A stretch of 64,000 nt of DNA from Morinoia aosen (taxonomy: Eukaryota > Arthropoda > Malacostraca > Amphipoda > Talitridae), in assembly GCA_030386875.1 (NCBI GenBank), contig CM059577.1, positions 20,781,038-20,845,037 of the forward strand, read 5' to 3'. The position numbers and the translations under genes were made by a program. The notes under the pieces are model-generated. The model did not search any database and was not told where the DNA came from. It saw only the letters and a list, made by a program, of their open reading frames with translations. The stretch's first letter is position 1. Each line of letters begins with the position of its first letter. Below are positions 1 through 64,000 of the stretch, piece after piece.

Positions 1-96
1 TCATTCTAATGCTAGAAACTAAAGCTTACTTCATGGTTTTGGGCATTTTTAGCTCAATAATATCTCAAACATTACGCAAGTGTGTTGGTGTACCAG

Positions 97-310
97 GCGT
101 GGGCAATGGAAACGACGGCGTGTTGGTTCTGGGCGCAACGAACATCCCGTGGACGCTGGACTCTGCCATCAGACGACGCTTCGAGAAGAGGATCTACATC
201 CCTCTGCCGGACGAGCACGGCCGCACCAACCTCTTCAGGCTGAGCCTCGGGGACACGCCTCACAGCCTCACTGAAGATGACTTCAGGAGACTTGGCAGCC
301 AGACGGAAGG
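97..310 (+). CDS. Vps4: Vps4 exon (AAA ATPase second region of homology), partial gene
   Basis: First of three visible exons of vacuolar protein sorting 4, the hexameric AAA ATPase that disassembles ESCRT-III at endosomes, the midbody and damaged membranes. The exon follows a CAG acceptor at 94-96. Its first two bases complete a Gly codon, and it ends at a GG|GT donor with two bases of the next Gly codon. It encodes the sensor-1 motif LGATNIPW and the arginine-finger segment [18 protein letters not shown], then [14 protein letters not shown]. These match VPS4 rather than katanin or spastin. The MIT domain, Walker A and Walker B exons lie before the window. The ATG at position 9 is intronic and not a start. 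The three exons plus the missing first base give exactly 182 codons including stop, so the visible part is the C-terminal 181 residues of a protein usually about 440 long. Confidence 0.95.
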
Positions 311-810
311 GTTCGTTGTGTCATGTGGTCATTGCGTAGCTAAAATTAGTTCACTGAAGTTCTGAGGCTCGTTGTAGTTGTGTAGATCACAATAGTTGGT
401 TTCCGTAGCTCACAAAAAAACAGTAGCTTCTTTTTTGCATTTATTAGATTTTCTTTGGGAACAGAAATGCGATCCTTCCACCGGACGATGAAGCCCAACT
501 TGCAGTCAAATAGTGCTGGTGAAACTAAACATGTGCTAACACTGTTTGCTCGACATTCGAACACTATCAGGCTTCCATCGCGTTACCCAGGGTCATTAGC
601 TAGTAAACAATTTCTGGTCTTCAATTGTGGGGAATATAATTTCCTTAAGCTTTGTCCTTTGTTCGTGTAGATTCGCTTTTGAACTTGAAGGGTATCGTTT
701 TATCTTAAACTCGTCAAACTGTCCTAATATTTACACAACACTGCTTTTTCACTCGGCTTGCTATTTTAGCCTTCCAGCGTACATAGTTTGCGTCCTGTTT
801 AGTCAAATTC

Positions 811-1164
811 CTTCCCAGGGGGAAAATGTGTGTGGGCCCGACCTGAGAGTTAGGTAGGCCTTCTTTTTGTTGAAATGAAATGTTTTTTGTTTTGTTAAGG
901 ACCATCTTTTTGTCGGTTCACTGCTGTCCTGTTTTTCAGCACCTCTGACTTTCTTCTTTAACTTTTATCTTGTTTCATCACCTTCCTTCTTATCTTTACT
1001 GTTTCTATGCGCATGGGATCCTTTGCGGAAACACCCTTTGTGCATAGATTCCACAATTCCTGAACTCCTTCCTAAATGGTGCCTTCATCTTTCCCCTCTT
1101 TGAACATCTTTGGTGTGGTAAAGGGAGGCACTAATTTATCATCAATCAGTCAATCAATCAATCA
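811..1164 (+). mobile_element. SINE-like element, copy 1 (5'-truncated)
   Basis: Copy of the window's main dispersed repeat, read in the direction that puts its simple-repeat tail at the 3' end. It is flanked by a perfect 12-bp direct repeat, TTAGTCAAATTC, at 799-810 and 1165-1176. It starts inside the consensus near TCCCAGGGGG and lacks the first 45 or so bases, including the GATACAA hairpin. Its tail is an ATCA/TCAA repeat at about 1135-1164. Truncation at the 5' end, a target duplication and a variable tail are the marks of LINE-driven retroposition. Confidence 0.8.
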
Positions 1165-1686
1165 TTAGTCAAATTCTTACCCCACCCGAGTTAGCTTGAT
1201 TTTGCGTTTGTGTGGGGGAAAACTAATTTTTATTCATTTCTGCATGTCAAATCTTGAATGAACTTGGGATAGGAATATTCTGTCACGTAATGAAACCGGG
1301 ATATATCCGATATTTTGTTCGTTGCTTACTTAGCATCTGCGTTTATCTCGTGGAGCTTCTAATATTTAGTTTGTGTTTTAATTTGAGGTATTCTAAAATA
1401 CATTTCATGTTCTCTTGATAACCGATTTGATAGAAAAATTTGCTTATATCTGTTTTGCAGCCATTGAATCCTGGTATTCTCGTCTCTCCGAGCCCAGTGC
1501 TTGAATCCCACTGACTGCTGTTGTAGAGGATGTAAATGTATCTGTGCTCGTCTGCTTGTCTCACGAGTGTTGTTGTCTCGCTGGAGCTTTCCATATGGAT
1601 GTCGCAGTATTAATTCAGTTCCTCTAATTTGCGTAATTTGTTATTCACTCGCTTCTTTTAACTGCAGATATTATGTTAACATCATG

Positions 1687-1830
1687 GCTAGTAGAATCAC
1701 ATCTGATTCATTAGAGTAAAATTCAAGTTAATAAAGTATTATCCTTGCTAATCAAGTAACATCTCAGCTAGTAAAGTAACATTCTAACTAAAGGGGTAAC
1801 ATTCAAGCTAATAGGATGGTGTTCTAATTA
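1687..1830. repeat. 20-bp degenerate minisatellite in Vps4 intron
   Basis: About seven diverged units with 20-base spacing, typified by GCTAGTAAAGTAACATTCTA and GCTAATCAAGTAACATCTCA. The periodic core is TAA-GTAACATTC. Units differ at several positions, so the array is old. Confidence 0.7.
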
Positions 1831-1917
1831 ATAGTGGACCTATCTTTTTCGCCACTCGAATATTTTAAGTGTTATTGCCTCAAATCGCAAGCATAAATTT
1901 AACATGCCTCGGACCAG

Positions 1918-2146
1918 GTTCTCCGGTGCTGACATCAACATCGTGGTGCGCGACGCCCTGATGCAACCTGTGCGCAAGGTGCAGACGGCGACTCACTTCA
2001 AGATGGTGTCGGGGCCGTCACGTGCCGACCCGAACGTCATATGCAACGACCTCCTCACCCCCTGCTCGCCGGGGGAGAGAGGTGCCATGGAGATGGGCTG
2101 GGAACAGGTACCTGGCGATAAGCTCCTCGAGCCCGTCGTTTCCATG
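1918..2146 (+). CDS. Vps4: Vps4 exon (AAA C-lid and Vps4 C-terminal domain)
   Basis: Acceptor CAG at 1915-1917; the first base completes the split Gly codon and the exon ends at ATG|GTGAGT, phase 0. It encodes [20 protein letters not shown], the segment after sensor 2, followed by ATHFK and SGPSRADP. Then comes the Vps4 signature [21 protein letters not shown]. The LLTPCSPG to EPVVSM stretch is the beta domain and start of the C-terminal helix specific to VPS4, where LIP5/Vta1 binds in yeast and human. Local GC is much higher than in the flanking introns, as expected for an exon. Confidence 0.96.
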
Positions 2147-2728
2147 GTGAGTATTCTGGAGGTCTTTGCGCGTTGACTTAAATTGGTGGGTTCGTCTTTG
2201 TAGCGCGGTGATGAGAAGGTGGCGGTCTTGTTGGGCGTGTATGTAGGTGAAACAAGGATGAGGGTCTCTGATGTTGTGTGACTTCCTGTGATGTTTTTCC
2301 TCGATTACTTCATGCTTCTAAGGAGAATTATTACACAAAAAGTGGCCTGAGGAGCTAGGGAAATCACTGCCACAAAGTAACACGTGCTTTTTTATATGTA
2401 ATTAAATAGGTGGGAATTTTTTTCATAACATAAATAAACATAAGCACAGTGCACAGCAATGATAGTGAGAGACCTGGGACGAATAGTACGGCCGGGTTGA
2501 ACCTGCCTACTTCGCTTTGCAGAGTTGACTTATCGAAGCAAAGAGACACGAAGCAAGCTCGCTTGCAAAAATGCAGAGTATGAGAATAAAAACTGAATTA
2601 AGAGGCGGTCCGCTGACAATGGTTTTTTATGGATATTGGCAGTAACCTTTAGCGTAGAACGGGAAAGTCTCAAAAATGGCTGTCTTGGTCTATTTTTAGT
2701 CGCATGTGTGACTGACCTTCTTTATATA

Positions 2729-4352
2729 CAGAGTGTTGCAAAATTGTTGGTGCAAACTTCGGCTACTAATAGAAAATATTGATATAACCTTTATTTCATC
2801 AGTGAAAAAATTTAAAAACGCTTCGTTTTTGAGATAACCTGATATGTAAAATAAGAACGCCGATTATTAGCTTCGCTCTGTTTATTAATACACAAATGGG
2901 TAATTCAAAAACCAGTTAACAACAGATAATTTATTAGTAGCGAGGACCTCATCGCAGTAATTGTTCATAATTTGTATCATGAGCATCGGTACAAGTACGA
3001 CACCTTCGTCAGAGGGAGTTGCGTACGTTGCCAAAGACTCCAGGCATCTCTGCAATATCTCCAGCAGCGACTGCAGTTCTGGTTACAAGATCTTCTTCCG
3101 ACTTGATAGGTGTTTCATAAACCAAACTTTTCATGTCTGCTCTCACAAAAAAAATCTAACGGAGTCAGATCAGGAGATCTTGGCGGCCAGGGCACAGGAC
3201 TATTACAACCAATCCATCGATTTGGAAATTGAAGGTCAAGAAAACGTCTCACGTTCCAGCAGAATGTGCCGGAGCTCAGTCATGCTTAAACCACATTCTT
3301 CCATGAAAATCCAATGGAACATTGGCCAATAAATACGGAAGGACTTCTTCAAGAAGGATTTTCTAAACATTCCCAGTGAGACGCTCTGGCAGAACGTATG
3401 GGCTAATGATTTGATTATGAACGATACCTGCCCAAACATCGACAGTGTAGCAATGTTGGTATCCATGTTCATGAGTGAAATGAGGGTTTTTCGTTTACCA
3501 TTCGTGAAAATTATGGAAATGGAACATTCAACCGCGGTTGAAGGTAGCTTCATCCGTGAACAACACATTCTGCAAAGCGTGCATCTTCTAATTCCCGATT
3601 CAAAAACCATTGCGCGAATCGTTCGCGAGGAGCATAATCTGCTGGAAGTAGTCTCTGGAAGTGATACGGATGATAATTATTCCGATTCTATATCCGCCAC
3701 ACTTCAGTGTGATCTTAAATTCCCGTTGCTGACGCTGCAGCGCGAGTGCTCGTACGTGGTTTTGACGGAAATGTTTCAACTGATCTTTCTCATGATCCAG
3801 ATCAAGCTGTCTTGGGCGACCAGCATTCACTCTGCTCTGAAACTTATATTCTCACGCTATCTTCGGTGCAAACCAGTGAATAATTGATGAACAGGCACCT
3901 GTCTATTGGGGTAACGTTCTTGGTACATTCTTGCATTACCATCAGCAGAACCATTGTCGAAACGCAAATCAGGCCTTTCTGCATTTGTTAGGCGGGTCAT
4001 CTTATCGGTACAGTGTCAAGATACTGGCTGACAAATGATTACGGTTCAAATTCGAAGTTACTAACTGAAGAGTTCTATAAATTTCTTTGTTCTGGATATT
4101 TTTTTAAATTTGGGAATAATAAGTTTTTAGGCATTTCACAAATGAGAATAAGTGAGTATGGCGTCAATCCTGCCCAAATTTGCCAATTCTAATTCTTATT
4201 GCTCTGTTCCTGTCTTTTGCGAAACATGAGTCTTAAAAGTTAGTATGCATAATATCTCATCAACGAAGATTTTTTAAACTTTGTTCATTGATGAAATAGT
4301 GCGTGTATCAATATTTACTAAAAGTTTGTAGCAACAGTTTTACAACACCCTG
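2729..4352 (-). mobile_element. Degenerate mariner/Tc1-type DNA transposon with long TIRs
   Basis: About 1,624 bp bounded by TA dinucleotides and long, imperfect terminal inverted repeats of roughly 100 bp. The left end begins CAGAGTGTTGCAAAATTGTT. The reverse complement of the right end begins CAGGGTGTTGTAAAACTGTT, and the two stay alignable through AATATTGATA and TTTCATCA. Its interior is a broken transposase on the minus strand. Length, TA flanks and CAGGGTG ends are typical of the IS630-Tc1-mariner superfamily. The TIRs differ at about one base in five and the transposase has many stops, so this is an old, immobile copy. Confidence 0.85.
2985..4005 (-). pseudogene. Mariner-type transposase pseudogene (DUF4817-like N-terminus)
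   Basis: Reading the minus strand from about 4000 downward recovers, across several frames, the order of a known insect transposase family. The N-terminal region shows MTRLTNAER and YQERYPNRQVP, as in the DUF4817 helix-turn-helix. Then come VLFTDEATFNRG (first catalytic Asp), VDVWAGIVHNQIISPYVLPE, and MWFKHD followed by APAHSAG (second Asp). The equivalent of RSPDLTPLDFF is present as CCAAGATCTCCTGATCTGAC near 3170-3190. In-frame stops interrupt each segment, for example right after TFNRG and after MWFKHD, and there are frameshifts. It cannot make a functional enzyme. Confidence 0.8.
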
Positions 4353-5188
4353 TATATTACCAACATTGATCATTGAGTTAGGCGATCTCTGATGAAGAAT
4401 GTTCCGAGAAGTTTGGGGTGCTGAATTGTTTGCCCCTGTTGTGTGTAAAGGGGGTAAATTTAAAAACATCAATGAATCCCTGGAATGATGTCAAGTGCTG
4501 GTTCAGACTCTCTGTCCTTTTGAAAGGACTGTAGAATTTTTTACATCATTCGAACTGCTTTGAATTGATCAATGTTAGTTTGATCGCTAAATTACTCAAA
4601 CTGTAGAATATCTCAATATGGGTGTGTCAGTGTGGGTGAACAAACTTAATGGTTTCACAAAAAATATTGATTTTAATTGTTCTATTCGTTTCTGGCTACA
4701 CAATCGAAAATGGCTTCGAAATTTGTAACTGATACAAGACAAGAAACACATGACGAAGGCCCGTAGTCTGAATGCTTTCAGCTGCGTATACCTTTTGTCT
4801 TGATCCGATTATCCCTGATGAGGGTGGTCGTCATCTCCATGAATAGTGCAAAGAGTGCGAGTCTTAGCGGGAAAATTTAATCACGTACCTCTAAATTACG
4901 TTGTATGTACTCTAGCAAGCTAAATTGATTGATTCATTCATTTAATTCTATTTTTGTATCTTTTGTATCCTGATGATTCCGTGTCTTCCAACCATGCGTT
5001 TACATTCCTTAATTTTTATGTTGGTATTGACCGTATATGTATTCATTTGCTTTCATAGTTGGTGTTATTGTTCATTAGGAGCTGCTCTCCTTTTCCTGTG
5101 TGTGATGACATTGCATTTATTTTTACATTAGCTTCTTAGATATGACGACAAATGCTTTTCTCATTCGCTTTGCTCATTTAATTTACAG

Positions 5189-5290
5189 AGCGACATGCTG
5201 CGCTCCCTGGCCGATGCCAAACCGTCTGTCAACGAAGCTGATCTGGACAAGTTGAAAAAGTTCACAGAGGATTTTGGCCAAGAGGGCTGA
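5189..5290 (+). CDS. Vps4: Vps4 last exon with stop codon
   Basis: Acceptor TTTACAG ends at 5188; 33 codons and TGA at 5288-5290. It encodes [19 protein letters not shown] and ends [11 protein letters not shown], the near-invariant C-terminus of animal VPS4 (the alpha helix that packs on the large AAA subdomain). The join with the previous exon gives EPVVSM|SDMLRSL, as in vertebrate VPS4B, so the splice assignment is secure. The 3' UTR begins at 5291. Confidence 0.96.
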
Positions 5291-6491
5291 AAATTGCTGG
5301 CGTCTTACCTTCTTTTTTGTATTATTTTTTGTACTCGATGGCTGTACATTGCTGTTGGTCTCGAACTCCTGTGCTTCAGATGAGGACGGTAGCATGTGGT
5401 GGACTAGTTGACGCTGTGTGCCCCTACAGCGCGAAGAGCTGAACTTCTGCGCTCGTTTTGTGAGAATGTAACAGCTGCTTGCCGGAAGCGTCATCCATTT
5501 TGTGTGTTGAGGAAATATCCATTTTTATTTAGCTACTGGCAAATTCTTTGTTTCATTTCAGATGTGGTTAGTTTTCATAAGTTCAATTCAGTCTGGTGAT
5601 ATGATTCATTTCGTAGAACTTGCTTTATTTTGAGCATAGACAAGTGTGCAGAGGTTGCCATAATTTTAGACTGACCAATACTTATTAATACTCCTCTGCT
5701 GTTACATTATTTATCAGTAGTATTTTCATTTGCCTCCAGAGGATTTGCACGTCTGACAAGCTATAGTCGTGTTGAAATATAACTTTTGATTATGACTTTA
5801 GCACATCTTGAGTTCGCCCAAACGTAGCATGGAAAATCAGCTGCTTGGTATGGAAAAAATTCTTTAGTGTTCTTTAGAATAGAGATTTCGTAACATCCAT
5901 TTACAAATAGAAATCTGTCGCAAAATTCAACCATTGAACATCTGAACCCACCTAACAGTACTTACGTAACATGTCTTGTGATGCTCAAGTACCTCTGTTT
6001 TTGGGCTTCTTGATATCATTGTATACATATTAAAATATCAATATCGGCTGTTATAAAATATTGGTTTTGAAAACCCGAGAAAATGTTGATGAATTTCGAA
6101 TCACCTTCACTAATTCAAATCAGCGCCCGAAATGATAGTAACGGTTGAGCCTCATGAGTTTAGTCTAAAATGAAGTACATTTCGATCCGTGCTGTCTGTA
6201 GTGCAAGATGTGTCCATTGGCACGAACGAGTATTGCAGCTTACTTGGCTCTTGATGTTGTGTAGTGTGGTCCTATTCTGAGAGGAGTGAATATAAATATT
6301 TCTTGCACTCGGACACTACGTCTGATTTTGAAGTACTCAAGTGCCCGATTTTTACGGTTTGAATTGGAAATAGGTACGCCATGCTCTTTCTGGCATTGCT
6401 TACATCGCAACATCAAGGGTTTCCTTCTGCCCGTATTGTTTATATTTTAAACAGAAGCGGGAGAGGGGCTTTCAGGTTAATTTCTGGATTC

Positions 6492-6497
6492 AATAAA
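6492..6497 (+). terminator. Candidate Vps4 polyadenylation signal
   Basis: Canonical AATAAA about 1.2 kb after the Vps4 stop, followed 20-35 bases later by a T/GT-rich stretch (TTTTTTGTTTAGGTGG) that would serve as the downstream element. A second AATAAA lies at 8439-8444. Choosing between them needs transcript ends. Confidence 0.3.
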
Positions 6498-8605
6498 AGG
6501 CGAAAGGTTTAATTTTTTGTTTAGGTGGCCTGTCATTCATGCCAGTGATTTTTATTGGTGAGATGTCCCATAATTCCGCATCTTCATATCCTTCCTGCGT
6601 GGTGCGATATGAGGGAATTTTCAGTCGGTCCATAATTTAAAAATGAATAATCTTTTAAATGACGTATTCAATTATATTCTCGTGAGTTCAGAGCAGTCAT
6701 TTCCTTTCATCATTCTTCACTCTCGGCGAGACTCTGGTTACAGTGAAAGTGCCATCAGTCACATTATTACGAGTAGCCATTCCAGTCTGTTTTTTATATT
6801 TTTATCAGTGTCATCCCATTCTTATTAGGCGCTTCACGAGTTTTCTGTTGGCTTTCTCATCAGCTGTTGTAAGCGCGGCGACTCGATTTCAATGGCATTT
6901 CATAAGTCGCATCTGAGCTTCAATTTTAGCTGCGCAGTTGATGATAGAACCACGAAAATAGCTTATGCTTGAGAAGGAATTCGAAGCTTGAAATCCGATT
7001 TTAATAGAAAAATTCATGCATATGAACTCTTTCGCGTGTGCAACTTGGTAAATTATTAAATGAATTGCAATATATTAACTGCCTGAAAGTATATTGTGAA
7101 ATATTGTAAACTACTTGTTCAGTTATTGCGGACTGTGATCATAATTTTTTTTTATCACTCATTGCTCTTTAGCATTGCGAATATTGATCTTAATTCCATA
7201 GATGTGCAAAAATCGGGTTCAAGTATGTTGTTGAATCCCTCACGCTGGGTTGGGTGACAAGAGAGGGGCTAGTGAGTAGGAAAAATGTTCTCGTTATCCA
7301 TCAGGTGTGGCTTCTGCATTCGGAACGCATTGAAGGTTCTGTTAAAACAATGGCGCTTTAGTGTCAGACGAGAACTACACGTCAATATCACACGAAGCTT
7401 TGCGGATATGTAGTCTTGTACTTGTCAATCGGTCAGCATCTCGTGTGTGTGTGATCCCATTGGCCTTAAATTGAAAGTAATTGTACTCTCAAAGGTTCTT
7501 AAGCGATAACAATTGAAGGAGCTTTAATTTTAAAAAGTGATAATGATGTGACTACTTGCGACTATTTGCGTGGAAAAAAAACATTCTTCGATTCAGATGA
7601 GCAACAATGTTTTTAGTATAGGCATGTGGTTATGTTAATTGTTATTCGGACTGAGTTCTTGAGCGTAATGAACGACTTCCGAAAGCAAAAAGTTTTAGTC
7701 ACAACTTCAAGGAAATAGTTTTTCTGCTCTCTTATATACTTTGTTTCTAAGTGCTATTTTATTAGCTTATGAGAAGGGGAAACTACGCAATGTGAAGAAA
7801 CTTAAGAGTGACAGTGGTTCAGCTTTCGAGTGGAATCTGTGGCTCTGTATGTCTTCTAAATTGTCTAATATATTAGTTCATAATTTTTCGTTTATTATGT
7901 TTTAAGAGAAAAAAAATGTTTTCTTGTTCAACAATTTGTAGGTATTGGACTTCTTTTATTTCAGCGACTCGCGTCATTTTGGGGGAAAGTTCTGGGCGTT
8001 TACGAGCAAATATTGTTTGCAGGAGCTCTAGTGCCAGTGTGCGAAATTTCAACACTTCACTCTTTGTTAGTACGATGCTGACTTGAGTTTCTCAATGACG
8101 ATTTTGCTGCATCGTTCGTATATAATAGTATGAAAAGTGTATGAAAGGATAGAGCTTCGACCATGCCGGAGTATTATGTGTGCTTGGTTCTGGACGAGAA
8201 ATTTTATGAAGACAATTTTATCGGTTATGTAGAAATTACTCTCATGAGTGGACGAAACCTGAAAATAAGTTCACGCTGCACGCAATGCCTAGGACTTAAC
8301 TGAAACCTCTGGTTTTTCCTTAAGTTGTTAGCTTAAAATTGAGTTGTCCGCTTTTTGTAGTGCACTCTGAAGGGAATCTGTTTCCTTCGTAGTACATTTG
8401 TACTCGTTTAAAACTTGAATGTTAAATTTTCTATTCGCAATAAATCTCTCCGGCTGATTCTTACTTAGCTATAGTGTTTCTTGTCACCACTTGAAGTTTT
8501 TGTTCACCATTTCATCTTTATGAAGGAGAGCATCAATTATTAGAATAAATTTTTTTTAATGGTCATCTCACACCTTCTTGTGCATTGAAAAAGGAATAAA
8601 TTAAC

Positions 8606-8875
8606 TTAACACGTTCACTGCGTTTCCGCGGCTGTTAGCGGTTGGGTTGGTTTAGTTTAAGTAGCAGAATAGGGAAATCGACTTTACTACTTGAATAAAT
8701 TTTCATTCTTCCTAATAAATGTGAAATATACAATTGCGCGACAACATTTTACCTCATTTTGTAAAATTTATTCTTTGAAAAAATCGTGAAAAAATGCCAT
8801 TCATTTATACCGGAACATAAATGGGTAATTTTCCTGTTGGTACACATGTGGCCCAATACGCAGGGAACGTGTTAA
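8606..8875. mobile_element. piggyBac-like MITE, family 1, intact copy
   Basis: 270-bp sequence bounded by TTAA on both sides. The left end reads TTAACACGTTCACTGCGT. The reverse complement of the right end reads TTAACACGTTCCCTGCGT, so the inverted repeats match at 17 of 18 bases. A second, diverged copy lies in the same orientation at 11502-11773. TTAA target duplications point to the piggyBac superfamily. No transposase is encoded. Confidence 0.75.
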
Positions 8876-11501
8876 ATGATTGGATTTAGTCCAAATTTTA
8901 TTCAAGAATTGAACAATATAGTGTTAATCCCTAACAGAAATAGAAATATATTTGTTAGGGCTAACGCATTGTTATAATAACCTGCGTTTCAAAGCGCGTG
9001 ATACATAATGAATAAAATGCCTTGTTATCTACGGCTTATAAATAATTTTAAAGAAAAATTTCTTTAATTGTAGAATAATGGAAAAAGGTAAGCAAGGTGT
9101 ACAGTTACGTCAGTGATTTCGTTTTATATATGCAGGATTTCGTCGATGGTGTCCAGCTGATAGAAGCCAGAGTTTTCAATGAACTTGAAGCCCTAATACG
9201 TGGACCTAAGTATGGACGGTTGTGACATAGCCTTGGACGCAAGTAATAATATATGAGCGGTTTGAGAATGATATGAGGAACCTTCTTCTGCATTCTTTTA
9301 ATGTTACAACTTCTGTATCCCTGAGGGTATCCATTGAACGGAATTGATCTTCAATATATATGGGAGGCATTCAGGAATTGGCTGAATTCTACGCTGCACT
9401 CTGAAAAATATACTGATGGTGCCTGTAATCGTCAGTTTACCTTTGAGATTTAGAACTGTAAATAAATGCTGCTCATCTCCAGCTTTTTATAACCGAATTA
9501 ACAACGCTTTTCGCGTGAACAGCCGTGGGTTTAGATGGTATTGGTGGAGACCAGCGCATTTCACATCGTATGCTTTGCTTGAGTCTTTTGTTTTTTTTTT
9601 TCTTCACATAAAATTAAAACTGAGCTGAACTGTTCTAATTACCTCGTTTTAGTACTATCGTGTTTGAATTCATATTATGTTCATAGTAATATTTTCCTGT
9701 ATTCACCTGCACGTTTATTTATGATCGTTATAGGTATGCTGTTTTAAATCATTCATTTTAGGCTTATGGTCTTTCCACGTCATAAGAGCGATGAGAATTT
9801 TTTATCTAATAGAAATGTTTTTTGCCCTGCTTTCTTACTCCTGCGAAAATTTCGTTCCTTTAATGATAAGTTGTGTTTTACCGATCTGCTTTTATCTGAA
9901 AACGCGCGTATTGCAAACGCAAATTTCTGCTTTGAAAGACCTCTATTTGAAATGTACTTCATGTGTCACAGTTGAATCATTTATCTTATTTCATCTTTCT
10001 GATATTTAAAGCTTTGAAAGTTTGCTGCTCTTGTATTCATTGATTTTTCTTCATATTGTGGGTCTTCTTCCTCTAGCCGTTCATTACTCACTCTCTTTCG
10101 AAATAGTTGATGTTACCAACAATACTTAGAGGGTTTTTCAAAAATAATTATTCAAAAATAAAAAACAGACTGAAAATAAAATTTATTTGCAGACTCGAAA
10201 ATAAATGAGCAATTTTGTTTCACTGTTACGGTAATGAGTACAAAATAGATTGAAAATTTTTATGTATTATTGAGCTGCCTGAGAATGTTTTTGGTGTAAC
10301 TATTTCGGAACAGAAAGAATATTACTAGCTTTCGTTTCACATCTAACTGTGGTAATACTGCTATTTTAACTTGCGAAGAATGTAGTACATCTAAACGTTC
10401 AGCAACGGCTGCAAAAGAAGTTGCGTAATTCTAACTTCTGCCAAAACGGCAGACGTCATGCATTTATTGAGGTGAGCTTTGTTATAAATTAAGTTGTAAT
10501 CGCAGAAAGACCGAAGCCGGAATAGAATATGGGATACAAAAATTTATAATTAAGAAATTTTTGCGTTGCAGCACACACATATCACCTTGCATTCGTCTCG
10601 TTAATCGAGCGCACTGGTTCCTACAAACATTCGTACAATTCTTTCATTTCGAATTTTTTTTTCGCTGAACGTAGGGCTCTCAAACTGTTAAGTCTGTGAA
10701 ATGTGTTAACATCTTCATTTTTCTGAATAATATGATTCAAAAGAATGAAAAGATCACCACTTGCCCCGTTTGACAGTGCTCGAGTTTGACACGCGGCCGT
10801 CACCACTACACTGCCAGCGTTGGAGGCTGGCTGCTTCTTACCGATTGTTCGTCGAAAGTCGGAATATTAGAAAGCTTTTATGCAGAACTGATGCAATTTT
10901 CATGATAACTGAATCCTTAAGTGACTCGACGTAAAGACTGCTGGATTTTTGTGATTGTTATGTATTTTTTGCGTGGGAGAACGTTCGATCAATTTCGCTC
11001 GTAATTTCAGTTGAGAATGATTCACTGTGAGTGAAAGAGTTTAGTTTGCCATATAGCTTATTAGAATTTCTTTATAAATCTTACTACTGAAGAAATTGTA
11101 TGAATTCCCCGGAATCAAAAAAACACGCTTTCAAAAGTTTGAACCTATGTATTATGGATGTACCTACAAGCTATTTAGAGACTGGAAATTACAATTTTCG
11201 ATACGGCATGGTCAGGAAAGACGAAGTGTCTGACTGCAAGGTTAATAAAAAATCGATATATTATTGAAGGTGCGTTAGCAGTTTTATGTTACGCTCCTTT
11301 CTGCTCGTCATTGAGCCTTTACTCTCCGATCGTAATGATAAAAGTATGATCATTTCTTCCATCTATGGCTTGCGGCACATTAATGTCTCAGTTCGATGTC
11401 ATTCATCATAGGATTTTTCGTGCGATTCGTAAAGAGATGTTCAGTTTTTGATTTCCCTCATTGTAATACGTAGCTGTTGGAAATTATCACTGAAGATAGC
11501 T

Positions 11502-11773
11502 CTTACGTTCACCGCGTTTTTGCTGCTGTTACGGTTAGTTTGGTGAGGTAAGAAGTAGCAGAACTGTGAAATCGACTTGAACTGCTAGAATATATTTTTA
11601 TCCTTCCAAAGAAGTATAAAAAGTTCGACTATATGATATTTCATCTCATATGATGAAATTTATATTTTAAAAAGGTCGCAAAACAGATGAAATGTCATTC
11701 ATTTATACTGGTACTTGAATGAGCAATTTACTTAGTAGTACTCACATATTCCAGTACGCAAGGAACGGATTAA
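11502..11773. mobile_element. piggyBac-like MITE, family 1, diverged copy
   Basis: Aligns over its full length with the element at 8606-8875. Shared blocks include AAATCGACTT, CATTCATTTATAC and the end ACGCA(A/G)GGAACG followed by TTAA. The left TTAA has decayed to CTTA. Divergence is substantial, with many substitutions and small indels. Confidence 0.7.
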
Positions 11774-12099
11774 TCTTAATTTTATCGAAAGGGAATCACA
11801 TTCTTAGGAGCATTTATTACCTGTTATTTTGTACGCTGCTATTTGAATGATAAGCTGATTGAGGGGGCGGATCTAAAATCTTCGATGGTGGAGCGATTTA
11901 TGAACAAATAGTTTGTGCTGTTACACTGAAAAGAATTATAGTGAGAACTTTTCCCAGTTGACAAGTTAGTCCCAGTCATATCGAGTTGAGAAAAATTGGG
12001 TGAGGATATATTCTGAGCATAGCGTCTTGGCTGTAATTATTCAAATGCGTGAAGGGCGGTTATAAAACAATGCTAATTAGGTTTAATTTTCGTGATTAA

Positions 12100-12468
12100 G
12101 TAACTCTTTAGGGAGGTACAGCTATCATATCTATGGGAATTAGCACTCCCAGGAGGAAAATGTGAGGTTTCGAGCTGCGAGTTAAGCACGCCTTCTACTT
12201 GTTTAAACACAAGGTTTATTTGCTTTGTTAAGGACCATCTTTTTTCAGGTTCACCACTGTCCTTTTTTTTCTGCACGTCCGACTTTCTTCAACTTTTATC
12301 TTGTTTTCTAACGTTGTTTCTCAACTTACTGTTTCTATGAGCACGTGATCCTGTGCGGGAACATATCTTGTGCATAGATTCCGCGATCCCTGAACTCCAC
12401 ACTAAATGGTGCTTTCATCCTTCCTCCTTTTGAACTTATAGCGGAGGCTGAAACAAACTTATGATCAA
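12100..12468 (+). mobile_element. SINE-like element, copy 2
   Basis: Nearly full-length copy in the + sense, from the GGGAATTAGC region near the 5' end to the GGAGGCTGAAAC end. A 10-bp flanking repeat with one mismatch, TCGTGATTAA (12090-12099) and TCGTGACTAA (12469-12478), probably marks the target site. Confidence 0.7.
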
Positions 12469-13352
12469 TCGTGACTAAATTGGTTTTAATTCAACGCTTT
12501 CTGGGTTGTGGCGACATAGTTGCGTCATTCTTTGAAACCAGTTGTAAAGTATACTTAAAATGCATACATCTAAGGAATATTTTCAACTATTACTTGAAAA
12601 AGCTGCTTGAACTTCGCATAAGAAAAAGCTTTTGGACTCTGCATGGCTGCAGATTCTGTTAAGAAGCTCGCCCGACACTTGTAACCAGCCGTGCATGCCT
12701 TCTGCCTTTGGCCAGATGCGGTCGATGGATCACAGTTAGAGTAGGGGTCGATTGTCAGGTGCAGATGCCATAAAAACAACTATTTGCAATTATTAGTCCT
12801 CTGGCGCCTAAAGCTTGACGCATTCTTTACTCTGAAGCGGTGTGTAGGAGTTCACTTAATTTTAGTTCAACACAGTCTCTCACATTCGTGAAAAAAACCT
12901 GGAGTGTCTAGTATGTAAATGGCTCCAACTTTTTGGTTCAAGTATGTCGTAGTTTGGATAGTGTCGTGAAGTACGTTTTCCATGTTCACTAGTTATTTCA
13001 AATTTTGTGCCACGCGTTTGATAACGTGTTCGTTCTCACACTTTAGATGCCCTTACATTTGTTTGTTACTTGTTTGATTTTTCCAATGGATATCTTTTAT
13101 TTAACCTAATATTAGGTAGCCTTATTTCCTTTTCTGTGTTCAGTGTACCAGCGTCTCGACTGTACGTAAACTGTAAATGGGTTTCATTACCATTTATTGA
13201 AGTTCATTGATGGCTTCTCCCTAAACGAATGCTATGATGCTTGTGCGTTGCAAATTGATTGTCATAATTAAATTTCAGAGATACCCAACTTTCTTAATGG
13301 AATATTTATATGAGATGTTTTTCAATTGTCTACTTCAATTGTCCTAATTCAA

Positions 13353-13396
13353 TTCACAAATTCACACGATAGAGCTCTATCGTGTGAATTTGTGAA
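13353..13396. repeat. Perfect 44-bp palindrome without spacer
   Basis: The left arm of 22 bases begins TTCACAAATTCACACGAT and runs to AGAG at 13374. The right arm is its exact reverse complement from CTCT at 13375 to TGTGAA at 13396. There is no loop and no mismatch. It does not coincide with an end of any transposon found here. Confidence 0.95.
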
Positions 13397-14544
13397 GGTG
13401 GTATATGCATTGTTCAGATTACGCTAAAGTGAGGAAACTACGACCAGTTAATTGTTCGTTGAATTAAAACTGTAAAAAAATGCTACCATGTATTTTTTCA
13501 GGCAAAAACATTTAGTGTATATTGTAGGTTGTGTTTATAGTTCCTTTCTATTTCATGAATATTCACTTCCGAGCTCCCATATTTTTTAGTAAATTCATGT
13601 GATGAGACACACAGAAGCACGATCTCCGTCAAATAAGTATTTATGTCAATGGAACGCGACGTGGTGCAGAAACTTATCCAGTTGCATAGCAGTTCTTGCC
13701 CCCTTTTTAGGGTTCGCCTTCTAGCTTGAATGCCGTGAGATATTTAGCTTCATAGACTTTAGGTCCAAATTTTGTAAATATCAGAGATATACTTATTATA
13801 CGCGTAGTCTATGACAGTATAGTAGCTGCTCAGTGGTTTAACTCGAACTTTATGATTCAAACGACAAGTTTCCTGTATCCATGACTTTGACTTTCATTTC
13901 ACCTGTGTTGGTATCGCTCGCTTCATTAGTTATTATGAAATAATAAAACAGTTAAAAATCGTGATAAGATCACGCTGATGATCAGACAACTTGTGAACTC
14001 CGTATTTAACAGTTTCCAGGTTATTTATTGGGACCTTTGAAATGAGTGCCTTGAGCTCAAAGTTGAGTGATGTAAACCTCGGTAAAGAACAGGCGTTAGT
14101 GAGGACCTGATAAAGTACGCAACACTTGAAGTTGAAAGCTTGAGTTTATGTTTCAGTTCATGTAACAATTTGCCGCCATTGTCATGCTTAATGAAATTGT
14201 CTAGAAAAGGTTTTGAACTATCCCGCGCATAAAACCCTTAAAGATTATTGAGTCAAGACGATAGCTTAATTATACTCCCATCGCTGAAAGTTGACAACTA
14301 TGATACAAGATGAAAAAGGCTCCTAAAAGAACTAAGCCAATAAATGTCCTTACTTTTTCCAATAGCCTACATTTGTTATATCACAAGAACTTCCCCTTCT
14401 TGACTGGTGGAATGCATGATGAATTTGAGAGAAATTCACCACGCCAAAAATGAACATAAAATCCGTAGCTGTGGCGATAGAAGTGGACTTAATCTTCATA
14501 GTTTAGAGTCATATTGTTTAAACTGGCACATCGGTTTCTTACCC

Positions 14545-14729
14545 TTAAAACGTTGACTGCGATTCGACCCATCGATTGGTCGTTAGGAAAATTATTTCCC
14601 CCTCTTTTTAAATTAATGGTATTTAACGTACTTAGTTAAGGTTTGCTATTTTTGAATTTTTTAATTCTTGACTTTAAATTTGAATTGAATGTTGAACCTA
14701 AGTTGAATCCATCGCAGTCAATGTGTTAA
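14545..14729. mobile_element. piggyBac-like MITE, family 2
   Basis: 185-bp element with TTAA at both ends. The left end is TTAAAACGTTGACTGCGATT and the reverse complement of the right end is TTAACACATTGACTGCGATG. The shared inner motif TTGACTGCGA relates it to the other TTAA elements in the window, although the interior differs. It is non-coding. Confidence 0.7.
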
Positions 14730-15640
14730 AGGGCTGCTGATATTCGCATACTTTTAAACAATTTAAACAATTTTCATTTAACACTTAAACAACTTCGTGT
14801 TTTTCTTCTATTCCTTAACCAAGCGTGTCAGTGGATCGTAACATTCAGCCTCTCCAGTGCTTTTGCTCAGGGTATTTATCAACGAATTTAGGATTATTCG
14901 TTTACACTTGGCTACAAGGGGTATGTAACTACAAAGGTGATACCGTAGACAGAAAAGTTGTTTGCAACGAAAGGTAAAGTAGAAATCAAAGTTTTGCTAG
15001 TAGTACTAGTGCATCGAATTATACACGTCCTTAAATGCTCTGAAATATCCAAATTTAATTTAGGTCACCCTCGATACAGCATTGAACAGATGATAGCGTA
15101 CGTCAGTAACACGTTCAAAGTAGCTTACTTTTAAATAGTGGCGATTCGTAATTTGTTTCCAGTACTAATGCGAAACTAATGGAGTTTTCATACTTGAAAG
15201 CTTCTGATAATATAAGTGAAAGTATAAAAACAATTTAATGAACTGTAGCCTTTATTAAGTACGAAAGTCAGCGCCTTTCTTGCTTACATTGCTCTCTAAA
15301 ATTATGACCTCGAAAAAAGATTAATAAATTCGATTAATTTTTCGAGTAGTTAATTTGTACAAATACAAAGTCATTGAGAAGTCAATTTACCTTGTATCGA
15401 GTTTACCGGGTAAAATTACTTGCATCATTAGCACCCTAGTAACTCAAAATTTTTAAAGCACTGACGGGAACTGGTAGTAATGACTAGTTAGTACACAGAG
15501 TTCATACTATACAACAAAAGCTACATCTACTTGGCACATACATAGAATAGTACAGTCAATTTTCGTCACATAAGTTGGTCACACTGTTGAAAATGCAAAA
15601 CACATGAACTCCAGGAAGAGTGCACAGATAAAGTTAGATA

Positions 15641-15973
15641 GTTCAAGCCTCCCCTGACATCAAAGGAGTTCCAAAGAGAGGAAAGAGAAAGCACCATTTA
15701 TTATGGAGTTGAGGAAATGATAAATCTTTGCACTAGGTGCATAGAAACATTGAGTTGAGAAAGAAGTTCACGAAATAAAATTTAAGTTGAAGAAGAAAGT
15801 AGTACGTGCTGGAAAACAGGACAGCAGTGAACCAAAAAAATGGTTCGTAACATCAGAAAACCTATTCTATTTCAAAACATGGAAGGCCAACCTAATCTTT
15901 AGCTCGAGAGCTCATATATTTCCCGTATGAGCGCTAATTCCCATAGATACACTAGTTTTATTTCCCAGAGGGG
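15641..15973 (-). mobile_element. SINE-like element, copy 3
   Basis: Near full-length copy whose sense strand is minus. On the plus strand it runs from CAAGCCTCCCC to CCCAGAGGGG. It includes the family landmarks GGAGTTGAGG, AGTTGAAGAAGAAAGTAGTA, GACAGCAGTGAACC and GCGCTAATTCCCATAGATAC. I found no convincing target duplication. Confidence 0.75.
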
Positions 15974-16227
15974 CGATATAATAACTGCCTCCTTCTGAGG
16001 GGCGTACACAGTCGGATACAAAATGTGGACGCTAACTTCACTCTAACTGTCTAAGCAATAAATGCCAGGAGCGAAACAATAATTAGGCGAGAGCGTTATG
16101 AAATTCCTCACATTACAAAAACAGCAGGGATATCCAGATTAGATTTTAATCAGGGAGCAGCCAATGAAAAGTCTCACTTTTAAACAAAATGAGTGAATAT
16201 GTATACAGATGAAATTAGTCCAGTTAT

Positions 16228-16412
16228 TTTAAGCCTCCCTAACTACAACAATGGTGTTCAAAAGTGGAGAAGAAGAAAGACATCATAAATGTAGTTAAGA
16301 GAAAGAAGAACCTATGCACAATGAGTGTTCGCACATAAAATCCCCTAAGCATAGTAGCAGTAAGTTAGGAAGGAACTTTATGAAACAAGATAAAAGTGAA
16401 AGATGAAAGTAA
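16228..16412 (-). mobile_element. SINE-like element, copy 4 (fragment)
   Basis: Starts AAGCCTCCCTAACTACAACA and is recognisable to GAAACAAGATAAAAGTG. The part corresponding to the element's 5' half is missing or too diverged to recognise. Confidence 0.6.
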
Positions 16413-19400
16413 CAGCGTAAATATATATACGCAATATGCCTAGGTATACATATTTTAAGTGAAGTGTGTGAGAGTGGATGCAAAGGTCGATTCATACTTT
16501 TATGCTTGGAACAGCTACCCTCACTTTTTTTCAGTCATCACACATTCATCGGGTTTGGTGGCCCAAACCGCCGAGGTGTGCATGTACGGTGCAAGCACAC
16601 AAAATTAAACGATTTTTACCAATTCTCCTTCTCGAAGTCATCCAAACGATTATGCAAAATAGTAACTGACAGGCTCGAATGCGTTGGTTGTCAATAACGT
16701 TCGCTTCATTCGTCCATGTACTTTGGTCCAATACCTTACAACACAACGAACAGAGCTTCTATGGAGACCGGCAGTCATACAACACGCTTCGATGAACACA
16801 CAACTTGTAATACTACATTCAAATCCATGGCAGATTCACAAACGTCAACTGAATGTCACTAGTAAGAAATAAAAACAAGACTAAGTGCTGGCGCGGAACA
16901 TTTAACAGCCTCAAATCCCAACAGGAAATGTTTTACCATTTCAGCACAGTCTGTTCGTACAAAATAAAAGGAGCTATAAATTCCCTGGCCGACGCGAAAC
17001 CCTGAATACTTCAATTATGTCTAACACCCGTTTTATGAATTCGCTTCAATAATAAAAAGAGGCCGTCTAGCAAAGGAACCGTTTACAACACTCTACATTA
17101 TGTACACATACATACAAATAAAGAATATTTACAAAAAATACAAAAGTAAATTTAAATAAATCTACGTCGGTCGCAGAAACAATAAAATCCTTCAGAAAGG
17201 ATTACTGATAACATAATTTAATCAAATTTTCTTCCGATAAACTGAAATTAACAAATGACAACTTTACGATAAATTCGGGTCAAAATAGCTTGGAACGTAG
17301 CACCCGCACGAAACGTGTCTGATACCAAACTGATAAAGTAATTCTCAGGCAGAAACAAATAGAAAATAGTCCACCACTCTAACGGATTCTTTAAAACAAA
17401 ATTAGCTGTAATATAATTCTGCTTCAACATCATAGCAATAGCTAGTTTGGAAATTAATGAACTTGAATGCACACGTAGCAAAATATTTAGAGAGAAGTGA
17501 AATAATGAACGAAAATATTTCAAAGCTGCGAGACGAGTGAAGCCTCCCTGTAAACAGTGGTTTATGCATATTGCAGAGGGGCTCCTGTGAACGCCACACG
17601 TAGGTACAGGCCACTTTTGAACACATATGAATGCGCCCATCGAACATGCTTTACGTTAACGGTACTACCATCCAGACTTCAACAGGAAGGTCTTCCTTCA
17701 TTTTCAAAGAAGCGCGCAGATGGGAACAATTCATCATTTGTTTAATCACTATGGAATCACTTAGTTGAGGATGGGGGCTTTTCTGATCTGGTCTGAGCCC
17801 AATACTTAAGTAACAACGTAGTGACACCTTAGTGTCTTTTTTCGCAATGGTTTTTTTCATATCGATTTCCCCTTTCTGGCTACGAAAGGGCAATCCGTCG
17901 CAAAAAAAAGCTAATGCTAATCTATATTTCTCTTCCTTTTTTCCATTTCCATTGGGCAAGGTAATCTTGGTAACTTATGACTAAATAATCGCTACTCGCC
18001 TCGTGTTACGATGAGAATTGACACGATAAAATGATTAAGCTAGTGTGACAAAAGTATTCCATTAAAGTGATTTATAACTAATGAACAAAACAACTTAACG
18101 CAGGTGCAAGCACCATACAGAAACTAGACTGAAATACAATGAGAAAAGATGTAAAACAATATCAATATAATATTGTAAGATGAATAACCAGGTGGCAAAT
18201 CTAACATCAACGGGCATTTTAGAGAATATCCAGTTCCGTGCGTACACTGACCGACATGGTCAAGTATTTCGATCACCGTCTGATCAGCTTCAGTGTTCTT
18301 CACCATACGGATGCATCGCTCTAGTTAACAATTAGAAAATTTGAAGAAAAAACAAATATGTACATAACTATGCCGCTAGTAGGTCGCTAGCGTAATGTGC
18401 ATTGCCCTCACACAAGAGAGAAACGTATAAGGAAATGTAATAAAAAAAAAAATTACATACAACACAGCAATACTGATACGGGAAACAAAATGCGTGAAAT
18501 TACCCAGATGTGTCGAATAAACGCGTTTTAGACCATCGACAGTCATGATACCAGTAATTCACTAAAAAAATTACAGGCATTGAAAAGAGTTTTTAAGCAA
18601 TATCTAACATTTTTAACCTAAACTGAACAATCAGAATTTGAACTGCAAACGAAATTGTGTCTGTTTTGCAATGAAAGAAACTAGCACAAAAAGCCCGCTA
18701 TCTGCAACATAACTAAATTAATTCGGCACATTGGGTCGGCTTGCAGCAAGATGAAAACAAGTTCAGTGGCTACAAGTTCACAAATAACTTCTACACAATT
18801 TACGACTCGTATAACTTAATAGAACGTTCAGAGTGTGCGACAGTCTCTTTACATCACTCACAGTTCAACGACACTTGTGTACTTCATGGTCTAAATGGCA
18901 CAGAAAAATTATATAGCTACAATTATATGACACCAACTACGCCTTAGTGAGAAACATTAAACTGAAATTAATACTATAGTCAGTTGAATCCTGTAATTGA
19001 TGGACAGTGAGCTAAGTAGAACACAGCATGCTGAACACGTCATATTTGGAATAATTAAATACCTTAAATGAGGTAAGTGATCAAATAGCGCGAATAGTCG
19101 TTGTTCAGCCTGGACAGTTTACAAAATTACTAAATGCAACTGAGAAAGGCAGTCTAGCTCTTTTTCGAAGCGTCAAATTACAACAAAGCGACCAAGAGAA
19201 GGAGGTTCAATCTTCTCTCCCAAATTTGCATCGGTGAGAAATTTACATCACCAAGTCCACAACTGTATCAGAAAACCAGTCACGCTCAACAAGAAGTTGA
19301 ATACTACACTTTTTTCGGTATTATAGCAATAACATAAATCTAACTTTTTCTTGCAAATACTGACACGTCCCTAGGGATATTTTTTTAGTTTTATAAAAGA

Positions 19401-20543
19401 CAATGTACAGATACAAAGGCTTCCCTCATTGGTAGCAACGATTTCATTTTTCAGAGCCATTCGGCTAAGTAATTCTACAAAGAGTTTAATTCACCGCACG
19501 CAAAGAAATTATAGGTCAGTTCATCAAAAAAATTGACGAATAGTTGACATCGATAAAATCAAACGTTGGCAGTAATATCGTATGGCACGAGCAAGACAAG
19601 CTGACTATGGTACAGGAAAGCATTACAAAAAATAAATAAAGCTAATGAACTAAATAGTGACTGACTACCATGGGAGACCACGGTAGGGGCTAACCCAAGA
19701 CTAGTGTAAACGAAGCAGCCAGCTCCACGACGCAATACCGAGTCACCAAAATCATTTTCAACTACTGCTATAGCAACGATGTCCAACGTACTGTACCACT
19801 ATATTACACGACTGTAACCCTATTTTTCAGAAATGTCCCGCGGGTAATATGAAATGTCAAACTGAAGAGAACCTACAGCCCTAAGTTGGAAGGTTAACCT
19901 ACGCCATGTTACTTGACTTTAGGACAGGAGCATCTGCGGTTGCTTATTGTCATTTTTATGGCCATGAGGCTATAACTGTGGTGCTACACATGATTTTCGT
20001 GGTAGTAGTTACGGTTGATGATATAATCACGGTATCACGTGAGTGATCCATAGACAGACCTGTTACCACATATGGCTCTAGTGACTCCGCTAGCAGTTAC
20101 GTCCGGTAGTACACATCACAGTTATAACACTGGTGAAAAAGTCATGTGATACGACTGCAGGTGAGCATGTCTAGAATGGTTATTTAGATAATTTCGAGTA
20201 TTTTTTTAATGTAAAATTAAAATTTGCCATAGCAATATAGCATCCCAATGTTGATACGAGTTAATAACCTACAAGGCTATCAAAGTAACAAGGTTATGAC
20301 TCAGCTGTAAGTTTTGGCGGAGTACTTTAAAAATCAATCATTTCCATTTAGGGCAACCTTGGCATAATTATACAAATAAAACCAACATTAAATCAATAAT
20401 AAAGGTGTCGATCCACTTGAGATAAACTTTCGAAAATCTTCCTGTTGAAAGCCCACGCTGTATCATTTTAGCCGCAAGCTGTTTTCTTGCACATGGTAGG
20501 TTGGTAGCTGCAACGTCGGCTCGATCGCGAGCTGGAGCTTAAC

Positions 20544-20633
20544 TTACTGAGGTAGCATAACTGTGGTGACGCCGCTGTCGTAACTGCTCGGAGGTGTGTC
20601 GAGATGCGGCGCTACCGTCAGGTCCAAGTACTC
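20544..20633 (-). CDS. Fgfr: Fgfr exon 14: C-terminal tail and stop
   Basis: Acceptor TTTCGCAG, 29 codons and TAA (20544-20546). It encodes EYLDLTVAPHLDTPPSSYDS and ends VMLPQ. Tyr859 in EYLDL matches the tyrosine that recruits PLC-gamma in vertebrate FGFR1 (Tyr766). The tail is much shorter than the roughly 55 residues found in vertebrates. The stop lies inside CA|GTAAGT, a good splice-donor match, so a longer alternative tail is conceivable. Confidence 0.88.
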   Translation of the reverse strand, partial: EYLDLTVAPHLDTPPSSYDSGVTTVMLPQ

Positions 20634-23600
20634 CTGCGAAAGAATGCGTGCTGTTAGCGCAAGTGTCCTCAAGCTAAGGGGATGATATTCACATTAGGCC
20701 AAGCAGCACGATGTCGCGGATAGATAACAATTGTCCTTAACACGAACTGATAAACATTATTTTTGTTGAACACTAGTGCAGGAACGCAGCTTGACTCTTG
20801 AACGTTTCGAAAGACTACAATGCCGTACACGAAAATTGTCATGATATATTTTACTTCTTGTTAAATTCTTTCCCTAACGTGGTTTTCGAAGCTGACTGTC
20901 GAGTGGCAGTGCCTCTCATATTCTGATATCGGTGACAACCTGACGCCAGTGCCAGTCTAACAATGGCAGCAGTAATTACAGTAATATGAGTACAAAAATG
21001 CCAGCGTTAAAGGCTCAAGTGCGCCTTAACGATGCAGACTAAAAAGAAAATAGTTTTTTAGTATGAGCTCACTCCCAGGTCAATACTGGACCATTTCTCT
21101 TCAACAGCAGGCTTTAGATCAAGGTCAAATGAAACCATGCAGCATTTTTTTGTATCAACTGCGGGCAATTAAAGTACGCTGCTCTATCAGGCACGTAACT
21201 AAAATAAGCATAAAACAATCATTCGCGGCTCGAAACTAGCACTACAGACATCAAGTACTGCAACTTACTGAACAAGCTCGTATTATATTTAAGAAAAGAT
21301 AACGTCATTCTTTTCCCGAGTGAACAAGGGGTCTCCAAAAAATATATCATTACATTGACGATTAGTTATGCATTTATTTTAAATGCAACTAATTTTTTTA
21401 ATGACAGTCAATTGGTCCTAAAATTTTGGTTGGTCCTAGGTCCTAAATTGGTCCTAAAAAAGCCTCACCATCGAAACAAAATACATGACGGCCTAACTGT
21501 CAATGAGTGAGTGCATTTTTTTGGACACCCTGTGTGTGTGCAGATATAGGCTGTTGTGAGAGTAACATTGGAACGACAAACAAATGATAAGCGTACACTT
21601 TATCACGCAACAAATTAAAAAAACGCGGAAAATTAACGGCTTTTCAAAATAGAAAGCGTGCTCGTAGCATCACACTAGTGTTGTAAGTTGGACGAGTGTT
21701 AGAACATGTAACTTGTAATCTTGCTAAGACAATTACCGATCGTCAGCCTCATAATTTGATGCAATTTGTGCTTATGCAAATAAATGGTATAGAGATATAA
21801 AGGGATGCAGAATCGTCAGCATCGTTTCACTGCAAGCATTCATGAAAGGCTGTTATTCAGAGAACAGAAAGTTTTCCGGGTTGAGATATTTTGAAATAAT
21901 TGCTAAGAAATTGTAGACGACAGCAGGAATTGGGCAAAATAACGCAAACATGTTTCCTCCGATAGAAATACAAAAACTGATGACATCTTGTCTATCCAGA
22001 GCATTCAGAGTTTTCTAAGATTTGGCCTATGGAAACCATATGCAAACCTCTGCAATGCATGAAAATATTCAATAAACTTTTAAAATAAACAATAGCACGG
22101 AAAGCTTCACAAATGATCCAAATACATAATCGCACCGATGCCTGGGTGAACTATAATATAGAGTCGGAAAATACCAATCCTACTTACTACACCGAGCGAA
22201 ATTTAGATAAATTAACTTCCGATCCCTCTAATCTCCCTCGATACACTGTTCGAAAAATTTATATACGAACAAATAAAAAAAAAAAGAAACCAAAAGCTAA
22301 GCAAAAATAACCGTTACACAAAAACTCAACAGATTAATTGATACACCTTAGCTCATTGAAGTCTACAAATGAAAAAATAAGCCCGTTTATTTGGATAGGG
22401 GAACGTATCAGATGGAATTCCAATTTCCAACAAAATCTTTGGAACAATCATTTTGAAATAAACAATTTACGCATTTGTGCCTGATGATGACGCTGCTGAG
22501 ATACGAAAAAGAGGTCTTCAGATGCATTATAACCAATGAGGATAAAATTCGATGTGTGGAGTAGTACATTACAATATTCCTTTTCCCCTGTTGTCAATTT
22601 CATTGTGAACAAGCAACTCGTTACTGCCCGTGTTATGCGTCTTTTCGCTAACATATCTCATCAGAGCTAAAAAAAATAGAATAGAATTTGACGTTATCTC
22701 TCATAGTCAATCAAGCAGTTCAATAAAGTGAAATATTTACAAAATCAAAGATGTCAATGAGCGAAAAGCTTCCGCTCTAGAAATGAGATTGGAAGAAGTG
22801 TATGAAAACAAAATGAAAGTCTAAAAAGAAATGGGTGCTGAACCAAGGACGGCATCACACAAAAAAATTCCGTAAAAACATGAAAAAATCCATTCTTTTT
22901 CCAGAGAAGAAAAACCTATTTAACCTACCACTTGGGCCCTAACATTCATCCCCAGGGAGTTCTAAACTATTTAAATAAAATATATAAGTCCCACAGAAAA
23001 GCTGTGATAAGAATGGTCGAGTAGAGATAATGGGAGTGACGAATCGACAGTTAAAACATAAATTATTCAAGTTATAACTTATACGAGGAGGAGTGGATAA
23101 AGTAACACATTTTTAGACGTATTTTTCCAAGCGTCTTTTTTTTTAATTTGTTTGTGATAAGTTATACAGATACACTTTGATTTTGAAAAATATCGGCAGA
23201 AGTAAATCGACCGAACTCTTACTTGTGAAGGTCTTTGAATGACGATAAAAGGTGACTCGGCCTGAAAGCCACGCTTTGTCTCTGACACAACTCATTTATT
23301 TCTGTCGTTCCAGGGTTAACCTTCCCAATCGCCAAAAAAAAAACATTGTTAACTATGAATATTGGACGACTACTACATACCAGCAGCCCACGTTGGTTAC
23401 GCGTACCTCAAGTCACAGTCTGAGCAAGACAGTGGTGTATTAATAGTCGGGCAACAAAGACATTTGTCTCAAGTCTCGCATGCAATACGCGGGTCACTCG
23501 CATAGCACTGAAAGCAGAAAGAAAAATAAGGAAATAGAGCCATTGAGTATAAAAAGCAAAGCATCAGTTGCCAACAATTACGGTCAGACTGTACAAACTG

Positions 23601-23896
23601 GCACCACTAATTTCAGCTTTCCAAAATTACCCCACCAAGTACGCCAAAAATCTAGTGTTTTTTTAAATGAGATTACAGTGCTGGAAACGATAATGTGTCC
23701 ATGTTGATGGACTGCTCACAGTGGTTACGTAATAAATGTTTATCACAGTGGTTACGCATTTCTTAATAAATGTAAATCTTAAAATATTCACAAAATCCCT
23801 TGAAAAATGATGAAATTTCATTTTTTCAATCATCCCAATCAGTACGGTGAGGAGTGATCCTCCTACACAGATACGCATCACGTCACCAACACTCAC
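20634..23896 (-). other. Fgfr intron 13
   Basis: 3.3-kb intron between the last two coding exons. It contains a probable degenerate MITE (21326-21532). The rest is AT-rich, with no coding signature. Confidence 0.85.
21326..21532. mobile_element. Possible mariner-type MITE, degenerate
   Basis: The left end reads AGGGGTCTCCAAAAAATATA and the reverse complement of the right end reads CAGGGTGTCCAAAAAAATGC. The two can be followed for about 50 bases, sharing CATTGAC and GTTA blocks. CAGGGTGTCC-type ends are common in mariner-derived MITEs. The interior has GGTCCTAAA repeated four times. No transposase. Confidence 0.4.
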
Positions 23897-24002
23897 CTCA
23901 TTGGTGACCATCGACAGCTGCCTACTGAGCTCGTTGAGGATGTCCCTGAAAGTGGGTCGATCAGCAGCGTTGTAGCGCCAGCACTCCTTCATTAGCACGT
24001 AG
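23897..24002 (-). CDS. Fgfr: Fgfr exon 13: kinase C-lobe end
   Basis: Encodes YVLMKECWRYNAADRPTFRD, then ILNELSRQLSMVTNE (residues 823-857). CW...RPTF is the conserved motif of tyrosine-kinase subdomain XI. The acceptor is CTACAG and the donor GAG|GTGAGT. The first base completes Thr822. Confidence 0.95.
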
Positions 24003-24723
24003 CTGTAGGTCACGACAACCAACTTATAAATGTGTACAGGCCATTATTGCAGTTATTTAAATTTGGGTACAGTCGCTTAGGTTGATTTGTAGAATATACG
24101 TGTTTCATGTGCCGGACATTCCTTTACTTCTTTACGTTCATTTATCAGCGACCTCTCAATTTAGGATAACGTATCTTTTGAAGAGGCTTGAAATTGATTT
24201 AATATAAAAAAGCGTTATTCACATCTTTCAACCACACACTGATTTTGTATGAGTACGATGATATACAACACTCGTATCATTCGTATCTGTTCAATCCTCA
24301 GCAACTCGTGTTCTCGCAGAAGTAGAAATTCTGTTAAATAGTATTTTCAGTCCATGAAATATAAAATCTGTGAAAACGGAAATATTCGACGTGTGATAAC
24401 ACGCAACCCTAAAAATACAAGATGCTACAATTGCAGGCATGAGATACCCATTATGAGATTAAACAATCTGCGGGTTTCTTCCAAAACAAAAGAACTATAA
24501 AACCAGTATGTCTTCTGAACAGATATTAGCGACTGATCGTGAGCAGAAAGAAAGGGAGAATAAAGCACATGAGCAAGAGCGATAACAGTCGCAATTATAT
24601 GCAGAGTAACATTCACATGTACCCGCGTTATTTTCTTTATCTAAAATTTAGTTTTCACTTAAAACCATTGGCATTGCTTAACAGTCAAAAGTTTGAGTAC
24701 TATAATCTTCATCAAAGACTTAC

Positions 24724-24864
24724 GTCTCAGTGGTGCAGTAGTGGGGCTTGAGCATGCGGTGCCCTTCCCTGAGAAGCTTGAAGAGGTTCTCGACGGAGGG
24801 GACAGAGGGGTAAGGAGTGCCACCAAGAGACATAATCTCCCACAGCAAGATGCCAAACGCCCAC
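24724..24864 (-). CDS. Fgfr: Fgfr exon 12: kinase subdomains IX-X
   Basis: Read through TACTGCAG|G TGG, it encodes [20 protein letters not shown] and then [20 protein letters not shown] (residues 776-821). This is the F-G helix region typical of FGFR. The donor is GAC|GTAAGT, phase 2. The longest open frame over this exon is a different one, so the exon is easy to miss. Confidence 0.94.
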
Positions 24865-25330
24865 CTGCAGTAAAACAGCAAATCATCACGGGGGAAAACT
24901 ATTCAAGTAAAATTACCGTTCGCTTCAAGGCTATTAACAAACGAGGCTCAAAAATTTAATGCGCTAGGAGGTAAATACAGGCATGCGAATGCATTAGCAA
25001 GTTTTCAATTTGAACTCACCTTATTACTCCAATTGTAACTTCAAATGAGAAATAACTTCATAAGTTTCACCATTCAATAAAAATGAAACACATGCGTTCC
25101 AGCAGAAACCAATCCTGCATTACAGCTCGCGTGCTTCTTACCTAAAACATTTCTTCAGGTAGGCTCTTTACCCAGTAATTAAATTTCATTAAGTCCTCTT
25201 CACACTACTTCCACAAATCATTCACAAGACACTTCATGCCACACACGTACCAAATCCTACACCTCTCTGTACTCACTTAAAGCATTTCAAATACCTCTGT
25301 TACGCACAACATTCATTTGCCGGAACTTAC

Positions 25331-25524
25331 ACGTCACTCATGGAGGTGTAAACGCGCTTGAAGAGAGCTTCAGGTGCCATCCATTTGACAGGAAGGCGAC
25401 CTTCCGAAGTTTTGCGGTAGTAGTCCTGAGAGTGGATATCCCGCGCCAGTCCGAAGTCGGCAATCTTGAGCACGCGATCTTTACAAACGAGTACGTTGCG
25501 AGCTGCCAGGTCCCGATGCACGCA
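25331..25524 (-). CDS. Fgfr: Fgfr exon 11: catalytic and activation loops
   Basis: Encodes [24 protein letters not shown], the tandem-tyrosine activation loop [15 protein letters not shown] and [17 protein letters not shown] (residues 711-775). The acceptor CCAAAG|TGC is purine-rich just before the AG but fits the family junction. The donor is GT|GTAAGT inside the Val codon, as in vertebrate FGFRs. Confidence 0.96.
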
Positions 25525-26041
25525 CTTTGGGTGGATGGAAGCAAATTCAACAAGGACAGAAGAAGTACATTCGTGATGAACTACTACTTTCATCAAAACG
25601 AACGCAATGACGCCTGAATTTACTCCGTTATAGCTTTTAATTGACTTTAAACAATCTACTCAAATGTTCGAGTAACACTAATTTCATTTCCAAAGCTGGA
25701 TGAAATGAACCATAAATTTCAATGAGCATTATTAAAAGAACGGAAATAACAAAAGATATCACAGAAGATATCTACTTTCTTCCTGCGTTGCAACACTTGC
25801 AAGATAAATCCGACTAGAGATACATTAAGCATTGGAGCATGCTCATCAGAAGCGGAGATACCTCAGGGCTAATCCCAATGAGCGTATATCCGTGACTGGT
25901 ACAATAGCCCCCCAAACTCAGTTACTGATCAACATACTTTAACCCCTCATGTAGGATTTTTCTTATCTTCGGAGAACAGTGGGGAGCTTTACGACATTAC
26001 AGTAATAGCAACATACCGAGTCGAACGATGAAACGTGAACG

Positions 26042-26132
26042 AAAATTTATCTCCTGAACTAAAATTCATCTCCTGAACTAAAATTTATCTCCTGAACTAA
26101 AATTTATCTCAACGAAAATTTATCTCCTGAAC
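26042..26132. repeat. 19-bp tandem array in Fgfr intron
   Basis: Nearly five units of AAAATTTATCTCCTGAACT. Three are adjacent and nearly identical, one is shortened to 16 bases (ending CAACG), and one more follows. Confidence 0.9.
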
Positions 26133-26428
26133 AAAATTACAAATCTGTACTCAGAGATGACAAGATTTAAGAATGAAAGCACTCAAGACTTGAGAGCAGG
26201 AAGCCAGCAGGAGCATTGAAAAAGTGCTAGACTAGGGACAGTGCAAAAGCAAGCAGTTATTCCAGTGAACTGACTTATTTTCGCGCCGTCTCATGAAAGA
26301 ATAATGTACCGAGTATTTTATTATTATTTCAAAAAATACATTCATAATAAATTGAAATACAAAAATTGGCTACTTTCTCCGAGCTCACACACGATTACTC
26401 ATGTAATCTTATTTGGAGTAAAACCAGG

Positions 26429-26620
26429 TTAAGGCTTTGACTGCAATGAGAGCCATCGGTGGTACACGGAGATTTTCAAAATGCTGCTGATCGGCTAGTA
26501 GACACAAACTTAAATTTCATAAGTACTTTATTAAAACTAGATGATGGCACGACCCTGCCAAAGTTTACTATTTTAAACATTGCTTACTATAATTGTCTAA
26601 ATTCGAGTTGAATATTAAAC
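26429..26620. mobile_element. piggyBac-like MITE, family 3, 3'-degraded copy
   Basis: Begins TTAAGGCTTTGACTGCAATG and aligns with the reverse complement of the element at 51533-51760 through shared blocks such as TACACGGAG, ATGCTGCTGA, CACAAACT, TTCATAA and GGCACGA. The far end loses similarity after TTAAACTTCAG, so the second TTAA end is not intact. Confidence 0.7.
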
Positions 26621-26738
26621 TTCAGTTTACCGGTTTTGAATCGTGTTTGAAAAACTTATCCTATGACACTTTCGAAACGAATTCCAGCAATGTTACCGAG
26701 TAAAATTACAAAAAAATTAAAAACATAAAAATCAATAC

Positions 26739-27040
26739 CTTTTTGGCAGCGAGGTAATCCATGCCTCGAGCTACTTGGTAAGCGAATCCAAGGAGGTCAC
26801 GCTGGGTCAGAGAGCTTTGAGGGTCCTGGTCGATGGCACACTCGTAGCCGAGAGCGTGAGGCTGGCTGGTGCGGAGGTAGTCTCGCAGGTTGCCGAAGTG
26901 GGCGTACTCTACGACAACGAAGAGAGGCCCCTCTTGAGTGCAGCACCCGATCAGATTGATGATATTCTGGTGGGTTCCGATGATCTTCATCATTTCCATC
27001 TCCGACACCAAGTCCATCAGTTCAGAGTCTGTGTGGCCCT
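26739..27040 (-). CDS. Fgfr: Fgfr exon 10: kinase N-lobe, hinge and helices D-E
   Basis: Residues 610-710. It begins by completing Glu610 and reads [38 protein letters not shown] and [20 protein letters not shown]. It ends [14 protein letters not shown]. Glu623 is the helix-C glutamate that pairs with Lys606, and Val653 is the gatekeeper. The acceptor is CGAGCAG and the donor AAG|GTATTG. Confidence 0.96.
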
Positions 27041-27578
27041 CTGCTCGTGCACGAATGGTAAATTATCATCATCCAAAATAAAATTGAACGATAGACAATG
27101 TGCATATTTCTTTGTATGATTTTATATTTTCTCAAACAGTAGCCACTGAATTTATTATTGCTAAAACCTAACCTGTGGATTGTGAGGAGTAAACGTGTTT
27201 GGTGCACTTCAAAGAATGTTAGAAACAAGATTTCTTGAGAGAAAATGATGTACAAGGAACAGGTGGTACAAACTTCGTATATTTTCTCAAGGGTGCGTTT
27301 ACTCATTTATGTATCACCAAAAAGTGGATACTAAACTGATAAAAAATACGCAAAAACCTCGATAGTATGGAGACCTACAGAGCTTCAAAAAAATACATTT
27401 GTTAACGTCCACAGGGCAACAACGGTCAGCTGATTGACGCTCTGCTTCCAAGTAATTTTTTCCCTTCTTTTCACGGTGTCGCACAGATATAGAAGAAAAA
27501 TGAACCCAATATACCACTCTTAGCTAACAATAATAAGCAAAACAATTTTATTGCTGTACGCCCTAAACACAAGCGTAC
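27041..27578 (-). other. Fgfr intron 9
   Basis: About 540 bp between the two N-lobe exons. It is AT-rich, with no repeats or coding signals that I can identify. Confidence 0.8.
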
Positions 27579-27855
27579 CTTTAAGCATCTTGACAGCGAC
27601 GGTGTTGCTCATCTTGTGGTCAGCGGAGAAAAGCTCAGCCTTGTGTACTTTGCCAAAAGCGCCTTCCCCGAGGGCGTCACCCAGCAGAAGTCTGTCTCTG
27701 GGCAGCTCCCAGGCGCTATCGAGAGGCAGCTCATACTCGGACATGCTGCTGGGCGGCGAGCCCAGGCAGCGGCGGGAGGGACAGCGCTCTATTTTGATGT
27801 TGGGCACCAGCAGCGGTTCCTCCGAGTGCTCGTTCTCGTGGCGTTCGATGATCAC
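27579..27855 (-). CDS. Fgfr: Fgfr exon 9: juxtamembrane segment and kinase P-loop
   Basis: Residues 518-609. It begins [20 protein letters not shown], passes through [20 protein letters not shown] (start of the kinase) and the glycine loop LGEGAFGKV, and ends VAVKMLK with the ATP-binding Lys606. [11 protein letters not shown] is the FGFR hallmark preceding the kinase. Donor AAAG|GTACGC, phase 1. Confidence 0.96.
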
Positions 27856-28642
27856 CTGAATAAGGGATGATCACCAAGTTCAGACCATCTGCCCTATGAC
27901 GTCATGAAGAGTTTGTGTCACAGTAAAATTATTACAACTTCCATCTGCGGAAGATTTGGAGCGAACTTCTTCTAATTATATGTTTTGCAACATTAGGCGC
28001 AAATTTCAGTTTCTTGTTTCACTGTTTTTATAATAGAAGAATGAGCAACAAAACTTCCATAAAATGGAAAGAAACATCAAAACTGCTCTAGTGCTTCAAA
28101 AAGTAAACGTGATCATGGAAAATAAATCCATGTTTTAAATATTCCAGCACCTAAGAATTAGCAACACAGACCAGCGTAACAGTAGATGAATTGCGTGAAA
28201 TTGCGTGATACGCAACAAGTGAGCAATAACCAGCATTTGCCTTCGGTCTACTGGCGCTCGTTGCAAGAATCGAAGCCAACAAAGCGAGTAGGGACAGAGA
28301 AGAAAAAAATCCTTTCGAAGGTGTAGGCAGAAATCAAATCGTCACCGCTTGAACTCGTCATACAGGTATTTCATCCAGAACAGAGATATTCACACACTTC
28401 ACAACGAAAATATGTAAGTTGATCGGCAGCAAAAGACTCTAAAAATACTGAAGAGAAAAAAGAGCACTTTCAAGTAAATTCATTTTGAACTTCGTAAAAA
28501 TAGGTGTGATCACAATAAAGTTAATAAATGTGTATTCACCACACACGTCATGAATGTGTATTCACGATAAACTTGATATATATGTATTCATAATAAACTT
28601 GATAAATGTGTTTTCACAATAAACTCCAGAAATGTTAAGGAC
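27856..28642 (-). other. Fgfr intron 8
   Basis: 787-bp intron whose donor end is almost wholly a 26-bp tandem array (28515-28636). No other feature seen. Confidence 0.85.
28515..28636. repeat. 26-bp tandem array abutting the donor of exon 8
   Basis: Four and a half units of about 26 bp. The clearest is ATAAACTTGATAAATGTG followed by TTTTCACA at 28593-28618. The last partial unit ends within ten bases of the exon 8 donor, so the first 120 bases of the intron transcript are repeat. Confidence 0.85.
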
Positions 28643-28842
28643 CTTTTTGATATGTTGACTGAAGACCTCAGACGAGCGCTCGAGCACGAGCATCCTGCGC
28701 TTCTCCTCACGCCACTTCTTGCAGCAGCAGACGGAGAGGAGGCAACCGCCTACCACCAGCGCTCCCATCACCAGCACCACGATCAGCAGCGTCATGCTGG
28801 CCACCGTGTGCACCGGTGGCGGCTCCAACATTCTCGGCTCTT
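28643..28842 (-). CDS. Fgfr: Fgfr exon 8: transmembrane helix
   Basis: Residues 451-517. It encodes a short extracellular stalk (EEPRMLEPPPVHTVAS), a hydrophobic helix from TLLIVVLVMGALVVGGCLL to Cys491, then the stop-transfer KKWREEKRRM and the juxtamembrane start ending SQHIKK. CCC at 489-491 just inside the membrane could be palmitoylated (inference). The exon starts phase 1 and ends phase 0. Confidence 0.95.
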
Positions 28843-29085
28843 CTGCATTATTCAATTTAGTCATTACTAAAAAAATCTGAGTTCGCTAAATGTTTTCAAG
28901 GTCTTTAACAAATGGCAGTGAACTGAGAAAAAATGGTTCTTAATAAAATAATGAACATTATACTTTGACAAAATAAAAAGCCAACTTGACCTTCAGCTCG
29001 ACACTACGCATTTCCTACTGCTACAATTGGCACTAATTCCTGAAGATACAATTGTAGTGATTAATTTATTATAAGAAATATAAGA

Positions 29086-29411
29086 AATTTTTAGCCTCCC
29101 TTTACCACAACAAAGATGTTCAAAGAGAGGAAGGATGAAGGTATCTTTTATTATGGAGGGAACGCGGAATTTACGCACAAGGTGCATAAAAACAGCAAGC
29201 TAAGAAAAAAGTTTACGAAACAAGATAAAAGTTACCGAAAAACGTAGTAGGTGCTGAAAAACAGGAGAGCAGTGAACCTAAAGAAAGATGGTCCGTAACA
29301 TAACAAAAAACCTATTCTATTTTAACAAAAAGGAGGTCTAGCTAACCATTAACTCGCGATTTCACATAATCCTTCTGGGAACAATACAATTGTAGTATGC
29401 CTCTGAGAGGA
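29086..29411 (-). mobile_element. SINE-like element, copy 5
   Basis: On the plus strand it runs from TTTTAGCCTCCCTTTACCAC to CCCTCTGAGAGG, with the landmarks AGAGAGGAAGGATGAAGG, AACAGGAGAGCAGTGAACC and AAAACCTATTCTATTTTAAC. The sense strand is minus, the same as the Fgfr transcript. The element's 5' end has lost part of the GCGCTAATTCCC region. Confidence 0.75.
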
Positions 29412-29732
29412 ACAGAAAAGACTATAGCGCCTACTTACTAGGAAACACAAAATGAAAGGCGTTTCAGGTTTTTGCAACAAGTGATGCTGACTACTGCAAA
29501 TAGAGCAGCATATTACTGAGAAGTTCTTTTCCCCTCAGAAGGAAAATGAGGAACACCTCTAGCATTAATCACACGTTTCTTTCGATAAGAATCAAATCCC
29601 TATAGCACGATACAAATAAGATTTACAAGAAAACCTCAAAAAAGACATATTCCAGAAACCACACTTTTACATCATCAAAATTGCATACGATGTAACCAAA
29701 GAAAGTAATGAATAGTCGCTTCAGTTGGAAAT

Positions 29733-29800
29733 AAAATATTCAACTGCGAATAGAAAGAAAATATTTAACTTCGAATAGAAAGAAAATATTTAACTTCGAA
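29733..29800. repeat. 25-bp tandem repeat, 2.7 units
   Basis: Units of AAAATATTTAACTTCGAATA plus GAAAG. The first unit differs at two positions (TTCAACTGCG). Confidence 0.85.
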
Positions 29801-30314
29801 ATGAATTCATTACTAAATTTATTACGGAAGCTATTTTTTCCCCCACTAAGTTACCCTTCAACAAATCTGGTGAAGTGAAAGTCAGTGTGAGGAGTATTTC
29901 AATTCATGAGCGGATGAGGAGCGCTACAATGAAAGGAAGAGAAGGGCTTCAAATGACGTGTATAGAAAGAATCCAAGCTTGGGCACTTAAGAACAGAAAT
30001 CCAGACAACCGAGATGGCAATGTGGCTGGTGTATATTGACCCAGAACAGATGCTATATAAAACAAAGAAGTGAGTCCGACAAGACTTTCCGTTCGGATAC
30101 GTGAACCTAATTCTACTCGTGTCGATATACTGTAGACCAATTCTAGAAGATAAATTTTATACAATAGATCAATTTTATTACCGTCAGCCGTGAGCATCGA
30201 TCAACCAGTCACCGGTCACCTCACTCTTCATTTTGAGTATCGTCGAGATGCACGATCACGTTAGCCTGAGCTCAGAAGCAACGCAACGTAGGCGAAGACA
30301 ACACACTGCACTAC

Positions 30315-30459
30315 CTGGTAAGACGGTGAGGTAGGCGGAGCTGAAAGAGGTGCCGATGCTGTTGGCAGCAAGGCAGGTGTACCAGCCCTCGTCAGCGGAC
30401 GACACGTTACTCAGCACCAGCACCTGGGGGTCTTCAGTGGCGTTCATTGCGCCCCCTTC
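30315..30459 (-). CDS. Fgfr: Fgfr exon 7: second half of Ig-III
   Basis: Residues 403-450. It reads [36 protein letters not shown], then AYLTVLP. It contains the D-G-Y-C motif with Cys431. [16 protein letters not shown] closely resembles the vertebrate IIIc form. The 5' boundary falls exactly where vertebrate exon IIIa meets IIIb/IIIc. There is only one such exon here, joined to either 6a or 6b. Confidence 0.94.
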
Positions 30460-33194
30460 CTGCATCGCGCACAGACTTCCGTCATCCATCAAAAAAACGA
30501 AATCAAAAAAAGCTAGTTCTACGTAATTCGATGGAGCAAAGTTGCCTAAAAGCTTGGTGATTTCGGTACAAACAAATTGAATGATATGATTTAAAGAATG
30601 ATAATAGTCAAATCTCAAACGTCAACAGATGAATTAAATTCAAGCATTTCTTCATATTTCAAATTGAGTTGACATCAATCGCCCACTCGTGTGTATGATT
30701 CTAATTTAAATGAATCTGCCACAAAAACTACGAATTTGAGTTTTCATCAATGTTGAAATAATTCAAGCAGAAATAATAACTACATTTTATGATATTTTAC
30801 TGTTAATTATCATAATTATTAAAATAATTTATTACATGCCACTTCTAAAATTGTCTAAATGTCCGTTGAGAAACAACAAGAAAATATAATTTTACAAATT
30901 TGAAGAAGACAATGTTAGGAGACAATGTTAAGTTAGAAAAAACACTGTACACTACTTTTCATGCACTAATGTGATTAGATCATATAAAAGTTCAGGAATA
31001 TCATAAGAATATGAAGGTTTGAGGTATGCAAGGTATGTACATTTGGGCCTAGTGCCAACGAGCATGCAAACTGAGCTGCTAAATTGAACCACAGACTGGA
31101 ACAAAAACAGAATTTAGGCTCAATAACAATGACCTCAGATCGGCGTTTCTGGCCAAAATTCTTAAACTGATCATTTTTCGGGGGAAACTTACAAAAACTG
31201 AAAATTCTGGCCAGAAAAAACAGCCAATCTGGCAACATTGAGCGATACACGCACTATAATACACCGAGAGCTACGCTAAGATATTCAGTCACAACAGTAG
31301 CGACTGAAATGCATTACGAAGATGTTACGTAGACAAATACGACAAATAATCGCAAGCAAATTAGAACTCATAAACAAATACTACGTTTGCCTCAAAATTT
31401 CTACTGAGTAAATACATAAAATCAAGATATCTTCGATTTGCCCGTCAATTTGCCCGTTATGAACAAGCCAAGTGCACCACTGAAACAACAAGGGGAGCTC
31501 CAAGGATATATGCCAGTATTTTGCACAAGGCGCGCTATACCGCCCCACTATACCTGAGCAGCTGCACGAGGAAATCAGGCGCAATTACAAGACGTACAAA
31601 ATTGCCAGGTAAAGTACAGCAGCACGAGACGTGAGTGTCAGTGGCGCTACAAGAAGTGCGCGAGTGGTGCTGTCGTAGCACCAGCGCTCTGCATGCCGAT
31701 GTGCTCAGTACTCATTTTGTCTGAGGAAACATGTCATTGCTCGAAGTCCATGAAAGTGTTCCTTTACCCCAAAATGACTTTCTCATCTACCTAAAGCTCA
31801 ATTATTATCATAAAACTAACCTGACATTTTACCATATTCCAGGTCACGAAGTAACAACACTACATTAGCTCAGCTACTTTGCGAGTCCTTGATTTACTTT
31901 TATTCATCAATGAAAATTCTTCGTATCCGACGTCCATGTTATTGCTAAACCACCTCATCGATCGTCATCGAAAATTTGACGATCTGGATACCTAAGAACT
32001 CGATATATTCTGTTCATGGGTCTCTGACCTCATAAATAAAGACGAAAATAAATCAAGAAGCTGTGAAAGCATGTGAGAATGATGATCACAAAAAGCTGCG
32101 GAATTCACTAGTAAGGAAGTTCAGAAATTTTCATTCGTACGATTTTCTCCTCGTACGCTACCCACCGCTCCAGCTCAATTGAGGTGATGTTCCTACCATA
32201 ACGAGTTCGTATTCCTACTTCCCGCCCCTCCCTCGCCTGTTTCCCTCGCTCGACGCCGCCACATCCCACTTCACAGGTCAGTACTTCCCTCACCGGGCCC
32301 ACGGACACCTCACTGCATTCCACAGGTCACAAGTTCGTCCTATTGGAACTTCATCAACAAAGCTAAGTGACTATGAGTCAGATAACACAATTTTGAAAGC
32401 CAAAAGAAGCAGACTCGACTAGATTAGTGCAGTTGTACAGGAGATGCGAATGTTCATTGAAACGATTAATATGCTCTTCTGAAAGCATGAATTAAAAGAA
32501 CATGGTTAAACAATTCAACACCTTGAAACTCTAAAACTTGGTACTGAATAACGTAGTTTTAACACTTTCACGACATAGATGCACCTATCAGCAATGCAAA
32601 CGTACAACATAAATAATTCAAATTTTAGCTGATTAGTACGCGTGAAGAGCTATAAGCCCTTTCAACAAGACACCAGATGCTAGTAACATACAGCACACTA
32701 AATACGGACTTGCTCTGAATTCTCACGGCATTAACATTAAGGATTGTGAAGGATTGTTCAATTTGTCATATAGCACAGTTCATTCAGTGTCAATGTACCT
32801 AGATGGTCAAGACAAAGATAACACTCAAAACATGGGATGTCAAAATATTTTATAATGTGTTTGCGGATTTGACCGTCTTAAAAACAAACACGAGCAGTCA
32901 TCAGCAATAATAAACGTGCTATTATGTGCAACAGCAAACACAAGCCATCTGTGGCGTTCTCATCATACTGAAAGTCTCAAAGGAAGAAACTAAAATTTTT
33001 ATAACTAGGTACTGAAGTACAAAAAACAAGAGTTTAGATAACATACATCACTCAAATAAAATTTTGTGTCAGTCGTTATATTATTTTCAGCACTTTTGAT
33101 AGTGTCTCACACATCAGATGAAACTTTGGCGAACTACAATGAGGAACGACAGGGGTTAGGAAGTGGACGCATAGCATTTGCGCAACGAGCGCAC
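30460..33194 (-). other. Fgfr intron between exon 6b and exon 7
   Basis: 2.7 kb with no recognised transposon. A GC-rich island at about 32140-32330 stands out from the AT-rich surroundings but has no Ig or kinase signature. Confidence 0.8.
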
Positions 33195-33406
33195 CTGGCA
33201 ACTGAGAGGGTCTGTATAGAGGCCTTTGCTGAGCACCATGGCACCTTCTGAGGAACTGTAAGTGTGCAGCAGGTCTCGACACCACATCAGGTACGGAGTA
33301 GGAGTGTTCTCCAGGTACAAGGCCACTCGCAGCTCTACAGTATCTCCTTCCCTCACCGTCAGGTTCTTCAGCGACTCCGTGAAGATGGGCCGAGTGGGTG
33401 CGTGGG
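33195..33406 (-). CDS. Fgfr: Fgfr exon 6b: alternative first half of Ig-III
   Basis: Acceptor TTTGTTTAG, donor CAG|GTGCGC. It begins phase 1 (completing Ala340) and ends phase 0, exactly like exon 6a. It encodes HAPTRPIFTESLKNLTVREG, DTVELRVALYLENTPTPYL, then MWCRDLL and ends YTDPLSCQ. TRPI-(F/L)-...-NLTV-.-.-G aligns without gaps to exon 6a, so the two are duplicates. The canonical Ig cysteine is Val here, and new cysteines occur just after the core Trp and near the exon end. Including both 6a and 6b shifts the frame, so they should be mutually exclusive. Expression is not shown by sequence alone. Confidence 0.8.
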
Positions 33407-35585
33407 CTAAACAAATGGTTATACGATGCACGTGAGCAGACGACTACATGAATGTGGATGACGCTGCCTTTACAGAGCACGAGAGCTAAAGTTTCTCAAG
33501 AGTACGGCGTAACTGAAAATTAACAGCTAAACAAAAAAGTCTGGGAAATTTACTCACGAACATCCAGTCTTTTCGACAGGAAATCTGAGCCGGTGGAGTA
33601 AGCATTAGAACTGCTATACGCATACGTGTACAAGCTTAATTGCTTCCTTACTTGAGCCATCTACTCCAATACACACGCGTCTCTGAATTACACGTGAGTG
33701 TTGACACTTGGAACCATCACAGAAAAACATTGTGAAGTCTTCCAAGCGAAATGTCGCAGGACCAGAAATTTATTATTTTCGAAATGAAATTAGAGATCAT
33801 AACATAGTTGAGTTCTACATCCTGTTACATTGAGAAGTTTAGCTGAAGAGATAAAACACAAGCAGCCGAGGCTCCGCCTACACAGCATTGTCGCGAGGGA
33901 AACCTAGAATGGAGGTAGGAATTGTGCAATCTTTACTGGCAAACGCGCCCTCTGGATGGGGTACGGACGGCCTGCAGCGAGCGGCATGACAAGAACGGAA
34001 CACCAGCACACAAACCGCCGTAAAAAAAAGATATTTACACACAGCGGCTTCTTCTAACAGAAGAGAAACCGCAAAATGGGAAGATGTCGACACTTCCTGC
34101 ATTACATTCCCTGCAAAAAAAACTACTGGTGTCTACTAATGTTACCTTGAAAACCAAGTTCCAATTAGGCAAAATGAAAGAAATATGGCACAATGAAAAA
34201 AAATTAAGCATCATGAAATCCTTTCAAAACGTTGCAGGAAAATGAACAGGCGTATACTGCGCTATCAGCTAAGCTTAAGCTTCACTATACACTCTACAGC
34301 AAAACAATGCAAGGCTAAAAAGCTGCTAGTGCATAACATGAACAAACCCTAATATGCTACTACCAACAAGAGCATAACAACGCCACGTTGTGAGGTGGCT
34401 GAACACGCAAGCTCTCAAATGACCCACATAAAGGAATTGAACAATGGGAAGAGAATAAGACATGAAAAATGAACAACAACACAATGGATTTTGCGGCCTC
34501 ACTATACCTGCCTATTCCCCTTCCTTAGCAAATACACGAGCAGAAGTGTAATAGTACCCACTTGAAAAAATAAATTCTACCTGCCACTAAATTTTTAGAT
34601 TCGTCTGAAGTAAAAGAAACATAACAGTAATTGTTTCTCTACAATATTCATCTGCAAGGCCGTTAGAAAACGAAGCCAGCTCTAAATGATAACCTCACAA
34701 GCTAGAGACAATACTCAAAAATGTAACGAAAATTAAGACCCGTGTCCAGAAAATAATGTCTTCCGGTTTAAACCACTCGGAAAAGAAGGCTACAAAATTA
34801 AAACTTTACACAAAACCAAGTTCCGTATTGTGGTGGCACGAGAGATATCTTCATCCAAGACTGAAATATGCAAGGGAATACTAATCGAATAGCAAGGATG
34901 AAGTGAATGTAAAGAATTAACATTAAGGATAATGGCCACACGAGACTAGATGGTAAACCTTGCAGGAGTGCAACTTTTTTTTGAAGACGTGATATTAACA
35001 TATGATTAAATATGAGCAAATACTGCAAAAAACAAGACATGTAAAATTTTCAACGTTCATTTTTTCTACACCTGACTTGAAAAATGAACTTAAAATAGGA
35101 TAAATTTATCCCATAGTTAAAAGCACCAGCACCCATTATAAATGAAATTATAAGTAGAAATCTACAATTGCAGAATGAAAATTATTGATAGAAATAACCA
35201 AACAGTAGAGACGATTAAAAATAGATATTTTCCCGGAAGGAAAGGCATAAATAAAAAAGGAATACATCCCAGTCAGAATAGCATCAATAGAAATAGAAAT
35301 TATCCCACAATGATGACCAATAATAGTAATAGAGATGGTCCCATAGTGAGTATCGTTAAAAGCGCCAGTACCGAACCCGTGTGCCAAAAAGAGAGTTGGT
35401 GAGAGAAACCAAATTAAAAAGCAAAAATGCGCCTCATAAGCACAAGCCCAGAAATCAGATACCGTAACAAAGAAGGCCTTGGAGGACCCATAATTCCGAA
35501 CATAGACACGTGCAGTTCAACTATAGGAACGGACGCGATAGCAACAAGTGGATACATGAACAGGAAGGGCGGGAGAAAGAACCAC
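33407..35585 (-). other. Intron between mutually exclusive Fgfr exons 6a and 6b
   Basis: 2.2 kb separating the alternative Ig-III exons; regulatory elements that force their exclusive choice would be expected here. I see a loose direct repeat, CCCATAGTTAAAAGC (about 35110) and CGTTAAAAGCGCCAG (about 35353), and no transposon. No paired docking sequence could be recognised by eye. Confidence 0.6.
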
Positions 35586-35773
35586 CTTGATAACATAGAT
35601 TCTCATAACAGCTCCGTCAGCATCGAAGATAATATCTTTCATGGGGTGCTTCAACCAGGAGATGAAGGGCGGCTGATCGCTGATGACGGAGCACTCGAAT
35701 GTGGCGGGGTGACCGGACACCACCGTCAGGTTGGCCAGGGGGCGCTTCAGGATGGGGCGGCTAGCAAAGCGTT
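35586..35773 (-). CDS. Fgfr: Fgfr exon 6a: first half of Ig-III
   Basis: Residues 340-402. It reads ERFASRPILKRPLANLTVVS, GHPATFECSVISDQPPFISW, LKHPMKDIIF, and ends MRIYVIK. It has the canonical Cys367, which pairs with Cys431 of exon 7, the core Trp379 and WLKH, as in vertebrate exon IIIa. The acceptor TTTTGAAG is weak in its last bases. The donor AAG|GTGGTT is also suboptimal, which fits regulated use. Confidence 0.92.
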
Positions 35774-36971
35774 CTTCAAAACCAACCAAACACTTGGTCA
35801 TGGCATGATTAGGCCATCAGTGATACACGCACCCAACTTGCTAACCAACTCTCAAACTTCACAGGAATACCACATTACTTAAGTTACTCCTCAAAACATT
35901 AGTATTAAGCTCCCTCGATGAACTTACAAAATAGCCTGTTTCTCTTGAGTTCTGCTCTCTCGTAGCAAACAATATTCATTTTTCTTCACGTGAGATATAA
36001 TTGACGTACCTAGTCTTTCAATTAATATCTTCGAATAAAAGATCTAAAAAATTTGAACAATATTTATAATACGTGAGAGAAACACAGTTTGATGAGATGT
36101 AAGAATGTCCCATAAGTGGATTTAGGGTTAGTGTTTGGTTATTTGTGATCCATGGACATCACGTTGAAAAAAGCAATAATAAACTCAAAAATAAAGATAT
36201 GGTATGGAAAGTTCTCAGATGATGTACCGACGTATGTCTAGAAGAATGAATGGATCGAGAGAAAGAGGCACTAGAGTGATTCGAGTATATCAACTGGCAC
36301 GAAGTGGGTTCTATAAGCTGGCACGAATGAGGCTATGAGTTGATTTATCATTGCGCAACCGTGAGATGACTTATTGGTGTCGTTTGATGAGAAAAACAAA
36401 GATTACATCAGGTAAAAGCTGATGGGCCAAACTACTCACGTTTCATTGGAAGATATAGTCATCTTAAAAAGCCCGGTTTAAAGCCGATACACTTGAATGG
36501 CCTGATACATGAAAAGAGATATGAAGTAGGCACGAATGCTTATTTGTAATTTTTTCAGTTTTCTAATCTCACTATACTCAAAAATGCATCGGGGCTCTGT
36601 GACCCTCAGCACTGAAGGAGTAACGCGAGGAGCCTCTTATTTTAACGAAACCTTGCAAAAAAAAAAAACTACTTCACTGATTTTATGATACTTCGAATCA
36701 CAACCTTCAATTTTTCTCATATTCTCATGGAACAAAATGAAACGTTAGAACTGGTATGGAAAACGAGGAGAAATTTCAACAAACTCAGTCCCAAGAGGTC
36801 CTAAAGCACATCCGTTGATTCCCGCACGCTATTTCCACCAGAAATATCGATAGATGCTTCTTCTGATTAACATATAACACGAAATTATAAAAGTTTCTAA
36901 AAACCACTCAGGATTGGGAAAAAACACAAAGGATGACAGATTTTGATGTGTTTGAAGCGGAGGAGTCTTAC
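35774..36971 (-). other. Fgfr intron 5
   Basis: 1.2-kb AT-rich intron with no recognised repeat family or coding signal. Confidence 0.8.
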
Positions 36972-37128
36972 CTATGACATCTACACTGAAGGTGTGGTTG
37001 ATGGACCCGTACTTGTTGCTCACAATGCAGGTGTAGTTTGCAGAGTCATGCGGTACCAAGTTCTCCATCTTCATCCAGTTTTTGCGGATCCGGAACTCGC
37101 CTATTTTGCGAGTAGGAATCTCCCCATT
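36972..37128 (-). CDS. Fgfr: Fgfr exon 5: second half of Ig-II
   Basis: Residues 288-339. It reads NGEIPTRKIGEFRIRKNWMK, MENLVPHDSANYTCIVSNKY, GSINHTFSVDVI. The block NYTC-V-N-YGSINHT-DV is diagnostic of FGFR Ig-II, the main ligand- and heparin-contact domain. Acceptor TTCATTCAG, donor ATAG|GTAAGA, phase 1. Confidence 0.96.
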
Positions 37129-37666
37129 CTGAATGAAATAATTATTTTGTAAGAGAATATAAAAATCACCCGTGCACACTACCAATGCGATAACTGAAAA
37201 AAAAAATTATTCCCGTTTTCAAGCCTTATCACAAGGAAATTTAAAATTCAGAAAGCATATTCACTCTAAAACAAAAAATTCAGCAGTTATATTCTCTCCA
37301 AAAGGAAAGCAATATCTATTACTATGAGGTACGTCAGTTTTTGCCACTTAAGACAGAAGGTTCTGCAACAGTATTTAAAAAGTAACACCAGCTAAATTTA
37401 TTCCTATTAACAGTGTAACAAAGTCACAACGGACACTATGATCATGCAAGAAGAAAGCTAATCTTCTAAGATTCTATAACGAGACTAAACAATATCGCCC
37501 TTCAAAAAACTCTGGTAAATGTTTCATTTAGCAAAATCTTCTCATAATTATAACATTATAATTCAACAATTTTCTAGTGTCGCTCATGAAGTCGCCACGG
37601 TATCCGGCTGTCTCGGAGTTGAAAGAAAGTCGCGTTTCCAGTAAACGCTGGCCTGAAAGTACTAAC
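37129..37666 (-). other. Fgfr intron 4
   Basis: 538 bp between the two Ig-II exons. It is AT-rich, with nothing recognisable. Confidence 0.8.
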
Positions 37667-37828
37667 CTTCTTCCATTCGGTCTTGAGATCCTCTCCTGAC
37701 GCAGGGCAGCGCAGGTCAGCCACGTTACCGGCAGGTTTGACCAATATGTGCGGCAATTCCTTTGTGAACATCGGTGCTCTTGTGTCCACTGCTTCTGCAG
37801 CTGCCTCCTCCGACAGTTTATTGCGAGC
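37667..37828 (-). CDS. Fgfr: Fgfr exon 4: Ig-I/Ig-II linker and first half of Ig-II
   Basis: Residues 234-287. It starts with a mildly acidic linker, ARNKLSEEAAAEAVDTRAP, the position of the vertebrate acid box. The Ig-II strands follow: FTKELPHILVKPAGNVADLR, CPASGEDLKTEWKK, with Cys274 and Trp285. The basic heparin-binding run of vertebrate FGFRs (KMEKRLHAV) is represented here by FTKELPHIL, with far fewer positive charges. Confidence 0.95.
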
Positions 37829-38163
37829 CTGCGCACACATCAAAGGCGTTAGAGATTACTTTTCGATTCCCCCTTGTACAACGCTGCTATAACCATGAAA
37901 TAGAAGGGAATGAACCGTAAAAGTCAAAAAGGAAATGAAAAGTGAAATTCGATAATACACTGCACTGAAAAAAAAGAGGAACGGAACGTTAAGAAGGACG
38001 ACGATGAGAAAAAGGCGCATGCGTAAAATTAACGGAGAGGAGAAAAAAGAAAGTACTTAGATGAAAAACAAGTGTGAATGAAAAAGAGTACGTGTTAGAA
38101 GAAACTATGTGCATAACGCACGCTGTTGTAAAACACCAGCAGGATTCAAGAGCGCTAACACAC

Positions 38164-38314
38164 CTGCAGAGCCTGCGGTGCCCCGAGGGAGCTGGTCACC
38201 ACCACGGTTTGGTTGCACCACCCTCGCTGCCGTCCGTCTTCTGTCGACCACCTCCCCGAGTAGACGCCGGCGTCTTGCAACCGCACATCCTTGATGCGCA
38301 GGCGCGGCGGCGTT
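38164..38314 (-). CDS. Fgfr: Fgfr exon 3: second half of Ig-I
   Basis: Residues 183-233. It reads TPPRLRIKDVRLQDAGVYSG, RWSTEDGRQRGWCNQTVVV, then ends APQALQ. LRIKDVRLQDAGVY is the usual Ig strand E-F motif, but the Cys expected two residues after Tyr201 is Gly203. The next cysteine is Cys216. The 151-bp exon fits phases 2 and 0 of its neighbours, supporting the splice sites. Confidence 0.9.
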
Positions 38315-38581
38315 CTGAAACCCAGCAGTGACATCAGGCACCGATGATAAGTAGTTAGCGAGAACGACCCGACATTAAGCTCGGCACGGCAGAAGAATAG
38401 GGCCACGTAAAAAATGCAGTTTTTTCATATCTACTCTCCAAAAATTCTACTTCAATTTGAAAGAAGAGCTTTTGAAAGAATCGAATGAGAGCCGTACCCA
38501 CAAATTTGAAATAAAAGCCACCCTTACACGTTTTAAGTCGCGCATTTGTGCAAATATAAGCAGCAGCGTGGCAAAACTCAC

Positions 38582-39014
38582 TTATACGGCAGGAATTTGA
38601 GCCTGTGGTGGGCGTGCAGTTCGGTGATCTCGGTGCCGTTGAGGTACCAGCTCACCCTGACGGGCTCGTGCCCCTGCAAGCCCTGCAGCCGACACTTGAG
38701 GCGCAGCCCCGCGCCCTCCCGCACCTCCTTGACGGGCGGCGGTGCGTCGCGCTCAACGCTCGCTCTGTACTGGTCGTAGTCCACGTCGCCCTCGTACTCG
38801 AAGTCATCGAGGCTCGGTGCCCCCCTGTCTTCGTGGGGGAGCGATAGATCGTGCAGTAGAGGAGGGGTGCTGGGAGTTGGGGACGGGTCAGCAGTAGGCG
38901 GCGGGGCCGGCGGAAGAGGTCGGATGGTGTACACTGTAGAGGGCTGGATGCCTGGGGTGATGGGGGATGGTTGTGGTTTGTGGCTGGCTTCTGTGTTGTA
39001 CTCGTAGTCTGCAT
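38582..39014 (-). CDS. Fgfr: Fgfr exon 2: acidic/proline-rich N-terminus and first half of Ig-I
   Basis: Residues 39-183. After the signal peptide come DADYEYNTEAS, a proline-rich stretch (about 52-90, with LPPAPPPTADPSPTPSTPP), an acidic tyrosine-rich segment SLDDFEYEGDVDYDQY (106-121), and the Ig-I strands VREGAGLRLKCRLQG and VRVSWYLNGTEI with Cys146 and Trp161. The N-terminal extension before Ig-I, nearly 100 residues, is longer than in vertebrate FGFRs, and its acidic part precedes Ig-I instead of following it. The exon is very GC-rich for this locus. The acceptor completes Asp39 and the donor is TATAA|GTGAGT. Confidence 0.92.
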
Positions 39015-39751
39015 CTGCCCAAAATATCAACCTCAGTGAGTTCATACTGCAAATAACTTGGTAAAAAGAAGTGCAAGAAAATTTGAATTCCCAGATCAAC
39101 ATTTTTTTCGCGGGGAATTCCCAAATTTTTTATCCTGGCACCTCAAGATAGAAATAGGGGAAAAAAATGAGCCTTAGACCGTAAAACTGTTTCATTTACA
39201 ACAAAGAGAGGCGTAACGCCACACTGAAATGGCTTCCTATCGTATCTGGTCCAGAAAGTTAAAAGTGAACAATGGACCTACAAGACCGTTTCTGTAGCCG
39301 GTTCTCTTGAAGTAGTTCAAGTTTAGAAGTCAAATTACGTTCTAATAAATTACATGAATTCTCTGTCACGACTTGTAAAATGAAGTTTGTACGGTAGAAC
39401 TAGTTACTACGAAAATATGAAGAGGAAACCGTAAACGATTCCATAACATAAATTCTGAACTCATGAAAAAATTGTAATTTCATCAAAATTTCTGTTCAAG
39501 CAACGCAAACACACGAGCGAGTATGCAAGAACAGTAACTTTCAATTACGTACTCTGAAAAAGCATTTCTCCGGCATAAAACTCAGGTTTATTTATGCCGC
39601 TACTGTCAATAGGTTTTCACACAACTTAACTCCCTCAGATAACATCACTTCTCTGAAAATTTAATGAACAAATTAATGATAATCATCTATGTATTTGACA
39701 TTAGTTCACTTTTATTTTGACCATCAAAACTCAACTAAAATACATCAAACT

Positions 39752-39769
39752 TTATTATTATTATTATTA

Positions 39770-39836
<67 letters not shown>

Positions 39837-40183
39837 AGAAAGACTTAACCACCCTTTCCCACGACAAAGATGTTCCAAGAGAGGAAGGATGAAGGCACCA
39901 TTTAGTATGGAGTTGAGGGAATGCGGAATCTATGCACAATGTGCATAGAAACAGTAAGGTAAGAAAGAAGTTCATGAAACAAGAAAAAGTTGAAGAAGAA
40001 GGAAGTAGGTGCTGAAAAACAGGACAGCAGTGAACCGAAAAAAAGATGGTTCGTAACAAAACAAAAACTTATTCTATTCTAACAAAAAGAAAGCCCACCT
40101 AACCTTAAGCTCGGGCCCTCACATAGTCCCCCTGGGAGCGCTAATTCCCATAGATACAATAGTTGTATCCCCCTGAGAGGAAA
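39752..40183 (-). mobile_element. SINE-like element, copy 6, with (AAT)n tail
   Basis: Full-length copy. On the plus strand it opens with a TTA-triplet run (39752-39833), which is the element's 3' tail in the minus sense. The body follows, ending GATACAATAGTTGTATCCCC and CTGAGAGG. A 10-bp repeat, ACATCAAACT, flanks it at 39742-39751 and 40184-40193. The apparent poly-Asn frame on the minus strand is this tail. Confidence 0.8.
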
Positions 40184-41909
40184 ACATCAAACTATAAGAA
40201 AGCACATATGAAAGAGGCAACGTTAAGCTTCGGTAGGAGACAAAGCATGAAAAACAGCTACGCCAGTAGCCTTCCAAGGAGCATGTTTTACAACCAAACT
40301 TCCTAGTAAATTACCAAAACCTTGTAAATAGAGAATACTCGAGCGGATGACGTTTATTTGAAAAATTCTTGCCCAACAGTGTTCGTTCAAGAGAGAGTTC
40401 ACTTACTCGCATTTATGGAGCTGCAATCAGCTTATGTCTGTGTATATACAGTGTGTAGTTGTAATCTATGCATACATAAGTATACGATGGTTGCAGTAAC
40501 ACACTCTCCATAGCTGCAACCAGCGTATTCGTACCCACACTCGCGAGCGTATGCGTAGGTGACATGAGAGCCTCCATTGATCACTAAGGTGGACCATCAC
40601 TACGTAAGCAGCGTTGAGGTTCCCACCAGGGCTCGACGACGCCATCAATCCTTAGATGGTATCATCATCTAGGATTTTATTGTGTTAGTCTGGGTGGGGA
40701 AGGTGGAGAAGTCCAATCTCTTTCATTTCCAAGCCTTTTTTTCTGACACTAATTCTTTTCCAATTCAAGCACACACATTTGTGGCATTGTGAACTCCACG
40801 ACTGAACAACTCTATCATTTATGCGTTAGTGAAATGAAGAATAGAATGTATAAAGGCGAAAAATATAAATAATGTCCTTCAGTAAAGAAAAGAAAGTCGG
40901 CACGTTCGCTTCTCATGCTTACGACTTGGCAAGGCACAGTAATGAACAAATTGCATATATACGCGCAAAACGAGATGTCTAGATTCGAGGAAAAGAAATG
41001 AGGCTAATAAAAAACAGAACCAACACTGCTGACAATGAAAGTAATCACGACAATGATCATTGTGGACACTGTGAGGTGACCAGCAGAGAGCACGATAAAT
41101 AGTCGACAAGACGCCGTTTTTCAAGGGCCAATCAGATAACATTTGTGCAGGGCAGCGGGCGACGCTAATCTACTTCCCACACAATGGCTCCTCGGGTATC
41201 TTGCAGGGCCACCTTGAGCGAGACATAAATAAAAGAGCGTCCAGGCTGCAGTAACGTGTGTCCCGTAGGAGAAAGATCCGCTGGATGCGCTACACACTGA
41301 AATGTCGGACGATGTTCCAAGCAACGAGATAATGACAAGTGGGCGATGACTTCTAAAGAAAATACTAAGAAATAATGAGTACCATGTAAGGCTACACTAT
41401 AATACGTAACATTAGAATAAAAAATGTGCAAGTTAGACAAATGAGAGCAATAAATAACACAAAACTAGGGTCAGGGCGCAGCTAACGAAAGGAGGGAGGA
41501 TCAAGGCAGTTGGTCTCTTAGACAACTCGGGAGCCAAGGAACAGCCGTAGTGCTGAACGCGTTTCACCTGCGGTTTTTCATCCATAGCATTATACTAACT
41601 TCATTTCCACGTTATAAACTGTTCTCTGTAACAGCACCGCAAAAAAACTATCACGCTCAATGAAACATGAATTACTCGCCCGAGCAATGAAAATGTTACC
41701 GCTAGATAATAAAACCAACTCCCTAAGAGCAGCACCGGCTAACACGAAGCATATTCTACGCGTGCGCTAATGATTTTCTGCCAGTGGGCCACGGCTGAGG
41801 TGCATCCGTGAAAGTTACGAGAAAATATTACCCCAAAAAATTGGTGAATATTTAATCCAGAATATTTTTCCCGATTTTCACAACCCACAAACTAATGTTT
41901 TTTAAAGCT

Positions 41910-42035
41910 TAAATTAGATAGGTTAGTTTGAGCCTCCGTAACTACAACAAAGGTGTCATAAAGATAGGGAGGCACCACTCGGTATGGAATTTAGAGAACC
42001 GGGAATCTATGCACAAGGTGTGTTCCCACACAAGC
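41910..42035 (-). mobile_element. SINE-like element, copy 7 (3' fragment)
   Basis: On the plus strand: AATTAGATAGGTTAGTTTGA, then GCCTCCGTAACTACAACAAA, ending near AAGGTGTGTTCCCACACA. Only the 3' third of the element remains. It belongs to the subfamily with the GTGT(T/C)CCCACAC insertion. Confidence 0.65.
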
Positions 42036-42778
42036 CGCCCAATACTGGAAGGGCAACAACACTGGAAGGTGAGCTGCATTGCCGGGAACTTCACAGGAAG
42101 GGAGAGACAGACGAAAGGAGCTGCACTAAAAAGGAACCATATTGGAAGAGGAATTACACTTGAGGGAACTGCACGGGATTTTTACTACACGACAAATGCC
42201 GTGCACAGAGTACGTATTGGTCATAATGAAGACCACGCAAATAATAAAAATTCGAAATTTTTTTCTAGAAACTCCAAAAATCGCTTAAGCCACACCACCA
42301 ACACACTGCCGAATAAATTGAATAAACCATACAGAACAGAAGCAACTAGGTTTGGCAGAACCGTTTCTGGCAGACCTCAAGTCTTGCCAATTCAGGAATC
42401 GGGCTATGGAAAGATGTCTTCATTGTGGACCAAGAAGGAGAGTCGGATGCAGTAATTATGAAGGAGAATGACGGCAGGACAAAATAGGAAGGCCGAGCTA
42501 GCAGAACCCAAAGTGAGCGAGGTCGGGAGCGGCGAGTGATGTCTTCATCAAGAGAGGAGCGGGTAATTATGAAGAGGACGAGCGTGAGAGGGCCCACAGC
42601 CAAGCAGTCGTGGTCAGCACGATTTGCAGGGTCTAGCTCAACTCCAGCCTCAATTGAGCTGTTGAGCGAGCCTTCCTCTCCGCTAATGTTAGACTGTTCT
42701 GCACGACAAGGCCAGCGTGAGTACACGTAGGTACGCGGGGCCGGAGCTGGGCTGGCCTATACAGCTGTGCTGCCTGTA

Positions 42779-42882
42779 CAGCTGTATTGTAGTGCTGGCG
42801 TACCCAGCTGTTTTGCAGTGCTGGCATACCCTGCTGTTTTGCAGTGCTGGCATACCCCGCTACGCTGAAATGCTGGCCTCAC
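42779..42882. repeat. 26-bp tandem repeat, four units
   Basis: Units typified by CAGCTGTTTTGCAGTGCTGG plus CATACC. The middle two are nearly identical; the first and last are more diverged. Confidence 0.85.
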
Positions 42883-43943
42883 GGAATGCAGACTTGAGCA
42901 TCAACTAACTTTCAAAGCACTGCATTGAAATCACCAAGTTTCATGTCAAAACGATCCGCGTTAACTAAAACGGTAAAGTTCAGTGGTAAGATATTTAACT
43001 TTCGTCAACAAAAGCCCAAGAACAAATCCCTGCGAAAATCTCTACTGAGTACACGGCCAACAAACCGCTTGGCCACACAACACACGAGACCCACAAACCA
43101 AACAGAACTGCAACAGAGACATGACGACAAGACGGGGTTGCGGCACAACACGCAGAACTGACACCCAGCGCATTGTTCATATCAGAAATAAAAAATGTTG
43201 CCGATCAGTACTTTCCAACGATCAGAAAGAATTGACACAAAACAACAGGAATAATTCTGACGAGTTTATCGATTAAAAATAGAAAATACAAAGCAATTGG
43301 AAAGGATAGGGTTTGAGTGACACGATTGAGATCCGAAAGCTATAAGCGTGCCTCTCAAATTCTGTGCCTTTTACGATGTTTCAGCTTTCGAAGGAGTAGT
43401 TCAATATCTTACTCCTTTCAGCAGTTTGTTGACTAGATTTCACGAATTACGTTACATTTAAAATCGTAAAAGTATAGGCAATTCAATGTGAACTTTCCCA
43501 CTAAGCAAACAACGAAAACGATTGGTAGTCACATCTGAAAATACGAGGCGATCATGAGACGGCGCTGAAACCCGAAATTAATCACCAAGGAAAAACTGGT
43601 GATTGGTTCGTTGCACTAGCAGCAGTAATAGCAGCAGCAGCAGCAGCCGCACTATCATGCTAAAATATACCAAACATGTTCTCCATTTGACCTGCCAATA
43701 AATATGCAATACCTATTGTGTTGTTTTCCCTCTCTACGAGCTTTAATTTTACATACCCTTTATGTATACCCAATTTGATCGTTCTATCTCTTACTCTACT
43801 TCCATTTCGTATTTTCATTGATATTTTTACAGATATAATTCGTCTCTACGTCCTCCTCTAACTAGAGATATAGTCTAAACGACACAGCCTCTAATACTAT
43901 TTAATATCATAATTGTATCGCTAGTCCCATAAGTGTTGTTAAG

Positions 43944-43989
43944 AAGTAAAGGAGTACTATAAGCTGTTGTCTGTAGTACTCCTTTACTT
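43944..43989. repeat. Inverted repeat, 15-bp perfect stem, 16-base loop
   Basis: AAGTAAAGGAGTACT at 43944-43958 and its exact reverse complement at 43975-43989. The stem is too short for a typical miRNA precursor unless extended with mismatches, and the flanks do not pair well. Confidence 0.8.
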
Positions 43990-44027
43990 TACATGTATAA
44001 TAAAAATAGATCTAGTCGCCTCACAAA

Positions 44028-44252
44028 AATTAGGTTAGCTAAGCTTACTTAAGCCAACATAATCACAACATAATCACAACAAGTGTTTCCAAGAGAGAGA
44101 AATGTCAATCAGCATTGAGGATGGAATTTAGGGAAAGGGAAATCTATGTACAAGGTGTGTCCCCACACCCTGTGCATAGTATCAGCAAGATTTTGACTCA
44201 AGTTTATGAAACCAAATAGAAGTTAAAGAAAATATCAAGAGCAGAAAAAAGC
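44028..44252 (-). mobile_element. SINE-like element, copy 8 (subfamily with insertion)
   Basis: Diverged copy recognisable from AGAGAGAAATGTCAATC through GAATTTAGGGAAAGG and the insertion GTGTGTCCCCACACCCTGTG to AAGTTTATGAAACC. It is cut off by the adjacent copy 9. Confidence 0.6.
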
Positions 44253-44597
44253 TTTAGGTTAGATGAAGTTAGATGTTAGTTTAAGCTTCCCTAACCGCAA
44301 CAAAGACGTTCCAAAGATGGGATGGATGAAGACATCATTTAGTAAGGGGTAAAGGGCGAGATATCTATGCACAAGGTGCATAGAAACAGTGAGTTGAGAA
44401 AGAAGTTTGTGTAACAAGATGAAAGTAGAAGATAGTAGGTGCTGAAAAACAGGATGGTAGTGAAATGAAGAATGATGGTCCTTAACAAAAAAAAACATTT
44501 TATCTCAACATAAAGAAGGCCTACCTATCTCTCAACTTGGGACCTCAACTTTTACTCCTTAGGAAAGCTAATTCCCCTTGTATCGCCATGAGGGGAA
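44253..44597 (-). mobile_element. SINE-like element, copy 9
   Basis: Opens on the plus strand with a TTAGATGAAGTTAGATGTTA tail. The body runs from AAGCTTCCCTAACCGCAACA to CATGAGGGG. A nearly full-length but diverged copy of the form without the insertion. Confidence 0.7.
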
Positions 44598-44747
44598 AGC
44601 TGAAAAAACAGAGAACCAAAAAAAGATGGACACACTAAACCAAAAGACTTTTTACTTCAACAAAAGAAAGATCTTTCCTACCCACTGCTCTGGATCCCTC
44701 TGAGCATTAATTTCTACTGAAACAATTATAGTATCCCCCTGAGAGGT
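44598..44747 (-). mobile_element. SINE-like element, copy 10 (5' half only)
   Basis: Starts within the body at GAACCAAAAAAAGATGG and ends ATAGTATCCCCCTGAGAGG, directly after copy 9. Either an internal duplication of copy 9 or the remainder of copy 8 interrupted by copy 9. Confidence 0.55.
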
Positions 44748-45627
44748 CATACCTGTAAGGCTTGACTTGAAACAAACGCCAATCGCTTTGAAAATCACCA
44801 CCAGCATTTGTGGAGAACAAGATAATAAAGTCCGTGCTTCGCAGCAACGTTCACGTTAGGGCAGATAACCGACGCCTTCTGAATGGTGAGAGCGGCTGCT
44901 GCTCGGCTGCGCAAAACTGCGCCGTTTCACGCAAGATATTACCGCTGAAGGCAACTTCTGCGGTCAAGTGAATGCTTTTACACACCCGATTTGAGCGACA
45001 AGTTGCCTTCCACGGGAGCACGGTGCTGATTAACAGCAACCTACTCTAATCATAGCAGAGATTTTCAATTCAATGGTGTAGAGGAGCAACACACATAAAT
45101 ATACATCTTTTATTCGAAAACATGTGGTCAATATTCCACACAGGTGGTTGCTACTCGTGCGAAAGATTCATAACGATTTTCGCTAATTCAGAGTCAAATA
45201 GCATCCTTCAGTCAAATATCACGAAGTTCAACTTTCGTCGTGAACATAATTCCACTGTAAGGAATGAGCTGAAAAACATGGGACCAAAAAACGGCATAGA
45301 TAAAGTAGGCCAACGACAGACAGGCCACTCGGCCCACGTAGAAGCCTGGCGATTTTCAGCGAGCGCCATTTCTGGCTACTACGGCACGGTTTTGAAGTAC
45401 AATAAATTTTTAATCATAGTAATGAAGTTTCATTTCCTACAAACATATTTGTGCCATAAATTTATGATTAATTATCTTTCTAATACATAATTTTCATATA
45501 CAGGTTTTTTGATGTATTTAATAAAAATTAAAAACAAGCTAACTATTCTGCAAGCACAACGATTATTCTCAGTAATTTAAAGCAAGGGAACTACGGAGGT
45601 ATCACAAGAGGCACAGCACAAACTCAC

Positions 45628-45884
45628 CGTTTCTGGCAGGCGATGCAGCGCCGGCGTTCAAGAAGAGCAGCAGCACAATGAAGCATGAAATGACGGCGCT
45701 GCTTCTGCGCTCTCCTGTCACGCTGAGCAACATTGTTCGCATTTCTTGTGTTTGCTGAGACACGACGGGGCTCCTGCAGAGCTGACAGTCTCGAAGGGAG
45801 CAGACTCGATGGTCTAACAACTAAATGAATCAGTCGCGTAGTCGGGTGTCTCTTTGGCTCCGTCTACGCCATGGAGGGAGATCC
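45628..45884 (-). CDS. Fgfr: Fgfr exon 1: 5' UTR end, start codon and signal peptide
   Basis: Exon from a TTTTCAG acceptor to an AACG|GTGAGT donor. Coding starts at ATG 45742-45740 and ends in phase 1, matching exon 2 exactly. The peptide begins MRTMLLSVTGERRSSAV and continues ISCFIVLLLFLNAGAASPARN, a typical signal peptide with a hydrophobic core at 17-28 and probable cleavage near Ala33. The open frame extends upstream without an ATG, so Met1 (or Met4) is the likely start. Because the exon opens with an acceptor, at least one untranslated exon lies further upstream (higher coordinates). Confidence 0.82.
45864..45872 (-). promoter_or_regulatory. Minimal upstream ORF (ATG-GCG-TAG)
   Basis: The only ATG before the Fgfr start in this exon opens a two-codon reading frame (Met-Ala-stop) in a good context (CTCCATGG). 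It lies 121 bases before the main start. Such minimal uORFs can reduce translation of the main frame. Effect here is inferred. Confidence 0.5.
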
Positions 45885-48120
45885 CTGAAAAGGATTAAAA
45901 ATAAGGTTAGGCTGACGTTGAATAATTGTCCATGTGAAAATAAAAATCATAATATACCAAAAGTATCTTGTTGAAATTTAAAACAGAAATACACCTGATC
46001 TTCATTTTAAACATGGCATTGCGCGAAACTCAACTGCAACGAATAGAAACGAACCAACATGATGCTTTGTTCAAGTTTCAAATAGGTGACACAAATTTTT
46101 GACCGCATAAACTGAGGTTTCTATAAAATGATGCATAACTCGGAAAATTAACCAGGACCCTGGGGATATTTTTTGTATGAGACCTGAAAGTACTCTCCTC
46201 GTTAAGTTGAAAAATTAATTTGTGAAGCAATGAAGTGGACGAAGGCTGAGCGGACGCATTGAATTCAAAATGCTTAGCACGGAGTTTACTGGAAGAAGCT
46301 CAGATCGAAACAAAGAAAGTCAGAAGCGTCCAACGCACGAAAATCAAACATTCCGAGGTATCTGATAAGGCGACATGCGAGCCCCTGCAGCAGTGAGAAT
46401 TTTATCAGACGTAAGGCACGACTTGCCCAAATTGCCGACCTCAAACATGCTCCGGAGGGTCTTCGACTTCTGCTTTGCTACAGCAGAAGAGCTTGGAACT
46501 CCTCTTTACATCACAACTTTCAGTTTCAGATTCGCTAACAGTGAAGAACTATCGACTCTTTTACAAGCGAGTTTTCCTATATTTAAAGAGTGCACTACTG
46601 CACAACTGAAACTATACGTGTATTTGAAGAGATACTAATTCTCTTTCCGTGTAATTGCTTAGTTACATAAATGTTCTAAATTTTTAAAGCCCTTAGCCCC
46701 TACGCAACATAAACGAAATCGCTTGTAGCTCAAACTTGCACTCTCCGCAGAAACGGTAAGAGTGTGGACAACCTGCTTAAGGAGGGTCACAAGAAATATA
46801 TCCGAGCACAGCCTTAAAGTCAAGTTTATTAGTGATGAACAATTTGAAACGAGGCTCTCATACTTCAAAATAAGGAATAAACGTAGATTACTCACTATGT
46901 GCAAATTAAGAACGCTAATCAAATTTGAAAAAAAAACATGATAAATTGCCATTTCATTTGCAACGATTACAGCGTTCATCGACTAGACAGAGTTGGTGGA
47001 AAGCCTTGGGAGACGAGACGAGGCTAGGCAACATCCCCGGCAAGTTCAGGGCTTGACCAAGGAGCAAAGGAAAGTTGGTGCTGAGTATTCTCATTGGATT
47101 CAAGTATCAACAGTAACTTACGTGAACAGCAAACCCTACCTCCCATTCCGAAAGTTTCTAGATAAAGGTTCCTTGCATGTCAAAATCGTGATTGCTATCG
47201 ACGGTCATTGTTGAGAGACAAGCACATATGAACAACGTCGTAATCAAACTAAAAAACTACGTTGCTAAAAATAAGTATCGACTAGGGCAAAAGCGATAAA
47301 AACAATACGAAAATTTACTGTCGAGCAAAGCTCAAATTGCGCAAAATCTGTACCGAGCACCCATCAAAAAAAACTAGAAAATAAATTCATTTGCTTTCAT
47401 CAACACTCTAAAATTAATTTACTTATTCGAAAGTCAAACGACGGCTGTTTTGTACAATCTACAGGTAATAAATTAACATTCATTCTGATAACGTAGGGAT
47501 AAAATTTTGAAAAGTTATTTAACCAAAACTATACACGAAAACAGCATCATACCCTTGCCCAGTATGAAGCAGTTGAAACAACACTAAAAATACAAAATAT
47601 CATTGAAGTATTCAAAATTTATTCGAGAAATAAAACTGAACGTAGACATCATAAACTAAAATAAAATAAAAGTTTGTAATGTTATGAAATTTCAAAATCT
47701 GGATCAATACTAATGAACTTACAGCAAATCAGTTGTTAGTGCGTAAATAATTATCTAAAATAATTGCATCAACCAAAAGCTACCCGATGACATGTAATCA
47801 AGAATTTTCGAAAAATTTGTCATTTTGCAGCAGAAATATGAAAGATCAGTATGAAAGAAGATTTATTAAGCGAGAAGTAAACGAAAAAGTGTAACAATTA
47901 AAATGTGTCACTTTAATATAAATGTTTCATTATTGACATGTTCAAACAGAATTAACCCTACCATTAATTTTGAATTCAACTTGTTACTTGCCACATCAAT
48001 GGGATTGAAAAGTTCAAAATGTTCACACAAAATTTAGATTTTACCTAAAACTATTTATAGTTGGCTTGAAAGTAAATCCTTGGATTTTAAACACATAAAA
48101 CTCGTATTTGATTGAAGTTT

Positions 48121-48410
48121 AAGCTGGTTTGAGCCCCTTAACCACAAAAAATGTTCCCAAGTCAGTTGGTGGGCTGGCAACATTTCGTCTGAAATTAAAA
48201 AAAAAACAAAAAAGCTCTATGCACAAAGTGTATCCCCACACCCTGCGCATAGAAACAGCAAGATTGAAAAGTTTCTGAAAAAATATAGAAGACGAAAAAG
48301 AAATTGGAACTGAAAAAATGGCAATAACGAACCAAAAAGTTCAACCTCACACATCTTTCCCCTTTGAGCGGTAATTCTTGTAGATACAATAGCTGTACCT
48401 CATTGAGAGG
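48121..48410 (-). mobile_element. SINE-like element, copy 11 (subfamily with insertion)
   Basis: From AAGCTGGTTTGAGCCCCTTA to AGCTGTACCTCATTGAGAGG. It carries the diagnostic GTGTATCCCCACACCCTGCG insertion before CATAGAAACAG and has several internal deletions. Confidence 0.65.
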
Positions 48411-51400
48411 CAAGATTGTCATAATGTTGTAAATATGTTACGCATTGTTCAAAGAGCCATCTTGATAGAACAAAAATCAAATCCAGGGCATTTTAAAATG
48501 CCGTACATCAAGCATTCTAAACAGGATATATAAATTTGCTTGTATTGAGAACAAAATGATTTGTAAGGGAGAAATATGAAAGCCATAGCAACATTATCCC
48601 TCACACCGCAGGCAGAATCAAATAACGGGGTGCAAGTAAAGAATCGCTTGCAGCAGACGGCAACGACAGGAATGACACTCGTCAGTAGTCACGACATCCA
48701 TATGCAGGTTTGGTAAAAAAAAAACTTTACAAAAAACCCAACCCACCCGCGTTCTTAACTTTGATTCCACGGAAAGTTCCTCGGGAATCCACACAAAAAC
48801 AGACGCAAGTGCACAGAAACTTGAAACGAGTCCTAAAAGACGGCCAAATTTTAGAAGTCAAAGTTCTATAAGTGTCCACACCGACAGTTACACACTGCAT
48901 GTGCTGATGTTATGGTTCATTCTCATGACGTCAGTCGATCAGTGTTATAGTTCCAACGTTAAGCATCATTGAACACAAAAATCAGAGAAACTTGATCGTT
49001 TGTGTAGCGACTGATATCAGAACTGAACGAACAGATTGAACCAGTTATTTAATGAAGAGGCAAAATTGAGCTTCACTATCCTCCCATCAAATGGTATAAA
49101 AATAGTCACGTCTTCCGAGCTTGGTTTCATTGAGTCTAAAACCTAAATGAAGAATTGCACACCAGGCTAGTTTCGTATTCTAACGTCTCTTACTACTGAT
49201 CCATGTTTCGTACTGCGACTCCTCAGAAGGAACAACCGGGAGAAAATCAGCGAATCACGCATGTTGTCACGCATAACTTGACTGAATGCTCGAGTTAAAA
49301 AGCTAAGAGAAGCCAGTGAAGCCCACGCAACAGGCTAAATTTTGAGATGCTTGAGTAATATGAAAATGGGTTATAGGTCTTTATCGGAATACCTTATCAC
49401 GAGGTTAGAGCACACACCAGCTCATACAAACACAGAAAAGCTCAGACATATGTGTTCAAAGTTACGAGAAAAATTCATGAGAATAAAGCACTAAGAATCA
49501 TAGGAGATCAGAAACCCGTTAAAAAGACTGAGCATAAATATATGCGAACAATGAACTTAAAGCTGCGACGCTGTCGGCCCTGGACTCGGCGAACGATATC
49601 GTACGGATTATGACAAGCAGCGCGATGTAGCCACGGGAGACATTGAGCCGAGGATGGCAGCAGAGCGAGAGATGCAAGCTGACCCAATCTTTAATCATAA
49701 GTCAGATATGATCAGAGGACAGCGTGGGGTCGTGGCCAGGCGCCCGCCGCCACAATGCACTCTGGGCTCCAGGATCTGCATGGCGAGGTGTGTGGCAGGA
49801 AAAGAAGGGGGAGCTGGGCAGTGGAAAGAACGAAAAGCGCATGGACGAAATGCAGGGAAATGAGATAACCACGCGCTAAGACCACTAAAATTATTGAATT
49901 TGCAGAATCGGATCCTAATAAATGTTTCAATTATAAAAAGTATGCTTGACACATTCGATAGGAAGGCGGAAGTAGCTCTTCCCTTGAAATCTCAGGATGT
50001 ACAGAGTTGGTGCCTTGACATTCTCTTGCATGGTTAACAGACAGCTTACAAAGAGCACTAGTACTACCTTTTCAAACGACCAACAAATGTTGATCTGCAC
50101 AAGTTTGAATATTGATTATCTTGCTTTAGAAACGAGAGGCGGAATTCAAATGCGAGAGGTTTGACAGTCGACCTCATAAGTTGCAGAATAGGAATTAATA
50201 CATAAACATAGTTGAGAAAATGGCAATATCAAATATAGGAAAGCCTATTTCGAATTTAAAATTGTCAGGAAATATACCCGTAGGTAGCTGAAAATGCGCA
50301 TGGGGAAAGCATAAACTTGCACTTTACGATCGTATTAACCAATTTACAATCCGTTAAGAAAATAACATGAACAACTGCATTTTCCAGCTATTGTAATCAA
50401 AACTCGAACGTTTTGGAAACTTTAAAATACTGGCCGACTTGAACTCTCCGGAAACGTGGCTACATCTCTAGGGGGACTGCGACTCGCACCGGGCACGGGA
50501 GAACGAGTGGAAGGAGGGAGCTGCCATCAGGGAGAGATAGGAAGCGGTCGATGTGCATTTTACGCCTTCCACAACTGCGCATAACATAAGACTACACGTA
50601 CAGTAGCTGTTTGACTAGCGTTAACTGGCTTCAGGAGCACGGCTGCGCCGTTGTGAAGTAAATTATCAGACCTAAAGATGCGGGATCAGAACACAATGTA
50701 ATGCCATAAAATCACGGGCGGTGTCGGCAGTACACACATAAAATCTTGATCAAAAATGGGCCAGAGCGTGGCAGAGAGCACTGCAATACAGACATGAATG
50801 CATCAGAATTACGACGCGAGACAGAAAAGTCACTACGCGCAGTAGCACACACACCACGCTCACAAAGCCCGCGTAGTCCCCCATTCCCGGAAGGAAGACC
50901 TCAACCTCCACGTATGCCAAGGCAGGGAAACGGGTCGCTGCAGAACTGCATTGCCGTGTGCGTGACTTACGTTGTGTGTGTTGCTGCAGTCCTCGCTGCT
51001 GCCAAAGGTGGTGGCCAAGCCTCTGTGCACACGTACGCGTACTTAAGCCCATCAATAGACATACGTAGGTTACATCAGTGCCTTTTATTCCTGCCATATG
51101 AGTAAGAGCTTCATTCAATGCGTAGGTGTCGGCATTTATGATGAATGCATAATACCCTTCATTCAAGACAAATGTATAAACGCATTTTCATTCATGGAAA
51201 ATGTGTAAACGCTTTCATTCATGACTAATTAACGTTCCAGTCACGTGACGTGCCACGTATACATTCACTTCAAGAAATTGAACAGCAGTAACTCTATAGA
51301 AAATATATGAAGGAATTTTAACAGTGTACGATCTGCGTCAGTGAATAGCGCACAGTAGCTCAAACCGAAAGTTGGATTAGCATAAGATACTAATATAAGG

Positions 51401-51532
51401 AAATTATGTATACCTATGAATGCATAAATAATTGTTCAATACTTAAAAACAAAGACATGAACGGAGAATACCTTGACAGCAGGAGGTCATTCACGAAAAA
51501 AATGGAAGATAAACTAAATAAAATATTTTAAA

Positions 51533-51760
51533 TTAACACTTTGACTGCGACTACTAAATATTAAGTCAGTGCCAAACTCAATCTTAAAGTCAATTGTAGT
51601 AAACTATTTTGAAAATACCAAACGTGAACTGGATCGTGCCTTCATTTAGCTTTGATTAAGTATTTATGAAAATTGAGTTTGCGACTACTGGTCGGTCAGC
51701 AGCATTATGAAAACTACCTCCGTGTACTATCGGTGACGCACGTCGCAGTCAAAGTCTTAA
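51533..51760. mobile_element. piggyBac-like MITE, family 3, intact copy
   Basis: 228 bp bounded by TTAA. The left end is TTAACACTTTGACTGCGAC and the reverse complement of the right end is TTAAGACTTTGACTGCGAC, matching at 18 of 19 bases. A homologous copy lies in reverse orientation in an Fgfr intron (26429-26620). No coding capacity. Confidence 0.8.
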
Positions 51761-52042
51761 TGGTTACAAGCAAGCAGCTTGGAAGCAAGTAAATATTTCT
51801 TGATCATCAACAACCGCTAATCCTTTCATAACTTTCGCTCTACACAGCTTAACGGAAAAAAGTAATTCAAACAATTGGGGCATGACATTAGAAACGCTTT
51901 TCATTCAAAAACACATCCACAACTCGAGGAAAGGTCATTCATGAACCTCAAAGCAGAAGTCGCTAGTGCATAACCTTCACCATTATCTTTGCGTGAATAA
52001 GTTCCCAGCGAGCTTCTCACTGCCATCACAATAAATACTAAG

Positions 52043-53008
52043 TGCAATGCCTAGTCGCACTACAGCAATGCGCACTTGCAGCAACACCTAGTCGCACTGC
52101 AGCAATGCGCACTTGCAGCAACACCTAGTCGCACTGCAGCAATGCGCACTTGCAGCAACACCTAGTCGCACTGCAGCAATGCGCACTTGCAGCAACACCT
52201 AGTCGCACTGCAGCAATGCGCACTTGCAGCAACACCTAGTCGCACTGCAGCAATGCGCACTTGCAGCAACACCTAGTCGCACTGCAGCAATGCGCACTTG
52301 CAGCAACATCTAGTCGCACTGCAGCAATGCGCACTTGCAGCAACACCTAGTCGCACTGCAGCAATGCGCACTTGCAGCAACACCTAGTCGCACTGCAGCA
52401 ATGCGCACTTGCAGCAACACCTAGTCGCACTGCAGCAATGCGCACTTGCAGCAACACCTAGTCGCACTGCAGCAATGCGCACTTGCAGCAACACCTAGTC
52501 GCACTGCAGCAATGCGCACTTGCAGCAACACCTAGTCGCACTGCAGCAATGCGCACTTGCAGCAACACCTAGTCGCACTTGCAGCAATGCGCACTTGCAG
52601 CAACACCTAGTCGCACTGCAGCAATGCGCACTTGCAGCAACACCTAGTCGCACTGCAGCAATGCGCACTTGCAGCAACATCTAGTCGCACTGCAGCAATG
52701 CGCACTTGCAGCAACACCTAGTCGCACTGCAGCAATGCGCACTTGCAGCAACACCTAGTCGCACTGCAGCAATGCGCACTTGCAGCAACACCTAGTCGCA
52801 CTGCAGCAATGCGCACTTGCAGCAACACCTAGTCGCACTGCAGCAATGCGCACTTGCAGCAACACCTAGTCGCACTGCAGCAATGCGCACTTGCAGCAAC
52901 ACCTAGTCGCACTGCAGCAATGCGCACTTGCAGCAACACCTAGTCGCACTGCAGCAATGCGCACTTGCAGCAACACCTAGTCGCACTTGCAGCAATGCGC
53001 ACTTGCAC
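52043..53008. repeat. 37-bp minisatellite, about 26 units
   Basis: Near-identical 37-bp units made of two related half-units, CTAGTCGCACTGCAGCAA and TGCGCACTTGCAGCAACAC. Every unit carries a PstI site (CTGCAG), except the first and two units with an extra T. Variant units (ACATC instead of ACACC at 52308 and 52679; extra T near 52580 and 52988) recur about ten to eleven units apart, showing block duplication. Frames over it are open only because the unit lacks stops. Confidence 0.95.
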
Positions 53009-53633
53009 CAATGCTTGCCCAGCCTGAGTCGATCCACACCAGGAGCTTCCTCTACATGGACAGCTGCAAGCCCAATAATTAAGGGTATCGTAGAGCCTTC
53101 CAAGTCTAACGCAAACCGACCAAAAAGTAGTCATCCCAAACACTGCAGAGAAAAGCTTAAACGCAGAGCCACTACAGAGCGGTCTGCTGAAGAGATAAGC
53201 TGCTGCAGAGCGTGACGTGGCCTGCCTGCTTCAGAAAATAGTCTGCAGCTGATCATTGTTAGAATAATAAGACAAGAATAAACGGAAGATAAGTCATTGC
53301 AATAAAATGACAAGTTTCTACCTATGTTAAACGAGTTTCTACCCATGTTCAGTGAAGAACCACGTCAATTTTTACAGCATTAAAACAACAGAAGTACTAT
53401 ATCCTCAGAACAGCGGGGAACTTCAAGAGCAGCACAGAGTCTCACTCACAACAATGATGCGCTAGCGTAAAATTAAAAGCACTGAGTAAATGTGTTTGAC
53501 GTTGCTAGCAAAATAAGCTGTAAATTAGGCTGATGTCAGGCGGCACGGGACGAGGACGGCACCACAAGGGCGGGCTGGCGGCGGCTTGGCAGCGAGCCTC
53601 GTGCGCCGCAGGACGTGGACAGATGCCCACACA

Positions 53634-53800
53634 GGCGCACGGCGCATGCGTCTGCTACTATTATGACGCACGGCGCATGCATCTGCTACTACCATGACGC
53701 ATGGCACATGCGCCTGCTGCTGTTCTGACACACAACACATGCGTCTACTACTACCATGACGCATGGCGCATACGTTTGCAGTAGTACAGACGCACAGCAC
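53634..53800. repeat. 31-bp tandem repeat, about 5.4 units
   Basis: Units begin GACGCA(C/T)GGCGCATGC and end CTGCTACTACCAT. Each 31-base unit differs from its neighbours at several positions, so this array is older than the 37-bp array 600 bases away. Confidence 0.9.
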
Positions 53801-54380
53801 TGTCTGTGATGGGAAGCCGGGACAAATGAATAATACAATTAAAACAGAGCAAAGAAACGATGTTTCAAAACGTCCTCAGAGTTAGACATCATGGGACAGG
53901 CGCCAACCGGCTTTCGGTGGCTCTATTTTAAGCGAGTGTTCCGACAGATAAGAAATAGGACACCAGGTCAGCCACAACCGACCAAGAAATGTTCACATCA
54001 GCCAGTTGCAGAACTTCGAAAACCATCATGCAGAGAAAATTGAGGATTTTCAAATTTATGTGATTGAATTTCAAAGTGTGTATGTCAGTTGAGAAATGGA
54101 ATAGTTACACAAAGTGGCAAGAAAGATAAATGAAGTCATCTACGACAAATCAACCAGCTTGAAATATGTTGAGTGTGAGCGGCGATTTTCTTCAACCCTA
54201 CTTTAGTCACTGGAGTTACCGGATACGGTAGGTCGTCTGAGGGTTACTGCTGTATATTGTCATAAATGTTTACGGAAATAATATGCAAAATACAGTTCAA
54301 TGCTGGTGCAGGATAAATGAACTATCATATTTAAATAGTTCGAATGACTCGTGGTTGATTGATGTCAGTAAAATATTAAT

Positions 54381-54720
54381 AGATTAGGTAGGAAGTTAGT
54401 TCAGATTTCCTTAACTCCAATAAAAGAGTTCCTAAAGAAAGAACAAGGAAGGCACCGCACCATCTAGAGTAGAATCAAGAGAACGAAGAATTCAGGCACA
54501 AGGGTGCAGTGTCCCACACACTGCACACAGAAACACCCAGAGAGAAAGAAGTTAATCTAACAAGTCAAGAGTTGAAGAAGAAAGTCATACGTGAAAAGGA
54601 CAGCAATAAAGTGAAAAATCCAGTTCTATTTCAACAAAAGGAAGGCAAATTTGACCGTTTCGGTACCCCTAGAAACACTAATTCCTCCAAATACAATAAT
54701 GTATGATATTCCCCCGACGG
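54381..54720 (-). mobile_element. SINE-like element, copy 12 (subfamily with insertion)
   Basis: On the plus strand: AGATTAGGTAGGAAGTTAGT tail, then a body from CAGATTTCCTTAACTCC to TATTCCCCCGACGG. Similar short sequences (GTAAAATATTAAT and GTAAAAATAATGC) flank it and may be a decayed target duplication. Confidence 0.65.
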
Positions 54721-55488
54721 GTAAAAATAATGCAGCAAAATAAACGACAGCAATAATGGAAAATTATCAAGCCCTAAGAATCAGAGCATTACTTCCATGC
54801 ATTAATTCGCACCTACACTCGGTATTCGACTATTTTACGCCCCAAAATTAATTTCAATACTAAATTACAAGAATAACGATCTGTTTTGATAGTTTGAAAC
54901 ATACACCTCCTACTTTCCCGTAGTATATGTTCACTTTCCAAAAGGACAAAAAAAATTCTACCAGTGAAGGTTAGAGCAAAATTGGGGTGACACTTCACAT
55001 AAATATGTGACCAATTCGCGGAGACCTCGGATATGCGCCGCCCTATAGCGAATACGGGAGGATCAGGAAAAACTTCAGCATGATGTCCAAGGGACAGAAT
55101 ATGGCAGGTGTATATTTAAGAAGTTCATCTAGGCAGCTACTTGAAAAGAATTAATATTGAACCCAATTTTCTATGTGCTATGATGCAGAGCACTGGATTC
55201 CAATTAGTGGCAACAAAAAAGGAAGCTTCATTACTGAACGTTTTCCAAATTTAACTTCGATTATATATTTTGCTGAAAGGAAGTTTGTGAATAATAATAG
55301 TGTTGTTGAAGATTTATTTTTCCCTAAGTAAACGTATCATTTTTGCACAAATAGGCTCGTATTTGTTAGAACGACGAACAACAGCGATTAAAAATGCAAA
55401 TGACATTTCCTAATGCAACCTTACTTGGTCTCAAATCATAGCATTTTTAGTTTTCTTCGAAATTCAACAAAAACCCTCGTCATTAAAA

Positions 55489-55849
55489 GATTAGATTAGA
55501 TTATTATTTAGTTTAAGCCTCCCTATCCTCAACAAATGAGATCCAAAGAGAGGAAAGAAGAAGGCACCATTTAGTATGGAGTTAAGGGAACGTGGAATCT
55601 ATGCAGAAAGGGCACAGAAACAGTAAGATGAGAAAGAAGTTCATGAAACAAGATCAAAGTTGAAGAAGAAAGTAGTAGGTGCTGAAAAACAGGACAGCAG
55701 TGAACCGAAAAAAGATGGTCCGTAACAAAATAAAAACCTATTCTATTTCAACAAATATAAAGCCTACCTAACCTTCAGCTCAGGCCCTTACATAGTCCCC
55801 CTGGGAGCGCTAATTCCCATAGATACATTAGTTGTATCCCCCTGAGGGG
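55489..55849 (-). mobile_element. SINE-like element, copy 13, with 14-bp target duplication
   Basis: Full-length copy with a perfect 14-bp flanking repeat, CCTCGTCATTAAAA, at 55475-55488 and 55850-55863. The plus strand begins GATTAGATTAGATTATTATT (the tail in reverse) and ends CCCCCTGAGGGG. This is the clearest proof that the tail belongs to the mobile unit and that both ends are as defined here. Confidence 0.9.
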
Positions 55850-56378
55850 CCTCGTCATTAAAAAATAAATGCTCACCTCACACCGGTTAAGGTATTGAGG
55901 ATGACAAACTAATCAGTACTAATTATTCCAACCGATTAATTTTCTTCATATTCGCGGCATAGCCTAGAGAGGCAGACGCACCTTTCAATTTTAGAGCCAA
56001 CCTTTACGAGTGTACCACCACCAGCGATCATCAAAGCAACAAGGCGAACACGAAATTTGATCCAAGGAGTCACAAAACGACTAACCCTGGTGGTGTACGT
56101 CTTACCCCAACACCCGTCTGAGGCTCTTATATCACAGCACACAAAACTTCCATTCAAACAAAGTAGAGAAGGGAAGACGGACAAGCAGAGCAACGTACCC
56201 ACGCTCCCGCCTCGGTAAATACTCGAATGACTGGCAGCAACATGAGCTCCATAGGCAGTTCGTATAAAAAGGTTCAACAAACAGGTCAGTTTGTCCAATC
56301 AATCTGAGAATACGACCAAACATTTGTGCTGGGGAAAGAGAGAAGCAGTGCCCGAGATCTGCGCGGCATCATTGCTGA

Positions 56379-56762
56379 GGCAGTGGCAACAGCAGGCGCA
56401 CTAGCAGCAGTAGCAACCGCAAGCGCACCAGCAGCAGTAGCAACAGCAGGCGCACCAGCAGCAGTGGCAACAGCAGGCGCACCAGCAGCAGTGGCAACAG
56501 CAGGCGCACCAGCAGCAGTGGCAACAGCAGGCGCACCAGCAGCAGTGGCAACAGCAGGCGCACCAGCAGCAGTGGCAACAGCAGGCGCACCAGCAGCTGT
56601 GGCAACAGCAGGCGCACCAGCAGCTGTGGCAACAGCAGGCGCACCAGCAGCTGTGGCAACAGCAGGCGCACCAGCAGCAGTGACAACAGCAGGCGCACCA
56701 GCAGCAGTGGCAACAGCAGGCGCACCAGCAGCAGTGGCAACAGCAGGCGCACCAGCAGCAGT
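56379..56762. repeat. 27-bp GCA-rich tandem array, about 14 units
   Basis: Units of 27 bp built from GCAGTGGCAACAGCAGGC and GCACCAGCA. Since 27 is a multiple of three and the unit has few stops, long frames are open on both strands: Ala-Thr-Gly-Pro-rich, Leu-rich, Cys-rich, or Gln/His/Trp-rich depending on frame. Three adjacent units share AGCTGTGGC and one has GTGAC. No conserved flank indicates which frame, if any, is real. Confidence 0.9.
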
Positions 56763-56987
56763 GGCGAGAAGTGCGACGAGAACAGCGTCTACACAGCAGC
56801 AGCAGCAGCCCCAGTAGCTCCTCCACACACCGGCTGAGCAGCAACAAATTGACACGCTACGTGAGCAGCAGTTCAATGAACATAAACACAAGGGAGCCGC
56901 GCCGTCTCACTTCAGCCACACAAAACCTCCACTGAGCTCAACTATTTCTAAGGTCGCCAGAAAATAAACACCACACTGAAGTACCGA

Positions 56988-57328
56988 TTAGATTAAATTA
57001 GATGTTAGTTTGAGCCTCCTGAGCCGCTACCAAGTGTTCCAAAAAGGAAGGAAGGCATCATTAGTATGGACTTGAGGAAACACGGAATCTATGCACATGG
57101 TGCATAGAAACAGCAACTCGAGAAAAAGTTCATGAAACAAGATGAAAGTTGAAGAAGAAAGTAGTAGGTGGACAACAGTCAACGGAAAAAAGATTGTCCA
57201 TAACAAAACAAAAAACCTGTTTTAATTCAACAAAAGAAAGGCCTGCCTGACATTTGGCTCGGGACCTCACATATTCCTCCTGGGAGCGCTAATTCCTATC
57301 GACACAATAGTTGTCTCCTCCTGAGGGG
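56988..57328 (-). mobile_element. SINE-like element, copy 14, with target duplication
   Basis: Flanked by ACTGAAGTACCGA (56975-56987) and ACTGAAGTTCCGA (57329-57341), 12 of 13 matching. The plus strand opens TTAGATTAAATTAGATGTTA and ends CTCCTGAGGGG. A short internal deletion removes the CTGAAAAACAG block. Confidence 0.85.
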
Positions 57329-58639
57329 ACTGAAGTTCCGACACACGCGCGCGGAAATCAGCAAGCAAGGAAGTAATAATTTGTTACAAGGTTGCCTTCA
57401 ATACCTAGGGTACAGTAACTTCAAACTAAACTGAGGACCTTGCAGGTGTTACAAGAGAGCGCGTAACTATCGCAGTTTCTCACCGGAATTACATAGCGAT
57501 CACCTAATGTCTATATCGTGCGGGTCATCAAACATCGCGTGGGGGGCTTCAATCCTCAAAGACTTTTGATAGCCACATGCACTGCTAAAGCATTACACAG
57601 AATTAAACTTTAACTTTAGCATCTCCCGTAAACAAGATTACTACAATTGTCGCAGTTTTGCAGATAAAATTCCTATAGTCAGAATGAAGTCAACGAGGTA
57701 CCCGATCGGGGAGACAGGATTGGGACACTCCTCGGAGGAAAGCTCAGAGTACTCTCAGTGTAAGAGAAATTAAGCTATCTAGGCCCAGTGCAGCATAATT
57801 GCCGAAACAACTCTCTCCTGTCCGAGCAAGGGTCTCCAGCAAAGCTAGAGAAGAGACGGTAAAGAAGCCTACCAGGTAAAGCAAGTCGAAACGCAAGACA
57901 AAACAAACGTCGTAATGCGACATCACAAGTCAGTTCTATTTACAAGTGAAGTCCACTAAAAGTGTTTGAATACCAGTACAAATGTAGTACGTATCTTTTT
58001 AGGAGCAGATCAGCCCAACAATGCAAAAAAATACAAAAAAGTCAGCGCTCGCCAACTCCGGCGCAGGTACATGACCAGGACCCTAATTGATCATTCTAAA
58101 GCACCTGAACAAATATGCACGGAGATACAAAGGCGACTTGAGTGTACACTTCAGAGATAAATTTTAAAGTTATCAGTAGAGGACTCTAGGGGATGATAAA
58201 ACTGAATAGCGTTCACCATTAGCATTCAATGGCCACACCACACAACAGAAACACTGACGATAAAAGCAGGTATGCTGGGCAGACTGAAGAGCTATGTAGA
58301 CTATCAAGGCAGGTACGTGAAGACGGACAGATGAGACACAAATTAGAGGCGCTTGTATACGAATTAAACTAGCAGCAAAATATTATAAACAACAAAAAAT
58401 AACTGAAACCTCACGTGACTGTCGTCTTAACGGAATAAATAAACCTTCAGTGTGCTCGGGTTTACAATGGTAAGTTCATTAAAATTCGAGTTCTTCGTGT
58501 TAATTCATCCTATTCGATCATTTACAGCAGTTATCAACCCAACTGTTACTATCAGGTTGTTACTATTATCTTTGTTCCATTTCTACTGTAGAACTCGAAA
58601 ATAGTAAGGTTTCTCGCTAAAAATCAGTAAATGATCAAG

Positions 58640-58640
<1 letters not shown>

Positions 58641-58707
<67 letters not shown>

Positions 58708-59051
58708 AGAAAGTTTTAGCCTCCCTTAACCACGACAAAGATGTTCCAAGAGAGGAAAAAGGAAGGCACCATTTAGTATGGAGTTGAGGGAACGCGGAAT
58801 CTATGCACAAGGTGCACAGAAACAGTAAGCTAGGAAAGAAGTTCATGAAACAAGAAAAAAGTTGAAGAAGAAAGTAGTAGGTGCTGAAAAACAGGACAGC
58901 AGTGAACCGAAAAAAGATGGTCCGTAACGAAACAAAAACCTATTTTATTACAACAAAAAAGAGGCCTACCTAACCTTCAGCTCGGGCCCTCACATGGTTC
59001 CCCTGGGAGCGCTAATTCCCATAGATACAATAGTTGTATCCCCCTGAGGGG
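58641..59051 (-). mobile_element. SINE-like element, copy 15, with (AAT)n tail and target duplication
   Basis: Best-preserved copy. Flanked by ATGATCAAGATTA at 58631-58643 and 59052-59064, 13 of 13. The triplet run at 58641-58705 is its 3' tail. The body ends GATACAATAGTTGTATCCCC then CTGAGGGG. Close to copy 6 in sequence, suggesting recent activity of the AAT-tailed form. Confidence 0.9.
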
Positions 59052-59489
59052 ATGATCAAGATTAACGAAACGCTATAGTTCTAAACAAATGTTACAGCAA
59101 TAAAATTTTTCCAACTCTGTAACTCATCATGCAATTGTTTTCCTCGCACGTGCCTGTAACGTACGCTCTTCATGCTCGCTTCAACGATATTTCTAACAAT
59201 GATAATCTATCATATTGCTTTATTTCAGTGTTTTCATTGCACATACATTACAACATGTTGGTAAAAAATGTAACCCCCAACTTTATGTCGTACTTAAAAA
59301 CAAAATTGAATGCCTTCGACTCCATTAGAATTTGGTAATCAACAATTTATGCTACCCTCTAAAAATTAAATCTATTTGTCAACAAGCTTACATGCAAAAA
59401 ATCTACTCCTAAAAAAATACATCAACTATGAATCCATTTTATGTTTAACCTTTTACTCTTGAGGTCGGCTCACGACCATTTAAACGGCG

Positions 59490-59630
59490 CTAAAGTCCTC
59501 TAATAAATAATCAAAAGGACGAAGGTCGGAAGAGCACGGAGGATGGTGTTGTCCAACTGAGCGACAGAGATCTTTGTCTAGTCGAGCTGTGTGGAACGGG
59601 CACTATCGTGACGAAAGATGACATCGTTTC
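59490..59630 (-). pseudogene. Mariner-type transposase remnant
   Basis: On the minus strand one frame gives FRHDSAR (compare HDNARPH around the second catalytic Asp of SETMAR-type mariners). About 60 bases later a shifted frame gives HHPPCSSDLRPFDYLLE (compare HPPYSPDLAPSDYHLF). A stop and at least one frameshift separate them. Inverted repeats of this copy were not found. It differs from the 2.7-4.4 kb element, which belongs to another mariner branch. Confidence 0.55.
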
Positions 59631-62195
59631 TTCAAACTGAGGACGTTCAATCATTCACCTTCAAAGGAGAGAGGCTTTCAAAGACCAAAGTTAATTACAG
59701 TCGAGATTAGCAGTTGGGGGTTGACTTTCTTACAACAGTTCTTAATCGATAATTCATTCAGTGTTCCACGAAATACTCAACATGATCGTTTGATGTAATG
59801 TAGCCCTTTTCTGAATTGCTGAGAAGCCCACATTATCGACTGATCCCGGAGCGCCAGCGTTGACGTTTTGGACATCGATCAGCATTTCATAAGAACCAGG
59901 TTCTAAGTTAATTCAAAACTGTTGTCTAAAGGAGTCGTGAATGACATGCGTAAGCAAGTTATAAATTCTTCGAAAACCTTTCAGTTGACACAGGATACTC
60001 ATTTTGGATTACGGTAGAATTGTTCTCACAGTTTTATTTAGACTTAAAGTGAGCTTTGTTGGGAAGCCCACATTCAACTCTATGCTAGATTATTTTATGA
60101 TAAGCATTTCTATACCATTCTTCAAAAAAAAATTTACTATACAGACGGAATTATTAGGGAAAATCTTCCAAGTAGAACAGAAAGTAAACCACAAGAAAAT
60201 TTAAAGTTAATGTCATTAACAAGTAGGAAATACTCCTACGAAGAATTTACTCGTAGTTTATCTGAGAGCAGAAGTAGATAAACTCGAAGTTAAAATCAAA
60301 TTTGGAAAACTGTTCAGCTAATTGAGAAGGGTGTAGGAAATGTTAAAATAATGAAATTACTATTCTTAAGGGAAACACTAAATACCAACGCAAATGAAGC
60401 GGCAAATTAGAGTAAACCTACCATCAGAACAGCAATACTATCTTGGCTTTTAATAACTAGTACGCGCATGATTGCAATGAATCGCTTCATTCGAGTCGTC
60501 CAAAAAACATCGAAAAATCAAATGCAGAATAAACTTTCGGGATGGATAAATTTTGATCGATACAATACTACTCACAAATCGAAATATCAAGTACCAAAGA
60601 TAAAGAAACGAAATACTTAGGGAGTCAAATTCTGTTACGTGAAGTGTTGGCTTAGAACGAGACGCACTGATTCTAATTCTGCATGACGGAATTGAGGAGT
60701 TTGACAATTGCTTCGCGAGGCAAAATTTTTGAGCGCGTAATACTGAAGCCTTATATGCGCCCTCGTTAAAAAAGGACGGTGCAATCATGATACAAAATAG
60801 ATGTCTAGGTACATGCAATATGGTACAACAACAGGTTGTTAATATCCGTGAAGATTGGGTGAGTAATTCATAAACGGTTTTGAAGTATCTCATGTGTATT
60901 ATGAACAAATGTGCGAAGTCAATGTTAAATTAAGGGTACAAAATGAATAAGAAACAAGCAAGTAGTAGTGTCAGAGCTGAGGAGTGTTGAAAGAATATTA
61001 TGTTAATTAGATAAGATTGTGTACTCAGCTGGTCAGGTGACCCTGACGACTTGCACAAACGCTGGCCATTGCGCTGCATCAAGGTATAACAAGCCCCGAT
61101 TTAATGAAATACAAATGCGGCATCCCTCAAATAATTAACCCTGAATCCAGAAGATTTAACAAAGACTACCAGAACAAATGTGGCACGCGACATGGCAGGG
61201 AAAATGCCAATAGATCTTATCGCACCACAGCACTCGCTCAAAAGAGCAATCGAGATAGCAATTCAATTTTTATAAGTTAATAGTTACTCACTGTTCATTT
61301 ATTGATGCGTATTATGCTTCACTTTTCTGAATAGCTAACATATTTTCCCTGTGATAGAAGACTTGAAGGAGCTGTTAGAGTTGTTGAAGGACTCCATATG
61401 GGGGATAAATGATTTACAGCCAAATTCGCGCATTCAACTATGCCACTATTTTAATTTTTATCCCAAGTTCCCAAATATGGACTACTTCTGAGCTCCGAAT
61501 ATAGCCGATCAATATGATAACCGTCTATCAAATAGTTTTGCATAATGAACTTCGAACAGGAATTGATGACATTAACTAACAGGACAGATCACATAGCAAT
61601 GACGGTAAACCACCGAACAAGTCACGGTAGGCTATGAAACGAGTCACGGGGAGATAAATACAATTTGAGAACGGAGAATTGGAAAACTTCAAACCCTTGC
61701 CGAACTGGACAACGTAAAGGTTGTGATTTTAATGTGAACATACATTTCCTAGCCAGTACCTGAATTAACAGCGAATTATTATGAATTATTTGAACAAAAT
61801 TAATGATTCTGAATTCACGATAGAAGTTTGGAAGTTGGCAGTGGTGACTGCCAAATAGAAACGCTGGTGAGTGAGCTCGTGACGTCACGTCCAATACTGA
61901 AATGTGAAGGATGATCCGAGAAGTGGCGGAGTGTATGTGATGAATATGAATGAAGAGTGAAGTGAGAGTAAATTGATACAAGGTAGGATTTTGAAACCAT
62001 GAGTTGACGTAGATTTTGTTACTAAAGGATTTAAAACTTCTCTGTCTCTTGATTCCATGTAAAATGCTGCTAGGTTGAATGTAAGATTTAAAAACGAAAC
62101 TAAACTTGTACCTCGCCATTATCAATTTGTTCACGTAAGACCCATGGCTACAGTTAATCAATTACACTTTTCTCCAAACTACATAAAAATAATGA

Positions 62196-62246
62196 TGTAT
62201 TATAAGTTTTAATCTCCCTTACATTAACAAAGATGTTCAAAGAGAA
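62196..62246 (-). mobile_element. SINE-like element, copy 16a (3' end fragment)
   Basis: AAGTTTTAATCTCCCTTACA to TTCAAAGAGAAGAAAG, the 3' end of an older copy broken by insertion of copy 16b. Confidence 0.55.
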
Positions 62247-62248
62247 GA

Positions 62249-62601
62249 AAGTTAGATTAGATTATATGTTAGTATAAGCCTCCTTACCGCTAAAAAAAAG
62301 AGCCTATATAAGAGAAGAAGGCACCATTTAGTACGGAGATGAGGGAATGCGGAATCTATGCAGAAGGGGCATAGAAACAGTAAGTTGAGTAGGAATGTAA
62401 GTATGCAAGATAAAAATTGAAGAAGAAAGTCAGAGGTGTTGAAAACAGCTGCGAACCGAAAAAATATAGTTTTCAACTAAACAAAATACTGTATATAATT
62501 TCACCAAAAAGAAGGCCTACTGAACTCTCAGCTCAGGACTTCGCATTTTCCCACTGAGAGCGTTAATTCCCATAGATACAAAAGTTATCTCCCCCTGAGA
62601 G
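62249..62601 (-). mobile_element. SINE-like element, copy 16b
   Basis: Opens on the plus strand with TTAGATTAGATTATATGTTA. The body runs from AAGCCTCCTTACCGCT to ATCTCCCCCTGAGAGG. It lies immediately beside fragment 16a, so it probably inserted into or next to an older family member. Confidence 0.75.
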
Positions 62602-64000
62602 GAACTACATAACATTTAATTATTGCTTTAATATACAAGAATATGGCATGAGAAATGTCTATTGAATTTTGGACATTAAGCATACTAGTTGCAAATAGTT
62701 CGTTATATATCAGAGAATTATGGGCAAACGTTATTCTGCAGTCAGACTGAAATCAACTAATTAATTAACAGCGTCGTGGTGAAATGTTTCAGAAATGAGG
62801 AAGACTTTAACATACGCCACGTTTACCACAAAAAAAAATAAATAATCAAACGAGAAAACCAAGAACTGACACCATATACCTCCGATTTTCAGTAAACATG
62901 AGAACAATATTGAGCAAGAGAAACAATAAACATAAAATTTGAATTATTTATGTAATCAATTTTACTAGCATACGTAAAGTATGTTGGATCACATTTTCAG
63001 AAAATAGGCAGATTCCATTTCTTCGATGATTAGAGCTCATTACCTATGAGAAGAAAACAAGGAAAGTGCTATTACTGAAACTATATTTCGGTAACTTCTG
63101 CCGTCAACACCTCCGAATTTATGCACATCAGTTCGAACTACGGACAATGGTCAACTGAGTGAGACAAAGAACATTTCAAGGCGACCACCCCTGGATCTCG
63201 AGAGTGCAACTTAAAACTAAAACCCAAGACCTAAACATAAGAATAGCGATATCGCTCAGGGACAACACATTGAATGCGGGAGGAGGATTTGTTCAGACTG
63301 ATTTGGTGCAAAACATATGGAAAAAATTCACTTTGAGTACTAAGGATTACTAAAGACGTGAATAGTACCTCTCGGTAACACTGAGCGCTTCGCTTCATCG
63401 TAATGGCAGGACTTTATATTCCAGAGATCGAAAACTTTTTCAGTTTCATACCTCCTTTCATGAACAAGCCATCTTCCTAGGACTCTTATGGAAACATGCC
63501 ACGATATCCTAATTTGAATTCAGTACACTGAACTCGGCACATCCGTTTATAACACAAGAATTAGAGCAAAGCGCATAATACAATCGGTACAGAAGAGGCG
63601 TGAGGCTTCAATTTAGACATCAATGCATATCTTAACAACAAACAATGCACAAGAAAATTGGATTGAAAAAACGATGTTCAAACAAGTCGGAGCACGGGTG
63701 TGGTTGCAATAGCAAGGCTCACTGCACCTGCACACAGTTGGCCATCTCACGGCATTGAGACACACGCCGCAGCCAAAGGTAAAAGTTCAGGGCGTAGAAG
63801 AAAAGCCACGCTCGACCAGCCGTAGGTGGGCGAGCGAAGGAACGCTGCAATCTGGGCGCGATCCACAACCACGAACACTAGAGCTAAACGAGCATTTCAA
63901 AGAGACCGTGGTGTTCAAAATTATTTTTAGCACGTTCATTAAGCAACTCATAGCCTTGGTGATGTTCACTCGTAAGTGTACCTTAGTTTCACAGAAGAGA

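Follow-up and report, generated by a model that had tools for sequence, protein, structure and literature searches.

Introduction

The closest described counterpart of the exon pair analyzed here is a mutually exclusive splicing event of Fgfr in insects (Burguera et al., 2017, PMC5703972), affecting the exon that encodes the first Ig-III half (IIIa). As described there, mutually exclusive exons at the IIIa place are followed by a single constitutive exon of the IIIb/IIIc type. The legend of Figure 7 of that paper covers ten species, including Apis, Tribolium and Drosophila, and names no crustacean. Among the work it cites is a study of Tribolium Fgfr that, by its title, deals with two isoforms of a single gene (Sharma et al., 2015).

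Three other systems bear a more limited resemblance. Vertebrate FGFR1-3 also carry mutually exclusive half-domain exons of Ig-III (IIIb/IIIc), but there the second half is swapped instead of the first, and the two cases represent separate duplications, the vertebrate one being dated to the chordate lineage (PMC5703972). In Caenorhabditis elegans, egl-15 has an alternative extracellular exon (5A/5B) in an invertebrate FGFR, with differing functions of the two forms; the exon is described as lying between Ig-I and the acid box, where it forms an insert rather than an Ig-III half-domain (PMC11519726). Sea urchins and other ambulacrarians possess an extra alternative exon in the Ig-III region, but this exon is reported to be without sequence similarity to the adjacent ones (PMC5703972).

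For crustaceans, we noticed no report of a IIIa exon pair in our literature searches. Splice isoforms FGFR1-A1 and FGFR1-A2 were described in a decapod in a paper whose main text does not use the word exon (PMC11024359), and these isoforms may or may not reflect a IIIa switch. A single FGFR was reported for Parhyale (PMC5111886). Here we describe an Fgfr gene, very probably from a crustacean, with two IIIa-type exons, 6a and 6b, in a stretch of 64 kb of genomic DNA (the window).

Results and discussion

Gene identity and exon layout

The minus strand of the window harbors an FGF receptor gene, as recognized from Ig and kinase exons by PDB, Pfam and tblastn comparisons. The exons relevant to this work are listed below, with / marking exon borders.

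37667..37828, minus strand: FGFR exon 4, first half of Ig-II; enters in phase 0 and leaves in phase 0; placed by sequence and splice sites
36972..37128, minus strand: FGFR exon 5, second half of Ig-II; donor TAG/GTAAGA (..GTCATAG/gtaaga); leaves in phase 1
35773-35586, minus strand: exon 6a, 188 nt; canonical IIIa exon, encoding the linker and the first Ig-III half; B-strand Cys present
33406-33195, minus strand: exon 6b, 212 nt; diverged second IIIa exon with Val at the B-strand Cys and two other Cys
30459-30315, minus strand: exon 7, the only exon for the second Ig-III half; F-strand Cys kept (YTCLAANS)
28643..28842, minus strand: FGFR transmembrane/juxtamembrane exon; hydrophobic stretch TLLIVVLVMGALVVGGCLL
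23897..27855, minus strand: FGFR tyrosine kinase exons at about 27855-27580, 27032-26739, 25527-25330, 24863-24726 and 24001-23897, with approximate ends; found by tblastn with the human FGFR1 kinase

The encoded protein combines Ig domains, including an FGFR-type linker and Ig-III, with an FGFR-type kinase, and the transmembrane exon sits between the Ig and the kinase exons. When the kinase pieces from 27032 onward were joined, the top PDB match was FGFR1 (E 4e-96). Exons 6a and 7 together scored 51.9 bits (8.3e-14) against Pfam I-set, and their best PDB matches were human FGFR4 and FGFR3, with a many-domain titin chain in fourth place and FGFR2 next. Exon 7 by itself scored 32.2 bits with I-set. 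The vertebrate arrangement, with two alternative exons for the second half of Ig-III, was not seen: exon 7 stands alone, and a profile of exon 7 and human FGFR3/4 detected no further copy of it in the 8843 open reading frames (ORFs) described below, the next match being Ig-II exon 5 (E 0.68).

A putative exon for the second half of Ig-I is present at 38406-38155 on the minus strand. It encodes DAGVYSGRW, with Gly at the expected F-strand Cys and a Cys 13 residues further on.

Splice sites and reading frame

Both 6a (..ttttgaag/AACGC...ATCAAG/gtggtt) and 6b (..ttgtttag/CCCACG...TGCCAG/gtgcgc) are preceded by AG and followed by GT. They enter in phase 1, leave in phase 0 and continue in the frame of exon 7. 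The initial annotation had proposed this pair from the sequence, and its coordinates, phases and RPI(L/F)...NLTV..G motifs were reproduced when we re-cut and translated the exons. Conceptual joins 5+6a+7 and 5+6b+7 are both open. The initial annotation had also claimed that using both exons would shift the frame; indeed, the 6a+6b join runs into a stop at codon 13 of 6b, and a transcript skipping both exons also meets stops. A useful double inclusion of 6a and 6b is thus ruled out by the reading frame alone.

The donors of 6a (AAG/GTGGTT) and 6b (CAG/GTGCGC) match the consensus at 5 and 6 of 9 positions, respectively, as compared with 7 of 9 for exons 4 and 5, 6 of 9 for exon 7 and 5 of 9 for the transmembrane exon. 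Because the donors of exon 7 and the transmembrane exon are weak as well, the weak donors of 6a and 6b are no signature of alternative use.

RNA pairing was considered as a means of mutual exclusion and rejected. The candidate, a 13-nt perfect complement in which an element near 36129-36148, itself also a partial match to the 6a acceptor, pairs with a site downstream of 6a, was a single occurrence against 0.57 expected and was reached in 22 of 60 shuffles, i.e., it is at chance level. No pairing element above chance was found in the introns by this complement search against shuffled sequences.

Evidence that 6b is a IIIa-type coding exon

To assign 6b independently of its own sequence, a hidden Markov model was built from 6a and the human FGFR3 and FGFR4 IIIa sequences, with 6b excluded, and applied to 8843 stop-to-stop ORFs of at least 20 residues, taken from the window with its surroundings (144 kb) and from the surroundings of a second gene copy (130 kb; see below). 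The two copies of 6a ranked on top (119 bits), followed by the two copies of 6b (16.9 and 16.7 bits; E 0.0028 and 0.0032); noise began at E 0.31 with the next match, and no further IIIa copy rose above it in these ORFs. Local alignment of 6a and 6b gave 12 identities in 38 residue pairs and a score of 48, against a mean of 21 (sd 4.2) for shuffled sequences, and none of 1000 shuffles reached it. The alignment stops two residues past the Trp.

The coding character of 6b was examined with a codon usage table that covered nine other exons of the gene (543 codons). In frame 0, the score per codon was 0.13 for 6b and 0.16 for 6a. Of the 16987 210-nt windows taken from outside the listed exons of the gene, 479 were open. 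Five of these scored at least as high as 6b: an overlapping group of four at 1898-2170 (plus strand) and a single window at 38605-38814 (minus strand). By visual inspection, both places lie in-frame inside ORFs that resemble exons, of the neighboring gene and of FGFR Ig-I, respectively. None of 20000 base shuffles of 6b reached its codon score, while 6.8% of them were open. The GC content at third codon positions was 0.67 in 6b and 0.62-0.83 in the nine other exons. A second reading frame of 6b is open too.

At the level of domain searches, 6b is less distinct. Alone, it scored 17.9 bits against Pfam I-set, under the curated cut-off of 23.7, and together with exon 7 it scored 47.2 bits. In the PDB, the top single-domain match of 6b+7 was FGFR4 Ig-III (47.2 bits), with two titin chains outranking FGFR4 by whole-sequence E-value. 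In the locus, a tandem of two exons homologous to IIIa precedes one IIIc-type exon. When searched alone, 6b matches titin and not FGFR in the PDB: its 12 matches at E up to 10 comprised titin, VEGFR2 and a few others, with no FGFR among them. Considering the phases, the rank in the 6b-free profile search and the coding-like codon statistics, 6b very probably represents a genuine alternative exon. The observation of a 6a/6b pair made in the initial annotation therefore stands (profile E 0.003, none of 1000 shuffles, codon score).

A second copy of the gene

A second FGFR gene copy was found on contig C12, within a colinear duplication of about 101 kb whose blocks share 90.6-99.8% identity. It extends from -3796 to 97642 in window numbering (contig C22) and corresponds to C12:18527644-18631704; the 101 kb is the extent so far, as the right end runs to the edge of the sequence compared. 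Either the segment was duplicated recently in the genome, or the second copy is an artefact of the assembly in the form of a misplaced haplotype.

We compared 12 exons or exon pieces between the two copies. In C12, 6b (18567559-18567770) is open, has identical splice sites and differs at 1 of 212 nt, a change that replaces T by N (HTYS to HNYS) and creates the N-glycosylation motif N-Y-S. There are no differences in the 188 nt of 6a, exon 4 is identical, the kinase exons show five differences, all synonymous, and the other compared pieces are identical. With gaps uncounted, the introns flanking 6a differ by 0.3-0.4% and the intron between 6b and exon 7 by 1.1%. The copies are so similar that the comparison has no power to show or exclude constraint on 6b.

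In the genome, a search with 6a+7 gave four matches at E up to 0.001, all in the two gene copies, and the best match to 6b outside these copies had E 0.3. Other kinase matches in the genome share at most 53% identity with the FGFR kinase pieces; a diverged FGFR paralogue may be present elsewhere in the genome. Outside this genome, a scan with a kinase exon revealed no FGFR locus in one viral-contig collection, and in a prokaryote collection it returned 40 loci with 33-58% identity, all 40 titled as bacteria and none an FGFR locus.

Predicted effect of 6b on the receptor

The linker Arg and the BC loop of FGFRs have roles in FGF contact. In an alignment with human FGFR4, the linker pattern (S/A)P.RPI and the core Trp are retained in 6b, which has a His at the position of the linker Arg (when the alignment is extended by one residue) and a BC loop extended by two residues. 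In total, 6b encodes 8 residues more than 6a, and its end of the half-domain is longer. The expectation in the initial annotation that a 6a/6b swap would change the Ig-II/Ig-III linker is consistent with these sequences; what it missed is that 6b has a Val in place of the B-strand Cys, as is apparent from its translation and the alignment to human FGFR4.

The canonical pair of Ig-III cysteines, at the positions that we take to be the B- and F-strand sites, is present in 6a+7 and incomplete in 6b+7. Exon 6b has two cysteines of its own, one after the Trp and one near the exon end. With the F-strand Cys of exon 7 this makes three in Ig-III, so at least one would be unpaired within the domain. 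For human FGFR2, mutations that models predict to disrupt the Ig-III disulfide are considered to lead to bonds between receptor molecules and to constitutive activity, as in Crouzon and related syndromes (PMC5051481), and cysteine mutants of FGFR3 are the subject of PMC6299260. The Val at the Cys position, the two other cysteines and the 8 extra residues suggest that a receptor containing 6b may differ in dimerisation or stability, instead of or besides ligand choice, and the loss of the cysteine is perhaps more than a swap of the ligand surface.

Proposed explanation and alternatives

We consider it likely that this Fgfr carries an old duplication of the IIIa exon and uses one exon per transcript, 6b in place of 6a, making it a crustacean instance of the insect-type event. 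Exon anatomy, phases, homology, coding character and the presence of the pair in both gene copies are seen in the sequence. One exon per transcript is expected because inclusion of both, or of neither, breaks the frame. Exon 6a would give an ordinary FGFR Ig-III, and splicing of 6b in its place, presumably regulated by tissue or stage, would give a receptor with the other linker, the extended BC loop and half-domain end, and no B-strand Cys. This choice could change the ligand response and/or dimerisation via the orphan cysteine.

That 6b is instead a relict duplicate, unspliced and decaying, is unlikely. Decay would suit the loss of the B-strand Cys, the end of the 6a/6b alignment shortly after the Trp, the nonsynonymous nature of the only change between the two copies of 6b, and the openness by chance of about 7% of its base shuffles. 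With 12 of 38 residues identical to 6a, the duplication seems to be ancient, but the frame, phases, splice sites and coding-like codon statistics have been retained, in the C12 copy as well. The stop that arises when 6b follows 6a is what a poison exon would provide, reducing the amount of receptor by terminating the frame of mRNAs that contain it along with 6a. Such an exon has no need for a frame that is open, coding-like, Ig-like and matched in phase to exons 5 and 7, and we regard this role as very improbable.

There is an equally small chance that 6b is the terminal exon of a truncated, secreted receptor. Read-through of its donor would add 12 residues, VRSLRKCYASTS, and a stop, and AATAAA occurs at 31904 and 30833 in the next intron; against this, 6b is followed by a GT donor whose phase suits exon 7, and the nearest AATAAA is about 1.3 kb away. 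We give hardly any credence to an origin of 6b from another I-set gene or from an Ig-II exon instead of IIIa. The titin matches of 6b alone would agree with such an origin, as would its alignment with Ig-II exon 4, which only 1 of 1000 shuffles equaled. However, the scores of 6b with human FGFR4 IIIa (52), 6a (48) and FGFR3 IIIa (44) exceed the 38 obtained with exon 4, for which a shorter piece of 40 residues was used. Moreover, 6b shares the linker motif with human FGFR, and enters in phase 1 as fits a IIIa exon, whereas exon 4 enters in phase 0.

Relation to the insect event

Under the preferred explanation, i.e., an old IIIa duplication with use of one exon per transcript, the locus resembles the insect event in its layout and differs in that the host is very probably a crustacean. 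The initial annotation had set a swap of the first half in an arthropod against the vertebrate swap of the second half. Its core, two IIIa-type exons that are frame-compatible only singly, is retained, but the contrast is not new, since the insect event is already in print (PMC5703972). What appears to be added here is a crustacean member of the IIIa pairs, the second exon of which is without the core cysteine.

A crustacean host would mean either that the label insect-specific covers too little or that the exon was duplicated on two occasions. Should 6b be spliced, the FGFR IIIa switch is no insect peculiarity, and its age could be dated by its occurrence in crustaceans, myriapods and chelicerates. 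The absent core cysteine provides a sharp prediction on receptor dimerisation. The locus would also add a lineage to the view of this stretch of Fgfr as a hotspot of repeatedly evolved alternative splicing, as put forward in PMC5703972. A bolder version, which we think quite unlikely, combines a IIIa duplication older than the insect-crustacean split with a Crouzon-like switch, in which 6b would leave the exon 7 Cys free and yield a covalently dimerising, partly ligand-independent FGFR in chosen cells.

Other features of the window and the genome

Adjacent to the FGFR gene, the plus strand of the window carries an AAA ATPase exon at 9-365 (Pfam AAA, 1.5e-05), which together with an ORF at 1904-2176 on the same strand we presume to be VPS4-like. 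A 37-bp minisatellite occupies 52050-53011 (25.9 copies, 99%); in the C12 copy it seems shorter, about 15 units judging from alignment rows. An interspersed repeat of about 300 bp occurs in several copies in the window and in C12, e.g., at 812-1127, 29051-29353, 39833-40196, 55489-55852 and 58662-58977.

The genome also contains 46 exon-level matches to glycosyl hydrolase family 7 (GH7). Cellulase-type pieces are densely clustered at G000:C24:59498855-59784340, where 36 of the 46 listed GH7 matches are located. Amphipods, an isopod, copepods and Daphnia are reported to possess GH7 in PMC5111886, which also discusses the loss of this family towards insects. The GH7 matches thereby make a crustacean host very likely, and since the mitochondrial COI resembles that of an amphipod, the animal is probably one. 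Contig G000:C28 (561 kb) has two equal-scoring COX1 copies 18,356 bases apart at its start, which suggests a concatemer of an 18.4 kb mitochondrial genome, and COX1 with invertebrate-type TGA codons is also found on C29, C26 and C22. On contig C27, 14 of 24 COX1 matches fall in G000:C27:55303150-71643313. Internal stops are absent from 11 of these 14, which suggests that bacterial DNA has been incorporated into the assembly.
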